From Clostridia bacterium (lineage in GTDB: Bacteria > Bacillota > Clostridia > Christensenellales > Aristaeellaceae), in NCBI GenBank assembly GCA_030530315.1, contig JAUMVG010000002.1:99691-134358 (forward strand): a stretch of 34,668 nt of DNA, given 5' to 3'. Positions within the stretch are counted from its first letter, which is position 1. Each line of letters opens with the position of its first letter. Shown one piece after another: positions 1 to 34,668 of the stretch. A model generated the notes under the pieces. The model made no database searches. It saw nothing but the letters and a program-made list of their open reading frames with translations, and had not been told where the DNA came from. The translations under genes and the position numbers were made by a program.

Positions 1-1
1 G

Positions 2-442
2 TATTCATTTGTTGTCGCGTTGTCACTCCCACCAATCGGAGAGAATGAATGGCTTGCCGTTCAAGGTCCTTTCGAGGTAATGATCGCTACCGATGAGCAC
101 ATCTATACTTTGAAAAGGTATTTGTCTGCAAATACCAGCTTTTACCATGATATTATCTTTATGACCGTCGATGAAGCTTTAATGGAAATGTTCTATGATC
201 TTTCAAAAAGCGAAGAAAGCGTTATTCGCGCTGTGAGTGTTGATGGAAAGACCCAGGATATCTATCAATATGTTTCTGCGGGTTCTAAAAATGGAAAAGC
301 AGTGGGAGTGCCGATTATCGGTTATAACTGGGCGGAAGAGGTACAAGATGTCATAGACGCTTGGGAACTGTATGTTCAGGCAGGAGGAACGGCTCAAGAC
401 CTTTCATCATATGCTAACGCTATCGAGGTCAAGGACAGGTAA
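2..442 (+). CDS. Unrecognised protein, C-terminal part (gene runs off the left edge)
   Basis: The reading frame is open to the first base of the window, so the TTG at position 20 is unlikely to be the true start and the gene probably begins outside. About 146 residues are visible. They are acidic, have no obvious transmembrane segment and show no catalytic motif that I can name. The sequence is visibly more AT-rich than the housekeeping genes further right and it lies on the same side of tRNA-Trp as an integrase, which suggests it is cargo of an integrated element. A strong inverted repeat follows 21 bases after the stop. I do not recognise the family and assign no function. Confidence 0.6.
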   Translation, partial: YSFVVALSLPPIGENEWLAVQGPFEVMIATDEHIYTLKRYLSANTSFYHDIIFMTVDEALMEMFYDLSKSEESVIRAVSVDGKTQDIYQYVSAGSKNGKAVGVPIIGYNWAEEVQDVIDAWELYVQAGGTAQDLSSYANAIEVKDR

Positions 443-463
443 CAATATCCAAAATAGGAATCA

Positions 464-493
464 TACAAAAATGGCCGAACGGCCATTTTTGTA
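464..493 (+). terminator. Rho-independent terminator after the partial gene
   Basis: A perfect 13-base inverted repeat (464-476 with 481-493) encloses the loop GAAC. The stem is GGCC-rich at its centre, with an A-run on the left arm and a T-run on the right, so it could work in both directions. The rest of the gap up to base 698 shows no convincing gene. Confidence 0.8.
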
Positions 494-698
494 TATATTC
501 CATAAGGTTTCATACAGAAACGGCATTTCTTTTGATTTGACAGATGGACTATATTTCACAGCATGCAGAGGGACGTTAAATTGATAGAGGGACGGCGGCA
601 GGGATTGCGTTTTCTGTTCCCTGTTGCTAAAATGGTTACGGGCGCACCTTGAAAACGATATACAGGTTGCATGATAAGTCAATGAAAGGACGGTTTGC

Positions 699-1625
699 AT
701 GTATCAATCTCTTTCTTTGACTTCATTCATTGAGACTTGGCTTAATACCTTCAAATCCACGGCGGTAAAGCAATCCACCTATGACCGCCTGATAACGTCA
801 TTAAAGGCGCTGGAAGGCTTCACAATCGCTTCAAAGGCCATAGGCGAGATAACCGCCGTAGATATACAGAACTATGTAAATGACCTTACGCAATGCGGCT
901 ACGGGCTTTCCACGATAAAGAAGCAAATGCGGATTGTCACAGCGCCATTGAAACAGGCGGCGGCGCTGCATTGGATTCCCGCTAACCCTGCGGTGGGAAT
1001 CACGTTGCCCGCGAAAAGCAACGTCAAGAAGGAATCGCAGGCTGTCGAGGCGTATTCGCCCGACGAACAAAAGGCGCTTGCGGCGGTGCTGGATTCCCGT
1101 GGACGTCGAGGCTTCGCCGCCGTCGCACTGATGATTGAAACAGGCTTGCGCGTGGGCGAGGCGCTGGCGCTTCGATGGTGTGACGTGCAGTTGCCGCGCC
1201 GCCGCCTGACGGTTCGCGCTACTGTCGTTCGGTTGGCGAACAAAAAGCAATCCTTTGTCCAGCAGGACGCAAAGAGCGTCAGCAGTAACAGGGTTGTGCC
1301 GCTGACGCCCGCCGCCGTTGCCCTGTTGGAAGGTTTGAGAATTGACAATGACAGCGAATGGGTTTTTACAGATGAACAGGGCGAACGTTTGAGTTACGAG
1401 GCGTTACGGTATCAAACGAAGGTTGCGTGCGCGGCGGCGGGCGTGGAATATCGCGGGATGCACGTTTTTCGGCACACCTTCGCAACGAACTGTTATTACA
1501 AAGGGATGGACGTTAAAATTTTGTCAAGGCTGCTCGGGCACGCCGATGTGAATATAACCTACAACATATACGTGCATTTATACGGCGACGGCTTTGAGGA
1601 AATGTACAGCGCACTGGTTAAATAG
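699..1625 (+). CDS. Tyrosine recombinase / phage-type integrase
   Basis: A 308-residue site-specific recombinase that would insert or excise a mobile element through a covalent 3'-phosphotyrosyl intermediate. Residues 1-105 resemble the SAM-like core-binding domain (alpha-helical, with a typical NYVNDL segment). Residues 115-308 are the catalytic domain, with the expected residues visible: R151 in TGLRVGEAL, a candidate K192, H255 and R258 in HVFRHTF, H281 in LGHADV and nucleophile Y291 in NIYVH. The ATG at 699 has an AAAGGA site about 8 bases upstream. The gene points at tRNA-Trp and stops 44 bases before the 3' end of that tRNA, the usual place for the integrase of a tRNA-targeted island or ICE. 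No excisionase or relaxase is seen, since the element would extend left of the window. Confidence 0.93.
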   Translation: MYQSLSLTSFIETWLNTFKSTAVKQSTYDRLITSLKALEGFTIASKAIGEITAVDIQNYVNDLTQCGYGLSTIKKQMRIVTAPLKQAAALHWIPANPAVGITLPAKSNVKKESQAVEAYSPDEQKALAAVLDSRGRRGFAAVALMIETGLRVGEALALRWCDVQLPRRRLTVRATVVRLANKKQSFVQQDAKSVSSNRVVPLTPAAVALLEGLRIDNDSEWVFTDEQGERLSYEALRYQTKVACAAAGVEYRGMHVFRHTFATNCYYKGMDVKILSRLLGHADVNITYNIYVHLYGDGFEEMYSALVK

Positions 1626-1662
1626 CACAAAGAAAACAGCCTGTCTTTGTGCGACAGGCTGT
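1626..1662 (-). terminator. Terminator of tRNA-Trp, overlapping the downstream edge of the integrase gene
   Basis: A perfect 10-base stem (1636-1645 with 1653-1662) has a 7-base loop. Read on the minus strand it follows the tRNA 3' end directly and is followed by TTTTCTTT, so it terminates the tRNA transcript. On the plus strand it lies just after the integrase stop and could also cap that transcript. Confidence 0.75.
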
Positions 1663-1669
1663 CTTCACT

Positions 1670-1743
1670 TGGCAGGGGCAGAAGGATTCGAACCCTCAAC
1701 AAAGGTTTTGGAGACCCACGTGTTACCATTACACCATGCCCCT
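1670..1743 (-). tRNA. trnW: tRNA-Trp (anticodon CCA)
   Basis: Read on the minus strand, a 7-base acceptor AGGGGCA pairs with TGCCCCT, the anticodon loop is CTCCAAA (anticodon CCA), and the T-arm contains GGTTCGAATCC. Discriminator G and the CCA tail (1672-1670) are encoded. A perfect consensus promoter lies upstream and a terminator follows. The 3' end faces the integrase gene, which makes it the likely attachment site of the element to the left. Confidence 0.96.
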
Positions 1744-1764
1744 ATGTTCTCACGAACGAATAAC

Positions 1765-1793
1765 ATTATAACCGAAGTCGGTGCAAATGTCAA
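1765..1793 (-). promoter_or_regulatory. Consensus sigma-A promoter of tRNA-Trp
   Basis: Read on the minus strand: TTGACA (1793-1788), a 17-base spacer and TATAAT (1770-1765), ending 21 bases before the tRNA 5' end. Both hexamers match the consensus exactly. Confidence 0.92.
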
Positions 1794-1839
1794 TAGTTTG
1801 CAGATATTAATTTTATGCTGTCTCAAAGCATTGGAGATA

Positions 1840-1869
1840 AATCACCTCAATCAAGCGGCAGAGGTGATT
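1840..1869. other. Hairpin of unknown role
   Basis: A perfect 9-base inverted repeat, AATCACCTC and GAGGTGATT, is separated by 12 bases. It sits between the two divergent promoters. No T-tract supports a terminator, and an operator or an inert relic are both possible. Confidence 0.35.
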
Positions 1870-1900
1870 AAATATTAACGTAAGATGATATTCCAGTTCC

Positions 1901-1929
1901 TTGACTAAATAAAATGAACGATGTATAGT
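1901..1929 (+). promoter_or_regulatory. Sigma-A-like promoter of the CbiC-like gene
   Basis: TTGACT (1901-1906), a 17-base spacer and TATAGT (1924-1929) lie 59 bases upstream of the start codon. Each hexamer differs from consensus at one base. Confidence 0.75.
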
Positions 1930-1988
1930 TATATATGTGCAATGCGTGATAAATTCGCATAGTTGTGCTTTTGAAATGGAGTGTAAGA

Positions 1989-2600
1989 ATGTTCAAAACT
2001 GTATCGGGCGGCAGCGGAAGGCATCGCACTGCCGCGCCATATATCAATCCAGCGGTCGCCAACATATTGAAAATTGTTGAAGAGGAAACGCGCGATCACG
2101 CGCTGGTACAGAGCATCTACTTTGGACCGACGGCACTGACGCATATTCGCAGGGTCATCGAAACGGGCGGCTCCATCATCACGGACACTACGCTGGTGGC
2201 CAACGACATCGATTCGAGCCTCTTGGGCAACAAGGGCGCAAAGATCCTCTGCTTCATCGAAGATCCTCAGGTGGTCAGCATCGCCGAGCAGCGGCACACC
2301 ACCCGCGCCGAGGTCGCCGTGGACTATGGCCTCGCCGTCGAAGGCCCGAAGCTGATGGTGGTGGGCAGCGCGCCCGCCGCGGTGGGCCGAATGATCGTGC
2401 GGCGGCAGCATGAGCCGCTGAACGACGTGTGCGTGCTCGCGGCGCCGACCGGGTTTGCCAGCATCGTGCAGATGAAGGAGCGGCTGATGGACAGCGACCT
2501 GAATTCCATCGTCGTGCGCGGCAAGAAGGGCGGCATTCCCGCCACCACCGCCATACTCAACGCCATTCTGCGGGAGATCGCCCAGAATCCGAACGGGTGA
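1989..2600 (+). CDS. Precorrin-8X methylmutase (CbiC/CobH)-like protein, orphan
   Basis: A 203-residue protein of the precorrin-8X methylmutase family, whose members move a methyl group from C11 to C12 of the corrin ring in cobalamin synthesis. Shared motifs are the YFGP turn at 44-47, the IITDT segment near 63-67, the HTTRAEVA stretch near 103-110, VVGSAPAA at 124-131 (GNAPTA in typical members), PTGF at 153-156 and VVRGKKGG at 175-182. The ATG at 1989 has TGGAG 7 bases upstream; longer starts at 1965 lack a site. By my recalled alignment the catalytic histidine of CobH falls on E32, and VESK near 160 has become VQMK. No other cobalamin gene is nearby. It may therefore have lost or changed the activity. 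Family assignment is fairly sure, function is not. Confidence 0.78.
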   Translation: MFKTVSGGSGRHRTAAPYINPAVANILKIVEEETRDHALVQSIYFGPTALTHIRRVIETGGSIITDTTLVANDIDSSLLGNKGAKILCFIEDPQVVSIAEQRHTTRAEVAVDYGLAVEGPKLMVVGSAPAAVGRMIVRRQHEPLNDVCVLAAPTGFASIVQMKERLMDSDLNSIVVRGKKGGIPATTAILNAILREIAQNPNG

Positions 2601-2680
2601 CGCCGAAGTGACTTTCGACGCGCTCCAGAGGTTCACGTCGGGCAGGAAAAGGGTTTGTCTTTCAAATTATCTTCAATACC

Positions 2681-2724
2681 AAACGAACGCCGCCGGGGAT
2701 GCAATTCCCCGGCGGCGTTCGTTT
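2681..2724. terminator. Shared terminator between convergent genes
   Basis: A perfect 18-base inverted repeat (2681-2698 with 2707-2724) has an 8-base loop. It is GC-rich towards the loop, with AAAC at one foot and GTTT at the other, and lies between the stops of two convergent genes, so it can serve both. Confidence 0.88.
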
Positions 2725-2767
2725 GCGCCGGTCATGTCAACAAGTTGAAAAACGACGGCGCGAATGA

Positions 2768-3430
2768 TTATTTATTCCTGTCAAGAATGTATGCTCTCAA
2801 TGCTTCGACCGTGTCAAAGGCGCGGGGCAGGTCGATGCCGCCCAGCTCGTCCAGGTGTCGATAGCCCCAACTGACCCACGCGCCAGAGATGCCGGCGTTC
2901 TTCGCGGTCAACAGGTCCGTATCGCCGTCGCCGACATACAGCGTCCTGGTGGAATCCGCGTCGAGCTCGCGCTGGATCAGGCGAACCCCGTCCGGGGCGG
3001 GCTTCTTCGGAATGCCCTCCCGTTCGCCCAGGGCGAAGTCGATCAGGCCGGGAAAGTGGGCCTCGCAGAGCAGGCGCACGGCGCTGTCCACCTTGTTGGA
3101 GTTGACGGCCACGCGGACGCCCTCGGCCCGCAGGGCCCGCAGCAGCTCCAGAATGCCGGGGTAGGGGCGGGTGTGGACGCTCACGTTGGCGGTGTAGTGG
3201 GCCTTGAAATCTGCCAGCACATGGGCCTGGACCGGCTCCGGCATGCCCTCCGGCACGGAGAGGCGGATCAGGTTGCGCACGCCGTTGCCGATGGCCTGCC
3301 GCACCTGCTCCGTCGTCCGGGCGGGAAAGCCGTGGGCAGCGAGGGCGTGGTTGGTCGAGGCCGCCAGGTCGTCCAGCGTATTCAGCAGCGTGCCGTCAAG
3401 GTCGAATATGACGAGATCAAAGTTTGCCAT
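2768..3430 (-). CDS. gph: Phosphoglycolate phosphatase-like HAD hydrolase
   Basis: A 220-residue haloacid dehalogenase family phosphatase, probably hydrolysing 2-phosphoglycolate or a similar small phosphoester in the cytoplasm. The four HAD motifs are visible: DLDGT with nucleophile D10 and acid D12, N/S in VNSNK (motif II), the lysine of KKPAPD (motif III) and GDGDTD (motif IV). The helical cap between motifs I and II places it in the subclass I Gph/PGP group. The length is normal. A CGGGAG site precedes the ATG at 3430. Substrate cannot be fixed from sequence: pyrophosphatase PpaX and beta-phosphoglucomutase-like members are close relatives. It is divergent from the methyltransferase gene. 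Confidence 0.88.
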   Translation of the reverse strand: MANFDLVIFDLDGTLLNTLDDLAASTNHALAAHGFPARTTEQVRQAIGNGVRNLIRLSVPEGMPEPVQAHVLADFKAHYTANVSVHTRPYPGILELLRALRAEGVRVAVNSNKVDSAVRLLCEAHFPGLIDFALGEREGIPKKPAPDGVRLIQRELDADSTRTLYVGDGDTDLLTAKNAGISGAWVSWGYRHLDELGGIDLPRAFDTVEALRAYILDRNK

Positions 3431-3549
3431 GGTATCGCGCTCCCGGTTTGGTTTGCCTCCATCATATCAGAAACAGGGAAAGGCTGGGCGCCGTTTGGGA
3501 TAAAAATGTGTTATCCCGGCGAACAATCGCCATATCGAGGGCCTTGGAA

Positions 3550-3578
3550 TTGAATTTTGAAGCGCGATGTGCTACAAT
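3550..3578 (+). promoter_or_regulatory. Sigma-A-like promoter of the methyltransferase-hslO run
   Basis: TTGAAT (3550-3555), a 17-base spacer and TACAAT (3573-3578) lie 61 bases before the first start codon. An inverted repeat GGGATAA/TTATCCC (3497-3517) about 30 bases upstream could be an operator, but nothing else supports that. Confidence 0.82.
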
Positions 3579-3639
3579 ATATAATGGTGAGTTGTGAAAT
3601 ACAGCACAGGGCGGCGATGCCGCCGGATGGGAGCGCTCG

Positions 3640-4386
3640 ATGCCGGCCTACGAAGCCTTTGCAGAATGGTATGACGTCCTGATGGACGATGTGGATTACG
3701 ATGCCTGGGCGGACCATTACCTGGCGCTGCTGGCGCGGGCCGGGGTCAGGCCCCGCACGCTGTGCGACTGCGCCTGCGGCACGGGGTCCCTCTCGGTGCG
3801 GTTCGCCGCCCGGGGAATCCGGGTGACCGGCGTGGACCTGTCCGGCGAAATGCTGGAGGCGGCCCGCAAAAAGGCGCTGCAAAGGGGCGCGCAAGCGATG
3901 TTCGTGCGCCAGGACATGTGCGCGCTGGAGCTGCCCCGGCCCGTGGAGGCGCTGGTCTGCGGTTGCGATGGCGTGAACTACCTGCTGGATGACGACAGGC
4001 TACGGGCCTTTTTCGCCCGGGCCCACGCGTCGATCAAGCCCGGCGGCGCGCTGGCCTTCGACGTGTCCTCGCCCTGGAAGCTGGAGCACACCCTGGGGAA
4101 CAATTTCTACGGCGAGGAGCGCGACGACGTGGCCTACCTTTGGAGCAACCGCTTCGACACGACCGCGCGGACCGTCACCATGGACCTGACCTTCTTTGTG
4201 CGCCAAAGGGATGAGCTCTATCGCCGCTTTTCCGAGGTGCACGTCCAGAAGGCCCACGATCCGGAGCACCTGAGGGCGCTCCTGGCGGAGAGCGGCTTTG
4301 GAGCCGTCGAGGTGTTCGGCGGCATGACCTTCGAGCCAGCGAAGCCTCACGAGGAGCGGCTGCACATCCTCGCCGCGCGCGAATAG
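3640..4386 (+). CDS. Class I SAM-dependent methyltransferase
   Basis: A 248-residue cytoplasmic methyltransferase of the Rossmann-fold type. The SAM-binding motif I is CDCACGTGSLS near residues 42-52, followed by the acidic end of strand beta-2 in VTGVDLS and by the post-I segment EMLEAARKKA. The beta-4 region is CGCDGVNYL. The opening YEAFAEWYDVLMDDVDY is typical of the Firmicute group often annotated simply as class I methyltransferase. The GGGAG site at 3629-3633 fits the ATG at 3640. The gene is first in a run with hslO only 19 bases downstream. The methyl acceptor is unknown. Confidence 0.88.
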   Translation: MPAYEAFAEWYDVLMDDVDYDAWADHYLALLARAGVRPRTLCDCACGTGSLSVRFAARGIRVTGVDLSGEMLEAARKKALQRGAQAMFVRQDMCALELPRPVEALVCGCDGVNYLLDDDRLRAFFARAHASIKPGGALAFDVSSPWKLEHTLGNNFYGEERDDVAYLWSNRFDTTARTVTMDLTFFVRQRDELYRRFSEVHVQKAHDPEHLRALLAESGFGAVEVFGGMTFEPAKPHEERLHILAARE

Positions 4387-4405
4387 CTGTTTAAGGAGAG
4401 AAATC

Positions 4406-5305
4406 ATGAGTTTGATGAATCAGGACGGAATACTGCACATATCGCTTTTGGAGGGCCAGGCGCGGGCCATACTGATTGAGAGCACCGCCATGGTACAGCG
4501 GGCCAAGGAGATCCACGGCCTGTCCAAGATCGCTTCCGCCGCGCTGGGCCGCACACTCTCAGCGACGGCCATGATGGGCTCCATGCTGAAGGGCAGGGAT
4601 GAGAGCGTGACCGCTTCCATCCGCGGCGGCGGTCCCATCGGCACCGTGTTGGCTGTGGCCGACAGCAACGGCTGCGTGAAGGGCTACGTGGATCACCCGG
4701 AGATCGACCTGCCGCGCACGGGTCCCAAGCTGCCCGTGGGGGCGGCCGTGGGCCGGGACGGCCGACTGACCGTGATCAAGGACATGCACCTTCGCGAGCC
4801 CTACGTCGGCCAGGTCAACCTAGTCTCCGGCGAGATCGCCGAGGACTTCGCCATGTACTTCACCGCTTCCGAGCAGACGCCCTCGCTGGTGTCGCTGGGC
4901 GTGCTCGTCTCCGACGAGAAGGTGGAGGCCGCCGGCGGACTGATCGTGCAGATGCTGCCCGGGGCCAGCGAGGCCGCCCTGCAGTCTGTGGAGAACAGCG
5001 CGGGCATGTTCATGGATATATCGGGCACCATTAAGGAATACCATCTCGACGGCGCGGTGGATCAGCTGCTGATGCACCTCCAGCCCGTGGTGCTGGAGCG
5101 CCGGGAGAGCCGCTATGAGTGCGATTGCAGCCGCGGCCGCGTGGAACGCGCGCTGATCACCCTGGGCGCAAAAGAGCTGAACGACATGATCGACACCCAG
5201 CACGGCGCGCAGGTGGACTGCCACTTCTGCAACAAGCGCTACACCTTTACCGAGGACGACCTCAGACAGCTGCTGGCCGCGGCCACCGCGAAGCCGAAGG
5301 ACTGA
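4406..5305 (+). CDS. hslO: Hsp33 redox-activated chaperone
   Basis: A 299-residue Hsp33, a cytosolic holdase that binds unfolding proteins under oxidative stress. It is kept off by a zinc ion held by four cysteines, and oxidation releases the zinc. The C-terminal zinc switch is complete: C239 and C241 (CxC) and C272 and C275 (CxxC). The N-terminal domain contains the usual SxIRGGGPIG region near residues 71-79. Length matches the family. AAGGAG at 4394-4399 positions the ATG at 4406. Its place between a methyltransferase and three repeat-scaffold genes suggests co-transcription from the promoter at 3550. Confidence 0.97.
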   Translation: MSLMNQDGILHISLLEGQARAILIESTAMVQRAKEIHGLSKIASAALGRTLSATAMMGSMLKGRDESVTASIRGGGPIGTVLAVADSNGCVKGYVDHPEIDLPRTGPKLPVGAAVGRDGRLTVIKDMHLREPYVGQVNLVSGEIAEDFAMYFTASEQTPSLVSLGVLVSDEKVEAAGGLIVQMLPGASEAALQSVENSAGMFMDISGTIKEYHLDGAVDQLLMHLQPVVLERRESRYECDCSRGRVERALITLGAKELNDMIDTQHGAQVDCHFCNKRYTFTEDDLRQLLAAATAKPKD

Positions 5306-5361
5306 GGCAGGGTTGAGTCCGCTGCGCATGGCGTGGCAAATGGGTTATTATTGGAGGTTGA

Positions 5362-7041
5362 ATGAGCAAGGACATCAAGGTGGTCTCTTTCGTCCGGTCG
5401 CCGGCCTATGTGCACCATCGGGCGATGATGAACCGCCGGGACAACAACATCGTGGACGCTCTGGAGCTGCTGCGCCGGGCGGTGGAGGAATCGCCGGACA
5501 ACCGGGAGTATCGGCTTGACCTGGCGGAGCTCTACTGCGAGATGGGCTGCCACGCCCAATCCAATCGGCTGCTGCTGGACATGCTGGCGGAGGGCGAGGG
5601 GCCTTCCGAGTGCTACTACGGGCTGGCGCTGAACCAGCTGGGCCTGAACGACGTGCCCGGCGCGCGCCAGGCGCTGCGGCTCTACCGTTCCAGCGACCCG
5701 GACGGCGCGCACCTGGAGGAGGTGCGGCAGCTGGCGGCGGAGCTCGACTTCTACAGCGAGATCAGCCACCCGGCGCGCAGGCTGAACCGGGCCGCGCGCA
5801 TTGCCAACCGGGCCTGCGAGGCCATGAGGGGAGACGACCCGGAGCGGGCCTGCCGGCTGTTCGAGCAGTCCCTGTCGCTGGCTTCGGAGCAGTACGACAT
5901 GCGCGCGCTTTACGCCATGGCGCTGCTGATCCGCGGCGACCGGGAGGCGGCGCGAAGGGAGGCCGAGCGGGCCGCCGGGGGCTATCCGCCCTCCGTGCGG
6001 GCGCTCTGCGTCTGCGCGCAGGTCATGTACCTGTTGGATGAAATGGAAAAAGCCTCGACGCTGATCGGGCGCGCCGCCGCGGAGAGGCCCGAAGGACAGG
6101 AACTGCGGCTGATGGTCTACGCCATGGGCGAGATGCGCCTGCACGACCAGGTGGCCGAAAACGCGCGCCTGGCCCTGCAGGAGGCGCCCTTTGATAGGGA
6201 CCTGATGCACATGCGGGCAATTGCGCTGTACAACACCGGGGTGCAGCAGGAGCGCCTGACGCGGTTTTGGGAGCGCATACTGCGCATCGATCCCCAGGAC
6301 AGCGTGGCCCAGTTCTACCAGGAGACCGCGCTCGCGGGACGCCTTGGGAAATACACCCTCGACTACAGCTACCAGGTACCCCGGGAGGAATTTGCCCACA
6401 GGCTTTCCCTGCTGGTGGGCTACCTGGGCGAGGGCTTTGAGCGGGTCGAGGCCCTCTGGAACGAGGACGCCGGCTTCCGGCAGCTGCTGGGCTGGGCGGT
6501 TCGCGCTGAGGACAGCAGCCTGAGCCGCGCCGCAATGGTCACGCTGACGGCCATCGATTCGGAGGAGTCGCGCAGCCTGCTGCGCACCCAGCTGTTCAGC
6601 GGGGGGGTTCCGCAGGAGGTGAATCACCACCCGGCCCGGTCCCTCAGGCTGCAGGGCATCTCCATGGATCGCATACTGCCCGCCGGCGCGGGATTGACCG
6701 ATGGCCTGCTTCCGGACGCGGAGGCGATGCTGTCCCGGCTGCCTGTGGGCGAGCGCGCGCTGGTGCGCTATGCCGATGAGGTCCTCCAGCGGGAATACGA
6801 CGTCTCCGCGCTGCCTAAGCTATTGCTGATGTGGTCGGCCTACCGCCAGTCCCGGGGGACGAAGGCGGACCCGCTGCGCTGCATCGAGGGAGCGTCGGCC
6901 GCGCTGGCATACAATTATTTGCTGCTCTACGGGCCGAAGCCGGAGATCGGCAAGCTGGCCCGGGCGTTCAACTGTGCGCCGAGGCAGCTGCTGTTTTACG
7001 CCCGCCGGATGGCGGGGTGCCTGGAACGCATTACAAAGTGA
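5362..7041 (+). CDS. Tetratricopeptide-repeat protein
   Basis: A 559-residue, mostly helical protein without signal peptide or membrane segment. TPR-like helix pairs are clear in the first half, for example residues 29-61 (DALELLRRAVEESPDN...AELYCEMG) and the segment ERACRLFEQSLSL...MALLIRGD near 150-185. Such repeats form superhelical protein-binding scaffolds. The C-terminal 120 residues no longer look like TPRs; they end in a short segment (LARAFNCAPRQLLFYARRM) that could form a helix-turn-helix-like unit, which I cannot confirm. GGAGG lies 4 bases before the ATG. It follows hslO by 56 bases and precedes a HEAT-repeat gene by 36 bases. No enzyme motif is visible; a partner-binding role is inferred. 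Confidence 0.85.
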   Translation: MSKDIKVVSFVRSPAYVHHRAMMNRRDNNIVDALELLRRAVEESPDNREYRLDLAELYCEMGCHAQSNRLLLDMLAEGEGPSECYYGLALNQLGLNDVPGARQALRLYRSSDPDGAHLEEVRQLAAELDFYSEISHPARRLNRAARIANRACEAMRGDDPERACRLFEQSLSLASEQYDMRALYAMALLIRGDREAARREAERAAGGYPPSVRALCVCAQVMYLLDEMEKASTLIGRAAAERPEGQELRLMVYAMGEMRLHDQVAENARLALQEAPFDRDLMHMRAIALYNTGVQQERLTRFWERILRIDPQDSVAQFYQETALAGRLGKYTLDYSYQVPREEFAHRLSLLVGYLGEGFERVEALWNEDAGFRQLLGWAVRAEDSSLSRAAMVTLTAIDSEESRSLLRTQLFSGGVPQEVNHHPARSLRLQGISMDRILPAGAGLTDGLLPDAEAMLSRLPVGERALVRYADEVLQREYDVSALPKLLLMWSAYRQSRGTKADPLRCIEGASAALAYNYLLLYGPKPEIGKLARAFNCAPRQLLFYARRMAGCLERITK

Positions 7042-7077
7042 CGGCCCAGCGGATGGCCGGGAGGGAGACCACGTTCG

Positions 7078-7896
7078 ATGAAGATACATGATTTTGACGA
7101 GAAATTCTACGACTACGTGCGCACCTGGATGGCGATGCACCCCGGCATGACCGAGAAGCAGATCGAAGAGAGCTACAACGAGATCATGCTGAACTGGCTG
7201 AACGCGCCGGCAAAGTGGCTGGACGGCGAAAAGCCCGGGGAATACTTCCTGCGCTACAGCGAACCCAAGGACCTGATGAAGCTGCTGGAGGAGTACGACA
7301 AGCGGAAAATCGGCCTGCCGGAGCCGCTGTACAGCCGCGTGGTCGCCCTGGGAGAAGTCTGCGTGCCCGCGCTGACGAAGATGGTCCAAAACAGCGATCG
7401 TCCGGAATCGATTCGGGCGACGGCGCTGGCCATGCTAAGGGACATCGGCAGCGAAGACAGCAAGCCTCTGTATGTCGATCTGGTGTGCACCGGCAAGGAG
7501 GGCGACGACCTGAGCGAGATGGCGGCGGACATCCTCTCCGAAGGCGACGGCGCGGAGATCGAAGCGCTGCTGGAGCGCTACGATGCCGCGAACGAGCAGG
7601 CGCAGTCCCGGATACTGGGCATCTGCACCAACTTCCCCGGCGACGACAGGATATTCAACTACCTGTTGGACAAGCTGCGCAACCGCCCGGAGCAGCGCTC
7701 GCTCTACGCGTCGTTCCTGGGTAAGCTGGGTGACCCGAGGGCCATCGAGCCGCTGAAGTCGTTCCTGACGTTGACGGACATCACCTATCTGGACTACATC
7801 GAGCTGAGAAACGCCGTGGAGGAGCTGGGCGGCGACGCGGGCGAGGAGCGCACCTTCTACGGCGATCCGGACTTTGAAGCCATGCGGAACATGTGA
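7078..7896 (+). CDS. HEAT-repeat protein
   Basis: A 272-residue soluble protein. The N-terminal 75 residues are an unfamiliar helical region with several aromatic residues. From about residue 80 onward HEAT or PBS-lyase-like repeats can be read, such as PLYSRVVALGEVCVPALTK, SIRATALAMLRDIGSEDSK and GKLGDPRAIEPLKSFL. HEAT arrays act as protein- or nucleic acid-binding scaffolds; no active site is seen. A GGGAGG site precedes the ATG. Its position between a TPR gene and a zinc-ribbon/TPR gene, all in one direction with short gaps, suggests the three products work together. Confidence 0.85.
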   Translation: MKIHDFDEKFYDYVRTWMAMHPGMTEKQIEESYNEIMLNWLNAPAKWLDGEKPGEYFLRYSEPKDLMKLLEEYDKRKIGLPEPLYSRVVALGEVCVPALTKMVQNSDRPESIRATALAMLRDIGSEDSKPLYVDLVCTGKEGDDLSEMAADILSEGDGAEIEALLERYDAANEQAQSRILGICTNFPGDDRIFNYLLDKLRNRPEQRSLYASFLGKLGDPRAIEPLKSFLTLTDITYLDYIELRNAVEELGGDAGEERTFYGDPDFEAMRNM

Positions 7897-7941
7897 GCGC
7901 TTCAGACGAGTGCCGATTAACTGCGCGAGGGAGGGGATTGA

Positions 7942-9279
7942 ATGTACTGCTCGCACTGCGGGAAAAAGGTGACCGACACGATGCTGTTCTGCCCATTCTG
8001 CGGCGACCCGATCGTGATACCGGACCAGGACGACGACGTTCCCTCCCAGCCGGAGCCGGCGGAGCGGGAGCCACGCTACGCCCGGCGCGACGAGGAGAAC
8101 GCGCCTGAGACGTTTGACCCGACGCCCGACGCCGGGAAGAGCGCTCCGTCGTCCGGACCGGCAGGAACTGTTCGTGCGCAGGGGCCCGCGCCCGAAGGCG
8201 CGTCGATGGCTCAGGAGGACGCGGATGGGGTCTCTGACGGCGGCGAAGCGCCGCCAATAAGCGCCGAAACACCTGTAGAGGAGAAGGATCCCTGGGCCGC
8301 GAGCCCCCTGGAGGAGACCGCATCCGAACCCCTCTGGCCGTCGGACGCCGAGTGGGAGGCCATGCGGTCCGAATTTGAAAGGGCGGACAAGGGTGAGCCC
8401 TTGGAGACGGACGCCAAGGCGGAGCTCGAACAGTGGAGCCGCGACCGCAGCCGAGTCTCCGACGAGCTCTCGGGCAGGGCCCCGTTCTCGCCCCTCGCCC
8501 TGGAACAGGACGAGGCGGACGGGGACTGGCGCGGCGAGATCGAACGGAAGAAACAGGCCGTCGTCCAGGAGAAGAAGCCGCCGGAGGTCCGGCAGAGCGA
8601 CGCTCCGAAGGCGAGGCTGGAGGGGCGCGCGCCAAAGTTGAAGGCGGGCGCGGAGGACGGTGCCGACCCGGGCAAGAAGTGGAAGGCGGCCAGCACGCTG
8701 GTGCCCGCCAAGGCCCAGGACCTGGACGACCTGTTCATGGACGACGAGGACGAGCTCGACGACTTCGGCGGCGATTTCTCCGATGAGGAGTACGCCTACG
8801 AGGAAGAGGGGGAGAACAGCTTCTTCATGCGCCACATCCGGGGCTTTGTGGGCCTGGCGCTGCTGATGATCCTGGCGCTGATGTTCGTGATCTACGCCTT
8901 TTCAAAGGCAGGACAGCTTTCCCTGGCCCGGGTGAACCTGGCCTGGAGCGTGAACGCCTATCGCCAGCTGGGGGACGCCAGCTCCGAGGATGAGCAGTAT
9001 GAGTCCGCCGGCCAGTACTACGAGCGGGCCCTTTCCCGGGACGAGGACAACTACGACCTGGCCTCAGCGGCGGCCATGGCCTACATCCGGGCAGAGAACC
9101 TGGAGAAGGCGACCCAGATGCTGAAGCGCTGCGCGGCGTTGAAGCCGGAGGCGCTGGAGGCCTATTACTACCTGCTCCAGCTCTATCCGGACGCGGCCAA
9201 CCGCCCCTGGGAGATCACGCAGTTGATTCAGCAGGGCTATCAACTGACCGGCGATTCCCGGCTGAACGTCACCGGCTGA
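7942..9279 (+). CDS. Membrane protein with N-terminal zinc ribbon and C-terminal TPRs
   Basis: A 445-residue protein in three parts. Residues 1-25 form a zinc ribbon with two CxxC pairs (C3/C6 and C17/C20). Residues 26-295 are highly charged, rich in Asp, Glu, Pro and Lys and probably disordered. One transmembrane helix follows at about 301-321 (GFVGLALLMILALMFVIYAF), and residues 330-445 contain TPR-like repeats (SAGQYYERALSRDEDNYDLA, ENLEKATQMLKRCAALKPEA). There is no signal peptide. The likely topology is a cytoplasmic zinc ribbon with external TPRs, but this is inference. GGGAGG lies about 6 bases before the ATG at 7942. It is the last of three repeat-scaffold genes downstream of hslO. 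Confidence 0.85.
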   Translation: MYCSHCGKKVTDTMLFCPFCGDPIVIPDQDDDVPSQPEPAEREPRYARRDEENAPETFDPTPDAGKSAPSSGPAGTVRAQGPAPEGASMAQEDADGVSDGGEAPPISAETPVEEKDPWAASPLEETASEPLWPSDAEWEAMRSEFERADKGEPLETDAKAELEQWSRDRSRVSDELSGRAPFSPLALEQDEADGDWRGEIERKKQAVVQEKKPPEVRQSDAPKARLEGRAPKLKAGAEDGADPGKKWKAASTLVPAKAQDLDDLFMDDEDELDDFGGDFSDEEYAYEEEGENSFFMRHIRGFVGLALLMILALMFVIYAFSKAGQLSLARVNLAWSVNAYRQLGDASSEDEQYESAGQYYERALSRDEDNYDLASAAAMAYIRAENLEKATQMLKRCAALKPEALEAYYYLLQLYPDAANRPWEITQLIQQGYQLTGDSRLNVTG

Positions 9280-9333
9280 AGCGAAGAACCGTGCGCGTGT
9301 AACCGCGTGGAAGCAACAAATTCAGGACAATTC

Positions 9334-9365
9334 GGCCGGCGCGACCTGGGGTGGACGCGCCGGCC
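9334..9365. other. GC-rich hairpin before dus
   Basis: A perfect 10-base stem, GGCCGGCGCG (9334-9343) with CGCGCCGGCC (9356-9365), has a 12-base loop and no T-tract. It could be an attenuator or a processing or stability element between the zinc-ribbon gene and dus. Confidence 0.4.
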
Positions 9366-9398
9366 GGCATCTGTCGCAACACGAAGGGAGGAAGGAAC

Positions 9399-10436
9399 AT
9401 GGAAGGCCTGCCAACCCCATGCTTTGTGCTCGCGCCGATGGACGGCATGACCCATGCCTCCTTTCGCACCATCTGCTTTGAGTATGGCGCGGACGGCGCG
9501 ACCACCGAGATGATACAGTCCCTGGCCCTCGGCAGGGCGAAGAAGCGGCTGAGCGCCGCCTTTGCCAAGACGATGGTGCGCTATCCCGAAGAGGGCAATC
9601 TGGCGGCGCAGCTGATCGGCAGGAACCCCGCCATGATGGCGGAATCAGCCAGACGGCTGACGGCCATGGGGCGCTTCGACGCCATCGACATCAACATGGG
9701 GTGCCCGGCCCGCAAGGTGGTGGGCAGCGGGAACGGCTCCGCGCTGATGCGGGAGCCGGAACTGGCGATCGAGGTGATGCGGGCGGTCCGGGAGGCGACG
9801 CCCCTGCAGGTGCGGCTCAAGATGCGGCTGGGCTGGGACGAGGCGCACATCACCGCGCCACAGCTGGCCATGGCGGCGGAGGCGCTGGGCTTTCAGTCCA
9901 TTGTCGTGCACGGCCGCACGCGCATGCAGATGTACTCCGGCGCCGTGGATGTCGAAGCCATACGGAAGCTGTGCGCGTCGGTGCGCGTTCCCATACTGGC
10001 CAACGGCGGGGTGACCTGCGCGGCGGACGCCCTGACATTTCTTGAAAAGACTGGCGCGGCGGGGGTGAGCATCGGCCGGGCGGCGCTGAAGCAGCCCTGG
10101 ATTTTCAACGACATCCGCAGGCTGCGGGCAGGGGAGTCCGTGCCGAAGCGCCTCGCGCCGGAGCGCGTGCGGCTGCTGGTGCGCCTCGCGACGCTGGCCT
10201 GCGGTCATCGCCCCGAGAAGGTGGCGATCAGCGAGATGCGCAAGTTCAGCGGGTGGCTGCTGCCGGGGCTTACCGGCTATGAAGAGGTTCTGAAGGCGCT
10301 GAACGGCATTGCGGACCTGGACGGATACCGCCGTCTGCTGGAGGGCTATCTGGACGGTCTGGTACGCGCGAACGACCTGGAGGTCCACCCGGAGCTGACG
10401 CCGGAAGCCTCCCTCGACACGGTCAGCCAGCGATGA
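9399..10436 (+). CDS. dus: tRNA-dihydrouridine synthase
   Basis: A 345-residue FMN-dependent enzyme that reduces uridines in the D-loop of tRNA using NADPH. The TIM-barrel signatures are clear: LAPMDGMTHASFR at the start, AQLIGRNP, DINMGCPARKVV with catalytic C102, RLKMRLGWD, VVHGRTRMQMYSG and ILANGGV followed by SIGRAALKQPWIF for phosphate binding. I chose the ATG at 9399, which follows GGGAGGAAGGA, rather than an upstream in-frame ATG at 9351 that would add 16 residues with no family counterpart. The gene follows the zinc-ribbon gene after a 119-base gap containing a GC-rich hairpin, so it may be in the same transcript or partly uncoupled. The Dus subfamily cannot be assigned with confidence. 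Confidence 0.95.
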   Translation: MEGLPTPCFVLAPMDGMTHASFRTICFEYGADGATTEMIQSLALGRAKKRLSAAFAKTMVRYPEEGNLAAQLIGRNPAMMAESARRLTAMGRFDAIDINMGCPARKVVGSGNGSALMREPELAIEVMRAVREATPLQVRLKMRLGWDEAHITAPQLAMAAEALGFQSIVVHGRTRMQMYSGAVDVEAIRKLCASVRVPILANGGVTCAADALTFLEKTGAAGVSIGRAALKQPWIFNDIRRLRAGESVPKRLAPERVRLLVRLATLACGHRPEKVAISEMRKFSGWLLPGLTGYEEVLKALNGIADLDGYRRLLEGYLDGLVRANDLEVHPELTPEASLDTVSQR

Positions 10437-10554
10437 CGCGCGGGGATGGGGAAGCCTATGCCGTTCCCATTTCCACCGTGGGCGTGGGATTGTCCCGGAA
10501 AGGCGGGCGAGATGGGCTTCGCCTGTCCTGAGCCGGAGCATCCGTGTTCAGGAC

Positions 10555-10583
10555 TTTACAGATGCAAATCCTTGTGATAAAAT
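10555..10583 (+). promoter_or_regulatory. Sigma-A-like promoter of the DUF6465-type gene
   Basis: TTTACA (10555-10560), a 17-base spacer and TAAAAT (10578-10583) end 27 bases before the start codon. This gives the small basic protein its own transcript with a short leader. Confidence 0.75.
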
Positions 10584-10610
10584 GGTAAAAAAGATAAGGA
10601 GTTGATACAA

Positions 10611-11075
10611 ATGCCGAGAAAGAAGCTGCAGGAGACGATTGAGAAGAACGAAGAAGCGCTGGCCGTCGCCGAGATCGAGACGAAGAAGGCCGCCCGTTCC
10701 ACCGCCCGCAAGGCGAAGACCGCCGTCACCAAGGCCGTCGAGACCGTCGCCGGCGATGTGAAGGAAGCTGCGGACAAGGCGATTGTCGCGACCGAGATCG
10801 AGGCCGGCAAGGCCAAGGCCAAGCGGACGCGCAAGACTGCGGAAGCGAAGGAAGCTGTCAAGACCGTCACCGAAAAGGCGAAGACCACGGCGAAGCGGGC
10901 CAAGGCCGCGAAGCTGAGCGTGGTGATCCAGTCCCCGATGGGCGGCAACATCACAGCGGATGAGATCGCCGCGAAGATTCCCGCCGACGCCGAGAGCGTG
11001 TTCGTCCGCGTGGATCAGAACAAGCTGTGGTGGGTGAAGAAGGACGGCGAGACCGGTTCTGTCGACATCTGGTAA
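10611..11075 (+). CDS. DUF6465-like protein with histone H1-like Ala/Lys-rich N-terminus
   Basis: A 154-residue protein. Residues 1-100 consist almost only of Ala, Lys, Glu, Thr, Val and Arg in short repeats (AKTAVTKAVE, KAKRTRKTAEAKEA, KAKTTAKRAK), as in bacterial H1-like proteins, and may form a long charged helix or bind nucleic acid. Residues 100-154 are a small beta-rich domain containing VVIQSPMGGNITADEIAAK, VFVRVDQNKLWWV and ending GSVDIW. From memory this resembles the DUF6465 family of Clostridia, whose role is unknown. The ATG at 10611 is set by AAGGAG at 10596-10601. It has its own promoter and terminator. A chromosome- or RNA-binding role is speculation from composition. Confidence 0.82.
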   Translation: MPRKKLQETIEKNEEALAVAEIETKKAARSTARKAKTAVTKAVETVAGDVKEAADKAIVATEIEAGKAKAKRTRKTAEAKEAVKTVTEKAKTTAKRAKAAKLSVVIQSPMGGNITADEIAAKIPADAESVFVRVDQNKLWWVKKDGETGSVDIW

Positions 11076-11133
11076 TCCAGGAGGTTTATTCCCTCAATTA
11101 TCCCGATATGGGCGGAGACCGTTGCATAGAGAG

Positions 11134-11166
11134 CCCCCTCTGCGAACAAACGCGCAGAGGGGGTTT
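11134..11166 (+). terminator. Terminator of the DUF6465-type gene
   Basis: A perfect 11-base stem, CCCCCTCTGCG (11134-11144) with CGCAGAGGGGG (11153-11163), has an 8-base loop and is followed by TTTACTT. The remaining bases up to 11336 contain no gene that I can support. Confidence 0.9.
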
Positions 11167-11336
11167 ACTTATAGCGAGGCCAACTGTCGACTTCCCGCGC
11201 GTCCGCGATGGCGCAGAAGCACTGATATAACTATCTCGGAAACGACATTTTCCTGCGACTGGAAAGGCCCGACAGGGCGCGCGTGAGCGTCATGGGGCGT
11301 GCCTGAGAGCCGAAGCGCCTCGCTGTGAGGCATCAT

Positions 11337-13469
11337 CTATTCTCCGTCGGCTGTTGCCGGTTCCGCTTCCGGCTCCACTCTGGGCGGCAGCAGCTCGAAG
11401 TTGATCTCGCCCAGGGGAATGTTTGCCCGCTCCAGGCGCACGCGGACCCGGTCGCCCAGCTTGAAAACGGTGCCCGTCGCGCTGCCGATCAGGCGGCTGC
11501 GCTCCTTGTCGAACTCATAGTAGTCGTCCAGCTGGGCGATGTGCACCAGCCCCTCCACGCGGTTGGGCAGCGTGACGTAGAAGCCCCAGCCGGTGACGGA
11601 GGAGATCACGCCGTCGAACTTGCGTCCGGCCTGGCCGGAGATCCAGGCCGCCATCATGATGCTGTCGGCCTGACGCTCCGCGGTGACGGCGGAATACTCC
11701 CGGGTCGAGCACTCCGAAGCCAACTCGCCCATGCGGCCGGAGAGGCGGTCGGCTTCCGCCTGTCGCCCGTCGATCAGCAGCTTCAGCATTCGGTGGACGA
11801 TCAGGTCCGGGTAGCGGCGGATCGGCGAGGTGAAGTGGCAGTAGTCCTTCAGCGCCATGGCGAAGTGGCCCAGGGGCTTGTCGTCGTATCGGGCGCGCTT
11901 CAGCGCGCGCAGCAGCGTGGTGCGGATCACGTCCCGGGCGGGGTGGTCCTTCACCTGCTCGAGTATGCCCTGGAGCACGCCGGGATGGGGCTCCGGGCCT
12001 ATGTGGGTGTACAGGTCAAGGCTCTCCAGCAGCGATTCCAGCGCGAACAGGCGGTCGCTGTCCGGCGACTCATGGACGCGGTAGACGTAGGGCAGCTCCG
12101 TCGACCGGGCCAGCGCGGCCGTGGTTTCGTTGGCGGCGAGCATGAAGTCCTCGATGATGCGCTCGCCCTCGCCCCTGGGCTGGCAGAGGATCTCGACGGG
12201 CTTGCCCTGGTCGTCCAGCACGAATTCCGGCTCGTCGATCTCAAAGTCGATGGCGCCTCTGGCCTGGCGGCGGGAGCGCAGCTGGTGGGAGAGGGCGCGC
12301 ATGTCAAGGAGGGCCTCGCGGACCTCCGCGGGGATGTCCGCCTCGCCGCCCTCGAACATCCGGTTCACGGCCTCGTAGGTCAGCCGCGCGTGGGAGTGGA
12401 TCACCGATTTGAATAGCCTGTGGTCCACCACGCGGCCGTTCTCCACGGTCATCAGCAGGCTGAGTGCCAGGCGGTCAACGTCCGGCATCAACGAGCAGAG
12501 GTTGTTCGACAGGCACTCCGGCAGCATCGGCACGGTGTAACCCGGCAGGTAGAGGGATGTGCCCCGCAGCAGCGCGTCCTCGTCGATGGCCGAGCCGGGG
12601 CGGACGTAGTGGCTGACGTCCGCGATGTGCACGCCCAGCTCCCAACCCTTTTCCAAGCGCCGAATGGACACGGCGTCGTCGAAGTCCTTGGCGGTGGCGC
12701 CATCGATGGTGAAGGTGAGCAGGTCGCGCAGGTCCTCCCGGCCTGTGAGATCCTCCGGCAGGACGGCCTCGGGCATGCACGCGGCTTCCTTCTCCACCGC
12801 CTCGGGGCGCTCCGTGGCGAAGCCGTGGTCCTCGGCGGCGGCCTTCATCAGCGCCAGCAGGCTGTTCTCGCTGCCGAGCACGCGCAGCACGCTGGCGTAG
12901 ATGGGCCGGTTCTGCACGGGGTACTTTTCGATCTTCAGCAGCGCAATCTGGTCGTTTTTGACGAAGGAGAGATCGCCGGTCAGCACCACGTCATAGGGGA
13001 TGCGCAGGTCACAGGGTACGGCGGTGGCGAGGGTTTTAACCTCCGCGCGACGGTTCGGGCTGCCCTTGGGAGCCTTGCGCTCGATGCGGACATAGGCGGA
13101 GAAGGTCTCCTTCGCACGCTTGAGCAGGCCGGTGAGCAGGCAGTGGTCGCCCAGGGGGCGAACCATTACCAGGTCGTCCGGCATGCAGCGATCGGCGCCG
13201 CCCATCGTCATGGCCATGGCGGGCGCGCCGGACAGGGGATGGGCCATGGGGGTGCCGTTGCGCTGGAAGGAGACCCGCGCGGCGGTGAGGCCGATGACCT
13301 CCGGGACGGCGTAGCCGCCCTTTCGGGTCGCGGCGACGCGGCCCTCCCGGGACAATTCGGCAAGGGCACGCTCCACCTGTTCCAGCGGCGCTTCCAGCGC
13401 CTCTGACAGCTGGCGGGCGGTGCGCGGCGCGGCCGCGCTCCTTATGGCTTCGAAAATCTGCTCATTCAT
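11337..13469 (-). CDS. rnr: Ribonuclease R
   Basis: A 710-residue processive 3'-to-5' exoribonuclease that degrades structured RNA. It begins with a winged-helix segment (residues 1-65, ARQLSEALEAPLEQVERALAEL in part), followed by cold-shock-like OB folds. The RNB catalytic core follows, with the metal-binding motif DGATAKDFDDA near residues 254-266 and HIADVSHYV next to it. An S1 domain lies near 610-690 (GVISSVTGWGFYVTLP). The acidic tail lacks the lysine-rich end seen in proteobacterial RNase R. The frame runs 136 codons further upstream but that part is an out-of-family shadow of the CNNM gene. The start at 13469 gives MNEQIF, and its ATG overlaps the upstream stop as ATGA, which suggests translational coupling. 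Confidence 0.96.
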   Translation of the reverse strand: MNEQIFEAIRSAAAPRTARQLSEALEAPLEQVERALAELSREGRVAATRKGGYAVPEVIGLTAARVSFQRNGTPMAHPLSGAPAMAMTMGGADRCMPDDLVMVRPLGDHCLLTGLLKRAKETFSAYVRIERKAPKGSPNRRAEVKTLATAVPCDLRIPYDVVLTGDLSFVKNDQIALLKIEKYPVQNRPIYASVLRVLGSENSLLALMKAAAEDHGFATERPEAVEKEAACMPEAVLPEDLTGREDLRDLLTFTIDGATAKDFDDAVSIRRLEKGWELGVHIADVSHYVRPGSAIDEDALLRGTSLYLPGYTVPMLPECLSNNLCSLMPDVDRLALSLLMTVENGRVVDHRLFKSVIHSHARLTYEAVNRMFEGGEADIPAEVREALLDMRALSHQLRSRRQARGAIDFEIDEPEFVLDDQGKPVEILCQPRGEGERIIEDFMLAANETTAALARSTELPYVYRVHESPDSDRLFALESLLESLDLYTHIGPEPHPGVLQGILEQVKDHPARDVIRTTLLRALKRARYDDKPLGHFAMALKDYCHFTSPIRRYPDLIVHRMLKLLIDGRQAEADRLSGRMGELASECSTREYSAVTAERQADSIMMAAWISGQAGRKFDGVISSVTGWGFYVTLPNRVEGLVHIAQLDDYYEFDKERSRLIGSATGTVFKLGDRVRVRLERANIPLGEINFELLPPRVEPEAEPATADGE

Positions 13470-14686
13470 GGCTGTATCAGGATCTGATCGACCTTGCGGC
13501 GCGCCGCGCTCTCCACGGTGACCTTCAGGCCGTTGTAGTCGAAGGTGTCGCCGGGCTGTGGGAAGTGACCGAGCACTTCCAGCACCCAGCCATTGACGGT
13601 GACGGAGTCGAAGTCCTCCGCGATGGGAACGTACTGGCGAAGGTCGTCCAGACTGGCGCCGCCGGACACCCGAAGGCCGCCGTCGGGCAGCCGGACGATG
13701 TCCTCCACCACCTCGTCGTGCTCGTCCCAGATCTCGCCCACCAGCTCCTCCAGGATGTCCTCCATGGTCACGATGCCGGAGACGCCGCCGTATTCGTCCA
13801 CCACCACGGCCATATGGTTCTTGGTGCGCTGGAGCAGCTTCAGCAGCACGCCCAGCTGGGTGGAGGGCACCACGCACAGCGGCGCGGTCATCATCTCGCG
13901 GACGGTCTTGCTGTCCCGCAGGCGATAGAAGTCCTTTTCATGGAGTATGCCCACGATGGTGTCGACGCTATCCTCGTAGACGGGAATCCGGGAGCGGCCG
14001 CTCTCCTCGAAGGTATGGGCGATCTCCTCCAGGCTGTCCTCCACATCCACGGCGACCAGCTCGACGCGGGGGGTGAGGATGTCCTCGGCGGTGAGGTCGT
14101 TGAATTCGATGGCCGAGCGGATCAGCTCGCTCTCGTGCTCGTCGATCTCGCCCTCGTTTTCGGCCTCCTCCACGATGGTGATCAGCTCCTCCTCGGTGAT
14201 GCCCCGGTCTTCCTCCGGCTTCACCACGCGGTAAATCAGCTTTTGCCAGCAGGTGGTGAGGAAGATGATGGGGGTGAGGATGTGAAGAATGGCGTTCAGC
14301 GCCGGATAGAACGCCAGCGCGATCTTTTCAGGGTGCTCCTTGGCGATGCTCTTGGGCGCGATCTCGCCGAACATCAGCACCACGATGGTCATCACCGCCG
14401 TGGACACAGAAACGCCCGCGCCGCCGATGAGCCTGACAAACAGGACCGTCGCCAGCGAGGCGGAGAGGATGTTCACGATGTTGTTGCCCACCAGTATGCC
14501 CGAGAGCAGCCGGTCGTAGTCCTCTGCAAGGGCCAGCGCTTTGGCCGCGCGGCGGCTGCCGCCCTGGGCCATGTTCTTGAGCCGCACCCGGTTCAGGCTG
14601 GTGTAGGCGGTTTCAGAGGCGGAAAAAAACGCGGACATCGCCACCAGGACGATGAGCGCCAGTATGGATGTACCGTTGCCGTCCAT
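13466..14686 (-). CDS. CNNM/CorC-type membrane protein with CBS pair
   Basis: A 406-residue membrane protein of the hemolysin C/CNNM group. The N-terminal DUF21 domain (about residues 1-185) has several hydrophobic helices, starting ALIVLVAMSAFFSASETAY; the SASETA turn is a family mark, as is GEIAPKSIAKEHPE. A linker with the acidic helix ITEEELITIVEEAE leads to a CBS pair (about 200-320; DILTPRVELVAVD, RIPVYED, VVVDEYGGVSGIVTMEDILEELVGEI) and a CorC_HlyC domain at the C-terminus. Relatives are implicated in magnesium or cobalt efflux; toxin activity is not implied. The stop overlaps the RNase R start by ATGA. AAGGAG lies about 14 bases upstream of the ATG, a long spacing. Confidence 0.94.
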   Translation of the reverse strand: MDGNGTSILALIVLVAMSAFFSASETAYTSLNRVRLKNMAQGGSRRAAKALALAEDYDRLLSGILVGNNIVNILSASLATVLFVRLIGGAGVSVSTAVMTIVVLMFGEIAPKSIAKEHPEKIALAFYPALNAILHILTPIIFLTTCWQKLIYRVVKPEEDRGITEEELITIVEEAENEGEIDEHESELIRSAIEFNDLTAEDILTPRVELVAVDVEDSLEEIAHTFEESGRSRIPVYEDSVDTIVGILHEKDFYRLRDSKTVREMMTAPLCVVPSTQLGVLLKLLQRTKNHMAVVVDEYGGVSGIVTMEDILEELVGEIWDEHDEVVEDIVRLPDGGLRVSGGASLDDLRQYVPIAEDFDSVTVNGWVLEVLGHFPQPGDTFDYNGLKVTVESAARRKVDQILIQP

Positions 14687-14725
14687 TAAGGACTGTCACA
14701 CTCCTTGATTCGTCGATATTGTGCG

Positions 14726-14754
14726 CGCGGCGGCGGCTCATGGCCGCCGCCGCG
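14726..14754. other. GC-rich hairpin between manA and the CNNM gene
   Basis: A perfect 12-base stem of CGG/CCG character (14726-14737 with 14743-14754) has a 5-base loop. It follows the manA stop on the minus strand but lacks a T-tract, so it may attenuate or stabilise a manA-CNNM-rnr transcript rather than fully terminate it. Confidence 0.45.
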
Positions 14755-14780
14755 GAGGTTTGAGGATTGTTTGCAGCCGG

Positions 14781-15794
14781 TCAGTCCAGAAGGCCGGCCA
14801 CGTTTTCCGCGCGATACCCAAGTTCCTCGATCAGGGCAGGACGGTCGGGCAGGCTGGACATCAGCACCTTGGCATCGCCCTCGAGGACCACGCCCTCCAG
14901 CGCGGCAGGCACGAGCACGCTATCGAAGGGATTGAGCGCCAGTTCACCGTCGATCCAGCGCAGGGTGCATTCGCTCATGGGCGTCAGGAACAGCATACGG
15001 CCCTTCTCCAGGGGCATCTTGCCGGACAGGTTCAGCCGGCAGAGCTCGAAGTGGGTGTCGGAGATATAATAGGTGCGGCTGCCGCCCTTGCACAGCACGG
15101 TGGTGCCCTCGATCTTCTCCAGGCTCAGTTCGGGCCGGCAGACCTCCAGCGCCTTTTCGACGTGCAGCGGGCGGGAATTGCCGTTCTTGTCCACGCGGCC
15201 CCAGTCCCACAGGCGATAGGTGATGTCGCTGGTCTGCTGGATCTCGTAGCACAGTATGCCCTCGCCCAGGGCGTGGACCATGCCGTCCGGGACATAATAG
15301 ACGTCGCCCGGGCGCACGGTGCGCCAGCGCAGGCACTCCTCGAGGCGGCCTTCGTCGATGATCTGCTTCAGCGGCTCGCCGTTGGTCTCCACGCCGTAGA
15401 CAATCCTGGCGCCGGGCTCGGCGTTGAGGATGATCCAGGCTTCGGTCTTGCCGACGACGCGCTCGCCGCTGACGGTGCTGGCATCGCCGGGATGGACCTG
15501 CACGGAGAGGGGCAGCAGCGTGTCCAGCAGCTTGAGCAGCAGAGGGAAGCGTCCTCCGGACGTGCCGGTGAGCTCCTCGCCCCACAGCTCGACCATGCGG
15601 CACAGGGATTTGCCGGCGTGGGGGCCGTTGGAGACCATGCTCTCGAGACCCGGCAGGGCGGAAATCTCCAGGCTTTCGCCGGTAGCGTCCGCAGGCGCGT
15701 CCTTCATGAGCGTATCGCGCAGCATGTGGCCGCCCCAGGGCGTCTCTTCGCCGTGGCGGAATACAGGGGCCATCAAAAGTGGATATAAACTCAT
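14781..15794 (-). CDS. manA: Mannose-6-phosphate isomerase, class I
   Basis: A 337-residue zinc enzyme that interconverts mannose 6-phosphate and fructose 6-phosphate, feeding mannose into glycolysis or supplying GDP-mannose synthesis. The cupin-type metal site is visible: Q99 and H101 in SVQVHPGD, E118 in GKTEAW and H174 in PDGMVHALG. TYRLWDWGR near 192-200 is the usual phosphate-side motif. The opening PWGGHML, where the family has PWGG, confirms the N-terminus. AAGGAGG precedes the ATG at 15794. The length is that of the short Firmicute type. It is the first gene of a minus-strand run with CNNM and rnr. Confidence 0.96.
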   Translation of the reverse strand: MSLYPLLMAPVFRHGEETPWGGHMLRDTLMKDAPADATGESLEISALPGLESMVSNGPHAGKSLCRMVELWGEELTGTSGGRFPLLLKLLDTLLPLSVQVHPGDASTVSGERVVGKTEAWIILNAEPGARIVYGVETNGEPLKQIIDEGRLEECLRWRTVRPGDVYYVPDGMVHALGEGILCYEIQQTSDITYRLWDWGRVDKNGNSRPLHVEKALEVCRPELSLEKIEGTTVLCKGGSRTYYISDTHFELCRLNLSGKMPLEKGRMLFLTPMSECTLRWIDGELALNPFDSVLVPAALEGVVLEGDAKVLMSSLPDRPALIEELGYRAENVAGLLD

Positions 15795-15913
15795 ACTTCA
15801 CATCCTCCTTCGTTGTGGGCCGCCTTCGACGCAGTTCCTGCGCCGGAAAACTGGCCTTGCAAAAGCTGCCTGCGTGGATTATACTGGAAGTTGTAATCAC
15901 CCCAGACAATGAT

Positions 15914-15942
15914 AATGTAACATGATGTTGCCCTGATGTCAA
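15914..15942 (-). promoter_or_regulatory. Sigma-A-like promoter of manA
   Basis: Read on the minus strand: TTGACA (15942-15937), a 17-base spacer and TACATT (15919-15914). The leader to the manA start is about 115 bases. The promoter lies just upstream of the divergent helicase gene. Confidence 0.75.
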
Positions 15943-15995
15943 GGGATGAAGCCAAAACAATGGTCCACAACGGGCCGCGGAGGGGAGGAAAGCCG

Positions 15996-18305
15996 GTGGC
16001 GAAGGTTCATTCGGTGAGCGTGCGCGCTCTGGCGGAGTTCGCCTTTGAAAAGGGCGACCTGATTCCCGCGGCCCGGGCGGCCTCCCGCATGCGGGACGGC
16101 GTGCGCGGCCACCAGGTGCTCCAGGAGATGCTGCCGGTCAGCTGGCGGCCCGAGGTGCCCGTGAGCAGGGACATTCCCATCGACGGCAGGATCCTGCGGG
16201 TCCACGGCAGGGCCGACGCCCTGTTCCTGGACGGCGAGACCGTTCGGGTGCTGGAGATCAAGACCACCACGAAGCATCCCTCGGGGATCATGAAGTACGA
16301 CTATCCCGTCCACTGGGCCCAGGGAGAGATCTACGCGGCGCTCTTCTGCCTGAACACGGGGGCGTCCCTGGCCGAAGTGCGGCTGACCTACGCGCGGCTG
16401 GACGGCAGCAAGCGGGAGTTTTCCGAGGACTACAACGCCTGGGAGCTGGAGGAGCGCCTGATGACCTACGCCAGGCCCTACCTGGATTGGATCTCCCGGG
16501 TGGACGACTGGAAGGAGGCCTCGAAGCCCACGCTGGATGACCTGCCCTTTCCCTTCGACAGCTTTCGGGAGGGCCAGCGGGAGATGGCGGCACAGGTCTT
16601 TCTGGCAATGAAAAACCACGGCAACGCCCTGATCGAGGCCCCCACGGGCATCGGCAAGACGGCGGCTTCGCTGTTCGGCGCGCTGAAGGCGCTGGGAAAG
16701 GGCTATGTCACGGCGCTGTTCTACCTGACGGCCCGCACCACCGGCCGGCGTGCGGCGGAGGAGGCGCTTGATCGTATGCGCGACATGGGGCTGGCCCTGC
16801 GCAGCGTGACCATCACCGCCAAGGAGAAGGCGTGCCTGCTGGAAAAGATGGACTGCGCGGGCTGCCCCTATGCCGCGGGCTACTATGATCGGCGGCGGGA
16901 CGCGCTGAAGCTGGCCATGGACACCCAGAAGCTGGACGCCGATGCCATTCGGGAGCTGGCCCTCGACCACGAGCTGTGCCCCTTTGAGCTGTCGCTGGAC
17001 ATTTCCGAGACGGCGGACGTGATTATATGCGACTACAACTATGCTTTCGACCCCAAGGTCCGCCTGAAGCGCTACTTTGATTCCAAATCCGGCGCGGGCC
17101 TGCTGGTGGACGAGGCCCACAACCTGGCGGACCGCGCCAGAGATATGCTCTCCGCCGAGTTCTCCGGCCGGCGGGCGGACGAGCTGCGGAAGGCACTGGC
17201 CAAATTCGAGGGCAAGGACAGCCTGATGGTGCGCCTGCTGGGCGAGCTGCTCCAGGCCCTGGATGGGCGGGAGGCGGAGCAGGAGTGCGCCTCGGACCCG
17301 CCGGAGGCCGTCATCGAGGCGGTGAAGCGCTTCGCAGAGATCGCCACCGAACTGGAGAGCGCGGAGCCCGAGGTGATGGAGTTCATCTACGATGCCCAAT
17401 GGTTTATCCGTGTGGCGAAGCAGTATGACCCCGACCATTACCGGACGCTGATCACGCCGGACGAGCGCTGGCTGAACCTTCGGCTGTGGTGCTTCGACCC
17501 GTCGAAGTACCTGAAGCGGACCCTGTCCCGGGTCAGCGGCGCGGCGCTGTTCTCGGCGACACTGGCGCCGATGAACTACTACGCCTCGATCCTTGGCGCG
17601 GACGGTGAGGCGGACACCTCCCTGCGGCTGGAATCGCCATTCCCGCGGGAGAACCTGTGCGTTCTGCGGATGTCCCTGGCCGTGGGGCTCAAGGACCGGG
17701 AGCGCACGCTGAACGCCGTGGCCCAGGTGATCCACGCCATGGCCCAGGCCAAGCCGGGGAACTACCTGGCCTGCTTTCCCTCCTACGCCTACATGACCAT
17801 GGCATTTCGCCGCTACCGCATGCTGTGGCCCTACGAGGACGTGATCTGCCAGCAGAGCACTATGCCGGAGCGGGCACGGGCGGAGTTCATCGCCCGCTTC
17901 GAGGCCGCGCCGAAGCGCGGCATGGTGGCCTTTGTGGTGCTGGGCGGCGTGTTCGCCGAGGGCGTGGACCTGCCGGAGGACCGGCTGTCCGGCGCGGCAA
18001 TCGTGACCATAGGCATTCCGCAGCTGAGCTTTGAACGGGAGCAGCTCCGGGAACTGCTGGACGACGGGGATGAGGGCGGCTACGACGCGGCCTACGTCTA
18101 TCCGGGCGTGCGGCGGGTGCTGCAGGCCGCGGGCCGCGTGATACGCACGGAGAAGGACCGGGGCGTGGTGCTGCTGATGGATACCCGCTACAGGCAGGAG
18201 AAGTATCGCTCGCTGATGCCGCCCCACTGGGACGTGGAGGACGTGAAGAAGATGAGCGAACTGAACGCGCGGCTCAAGGTATTTTGGGGGGAAGCAAAGG
18301 AGTAA
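15996..18305 (+). CDS. Cas4/RecB-like nuclease domain fused to XPD/DinG-type Fe-S helicase
   Basis: A 769-residue protein for DNA repair or unwinding. Residues 1-175 carry a PD-(D/E)XK nuclease signature: GRAD with D74, E87-I-K89 (EIKTTT), and the QxxxY motif Q109 to Y113. Residues 180-769 form a superfamily 2 helicase: Walker A around 214-223 (EAPTGIGKTA), DEAH at 372-375 and motif VI near the end (QAAGRVIRTEKDRG). The Fe-S cluster cysteines C280, C287, C290 and C328 are in place, as in XPD, DinG and FANCJ. I chose GTG at 15996 because GGGAGGAA lies 5 bases upstream; the ATG at 15936 would add 20 residues without a good site. 5'-to-3' helicase polarity is expected from the family. The helicase has no separate partner gene nearby. 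Confidence 0.9.
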   Translation: MAKVHSVSVRALAEFAFEKGDLIPAARAASRMRDGVRGHQVLQEMLPVSWRPEVPVSRDIPIDGRILRVHGRADALFLDGETVRVLEIKTTTKHPSGIMKYDYPVHWAQGEIYAALFCLNTGASLAEVRLTYARLDGSKREFSEDYNAWELEERLMTYARPYLDWISRVDDWKEASKPTLDDLPFPFDSFREGQREMAAQVFLAMKNHGNALIEAPTGIGKTAASLFGALKALGKGYVTALFYLTARTTGRRAAEEALDRMRDMGLALRSVTITAKEKACLLEKMDCAGCPYAAGYYDRRRDALKLAMDTQKLDADAIRELALDHELCPFELSLDISETADVIICDYNYAFDPKVRLKRYFDSKSGAGLLVDEAHNLADRARDMLSAEFSGRRADELRKALAKFEGKDSLMVRLLGELLQALDGREAEQECASDPPEAVIEAVKRFAEIATELESAEPEVMEFIYDAQWFIRVAKQYDPDHYRTLITPDERWLNLRLWCFDPSKYLKRTLSRVSGAALFSATLAPMNYYASILGADGEADTSLRLESPFPRENLCVLRMSLAVGLKDRERTLNAVAQVIHAMAQAKPGNYLACFPSYAYMTMAFRRYRMLWPYEDVICQQSTMPERARAEFIARFEAAPKRGMVAFVVLGGVFAEGVDLPEDRLSGAAIVTIGIPQLSFEREQLRELLDDGDEGGYDAAYVYPGVRRVLQAAGRVIRTEKDRGVVLLMDTRYRQEKYRSLMPPHWDVEDVKKMSELNARLKVFWGEAKE

Positions 18306-18357
18306 AAAAACATTCCAGACTGTAGTCTGGAATGCATGCAGACCGAAGTCTGGAATT
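18304..18357 (-). terminator. Tandem-hairpin terminator of the thymidine kinase fusion gene
   Basis: Read on the minus strand, a UUCG-type hairpin CAGAC-TTCG-GTCTG comes first. It is followed by a perfect 11-base stem (18334-18324 with 18321-18311) and then a run of seven Ts. A third partial copy of the TCTGGAAT arm overlaps the first hairpin, so two pairings compete. On the plus strand the helicase stop lies immediately to the left. Confidence 0.85.
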
Positions 18358-18409
18358 GATCTTGGACAGGCGTCACATTGGCGGCGACCCCGCAAAACGC
18401 CAGGGGCGC

Positions 18410-19402
18410 TCACAGCTCCATGGACAGGTAGATCATGTCCTTCAGCGGCGCGCCGTTTTCGAGGATCGGCTCCGGGTAGTGCTCGGTGAAGAAATTTTCC
18501 GCCACATAGGCCCTGTCAAAGCCCAGCGCCTCGTAGAAGGCGACGTTGGCGGGGCTGGTGCCCACGTACATCGAACCGCCCCGGGAGGTGTACAGCTTCG
18601 CCAGGTGGCGCACCATGTGGCTGCCGTAGCCCTTGTGGCGCTGAGGCTCGACCACCGCGAGGTTCTTGAGCTCCCAGTCCACATCGTCCCTGCGGACGAC
18701 GACGGCGACGGCGGCGGTCTGGCCGTTGACTAGCAGCACGTACAGGTCGCCGGCGTCGAGATAGCCCGCGATCATTTCCCGGCTGGGGTCGGCCTCCAGC
18801 AGCAGGGGCAGGTAAGCCTCCTTGCCGGAGGCGATCCTGCGGATCTCCTGCGGCGCGAGCTCGCCCTTGGCCCAGTGCTTGCGGCACAGCGCCACGTAGC
18901 TCTCGTTGCCGCCCAGAACGATCTGCTCGCCGGCCTTGACCACCTTGCCGCCCATCACGCGGGCGTTCATGGTGGCCTTGCGGCCGCACCAGCAGACGGT
19001 CTTGATCTCCTCGATGGTGTCCGCCCAGGCCATCAGCCAGTGGCTGCCCTCGAACAGGTTGCCCTGGAAGTCCGCCCGCAGGCCGTAGCAGATGACGGGG
19101 ATGTTCAGGTTATCCACGATGTCCACCAGGCGCTGGACCTGTTCCTTTTTCAAAAACTGGCATTCGTCCACGATGATGCAGTCATAGGCGGTCAAATCCA
19201 GTGAATCCAGCTCCTCCACGAAGCGGCAGGGGGCGCTCAGCCCGGAGCGGGAACCCACCATGCGGGCGCCGTCCCGGTTGTCCAGCATCGGCTTGAGCAT
19301 CAGCGCGTTCTGGCCGCGCTCCTGGTAGTTGTATTGAACCATGATGGCGTTGGCGGTCTTGGAGGACCCCATCGCGCCATATCGGAAATAGAGTTTTGCC
19401 AT
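18410..19402 (-). CDS. tdk: Thymidine kinase fused to a GNAT acetyltransferase
   Basis: A 330-residue single reading frame. Residues 1-180 are a complete type II thymidine kinase, which phosphorylates thymidine for dTTP salvage: P-loop GAMGSSKT at 9-16, DECQF at 79-83 with the likely catalytic E80, and zinc ligands C137, C139, C173 and H176 (CWCG and CRKH). Residues 200-330 are a GNAT domain: the acetyl-CoA loop QRHKGYG at 254-260 followed by a helix, and NVAFYEALGF at 286-295. The thymidine kinase family normally ends near residue 190-200. The join is a short helical linker (APQEIRRIASGKEA) and not a frameshift. AGGAGGG lies about 11 bases before the ATG. The acetyl acceptor is unknown; fusion could mean self-modification, a linked function, or simple co-expression. 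Confidence 0.9.
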   Translation of the reverse strand: MAKLYFRYGAMGSSKTANAIMVQYNYQERGQNALMLKPMLDNRDGARMVGSRSGLSAPCRFVEELDSLDLTAYDCIIVDECQFLKKEQVQRLVDIVDNLNIPVICYGLRADFQGNLFEGSHWLMAWADTIEEIKTVCWCGRKATMNARVMGGKVVKAGEQIVLGGNESYVALCRKHWAKGELAPQEIRRIASGKEAYLPLLLEADPSREMIAGYLDAGDLYVLLVNGQTAAVAVVVRRDDVDWELKNLAVVEPQRHKGYGSHMVRHLAKLYTSRGGSMYVGTSPANVAFYEALGFDRAYVAENFFTEHYPEPILENGAPLKDMIYLSMEL

Positions 19403-19434
19403 AGTGAGTCGATCCCTCCTGACGTACTTGCACC

Positions 19435-19463
19435 ATTATACGACAAACCGGCGCGGCCGTCCA
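19435..19463 (-). promoter_or_regulatory. Probable promoter of the thymidine kinase fusion gene
   Basis: Read on the minus strand: TGGACG (19463-19458), a 17-base spacer and a consensus TATAAT (19440-19435), 32 bases before the start codon. The -35 matches only four of six positions. Confidence 0.6.
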
Positions 19464-19574
19464 GTGGGGAAGCGGATAAAATCTTGCTGCCCGACGGGAA
19501 GCGGAGGGCACTGTCAGATTGTCCTTGGGCGGGCGCAAGCGTGCCCGCAAGGGCCGGACTGAGGAGGAATGCCG

Positions 19575-20741
19575 ATGAAGATCGCCGGCATCATCGCCGA
19601 ATACAATCCCTTTCACAACGGTCACGCCCTGCACGTGCGCCGCACGCGGGAGGCCACCGGCTGCGATTACGTGATCGCCTGCATGGACGGGCACTTCACC
19701 CAGCGTGGCGAGGCCGCCCGATTCTCAAAGTGGGCGCGGGTCCGCATGGCGCTGAGCTGCGGCGTGGACGCCGTGTTTGAACTGCCGGCGCTGTTCGCGG
19801 TCCGTCCTGCGGAGGTCTTTGCCACAGGTGGCGTGGCGATCCTCGACGGACTTGGCGCGGACGTGCTCTCCTTCGGCAGCGAGACGGCGGACATGGGCGC
19901 GCTGAACGCCCTGGCGGAGGTCTCCCTGAACGAGCCGGAGCAGGTGTCGGAGGCCGTGCGAAGGGGCCTTGAAGCGGGGAAATCCCACGCCCGGGCCCGT
20001 GGCGAGGCCGTCGCGGGCTACCTGGGGCTGGACCCGGAGGTGCTCAATAAGCCCAACGCGATCCTCGCGGTGGAATACCTGCGGGCGCTGCGCCGGAGGG
20101 GATCGAGGATGGAAGCGGCGGCCATCGAGCGCGTCGGCGGCTATCACGATCAGGAGCTGTGGACATTTGCCTCAGCCTCCGCGGTGCGTGCCGCCTTTGA
20201 GCGTGGGGATGAGGAGGGGGCGCTCTCGGCTATTCCCGGGAACGCAAGGCCCTTCGCGCGTCCGGATGCCATGCATGGCATGGACGATATACTGCTCTAT
20301 CGGCTGCGCGACATGAGCCCGGAGGCGCTCGCCGGTCTTCCAGAGGTGGGCGAGGGTCTCGAGAACCGCGTCGGAAAGCTCTGCCGGGAGCATGCCACGC
20401 GGCAGGCGCTGCTGGAGGCGCTGAAATGCAAGCGGTACACCTGGTCGAGGTTGAGCCGGACGCTGACCCAGGCGCTGATCGGCATGGATTCGGGTTTGGC
20501 GGCGGCCTGCCCTGAGCCGCCCTACGCCCGCCTGCTGGGCGTGCGGGAGGACGCGAGGCCCCTGCTTCGGGAGCTCGGCGCCAGGGCCTCGATCCCCATC
20601 GCTTCCTCCGCGGAGGCGCTTCGCGGGAACCCCTGCTTTGAATTGGAATGCCGTGCCACGGACCTGTGGGCGCTGATGCACGACCAGCCCGCAGAGCGCC
20701 TGCCGGGGCGTGAGTTCACCGAGCGATTCGTGAAGGTATAG
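19575..20741 (+). CDS. tmcAL: tRNA(Met) cytidine acetate ligase TmcAL
   Basis: A 388-residue nucleotidyltransferase-like enzyme that activates acetate with ATP and makes N4-acetylcytidine at the wobble base of elongator tRNA-Met. The N-terminus is diagnostic: GIIAEYNPFHNGH at 5-17, a HIGH-like motif with H14 and H17, followed by MDGHFTQRGEAA and FELPALFAVRPAEVFA. Mid-protein KPNAILAVEYLRAL (LSPNNILGxEY in relatives) also fits. Of two in-frame ATGs, 19575 is better spaced from GGAGG (19563-19567) than 19569. The gene is divergent from the thymidine kinase fusion and convergent with tlyA. Confidence 0.95.
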   Translation: MKIAGIIAEYNPFHNGHALHVRRTREATGCDYVIACMDGHFTQRGEAARFSKWARVRMALSCGVDAVFELPALFAVRPAEVFATGGVAILDGLGADVLSFGSETADMGALNALAEVSLNEPEQVSEAVRRGLEAGKSHARARGEAVAGYLGLDPEVLNKPNAILAVEYLRALRRRGSRMEAAAIERVGGYHDQELWTFASASAVRAAFERGDEEGALSAIPGNARPFARPDAMHGMDDILLYRLRDMSPEALAGLPEVGEGLENRVGKLCREHATRQALLEALKCKRYTWSRLSRTLTQALIGMDSGLAAACPEPPYARLLGVREDARPLLRELGARASIPIASSAEALRGNPCFELECRATDLWALMHDQPAERLPGREFTERFVKV

Positions 20742-20745
20742 GAAT

Positions 20746-20765
20746 TATGCCTGCGCGCAGGCATA
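20746..20765. repeat. Perfect 20-base palindrome after tmcAL
   Basis: The two halves, TATGCCTGCG and CGCAGGCATA, form a perfect palindrome starting 5 bases after the tmcAL stop. It has no T-tract. It could be a protein site or part of a composite terminator with the following inverted-repeat element. Confidence 0.5.
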
Positions 20766-20770
20766 CAAGA

Positions 20771-20913
20771 GGGACTGTCTCAAAACAAAGTACTGCAAAG
20801 GAATCATCGAACGATGGTTCAGCACCGTAGGGGCGCCATAATTGGCGCCCCTACGGCAATTCTGCCGTTCCAACAAACGGAAATTGCAGCGCTTGTTTAT
20901 TAGAGACAGTCCC
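20771..20913. mobile_element. MITE-like inverted-repeat element (143 bases, non-coding)
   Basis: The ends are perfect 11-base inverted repeats, GGGACTGTCTC (20771-20781) and GAGACAGTCCC (20903-20913). An imperfect match continues inward for about 15 more bases (AACAAAGTACTGCAA against the complement of TTGCAGCGCTTGTT). The centre is a 13-base stem CCGTAGGGGCGCC (20825-20837) paired with 20844-20856. No reading frame of note lies inside. The structure fits a miniature element derived from an insertion sequence, or a dispersed palindromic repeat. A TTTT follows the right end, so it may also terminate tmcAL. No clear target duplication is seen. Confidence 0.6.
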
Positions 20914-20981
20914 TTTTCCATATTGAACCCGTTGATCGGATTCCTATAAAACGCAATAGTGTGCCCCGGTAATCTGTGCTG

Positions 20982-21794
20982 TTACAGCCTTGCGGCGTGG
21001 GCGGCGCGAACGACCGCGTCGATGCGCTCTGGTGGCACGGACTCCGGGCAGACCTGCGCGGGCAGCATGTCGGCGAGGAATTCCAGGTTGCCGTCGCCGC
21101 CGGCGATGGGCGAATACTCCAGCGCGCGCACCCGCCACCCCAGGGTGGGCACAAAAGCCGCGAGGTCCGCCAGAACCTGGCGGTGAACTTTTATGTCGGA
21201 GACGATGCCCCGCTTGCCGACCAGCCGGCGTCCCGCCTCAAACTGGGGCTTGACCAGGCTGATCATACGCCCCTCGCCGCCCAGCGTTTCAAAGGCGGCG
21301 GGGAGGATCAGCCGGATGGAGATGAAGGAGACGTCCATGACCGCGAGGGTCGGGCGCTCCGGGAACATGGCGGGACTCAGCGTCCGTGCGTTGACGTGCT
21401 CCATGGAGGTGACCCGCGGGTCCGCGGCGAGCTCCGGGACCAGCTGGTCGCTGCCCACGTCCACGGCGTAGACGTGCCTTGCCCCGGCCCTCAGCAGCAC
21501 GTCGGTGAAGCCGCCGGTGGAGGCGCCGATGTCCAGGCAGGCGCGCCCGGAGACGTCGGTGTCGAAGGCACGAAGGGCCTTTTCCAGCTTCAGGCCGCCC
21601 CGGCTGACGTAGGGGTACAGCTCCCCGGTGACTGCCAGCGCGTCCGCCTCGGAGACCTTCTGCGCGGCCTTGCGTATGACGACCCCGTTCAGCGTGGCAA
21701 GCCCAGCCGCGATCATCGCCTGGGCCTTCTCACGGCTGGGGGCGAGCCCCCGGGATACCAGCGCCGCGTCGGCGCGAACCCTGTCTGCTTCCAT
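20982..21794 (-). CDS. tlyA: TlyA family rRNA 2'-O-methyltransferase
   Basis: A 270-residue protein with an N-terminal S4 RNA-binding domain (residues 1-65: RADAALVSRGLAPSREKAQA) and a C-terminal FtsJ-type Rossmann methyltransferase (CLDIGASTGGFTDVLL for SAM binding, VDVGSDQL, VMDVSFIS, LVKPQFEAG). Characterised homologues methylate ribose of cytidines in 16S and 23S rRNA; the old name hemolysin A is misleading. The frame is open for 62 more codons upstream but GGAGG lies just before the ATG at 21794, and the upstream part overlaps the promoter and start of the divergent secreted-protein gene. Length matches the family. Confidence 0.95.
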   Translation of the reverse strand: MEADRVRADAALVSRGLAPSREKAQAMIAAGLATLNGVVIRKAAQKVSEADALAVTGELYPYVSRGGLKLEKALRAFDTDVSGRACLDIGASTGGFTDVLLRAGARHVYAVDVGSDQLVPELAADPRVTSMEHVNARTLSPAMFPERPTLAVMDVSFISIRLILPAAFETLGGEGRMISLVKPQFEAGRRLVGKRGIVSDIKVHRQVLADLAAFVPTLGWRVRALEYSPIAGGDGNLEFLADMLPAQVCPESVPPERIDAVVRAAHAARL

Positions 21795-21865
21795 GGTGAT
21801 AACCTCCGTTTTCCGCCTGAAGCGCTGCCGAAACTGGTAATAACTGCCTATTGGCCCGGAATCGA

Positions 21866-21894
21866 TTGACGGAATCCCTGTATTATTATAAAAT
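21866..21894 (+). promoter_or_regulatory. Sigma-A-like promoter of the CAP-domain gene
   Basis: TTGACG (21866-21871), a 17-base spacer and TAAAAT (21889-21894) lie 45 bases before the chosen start codon. Confidence 0.8.
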
Positions 21895-21939
21895 GCCTGT
21901 GAAATATATTTCAAATCAATGACGAAAGGAATGATGATA

Positions 21940-23121
21940 GTGAAATTTTTGAGAAAGACGGCCGCGCTGTGCCTGTGCATCCTGCTTGCGGCCTTTGCGT
22001 TGGCGGAGGGAAGCGTCTCCGTTGGTCAAACGAGCGGCGGCGCGCTGGAGGTCAGCTGGAGCGGCGCGGGCTGCGGAAGCTGCGAATTGACGATCTATCG
22101 GGACGGCTGGCCGCTGTGCGTGCGGAGCGCCGAGGGTGACAGCGGAACGCTGTACTTCGACATCAGCGCCAATCCGGGCACCTACAAGGCGCGGCTGAAG
22201 ACGGATACGGGCTGCGTCACCTCCGGGGAGGTCACCCTGTCCCGGACCGAAGAACCCGTGCGGACGCCGGAGCCCACGGCTCAGCCCGAGTCCACCGAAG
22301 CGCCGTACCTTGTGGAAGAACCCGCGTATCCTCAAGATCCAGCCGTAACGCCGGAGCAGGATACCCTGGAGCCGGCGGCCACCGAGCAGCCGGACGGCGC
22401 CGGATCGCCGGAATGTGATCCCGGAGAAAATGCGCAACATGATTGCGAACCGACGCCCGAAGCCAACGGTAACGGCGAACCTGTGGGAACGCCGACCGCA
22501 ACCCCGACACCTGAGACATCTGCCACGGTGGAACCCACGGTGACGTCAACCGCTGTCCCGAAGCCCACGGCGACTGCCACGGCGGAACCCACGGTGACGC
22601 CGACCGCAGGCCCGACACCCACGGCGACTGCCACGGCGGAACCCACGGTGACGCCGACCGCAGCACCGGCGCCCACGGCGACCATCAGGCCGACGGAGAC
22701 GCCGACTCCCACCGCGAGGCCGGTACATACCAGCGCCCCGACCGCTATACCTTCGGGTGAGGCGCGCGATGCCCTGGCGGAGGAGGTCATCTCCCAGGTC
22801 AACGCCGAGCGGGCCAAGCAGGGCCTGAAGCCCCTGAGCGTCAGCGCGGAGCTGAACCGGGCCGCCGAGGTCCGCGCGGGAGAGATCGCTGTCAGCTTCT
22901 CCCACACGCGCCCGGACGGCACCGCCTGGAGCACCGTGAGCGATGCTGCCTACGGCGAGAATATCGCCATGGGCCAGCGGACCGCGGACAAGGTGATGGC
23001 TGCCTGGATGAGTTCCGATGGCCATCGGGCGAACATACTGCACGCGAGCTACGGCACCATCGGCTTGTGCGCCTATGTCAGCGGCGGCGTGACCTATTGG
23101 GTCCAACTGTTCGGCAGGTGA
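21940..23121 (+). CDS. Secreted CAP/SCP-domain protein with Thr/Pro repeat linker
   Basis: A 393-residue exported protein. A signal peptide (KFLRKTAALCLCILLAAFALA) is followed by a small cysteine-containing beta domain (about 23-105, perhaps FN3- or Ig-like). A Thr/Pro/Glu-rich stalk comes next, including three 18-residue tandem units, and then a CAP/SCP domain (about 272-393) with NAERAKQGLKPL, FSHTRPDG, YGENIA and SDGHRANIL, which contain the conserved His and Glu residues. Bacterial CAP proteins of this YkwD type are common at Firmicute surfaces, with roles mostly unproven. I favour the GTG at 21940, 9 bases after AAAGGA; ATGs at 21934 and 21931 are too close to it. No sortase or lipobox anchor is visible. 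Confidence 0.88.
   Translation: MKFLRKTAALCLCILLAAFALAEGSVSVGQTSGGALEVSWSGAGCGSCELTIYRDGWPLCVRSAEGDSGTLYFDISANPGTYKARLKTDTGCVTSGEVTLSRTEEPVRTPEPTAQPESTEAPYLVEEPAYPQDPAVTPEQDTLEPAATEQPDGAGSPECDPGENAQHDCEPTPEANGNGEPVGTPTATPTPETSATVEPTVTSTAVPKPTATATAEPTVTPTAGPTPTATATAEPTVTPTAAPAPTATIRPTETPTPTARPVHTSAPTAIPSGEARDALAEEVISQVNAERAKQGLKPLSVSAELNRAAEVRAGEIAVSFSHTRPDGTAWSTVSDAAYGENIAMGQRTADKVMAAWMSSDGHRANILHASYGTIGLCAYVSGGVTYWVQLFGR
22531..22692 (+). repeat. Three 54-base tandem repeats in the CAP-protein stalk
   Basis: Copies at 22531-22584, 22585-22638 and 22639-22692 encode 18-residue units of the type EPTVTPTAGPTPTATATA. The first two copies differ at a few bases and the third diverges near its end. 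The unit is a multiple of three, so copy-number change would alter stalk length without a frameshift. Confidence 0.9.
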
Positions 23122-23165
23122 TCCCTGGAACTGAAATCGAAAAACAAACCAAAGTCTTTATCGAA

Positions 23166-23197
23166 CATGGCTCCGGGTTGTCCGGGGCCATGATTTT
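23166..23197 (+). terminator. Terminator of the CAP-domain gene
   Basis: An 11-base stem with one G-T pair (23166-23176 with 23182-23192) has a 5-base loop and is followed by ATTTTG. The rest of the gap to 23356 contains no supported gene. Confidence 0.75.
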
Positions 23198-23356
23198 GAA
23201 TTGTTCATCTTTGGAAAAAACGAAACGTTTCCGGGTCGGCGGGGACTGAAGGATCACGCCGACGATCACTATGCGCCTGCATGGTTTTAAGCGGAACGCC
23301 CTCGGAGCCGGCGGGTTCAGCCGAAAAACACCGGCGCGAGGCGTTTTACAGGGGCG

Positions 23357-24769
23357 TCAGGCTTCCACCATGTTATTCAGCCAAATGCCCCTGCGGAGCA
23401 GTATGAAGCCGAAGATGCACTTGATGATGTCCGCCAGCTGCACGCATAGGTAGATCAAAAGCACCGGCATGGCGGTCAGGTGCACCAGGCACCAGGCCAG
23501 CGGCACGGCGACCACCCAGGTATAGCCGCTGTCGAACAGGAAGGTAATCATCGTCTTGCCGCCGGAGCGCAGTATGAAGTAGGCCGTGTTGCAGAAGGCG
23601 ATCAACGGCAGGCAGAAGGAGTAGACCCGAAGCAGCTGCGTCGCCAGTGCCCGAACCTCGTCGGAGGTGCGATAGACCCGGGGGATCAGCGGCGCGACCA
23701 CGTTCATCACCAGCATGGTCGCCGCGCTGATGGCGATGGAAAAGGCGATCAGCTTCCAGGCGTGGGACTTCGCCTCATCCATGTTGTTCGCGCCCAGGGA
23801 TTGGCCCACGATGATCGCTGTGGCGCTGCCCATGGAGAGGATCGTGACGATGAACAGGTTGCCGATGGTGTTGGAGATGTTCATGGCGGCGACTACGTCC
23901 AGGCCGCGCACGGAGTAGCATTGAGACAGCATCGTCATGCCCATGGACCACAGCGTCTCGTTGACCAGCAGCGGCAGTCCCTTGAGGGTGATGGATCGGA
24001 TCAGCGGCGCGGATATGCGCAGGCTGGAATAGGCGCCCTCGATGAATCGGTAGCGCTCCACGTGGGTGTGGGTGTAGGAAACCACGATGGTGAGCTCCAC
24101 GAAGCGCGAAAGCACCGTGGCGATAGCCGCGCCCTCCACGCCCAGCCTCGGAAAGCCCAGATGTCCAAAGATCAGCAGGTAGTTGAACAGCAGGTTCACG
24201 AACACCGCCGCGATGCCCGCGAACATCGGCAGGCGGGTCTCGCCGGTCTCGCGCAAGGTGCTGGCGTAGATCTGGGTCAGGGCAAAGGGAAACAGCCCCA
24301 GCAGCATGATCCTGAGGTAGCCCAGCCCGTGCTCCAGCGTGACCGCTATGCGCGTCGGGTCGCCCTCGTCGTGCAGGAATCGGGTGATCAAAAACCTGCC
24401 GCCGGCGAGAAATACCGCCAGTGCAAGCAGCAGCAGGATCGCGCAGGCGTACAGCTTGTAGCGGAAGCAGTGGCGCACGCCCTCCTGGTTGTCCGCGCCG
24501 TAGAACTGGGCGGAGAAGATGCCCGCGCCTGAGAGCCCGCCGAACACGCACAGGTTGAACACGAACAGCAGCTGGTTGGCGATGGAGACGCCTGACATCT
24601 GCTCGGTGCCCACCTGGCCCACCATGATGTTGTCCAGCAGGTTGACAAAGTTCGTGATGGCGTTCTGGATGATGATGGGAATGACGATGGCGAGCACCAT
24701 GCCGTAAAAGGCGCGGCTGCCGATCAGCGTGTGGCGCAGGGACCGCCGTCCCGCAGGGAACTGGGACAT
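23357..24769 (-). CDS. MATE family efflux transporter
   Basis: A 470-residue integral membrane protein of the multidrug and toxin extrusion family, which exchanges cations (Na+ or H+) for organic substrates. About twelve hydrophobic helices can be read, in two similar halves. Marks of the family are IPIIIQNAITNFVNLLDNIMVGQVG in helices 1-2, GLSGAGIFSAQFYGADN, the SFLRETGE-like STLRETGETRLPM and, in the second half, SMGSATAIIVGQSLGANN. AGGAGG lies 9 bases before the ATG at 24769, and the gene has its own promoter. The substrate cannot be predicted. Confidence 0.95.
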   Translation of the reverse strand: MSQFPAGRRSLRHTLIGSRAFYGMVLAIVIPIIIQNAITNFVNLLDNIMVGQVGTEQMSGVSIANQLLFVFNLCVFGGLSGAGIFSAQFYGADNQEGVRHCFRYKLYACAILLLLALAVFLAGGRFLITRFLHDEGDPTRIAVTLEHGLGYLRIMLLGLFPFALTQIYASTLRETGETRLPMFAGIAAVFVNLLFNYLLIFGHLGFPRLGVEGAAIATVLSRFVELTIVVSYTHTHVERYRFIEGAYSSLRISAPLIRSITLKGLPLLVNETLWSMGMTMLSQCYSVRGLDVVAAMNISNTIGNLFIVTILSMGSATAIIVGQSLGANNMDEAKSHAWKLIAFSIAISAATMLVMNVVAPLIPRVYRTSDEVRALATQLLRVYSFCLPLIAFCNTAYFILRSGGKTMITFLFDSGYTWVVAVPLAWCLVHLTAMPVLLIYLCVQLADIIKCIFGFILLRRGIWLNNMVEA

Positions 24770-24841
24770 GTTCGGGAACCTCCTGTGAGGGAATCAGGTA
24801 TCGATGGAAATCGCCCTTTCGGCGCGCGTTTCAACGCCCCT

Positions 24842-24870
24842 ATCATAGCACAGGCCGGGATGGGGTTCAA
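24842..24870 (-). promoter_or_regulatory. Sigma-A-like promoter of the MATE gene
   Basis: Read on the minus strand: TTGAAC (24870-24865), a 17-base spacer and TATGAT (24847-24842). It is divergent from the mnmM promoter about 65 bases away. Confidence 0.8.
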
Positions 24871-24934
24871 CGAACGCCGTGAAAAGATTGCGGGAGAATG
24901 GCTTAACTTTGCGGCCGACTGTCTCCGGCGCGGA

Positions 24935-24963
24935 TTGCCAATGTGGGGGAAATGGTGTATAAT
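24935..24963 (+). promoter_or_regulatory. Sigma-A promoter of mnmM with a very short leader
   Basis: TTGCCA (24935-24940), a 17-base spacer and a consensus TATAAT (24958-24963). The expected transcription start near 24970 leaves only about 18 bases before the ATG, just enough for the GGAGGG site at 24975-24980. Confidence 0.85.
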
Positions 24964-24987
24964 CTGGAGGATTTGGAGGGATGCGGC

Positions 24988-25584
24988 ATGATGAAGGACT
25001 TCCGCTCGGCACGCTACTGGGCGTCTGAGCTGATCGAGCCCGGGCTCGGCGAGGGCATGGTGTGCGTGGACGCCACGATGGGCAACGGCCACGATACGCT
25101 GTGGCTCTGCGGCCTCGTGGGGGAAACGGGCAGGGTCTATGGCTTTGACGTGCAAAGCGAGGCGGTGGAGCGCACCCGGGCGCGCCTTTGCGAGGCGGGC
25201 CTCGCCCAGAGGGCAACCCTGTTCTGCGAGGGCCACGAGCACATGGCGGAGCGCGTCGGGGAGCCCGTGGACCTGGTCATGTTCAACCTGGGCTGGCTGC
25301 CCGGCGCGGCCCATGGCGTGACCACGCGGACGGAGACGACGCTGCTGGCCGTGGAGGCCGCGCTGTCGATCCTGAAGCCCGGGGGGCTTGTGACCATCTG
25401 CGTCTATCCCGGACACGATGAAGGGGCTCGGGAGCTGGAAGCGCTGAAAAAGTGGGCGTCCGCGCTGGACGCCCGCTGCTACGACGCGATGCTGCGCTGC
25501 TACATGAACCAGCCCAACGACCCACCCCAGCTGATCGCCGTGAAGCGCAAGCTGGAAAAACAGACCAAAGTTCAGCGAATTTAA
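24988..25584 (+). CDS. mnmM: tRNA 5-aminomethyl-2-thiouridine methyltransferase MnmM (YtqB-like)
   Basis: A 198-residue SAM-dependent methyltransferase close in length to Bacillus YtqB, which finishes mnm5s2U at the wobble position of certain tRNAs. The SAM loop is VDATMGNGHDT at about 27-37, and the family signature FNLGWLPG (NLGYLPG in relatives) followed by an acidic/Thr segment is present. The C-terminal INQPNDPP-like motif reads MNQPNDPPQL. The ATG at 24988 lies 7 bases after GGAGGG; an earlier in-frame ATG at 24943 lies upstream of the promoter -10 and is excluded. It is convergent with the ABC gene, whose stop is only 18 bases away, and no terminator separates them. Confidence 0.88.
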   Translation: MMKDFRSARYWASELIEPGLGEGMVCVDATMGNGHDTLWLCGLVGETGRVYGFDVQSEAVERTRARLCEAGLAQRATLFCEGHEHMAERVGEPVDLVMFNLGWLPGAAHGVTTRTETTLLAVEAALSILKPGGLVTICVYPGHDEGARELEALKKWASALDARCYDAMLRCYMNQPNDPPQLIAVKRKLEKQTKVQRI

Positions 25585-25602
25585 ATCAGACTACGGTCGG
25601 TA

Positions 25603-27381
25603 TTATGCGTCCTCCGACTGGTACATGCGGTACAGGTTGTAGTAGACGCCCTTCTTCGCCATCAGCGCGTCATGGCTGCCCTGCTCGACGATGCCCTCGT
25701 CGGTGAGGACCAGTATCGTCGCCGCCCCGCGAATGGTGGTCAGGCGGTGGGCGATGGTGAAGGTGGTCCGGCCCTTCATCAGCCCCTCCAGGGACTGCTG
25801 CACCAGGTGCTCGGATTCGTTGTCCAGGGCGCTGGTGGCCTCGTCCAGGATCAGGATCGGGGGATTCTTCAGGAACACCCGGGCGATGGAGATGCGCTGC
25901 TTCTGTCCGCCGGAGAGCTTCACGCCATGCTCGCCGACATAGGTGTCGTAGCCGTTTTCCAGCTCCGAGATGAACTCGTGGGCGCCGGCCAGCTTGGCCG
26001 CTTGGATGATCTCCTCCCGGCTGGCGCCGGGACGGCCGTACTCGATGTTGGTCAGCACCGTGCCGGAGAAGAGGTAGACGTCCTGCTGCACCATGCCGAT
26101 CTGCTTGCGCAGCGAGTGGAGGGTGTAGTCGCGGATGTCCGTGCCGTCGATGCGGATGACGCCGGAGGTGACCTCGTAGAAGCGGGGGATCAGGTTGCAC
26201 AGCGTGGTCTTGCCGCCGCCGGAGGGCCCCACCAGGGCCACGCTCTCGCCGGGATTGACGTGGAGGTTGATGTGGCTCAGCACATTGGTGCCGCCGTCGT
26301 CATAGGCAAAGGAGACGTCGTCGAATTCCAGTTCGCCGGAGACGTCCTTCAGCTCCCTGGCGCCGGGCAGGTCGTGGATGGCGACCGGCTCCTCCATGAC
26401 CTCGGCGAAGCGCTCGATGCCGGTGATGCCCCGCTGGAAGTTCTCGGTGAACTCCACCAGGCGGCGCACGGAGGCCAGCAGCGTGGTCACATACAGCAGA
26501 TAGGCCACGAGGTCCGCGGCGGAGATGCGGCCCTGGATCATGAAGATGGCCCCGACGCACACCACCAGGATGTACATGATGCCGTCGAACATGCGGGTGA
26601 CGGAGTGGAAGCCGGCCATGTTGTGGTACATGCGGCGCTTGACGTCCAGGAAGGCGCAGTTGCCTTCGGCGAACTTTTCCTCTTCGATGTCCTCGTTGGC
26701 GAAGGACTTGACCACGCGAATGCCGGACAGGCTGTCCTCCACCCGGGCGTTGATCTCGCCCAGCTGGTGGCGGGAGTCCTTGAAGGACTTGCGCATGGGC
26801 TTGGCGAAGTGGTCCGAGCACACCACCATCAGTGGCAGGGACGCGAATATGATCAGCGTCAGGGGGATGTTCATGCCGCAGAGGATCACAAAGGCCACGA
26901 CCACCTTGATGCTGGTGATGAACAGCTCCTCCGGGAAGTGATGGGCGAATTCGGTGATGTCAAACAGGTCGCTGGTGATGCGGGACATCAGCTGGCCGAT
27001 CTTCGTCTTGCTGTAGTAGGCGTGAGGGAGCTTCTGCATGTGGGCAAAGAGGTCCCGGCGCATGTCGGTCTCGATGTGCGTGCCCATAATGTGGCCCACG
27101 GACTGCATGAAGTAGTTGGCGGCCGTGTCCACGATGCGCAGTGCCACGTAGAGCAGGCTGAGCTTCACCACGGTGGCGATGGTCAGCGCGGCGAGGTTCG
27201 TGGTGCCCAGGTTGGTGATGTAGCGCACGATCAGCGGCAGGACGAGGTCGCAGATCGTAGTCAGCGACGCGCAGAAAAGGTCCAGCAGCAGAACCGGCAG
27301 GCGTGGTTTGAAATAGGGCAGAAAGTGCCTGAAGATGCGCAGGTTGTCCCGCATCGTGCGCTTTTGGGCCGTGTTCTGCAT
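25603..27381 (-). CDS. ABC transporter, fused permease and ATPase (half-transporter)
   Basis: A 592-residue exporter subunit. Residues 1-320 carry about six transmembrane helices of the ABC type 1 exporter fold. The nucleotide-binding domain (about 350-590) has Walker A GPSGGGKTT near 385, the Q-loop MVQQDVYLFSG, the signature LSGGQKQR near 488, Walker B LILDEATSALD near 512 and the switch histidine in IAHRL. It would work as a homodimer, since no second half-transporter gene is adjacent. Resembles MsbA/YheI-type exporters of lipids, peptides or drugs; the substrate is unknown. AAAGGAG precedes the ATG and a good promoter lies 40 bases further upstream. Confidence 0.96.
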   Translation of the reverse strand: MQNTAQKRTMRDNLRIFRHFLPYFKPRLPVLLLDLFCASLTTICDLVLPLIVRYITNLGTTNLAALTIATVVKLSLLYVALRIVDTAANYFMQSVGHIMGTHIETDMRRDLFAHMQKLPHAYYSKTKIGQLMSRITSDLFDITEFAHHFPEELFITSIKVVVAFVILCGMNIPLTLIIFASLPLMVVCSDHFAKPMRKSFKDSRHQLGEINARVEDSLSGIRVVKSFANEDIEEEKFAEGNCAFLDVKRRMYHNMAGFHSVTRMFDGIMYILVVCVGAIFMIQGRISAADLVAYLLYVTTLLASVRRLVEFTENFQRGITGIERFAEVMEEPVAIHDLPGARELKDVSGELEFDDVSFAYDDGGTNVLSHINLHVNPGESVALVGPSGGGKTTLCNLIPRFYEVTSGVIRIDGTDIRDYTLHSLRKQIGMVQQDVYLFSGTVLTNIEYGRPGASREEIIQAAKLAGAHEFISELENGYDTYVGEHGVKLSGGQKQRISIARVFLKNPPILILDEATSALDNESEHLVQQSLEGLMKGRTTFTIAHRLTTIRGAATILVLTDEGIVEQGSHDALMAKKGVYYNLYRMYQSEDA

Positions 27382-27423
27382 GGTTGGAGTTCTCCTTTTA
27401 ACATTTCTTGTGTGCTTTCCTTC

Positions 27424-27451
27424 ATTGTAGGTTAATGGGAAGGTCTGTCAA
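27424..27451 (-). promoter_or_regulatory. Promoter of the ABC transporter gene
   Basis: Read on the minus strand: TTGACA (27451-27446), a 16-base spacer and TACAAT (27429-27424). Confidence 0.75.
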
Positions 27452-27664
27452 GCAGGAATCGATTAATTCCTGGCCTTCTCATTTTATTTTGTGCATGTTA
27501 AAATTTCCGCGGCGTTAACCCTTCCCGCGCGTCGGACGTCTTTAATTACAGGGAGTTGAAACGCGAAGGGAAGATCATCGCGCTTCAAGGGGATGGAAAG
27601 CGCCGCCTATGGCCGATTGTGCGGATTTTGACACAAAATCGGCGCAAGTAAATGTTGCGGAAGA
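27452..27664. other. Non-coding region upstream of the caspase/Ig-protein gene
   Basis: No gene is seen here. The 27452-27600 part is mixed sequence, AT-rich at its left end. At 27624-27640 a 7-base stem GATTTTG/CAAAATC has a 3-base loop. It overlaps a wider pairing of GCCGAT (27612-27617) with ATCGGC (27638-27643), so two folds compete. The structure ends 25 bases upstream of the -35 box, which suggests a DNA-level role, or a leader from an earlier start. Confidence 0.4.
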
Positions 27665-27694
27665 TTGACAATTTAATGGAAAGTGCTGTAAAAT
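27665..27694 (+). promoter_or_regulatory. Promoter of the caspase/Ig-protein gene
   Basis: A consensus TTGACA (27665-27670), an 18-base spacer and TAAAAT (27689-27694), 43 bases before the start codon. AAGGAG at 27724-27729 is the ribosome site. Confidence 0.8.
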
Positions 27695-27737
27695 ATAGAC
27701 TGTATAGATGTATGTAATGGCATAAGGAGAATGCGCC

Positions 27738-30700
27738 ATGAAGAGAACACTGTGTTTACTGCTCGCGTTGATGCTGGTGACCTCCGCGCTGCCGGTCGTT
27801 TCGACGGCTGCGTATGCGGAAGCCGGGATCGAGATCGAGACGGATATGGACGGCGAGGTGCTTCCCGCGGAGGATGCGGGGGATACCGGTCTTGTCGTTG
27901 AGGAGATCGAGACGGACCTGCCCGGCGAGAATGCGCCGCAGACACAGCCGGAGTCGGAACCTTCCATCGAACCTGCTCAGGAAGAAGCGGTCCGCTATGC
28001 CCGCGCCCTGGACGCCCTTTCCATTTACAAGGCGCCTGACCTGCGGGAGAGGTGTGCCGTTCTTCCCAAAGAGAGCGTCGTGCTCGTTCTGGAGGCCGAC
28101 GAGGTCTGGATGCGCGTGGCCGTGAATACCCGGAAGGGCGTCGTCGAGGGCTATGTCGCCATCGACGCGGTTGAGGCGCTGACCGGCGAGGCCCTCGATC
28201 GCTTCCTTGACGACCTCGCCGTGAACGGCGTGGACGCCCTCTATAATGACGATATCAACCTGCCCCTTGCCACCGTCGAGGCGGCGTTCGACGGCGACGC
28301 GGCGGAAGCCGCGCCTCAGCAGCCGGCAGAGGGGGAGGGCGGCGAAGGAGCCGCGCCCGATGCTCCCGGGCAGGGCGATCCCATGACCGAGCCCGAAAGC
28401 GGCGCGCAGGCTCCTGAGGAGCCCACCGGTACCTCCGAGGCCGATGCGCAGTCTCTCCAGGGGGACGCCCTTGACGGCGCTGAACCCACGGCCGAACCGA
28501 CAGCCGCACCCACCGTGGAGCCGACTGCCGAGCCCACCGCTGCTCCGACGGCTGAGCCGACGGCAGTACCTACCGCAGTGCCGACATCTGTGCCAACGGC
28601 TGCGCCTACTGAGGCGCCAACTGCCGCGCCGACGGCAGCGCCCACCGCTGTTCCGACGGCAGCACCCACCGCCGCGCCGACGGCAGCACCTACCGCGGCC
28701 CCTACCGCTGTTCCGACGGTTGTGCCGACTGCCGTGCCAACGGCTGCGCCCACCGTCGCCCCTGCGGAAGATCCTGCGGATGACGGCGAGCACGCCGTGC
28801 TGGCAGCGGAGTCCGGAAGCCCCGCCGCGCCTGGCGATCCCACCGACCTGGTGCTCAGCGCGGCCGAGATCACCGTGGGCGTCAAGGAAAAATACACGCT
28901 GCTGACGGCGACCCTCGTTCCCGCCAACAGCACCACCACCATCACCTGGCGCACCAGCAAGGCGAAGGTCGCCAAGGTCAACGCCGCCACCGGCGTGGTC
29001 GCCGGCGTCAAGGCCGGCACCGCCATCATCTATGCCACCACGGCCAACGGCATCGAGAAGAGCTGCAAGGTGACTGTGAAGAAGGCCCCCTCCAAGGTGA
29101 CGCTGAATACCAAGAAGGTGACCATCGCCGCGGGCGGCCAGACCTACCAACTGAAAGCCACCCTGCCGAAAAAGACCGCCTCCACGCTGACCTACACCTC
29201 CTCCAACGTGAATGTCGTCAGGGTGGATGCCAGCGGTCTGATCACCGGCGTCGCCCCCGGTTCCGCCACGGTCACCGTGTCCACCTTCAATAAGAAGAAG
29301 GCCAAGTGCAAGGTGAAGGTCATTGCCGCGCCGGACCAGGTGTTCCTGCCGGAAGCGATCACCATCGGCGAACAGCAGCACTACAAGCTGGCGGCGTCCG
29401 TGGTCGGCGTCAACAACGCTGAATCCTCCTCCACCTATACCTTTACCGCCGAGAACGGCACCGGGGCTATCACCGTCGATCCCACCACCGGCGAGGTCGT
29501 GGGCATCAAGCCCGGCACGGCCAAGGTGCGGGTCAGGACCTACAACGGCGTGACCACTCATCTGAAGGGCAGCGTGCGGACGGAGACCGTCTGCACGGTG
29601 ACCGTCGTGGAGGCGCCGGTGGAGATCAAGCTGGCGACGAACAGCGTGTCCATCGGCGTGAAGCAGACCCTGGCGCTGTATCCGCAGATGATCTCCTCCA
29701 AGGGCGCCGTGATGACCGGCGTGGACTACACGATCACCAGCAGCAACAAGAAAAAGCTGTCCGTCAGCGCCGACGGCGTCGTGAAGGGCATCAAGACCGG
29801 CACATTCAAGGTGACCGTGAAGGCTTACAACGGCGTGTCCGCGGTATGTACGGTGAAGGTGGTCAAGGCTCCCTCCAAGGTCACCCTTTCGCCCTCGAAG
29901 CCCACCATCGGCGTGGGCCAGACCACGAAGCTCGCGGTGAAGTTCCCCAAGGGCGGCCTGGCGAGCTATACCTTCTCCAGCAGCGACACGACCGTCGTCG
30001 CCGTGGACAGCGCGGGCAACATCACCGGCCTGAAACAGGGCTCGGCCACCGTCACGGTGAAGACCAGCAACGGCAAGAAGGCCAAGGCCACTGTAAAGGT
30101 CTCCCGGGCACCGGGCTACCTGAACCTGAACGCGGACTACGACCTGGAGTTCGACCCGATCAACAACAGCTACAGCACCGTCTACAAGAAGACGCTGAAC
30201 CCCGGCGGCACGTTCCAGCTCGCCTATGAAAACGAGTACCAGACCTACGGCGGCGTGGCGTCCTATCAGTCAAAGAATCCCGCCGTGGCCACTGTCAGCA
30301 CCAGCGGCCTGATCACCGCCGTCGCTCCGGGCACCGCCGACATCATCGTGAAGTCCACCGGCGGCGCGGAAGCCCTCTGCCGGGTGACCGTGGCCGGCGC
30401 GCTGCCCGCCTCCATCGCCTTCAACGGCGCGGACGCCACCGTGCGCGTGGGCCAGAGCATCGCCATGCCCGCGCTGAAGGGCGCGAACATCACCGCCGCC
30501 CAGCTGTCGGCGGCCACCTACGCCACCGGCAACGCTGGAATCGTCGTGGCGGAGTGGGTCGAGGCGGACGCTCAGTGGAAGCTGCGGGGCGTGAGCGCCG
30601 GCGCCACCACCGTGACCGCCACGGCGGCGGGCGCCACGGCCACGCTGAACGTGACGGTCACCGCAGCGAACCTGCCCTCCACGGAGCTGCACTTTGAGAA

Positions 30701-32246
30701 CGCCACGGTCTACATGTCGCTGAACCAGGTGTGGAAGCCCGTGGTGAAGGATGAATATGACGTGACCGTAAACGCGTCGCTGACCTCGGACAAGCCCGAG
30801 ATCGTGGCCGTGACGACCTCCGGCGAACTGAAGGGCGTCGCCGAGGGCAAGGCCGTCATTACGGCGGCCAGCGGCAGCCTGACGGCGAAGATGACCGTCT
30901 GCGTGCAGACCTCCGGCGCAACCGTCCAGCTGACTCCGGCAACCCTCAAGCTGGCTGTCGGACAGCGCGGGAGCGTGAAGGCCACCGTGAACAACGACGG
31001 CGCTTCCTCGCAGCTGACCTTTGCCACCTCCAATGCCTCCGTGGCCACCGTCAACGCCGCCGGCGTGGTCGTCGCCCGCGCGGCGGGCAGCGCCACCATC
31101 ACGGCCACCGCCTACAACGGCGCGACCGCGACCTGCGCGGTGACCGTCACCAAGGCGCCCAGCAAGGTCGTCCTCGAGCCCGCCGCTATCACCGGCCGGG
31201 TGGGGGACGCCGGCGTGCAGCTGAAGTGGAGCTTCGGCGCGTCCGACGAGACGGGCACCGTGACCTTCTCCTCCAGCAACACGGGCATTGCCTCCGTCAG
31301 CGCTGCCGGCGTCGTGACCCTCGCGGCAGTGGGCACCGCCACGGTGACCGCCCAGACCCACAACGGCCTGACGGCGACCATCGACGTGACCGTGCTGCCC
31401 AAGAAGCCGGAGTCCACCACGCCGAAGTACCGCCTGTTCGCGGCCTACAGCTACTTCGATTCAAGCTACAAGGGTTACATTCCCTTCACCCGCAACAACG
31501 CCGAGAGCGTCGCGAGCACCTTCCAGAAATCCAGCATCAGCGGCATCGGCTACAGCACGAAGGTGATGGGGAACCCGTCCAAGACGCAGCTGCTGTCCGG
31601 CATTTCCAGTTACTTCTCCGGGACCACGGACAAGGACGTCAGCATCGTGTACCTGTGCTCCCACGGACACATGACTGGCAGCTACACCGGCTACCGAATG
31701 TCCCTGCCGGGCTATGACGAAAACCCGAACAACGCCAACTACTACATGACCTCCTCGGAGATCTTCAACTGCATCAGCCGCATCAACGGCAACGTCATAC
31801 TGATCCTCGACTCCTGCTACAGCGGCACCTTCCTGCAGGATATGCAGAGCAGGCTGAACGCCCAGGGCGGCCGGATCGCCGTGATGACCGCGGCCTCCGA
31901 CACCCGCGCCACCTTCTACAAGGTCAGCGACACCAACAAGTCCGTGGACTTCTTCACGTTCTTCCTGCTGCAGGGCCTCGGCTACAACTCCAAGAGCCAT
32001 TGGTGGAACAGCAACGCCAGCGGCAGCGCCGGCAAGTACCCGGGCTACCTGGCGGCGGACCAGGCCGGCAACAAGGATGGCATCGTGACGCTGGGCGAGT
32101 TCTATGACTTCGCCGCCAAGAGCATCGCCGCCAACATTCCGAATTACATGAAGAAGAGCTGGTACTGGGGCGATACAAAGCGCGTGCAGGTGCCGCGCTT
32201 CAGCGCCGGCAGCCTGCGGGACCTCGTGATCTACAAGGCGGGCTGA
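27738..32246 (+). CDS. Secreted SH3b / Ig-like array protein with C-terminal caspase-like peptidase domain
   Basis: A 1502-residue exported protein. A signal peptide (about 1-28, ending TAAYAEA) is followed by an SH3b-like domain at 87-148 and an acidic segment, then by a Thr/Pro/Ala stalk at 249-342. About ten Big2-type Ig-like modules of roughly 85 residues each lie at 371-1223; many end in VKVVKAP- or VTVTKAP-type joints. Residues 1230-1502 are a caspase-like (clan CD, C14) domain: YRLFAAYSYF opening strand, SHGH with catalytic H1309, and LDSCYSGTF with D1358 and catalytic C1360. SH3b and Big2 domains suggest cell-wall or surface placement, though no LPXTG, SLH or lipobox signal is seen. 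Substrate is unknown. A homologue might be annotated as caspase family protein or Ig-like domain protein. Confidence 0.9.
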   Translation: MKRTLCLLLALMLVTSALPVVSTAAYAEAGIEIETDMDGEVLPAEDAGDTGLVVEEIETDLPGENAPQTQPESEPSIEPAQEEAVRYARALDALSIYKAPDLRERCAVLPKESVVLVLEADEVWMRVAVNTRKGVVEGYVAIDAVEALTGEALDRFLDDLAVNGVDALYNDDINLPLATVEAAFDGDAAEAAPQQPAEGEGGEGAAPDAPGQGDPMTEPESGAQAPEEPTGTSEADAQSLQGDALDGAEPTAEPTAAPTVEPTAEPTAAPTAEPTAVPTAVPTSVPTAAPTEAPTAAPTAAPTAVPTAAPTAAPTAAPTAAPTAVPTVVPTAVPTAAPTVAPAEDPADDGEHAVLAAESGSPAAPGDPTDLVLSAAEITVGVKEKYTLLTATLVPANSTTTITWRTSKAKVAKVNAATGVVAGVKAGTAIIYATTANGIEKSCKVTVKKAPSKVTLNTKKVTIAAGGQTYQLKATLPKKTASTLTYTSSNVNVVRVDASGLITGVAPGSATVTVSTFNKKKAKCKVKVIAAPDQVFLPEAITIGEQQHYKLAASVVGVNNAESSSTYTFTAENGTGAITVDPTTGEVVGIKPGTAKVRVRTYNGVTTHLKGSVRTETVCTVTVVEAPVEIKLATNSVSIGVKQTLALYPQMISSKGAVMTGVDYTITSSNKKKLSVSADGVVKGIKTGTFKVTVKAYNGVSAVCTVKVVKAPSKVTLSPSKPTIGVGQTTKLAVKFPKGGLASYTFSSSDTTVVAVDSAGNITGLKQGSATVTVKTSNGKKAKATVKVSRAPGYLNLNADYDLEFDPINNSYSTVYKKTLNPGGTFQLAYENEYQTYGGVASYQSKNPAVATVSTSGLITAVAPGTADIIVKSTGGAEALCRVTVAGALPASIAFNGADATVRVGQSIAMPALKGANITAAQLSAATYATGNAGIVVAEWVEADAQWKLRGVSAGATTVTATAAGATATLNVTVTAANLPSTELHFENATVYMSLNQVWKPVVKDEYDVTVNASLTSDKPEIVAVTTSGELKGVAEGKAVITAASGSLTAKMTVCVQTSGATVQLTPATLKLAVGQRGSVKATVNNDGASSQLTFATSNASVATVNAAGVVVARAAGSATITATAYNGATATCAVTVTKAPSKVVLEPAAITGRVGDAGVQLKWSFGASDETGTVTFSSSNTGIASVSAAGVVTLAAVGTATVTAQTHNGLTATIDVTVLPKKPESTTPKYRLFAAYSYFDSSYKGYIPFTRNNAESVASTFQKSSISGIGYSTKVMGNPSKTQLLSGISSYFSGTTDKDVSIVYLCSHGHMTGSYTGYRMSLPGYDENPNNANYYMTSSEIFNCISRINGNVILILDSCYSGTFLQDMQSRLNAQGGRIAVMTAASDTRATFYKVSDTNKSVDFFTFFLLQGLGYNSKSHWWNSNASGSAGKYPGYLAADQAGNKDGIVTLGEFYDFAAKSIAANIPNYMKKSWYWGDTKRVQVPRFSAGSLRDLVIYKAG
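28482..28763 (+). repeat. Degenerate 12-base repeats coding for the (E/A/V)PTA stalk
   Basis: About 23 copies of a 12-base unit encode APTA, EPTA or VPTA tetrapeptides (residues 249-342). Third-base differences between copies are common, so the array is old or under selection against slippage, but near-identical stretches remain around 28620-28730. Changes of 12 bases would stay in frame and alter stalk length. Confidence 0.9.
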
Positions 32247-32273
32247 TGCCAGAGGGAAAATGAATACTGAGAA

Positions 32274-32303
32274 GGGCGGCCGGAGTGAAATTTCCGGCCG
32301 CCC
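32274..32303. terminator. Probable terminator after the caspase/Ig-protein gene
   Basis: An 11-base GC-rich stem, GGGCGGCCGGA (32274-32284) with TCCGGCCGCCC (32293-32303), has an 8-base loop. No strong T-tract follows on either strand, so efficiency is uncertain. It lies between two convergent genes. Confidence 0.6.
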
Positions 32304-32427
32304 AAATCATTGGAATGGATTGTAGTTGGAAAACGAGAAGCTTACAGGTCGGCGGGTTCTATGGGAATACGCCTACAATCGATGAAAATGTATTTGGATG
32401 GGAAAGCGGGACGTTTTCCGGGTCGGG

Positions 32428-32444
32428 ATGTTCTTTGAGAACAT
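32428..32444. other. Short inverted repeat near the L,D-transpeptidase stop
   Basis: ATGTTCT and AGAACAT flank TTG, forming a perfect 17-base dyad 33 bases beyond the stop of the minus-strand gene. It could be a protein-binding site or a weak terminator. Confidence 0.3.
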
Positions 32445-32476
32445 TCAGAAAAACATCATAAGTAATGTTGACCGCG

Positions 32477-34258
32477 TCAATGGGACTTGCCTGCGCCTTC
32501 TTCGTCTGCGCTGTCGAGGATCAGCCGCTGCAGGGCGCTGCTCACGTCTCCGTTGTCCGACAGGCCCCTTGCTTCGAGGAACAGCCTGATGGCGTCCGCG
32601 GTTTCCCCATCGAAGCGCCCATGGCTGGGGCCCTCGTAGCAGCCGAGGGCGATCAGCGCACGCTGAATCGCCGCCACGGCGGGGCTCTCGTCGCCTTCGC
32701 ACAGCGTCACCCGCGTGCCGGTGATGGCGTCGCTTTCAAAGATCGCCTCCTGGAGCGTTTCTGAGGCCTCGCCGGTGGGGGTCAAGCCGACGGCCTCCTG
32801 GTAGGCGCAGACCGCTTCGGCGGTTGTTTCGTCGTATTGCAGGCCGATCGCGCCGGTGTAGAAGCCCAGGGCGCGAAGGCGCATTTGCAGCGTCGGCACC
32901 GCTTCACCAAAGCAGTGGGTGTTCAGCGCGGCGGAGGCCGCGATGTCCACGCGATGTCCCCAAAAGCATTCGGAGACCTCGCTGCGGGAGATGTTCAGGT
33001 GGATGTTGGCGATATAGCCCGCACGTCCGCCGTAGTCCACCCGGCTCCAGCCGACCTTTCGCTCGATCAGCTGTACCGGCGTGTTCCTGTGAACGGTGGT
33101 CAGCTTGCGGCTGAAGGACGAGGCCGCCTGAAAGAGGGGCGCCTCGTTGATCGTGACCGCGGTGACGGATTCATAGCTCAGCGTGGCCTGCTCGATGCCG
33201 CCCTCGGGGAAACGCTCCGTGAGAGTGCGATGCAGCGCTTCCACGGCGCCGCGAAGCTCAGGACCGGCCTGCTGGCTGGGCTCTGCGCCCGTGCATTCGC
33301 AGAAGGTGCGCACCGACTGCGCCAGCGCGTCGGAGTAGACGCCGTCCGCCATGCCGCCGTAGAGGCCGATGTCCCCGAGCCTTTCCTGGAGGGCGACGAC
33401 CAGAGGCCCTCGCATGCCGATGTCCAGCACAGTATCGTCTGCGACGGGGCTGTCCTCATTCAGTATGGCGTCGATCTGCGCCTCGGTGGCGACGCCGGTA
33501 GCCGCCTCGCCGCGGGCAGCCTGGTAGCGCATAACGGATGTGAGGGTCGGCAGGTCATAGATCCCGGACACGCTGCCCGTGAGGAAGCCGAGGCCGCCCA
33601 AACGCTGTTGAAGCGCGGTGACGGCGTCGCCGCTGTCGCCGCGGCCCAATTCGCCCTCGCTGTGCGCGGCAAAGTCGCTTGATATGAACTGGTCGTAGGT
33701 CAGTCCGCAGTCTTCGGTGAAACTGCCGATGGCCAGCAGGCGCTTGAGCTCATCCCGGGGCTTTTCGCCGTAGAATATGCGCACCTCTGTGCCGACGGGA
33801 CAGTTGTCCGCGATCCACTTCGCGTCCTGCCAGTAGAGGCGGATGCAGCCGTGGGAGACCGCCTTGCCCATGCCGGAGGCCGCCTCCTGGTCCAGGGTGC
33901 TCATATCCTTCTCCGCGTAGGGGAGAGAGTGGAAGAGTATCGGGCCGCGGATGCGTGTGGCGTATTTTACGTAGCAGCGATAGCTGGTGATGTAATACCA
34001 CTCCACGCGGTCGGTATCCGGGCGGGTCTGCTCCATGTGAAAGGTGCCCTCGGGGGTGGCGTTGTTGGCACCGCTGGAACAGATCATCTGCCGCGCGACG
34101 GAGCCGTCCTGGGCATGGTAGACCGTGGTAATCTGGTTGAGCAGGTCCACCTCGATCCTGTAGGGATCGTTGTCTATCGCCAGGGCGTTGGTCGATCCCG
34201 CAAGGGAAAGCCCGAGCAGCGCCAGGACGGCGAACAGGCATATCAGGCGATTGTGCAT
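32477..34258 (-). CDS. L,D-transpeptidase (YkuD) with four PG-binding domains and an SH3b domain
   Basis: A 593-residue exported cell-wall enzyme that would make 3-3 peptidoglycan cross-links or attach proteins to the wall. A signal peptide covers about residues 1-27 (LICLFAVLALLGLSLAG core). The YkuD domain at about 33-175 has the catalytic motif SHGCIRL at 135-141 with C138 and H136. Then come two peptidoglycan-binding type 1 domains (about 208-340; ALQQRLGGLGF, ALQERLGDIGLY), an SH3b domain (about 370-435; GWSRVDYGGRAGYI) and two more PG-binding domains to the end. The frame extends 43 codons upstream but GGAGG lies 6 bases before the ATG at 34258, and the signal peptide starts there. It is convergent with the caspase/Ig gene and divergent from tRNA-Lys. 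Confidence 0.93.
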   Translation of the reverse strand: MHNRLICLFAVLALLGLSLAGSTNALAIDNDPYRIEVDLLNQITTVYHAQDGSVARQMICSSGANNATPEGTFHMEQTRPDTDRVEWYYITSYRCYVKYATRIRGPILFHSLPYAEKDMSTLDQEAASGMGKAVSHGCIRLYWQDAKWIADNCPVGTEVRIFYGEKPRDELKRLLAIGSFTEDCGLTYDQFISSDFAAHSEGELGRGDSGDAVTALQQRLGGLGFLTGSVSGIYDLPTLTSVMRYQAARGEAATGVATEAQIDAILNEDSPVADDTVLDIGMRGPLVVALQERLGDIGLYGGMADGVYSDALAQSVRTFCECTGAEPSQQAGPELRGAVEALHRTLTERFPEGGIEQATLSYESVTAVTINEAPLFQAASSFSRKLTTVHRNTPVQLIERKVGWSRVDYGGRAGYIANIHLNISRSEVSECFWGHRVDIAASAALNTHCFGEAVPTLQMRLRALGFYTGAIGLQYDETTAEAVCAYQEAVGLTPTGEASETLQEAIFESDAITGTRVTLCEGDESPAVAAIQRALIALGCYEGPSHGRFDGETADAIRLFLEARGLSDNGDVSSALQRLILDSADEEGAGKSH

Positions 34259-34313
34259 CTCTATCCTCCGGGAGTGTTTGGACTGGCGGCGATCAACGCC
34301 GGCCACACAGACA

Positions 34314-34342
34314 ATTTTATTGTTTTCCGGCTGCAAATGCAA
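34314..34342 (-). promoter_or_regulatory. Promoter of the L,D-transpeptidase gene
   Basis: Read on the minus strand: TTGCAT (34342-34337), a 17-base spacer and TAAAAT (34319-34314), about 56 bases before the start codon. Confidence 0.75.
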
Positions 34343-34417
34343 TGCAGTGGCCGGCTTTTTACACAGAATATACAAAAATATGCGCACAAATAAACGTGCG
34401 CCAGAGGGCGAAATGTA

Positions 34418-34446
34418 TTGACAACTCCGCGGAAAAGAGTTATAAT
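34418..34446 (+). promoter_or_regulatory. Consensus sigma-A promoter of tRNA-Lys
   Basis: TTGACA (34418-34423), a 17-base spacer and TATAAT (34441-34446), ending 20 bases before the tRNA. Both hexamers match the consensus exactly, as for tRNA-Trp. Confidence 0.93.
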
Positions 34447-34466
34447 ACTCAAGTAGTCAAGGACAT

Positions 34467-34542
34467 GCACCATTAGCTCAGTTGGTAGAGCACCTGACTC
34501 TTAATCAGGGTGTCCAGGGTTCGAGCCCCTGATGGTGTACCA
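34467..34542 (+). tRNA. trnK: tRNA-Lys (anticodon CTT)
   Basis: A 76-base tRNA. The acceptor GCACCAT pairs with ATGGTGT through one G-T pair, the D-arm has AGCTCAGTTGGTAGAGC, the anticodon loop is CTCTTAA (anticodon CTT) and the T-arm has GGTTCGAGCCCC. Discriminator A and CCA are encoded. It has its own promoter and terminator. Confidence 0.97.
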
Positions 34543-34543
34543 A

Positions 34544-34573
34544 AAGCCAGCCGTTAGGCTGGCTTCATTGTTT
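34544..34573 (+). terminator. Terminator of tRNA-Lys
   Basis: A perfect 9-base stem, AAGCCAGCC (34544-34552) with GGCTGGCTT (34557-34565), has a GTTA loop and is followed by CATTGTTT. Confidence 0.88.
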
Positions 34574-34587
34574 ATCAGGGGCTCGAA
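34574..34587. repeat. Inverted copy of the tRNA-Lys T-arm segment
   Basis: ATCAGGGGCTCGAA is the exact reverse complement of the 14 bases at 34520-34533 inside the tRNA-Lys gene. It lies just after the terminator. The bases from 34588 to the window end contain no feature that I can support. Confidence 0.75.
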
Positions 34588-34668
34588 GGGCGGGGAGTGA
34601 ATGGAAGTCCAGTGGTTCTTTGTCAAATGTTGGGGTAAGGAGCGAGAGAGAGCAGGATTCTGGCTCTG

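What the first reader, a model, noticed from the sequence alone, without database searches (positions are those of the whole stretch)
27738..32246. Secreted caspase-like protease at the tip of a ten-module Ig-like array
One reading frame joins a signal peptide, an SH3b-like domain, a Thr/Pro/Ala stalk, about ten Big2-type modules and a C-terminal domain with a caspase dyad (H1309 in SHGH, C1360 in DSCYSG). Most bacterial caspase-like proteins I know of are intracellular and often linked to defence or signalling. This one is built like a surface filament carrying a protease head, perhaps for wall protein processing, attack on neighbours or host contact. The domain reading is from sequence; the function is inference.
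Basis: partly seen in the sequence, partly recalled or inferred. Interest (0 to 1): 0.78.

Follow-up and report, generated by a model that had tools for sequence, protein, structure and literature searches.

The report
Secreted caspase-like protease on Ig-domain stalk
A bacterium whose near relatives come from the rumen exports a large protein that carries a caspase-like protease, with an added calcium-binding-type loop, at the end of a chain of immunoglobulin-like modules, which points to an outside-the-cell use for an enzyme fold best known from cell death.

Summary
One 1502-residue frame (27738-32246, +) joins a signal peptide, an SH3b-like domain, a Thr/Pro/Ala stalk, ten Big2-type modules and a C-terminal caspase-fold domain with H1309 and C1360. 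A predicted model matches bacterial caspase GSU0716, MALT1, caspases and metacaspase 9. The domain occurs in 23 of 27 other same-genus genomes; a profile finds related domains in 188 of 200 genomes of the bacterial family, against 28 of 299 in a phylum sample (own genome counted; profile built from the family). His and Cys are kept in 67 of 67 aligned rows. New here: the same rows keep Asp and Glu of an EF-hand-type loop, not seen in most cytosolic relatives. Best reading: an exported, probably calcium-dependent caspase-type protease acting outside the cell, most likely on surface or wall proteins; activity, calcium dependence and substrate are inferred. Caspase homologues with Ig-like domains or EF-hands are reported in archaea, and extracellular ones in bacteria, so this is a new variant of a known kind. 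SH3b is in only some orthologues, and 22 of 40 sampled family relatives show no Big2. Nothing supports attack on neighbours.

The parts
27665..27694 (+). promoter-like site TTGACA-18-TAAAAT
   Evidence: consensus scan, 11 of 12 positions; 3 sites found against a mean of 0.8 in shuffles of the scanned region; not proof of function
27724..27729 (+). ribosome-binding site AAGGAG, 8 bases before ATG
   Evidence: sequence read directly
27738..32246 (+). whole reading frame, 1502 aa
27738..27818 (+). signal peptide, residues 1-27 (cut probably after AYA)
   Evidence: hydrophobic peak at residues 4-24, no other segment as strong; cleavage site is inference
27996..28178 (+). SH3b-like domain, about residues 87-147
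   Evidence: AlphaFold2 pLDDT 83.6; Foldseek best E 0.007, hits mostly SH3/SH3b domains; no Pfam SH3 match
28482..28772 (+). Thr/Pro/Ala stalk, residues about 249-345
   Evidence: Pfam PT repeat E 6.9e-14; longest T/P/A/E/V/S/Q run 97 residues
28839..31415 (+). ten Big2-type Ig-like modules, residues 368-1226
   Evidence: PF02368 E 9.9e-46; segmentation and own profile
31425..32237 (+). caspase-like (C14-type) domain, residues 1230-1500
31662..31664 (+). catalytic His codon, H1309
   Evidence: 67 of 67 rows
31815..31817 (+). catalytic Cys codon, C1360
   Evidence: 67 of 67 rows
32058..32099 (+). EF-hand-type loop D1441-E1454 (DQAGNKDGIVTLGE, two residues longer than the canonical loop)
   Evidence: first Asp and last Glu in 67 of 67 rows; Pfam EF-hand_6 and EF-hand_1 each match 2 of 17 aligned sequences
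32274..32303 (.). 10-pair G+C-rich inverted repeat between the convergent genes, possible terminator
   Evidence: read from sequence; not in the list of the terminator scan, no T run follows
25603..27381 (-). ABC transporter, divergent neighbour conserved in the genus
   Evidence: PF00664/PF00005; found in 15 of 16 orthologue loci
32477..34387 (-). YkuD L,D-transpeptidase with peptidoglycan-binding and SH3 domains, convergent neighbour
   Evidence: PF03734 5.5e-20, PF01471 3e-39; in 11 of the 14 orthologue records that run at least 1 kb past the gene, and in 1 of 7 more distant same-genus loci (L037-L043)

Best explanation
It is an exported caspase-type (C14-like) cysteine protease carried at the C-terminal end of a stalk of Ig-like modules. 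The signal peptide takes it across the membrane; in this sub-lineage an SH3b-like domain may hold the N-terminal end in the wall, while the Big2 array holds the protease away from it. The protease carries an EF-hand-type loop after the catalytic Cys, at a place where cytosolic C14 relatives have a turn without those acidic residues; it probably binds calcium and makes the enzyme stable or active only in the calcium-rich outside. The likely job is processing or shedding of the cell's own surface and wall proteins, a stable housekeeping task. Shown: architecture, predicted fold, conserved dyad and loop, synteny, purifying selection. Inferred: export, proteolysis, calcium dependence, anchoring, substrate.
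For: Fold: model pLDDT 78.1, pTM 0.85; Foldseek top hits GSU0716 (3bij, 1.5e-6), MALT1, caspases 4/9/11, metacaspase 9; 99 hits at E <= 0.001. Dyad 67 of 67 and first Asp and last Glu of the loop 67 of 67. In 17 further loci 13 have dyad plus strict loop by pattern, and a fourteenth (L191) has both by eye. Phylum C14 sample: strict loop in 11 of 14 exported and 2 of 11 non-exported proteins, Fisher p 0.005. Two paralogues in the same genome pass Pfam C14 (7.9e-12, 1.1e-12), and all four detected copies have Big2 modules plus a C-terminal caspase-like domain. Upstream synteny. dN/dS of the protease domain 0.10-0.20 in four pairs. Neighbour is an L,D-transpeptidase.
Against: No assay. The window copy gives no Pfam C14 match and stays far below the NF047832 cut-off. 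One of the two acidic S1 residues of metacaspases is Asn here (N1254), so activity and specificity may differ. The EF-type loop of the window has a two-residue insertion. SH3b is absent from 7 of the 15 N-termini aligned, so this anchor cannot be general. YkuD is missing in 3 of 14 orthologue loci and in 6 of 7 more distant same-genus loci. By my profile 22 of 40 sampled family relatives have no Big2 module. The 67 rows are mostly strong profile matches. The phylum test counts related proteins as independent. Signal peptides rest on hydropathy only.
Confidence: 0.5

Rival explanations
1. An exported C14 protease that is not calcium-controlled: the EF-type loop is only a structural turn, and the enzyme is active once folded, as reported for cyanobacterial orthocaspases.
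For: Orthocaspases are described as calcium-independent and self-processing (PMC5756287, passages). The loop in the window is longer than the canonical EF loop.
Against: The first Asp and last Glu are as invariant as the catalytic dyad (67 of 67), and the loop goes with export in the phylum sample.
Confidence: 0.25
2. A digestive or host-contact protease: it degrades feed proteins, mucins or other microbes' proteins for nutrition or adhesion.
For: Of the 16 titled orthologue records, 2 name rumen, 1 jejunum, and 13 bear RUG names, recalled as rumen MAG sets; stalks of 4 to 10 Big2 modules in the orthologues; a relative in another genus has a BspA-type LRR match below cut-off.
Against: Strong conservation of the domain in the genus suits a narrow substrate better than bulk digestion; inference only.
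Confidence: 0.15
3. A contact-dependent toxin against neighbours, the stalk delivering a protease tip.
For: Architecture only: long stalk plus C-terminal enzyme.
Against: Next genes are an ABC transporter and YkuD, no immunity-like gene recognised; same upstream neighbours in the genus; low dN/dS in the tip; no PADLOC family; the tip aligns throughout the orthologues and is not swapped.
Confidence: 0.05
4. A structural adhesin whose caspase-like head no longer cleaves.
For: Asn in place of one acidic S1 residue (N1254); pseudo-orthocaspases are known in bacteria (PMC6426788, passages).
Against: His and Cys invariant in 67 of 67; the pseudo-forms in that paper have a changed dyad.
Confidence: 0.05

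Closest known systems
Archaeal orthocaspases with N-terminal Big_7 Ig-like domain (15 proteins) or EF-hand motif (7 proteins), PMC6426788
   Same: Prokaryotic caspase homologue with intact His-Cys dyad joined to bacterial Ig-like domains; EF-hand motifs occur in the same set.
   Different: Archaea, Big_7 and not Big2; the passages read do not say whether Ig-like domain and EF-hand share a protein or where the EF-hand lies; they describe no 10-module array and no family-wide spread.
Peptidase C14 of bacteria (metacaspase/orthocaspase; solved example GSU0716, 3bij)
   Same: Fold by Foldseek, His-Cys dyad, two paralogues over the Pfam C14 cut-off.
   Different: Exported-type N-terminus, Ig-like stalk, EF-type loop, one acidic S1 residue replaced (N1254); the window copy itself has no Pfam C14 match.
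Exported C14 proteins of other members of the phylum (e.g. L144, L152, L160)
   Same: Exported-type N-terminus and an EF-type loop after the dyad.
   Different: Lipobox-like N-terminus by eye, about 400-450 aa frames, pocket Asp kept in these three.
Azospirillum filamentous-haemagglutinin-type proteins with a C-terminal caspase-like domain (WP_246024560.1, WP_246457274.1)
   Same: Adhesin-type protein (by its annotation) ending in a caspase-like domain with AGHG and DSCYSG.
   Different: Alphaproteobacteria; the EF-type loop is not seen in the C-terminal parts read.
MALT1 paracaspase (caspase plus Ig domains)
   Same: Foldseek match at E 2.5e-6; Ig-like and caspase domains in one protein.
   Different: Intracellular animal signalling protein (recalled), 9-12 % identity in the listed matches.

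Membership tests
Peptidase C14 (caspase-like) | caspase-haemoglobinase fold | tested here: met
   AlphaFold2 pTM 0.85, Foldseek E 1.5e-6 to 3bij, TM-scores by query length 0.38-0.60 in the 50 listed; second aligner not available
Peptidase C14 (caspase-like) | catalytic His-Gly and Asp-x-Cys-x-Ser-Gly-type dyad motifs | tested here: met
   H and C in 67 of 67 rows
Peptidase C14 (caspase-like) | Pfam PF00656 gathering score | tested here: not met
   no PF00656 match for the window protein or domain at E <= 0.1; 6 of 17 aligned sequences match at E <= 0.1, best 6.1e-8; two own-genome paralogues pass
Peptidase C14 (caspase-like) | cysteine-peptidase activity | not testable with these tools
   needs an assay
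Orthocaspase (acidic S1 pocket for basic P1 residues) | both pocket Asp residues (TbMC2 D95 and D211, per PMC6426788 section 17) | tested here: not met
   D211 position kept as D1358; D95 position is N1254 by alignment, Asn in 17 of 17 rows
Orthocaspase | calcium-independent activity (PMC5756287) | not testable with these tools
   EF-type loop argues against it, but only an assay decides
Metacaspase | p10 domain with the conserved calcium-binding residues (280-loop) | not tested
   no p10 profile was applied
Clostripain (C11) | Pfam PF03415 | tested here: not met
   2 of 17 members match at E <= 0.1, best 0.034; none for the window
Legumain (C13) | Pfam PF01650 gathering score | tested here: not met
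   18.4 bits against 22.8 for the window domain; 17 of 17 match at E <= 0.1, best 5.9e-5, scores of the others not shown, so the best may reach the cut-off
EACC1-associated caspase (NF047832) | NCBIfam cut-off 140 bits | tested here: not met
   49.3 and 52.5 bits
Big2 (PF02368) Ig-like repeat protein | several modules over the cut-off | tested here: met
   154 bits against 22.8, six stretches significant on their own
Bacterial SH3b | profile or fold match | tested here: inconclusive
   no Pfam SH3 match; PDB profile search best is a spectrin SH3 at E 0.27; fold matches mostly SH3/SH3b but best E 0.007
Exported protein | signal peptide | tested here: met
   hydropathy only, no dedicated predictor available

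The most novel reading that the evidence does not exclude
Export itself is the activation switch: a broad group of exported bacterial caspases carries an EF-hand-type loop, so the protease is idle in the calcium-poor cytoplasm and turns on in the calcium-rich outside. One bacterial family has made this its standard extracellular protease, with 1 to 9 copies in the genomes that have it, some on stalks of up to about 23 Ig-like modules.
Probability: 0.35. Interest if true: 0.72.

Novelty: new variant of a known kind. Interest (0 to 1): 0.52.

Why it matters
Prokaryotic caspase homologues are discussed above all for cell death and stress, and orthocaspases are described as calcium-independent. 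A lineage in which 188 of 200 sampled genomes encode such a domain, with an EF-type loop in the copies examined, gives a direct test of whether prokaryotic caspases can be calcium-gated and what they do outside the cell. The association of loop and export across the phylum is easy to check on larger sets.

Tried and rejected
Defence role: PADLOC gave no family for the domain or whole protein. Phage origin: no tblastn match in the phage collection of 50,697 records. Plasmids: 4 records, all Azospirillum. Clostripain or legumain as the true family: weak matches only, window copy under the C13 cut-off, and none of the 50 listed fold matches bears either name. PDB sequence searches: the best hits were a phosphofructokinase-2/bisphosphatase (E 0.43 with the single sequence, 0.011 with the profile), which I judge chance, and metacaspase-4 at E 1.4. 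Toxin with exchangeable tip: not supported. A second look with VIA-align could not be run.

Rows left out: loci L021-L036 were dropped before the alignment as repeats of L005-L020 (matching identities and frame lengths; not compared base by base). One search examined 30 loci, all those with a locus id apart from the own genome's; 5 (L139, L150, L157, L161, L178) were set aside because the pattern found no dyad; L150 and L161 carry a strict EF-type loop by the earlier scan. After the strict count I looked at four loci that broke the pattern: L140 and L142 (exported, counted as without loop) have EF-type loops with insertions, L159 (counted as cytosolic) has a lipobox-like stretch in another frame just upstream, L147 stays unresolved; L146 was not looked at again. 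These later looks are not in the p value. L003 was first read on the wrong strand and corrected.

Full report
What is there. The frame 27738-32246 (+) encodes 1502 residues with a good ribosome-binding site and a promoter-like site upstream. Residues 1-27 look like a signal peptide; the next hydrophobic stretch is clearly weaker and there is no LPxTG motif. Residues 82-186 were modelled with 8 sequences (pLDDT 83.6) and resemble SH3 and bacterial SH3b domains, weakly (best E 0.007); no SH3 family of Pfam matches any of the 8 members. A Thr/Pro/Ala stalk follows (PT repeat), then ten Big2-type modules (residues 368-1226), then the caspase-like domain.

The caspase reading. By sequence the window domain reaches no curated cut-off: Pfam C13 18.4 bits against 22.8, NF047832 52.5 bits against 140 with E 4.3e-14, no C14 match. 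Among the 17 aligned sequences at E <= 0.1, C13 matches 17 (best 5.9e-5), C14 matches 6 (best 6.1e-8), C11 matches 2 (0.034). The structure model from 17 sequences (mean pLDDT 78.1, pTM 0.85) finds the caspase fold: the Geobacter protein GSU0716 first (E 1.5e-6), then MALT1, caspases including 4, 9 and 11, and metacaspase 9 among the 50 listed; 99 matches at E <= 0.001. TM-scores are moderate (0.38-0.60 by query length). H1309 and C1360 follow predicted strands 77-83 and 128-134 of the domain, as in caspases (recalled).

Spread. At E <= 1e-10 the domain is found in 23 of 27 other genomes of the genus (misses G003, G007, G009, G012) and in one genome of another genus of the family. In the titled collection 16 orthologue loci came back: 2 titles name rumen, 1 jejunum, 13 bear RUG names, which I recall as rumen MAG sets. 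A profile of 12 family sequences (A2) finds matches at E <= 1e-8 in 188 of 200 family genomes, in 18 of 200 order genomes, of which 5 lie outside the family, and in 28 of 299 phylum genomes; the own genome is counted in each. The profile is built from the family, so part of the contrast is bias. The neutral Pfam C14 model finds 22 of 299 (E <= 1e-8) and 28 of 398 (E <= 1e-6) phylum genomes, own included, but in the own genome only one of four copies, so it gives no family figure. The four own copies have 10, 2, 3 and 2 Big2 modules and all end in the caspase-like domain. In 40 family proteins taken from the listed matches, 18 have 1 to 23 Big2 modules by a profile made from the window's own modules and 22 have none detected; in 5 of the 22 (L109, L116-L119) the caspase-like domain lies near the N-terminus. 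So the Big2 stalk is common but not universal. A crude pattern sees a signal-like start in 33 of these 40; three of the seven misses are frames cut by the end of the fetched stretch or record.

Conserved and variable parts. Among 16 orthologues the Big2 count is 4 to 10, incomplete frames included. SH3b is seen in 8 of 15 aligned N-termini (window, L005, L006, L008, L009, L012, L013, L017) and not in L007, L014-L016, L018-L020; the longest stalk-like run varies from under 15 to 97 residues. dN/dS by a simple count in four close pairs is 0.10-0.20 for the protease, 0.12-0.39 for the Big2 region and 0.19-0.40 for the N-terminus; in three of the four pairs protease and Big2 differ little (some frames include a few codons before the start). 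The head is constant in layout while the stalk changes in length, and both are under purifying selection.

The EF-hand-type loop. In A2, D1441 and E1454 are among 14 invariant columns, with the catalytic His and Cys. In 67 aligned rows (window, 16 orthologues, 10 same-genus or paralogous proteins, 40 family proteins) His, Cys, the loop's first Asp and last Glu are each 67 of 67, with contexts such as DSNGDGKVTVSE. These rows are mostly strong matches. In 17 further loci, some weak and some from outside the family, 13 have dyad and strict loop; L191 has both by eye; L185 and L186, with no signal-like start, have the dyad but no loop; L187 shows neither. In the phylum C14 sample, 25 of 30 loci had a dyad by pattern: strict loop in 11 of 14 exported and 2 of 11 non-exported (Fisher p 0.005). 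Relatedness was not corrected for. In the alignment (12 family sequences, 15 of the 30 phylum loci) several cytosolic proteins show a turn such as NLVGDITPGSIY in the same place.

Pocket. PMC6426788 (section 17 read) names C92, D95, S159 and D211 of a trypanosome metacaspase as pocket residues, the two Asp accommodating basic residues. The D211 position is D1358 here. The D95 position, within GCVNDA in 7 of the 15 phylum sequences aligned, aligns with N1254, Asn in 17 of 17. Arg/Lys specificity should therefore not be assumed.

Neighbourhood. MatE - rRNA methylase - ABC transporter upstream and a convergent YkuD L,D-transpeptidase downstream. The ABC gene is found in 15 of 16 orthologue loci (L011's record starts inside the caspase gene). 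YkuD is found in 11 of the 14 that run on for at least 1 kb (not in L007, L010, L018; L005 and L014 end too soon), and in 1 of 7 more distant same-genus loci, L037 to L043, of which those with full flanks show 1.5 kb. Two of the three own paralogues sit beside housekeeping genes, named from recall of the sequences (translation factors; SRP-type GTPase); the third lies on a 4.8-kb contig. This looks like vertical inheritance, not a mobile or exchanging toxin.

How it probably works. Exported unfolded, held by or near the wall, folded with calcium outside, cleaving surface or wall proteins at the end of a flexible stalk. Calcium gating fits the loop and the export association but is inferred; the substrate is unknown and the wall link rests on the SH3b-like domain and the YkuD neighbour, neither of which is general.

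What is known. PMC6426788 (passages and section 17) reports archaeal orthocaspases with Big_7 (15) and EF-hand motifs (7). PMC3501461 (passages) reports 30 sequences in an extracellular class among 671 and suggests surface or fratricidal roles. PMC5756287 (passages) describes orthocaspases as calcium-independent, and metacaspases, with one exception, as calcium-dependent. PMC4933709 (passages) speculates on extracellular protein degradation. My searches for a Big2-caspase or an EF-bearing exported bacterial caspase listed no paper that by title or abstract start is on it; the library holds open-licence papers only, and papers other than the four named were seen as listings only. The finding is therefore a new variant of a known kind, with a testable new regularity.

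Noticed in passing
L180:3701-4603 and L181:3701-4714 (Azospirillum plasmids): Proteins annotated as filamentous-haemagglutinin N-terminal domain-containing end in a caspase-like domain (AGHG, DSCYSG): an adhesin-type protein with a caspase tip in Alphaproteobacteria.
   Followed up: partly
L139-L161, L173-L179: In C14 proteins of the phylum an EF-hand-type loop goes with an exported N-terminus, many of them lipobox-like by eye.
   Followed up: partly
L086 (3399 aa), L081 (2374 aa), L114 (2382 aa): Very long proteins with a C-terminal caspase-like domain in the same bacterial family, with 21, 23 and 8 Big2 modules found by profile.
   Followed up: no
L109, L116-L119: About 470-500-residue relatives with a signal-like start, the caspase-like domain near the N-terminus and no Big2 found: another layout in the same family.
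   Followed up: no
L126:2349-5975 (-): Relative in another genus with Big2 modules has a BspA-type LRR match at its N-terminus, below the cut-off.
   Followed up: no
window 21919-23121 (+): 400-aa protein with a C-terminal CAP domain (PF00188).
   Followed up: no
window 699-1625 (+): Phage-integrase-family recombinase (PF00589) near the left end of the window.
   Followed up: no
window 32477-34387 (-): L,D-transpeptidase with four significant peptidoglycan-binding stretches and an SH3 domain.
   Followed up: no
L159, upstream of the C14 frame: A lipobox-like stretch lies in another frame just before the caspase frame, so this gene is probably broken or mis-assembled.
   Followed up: no
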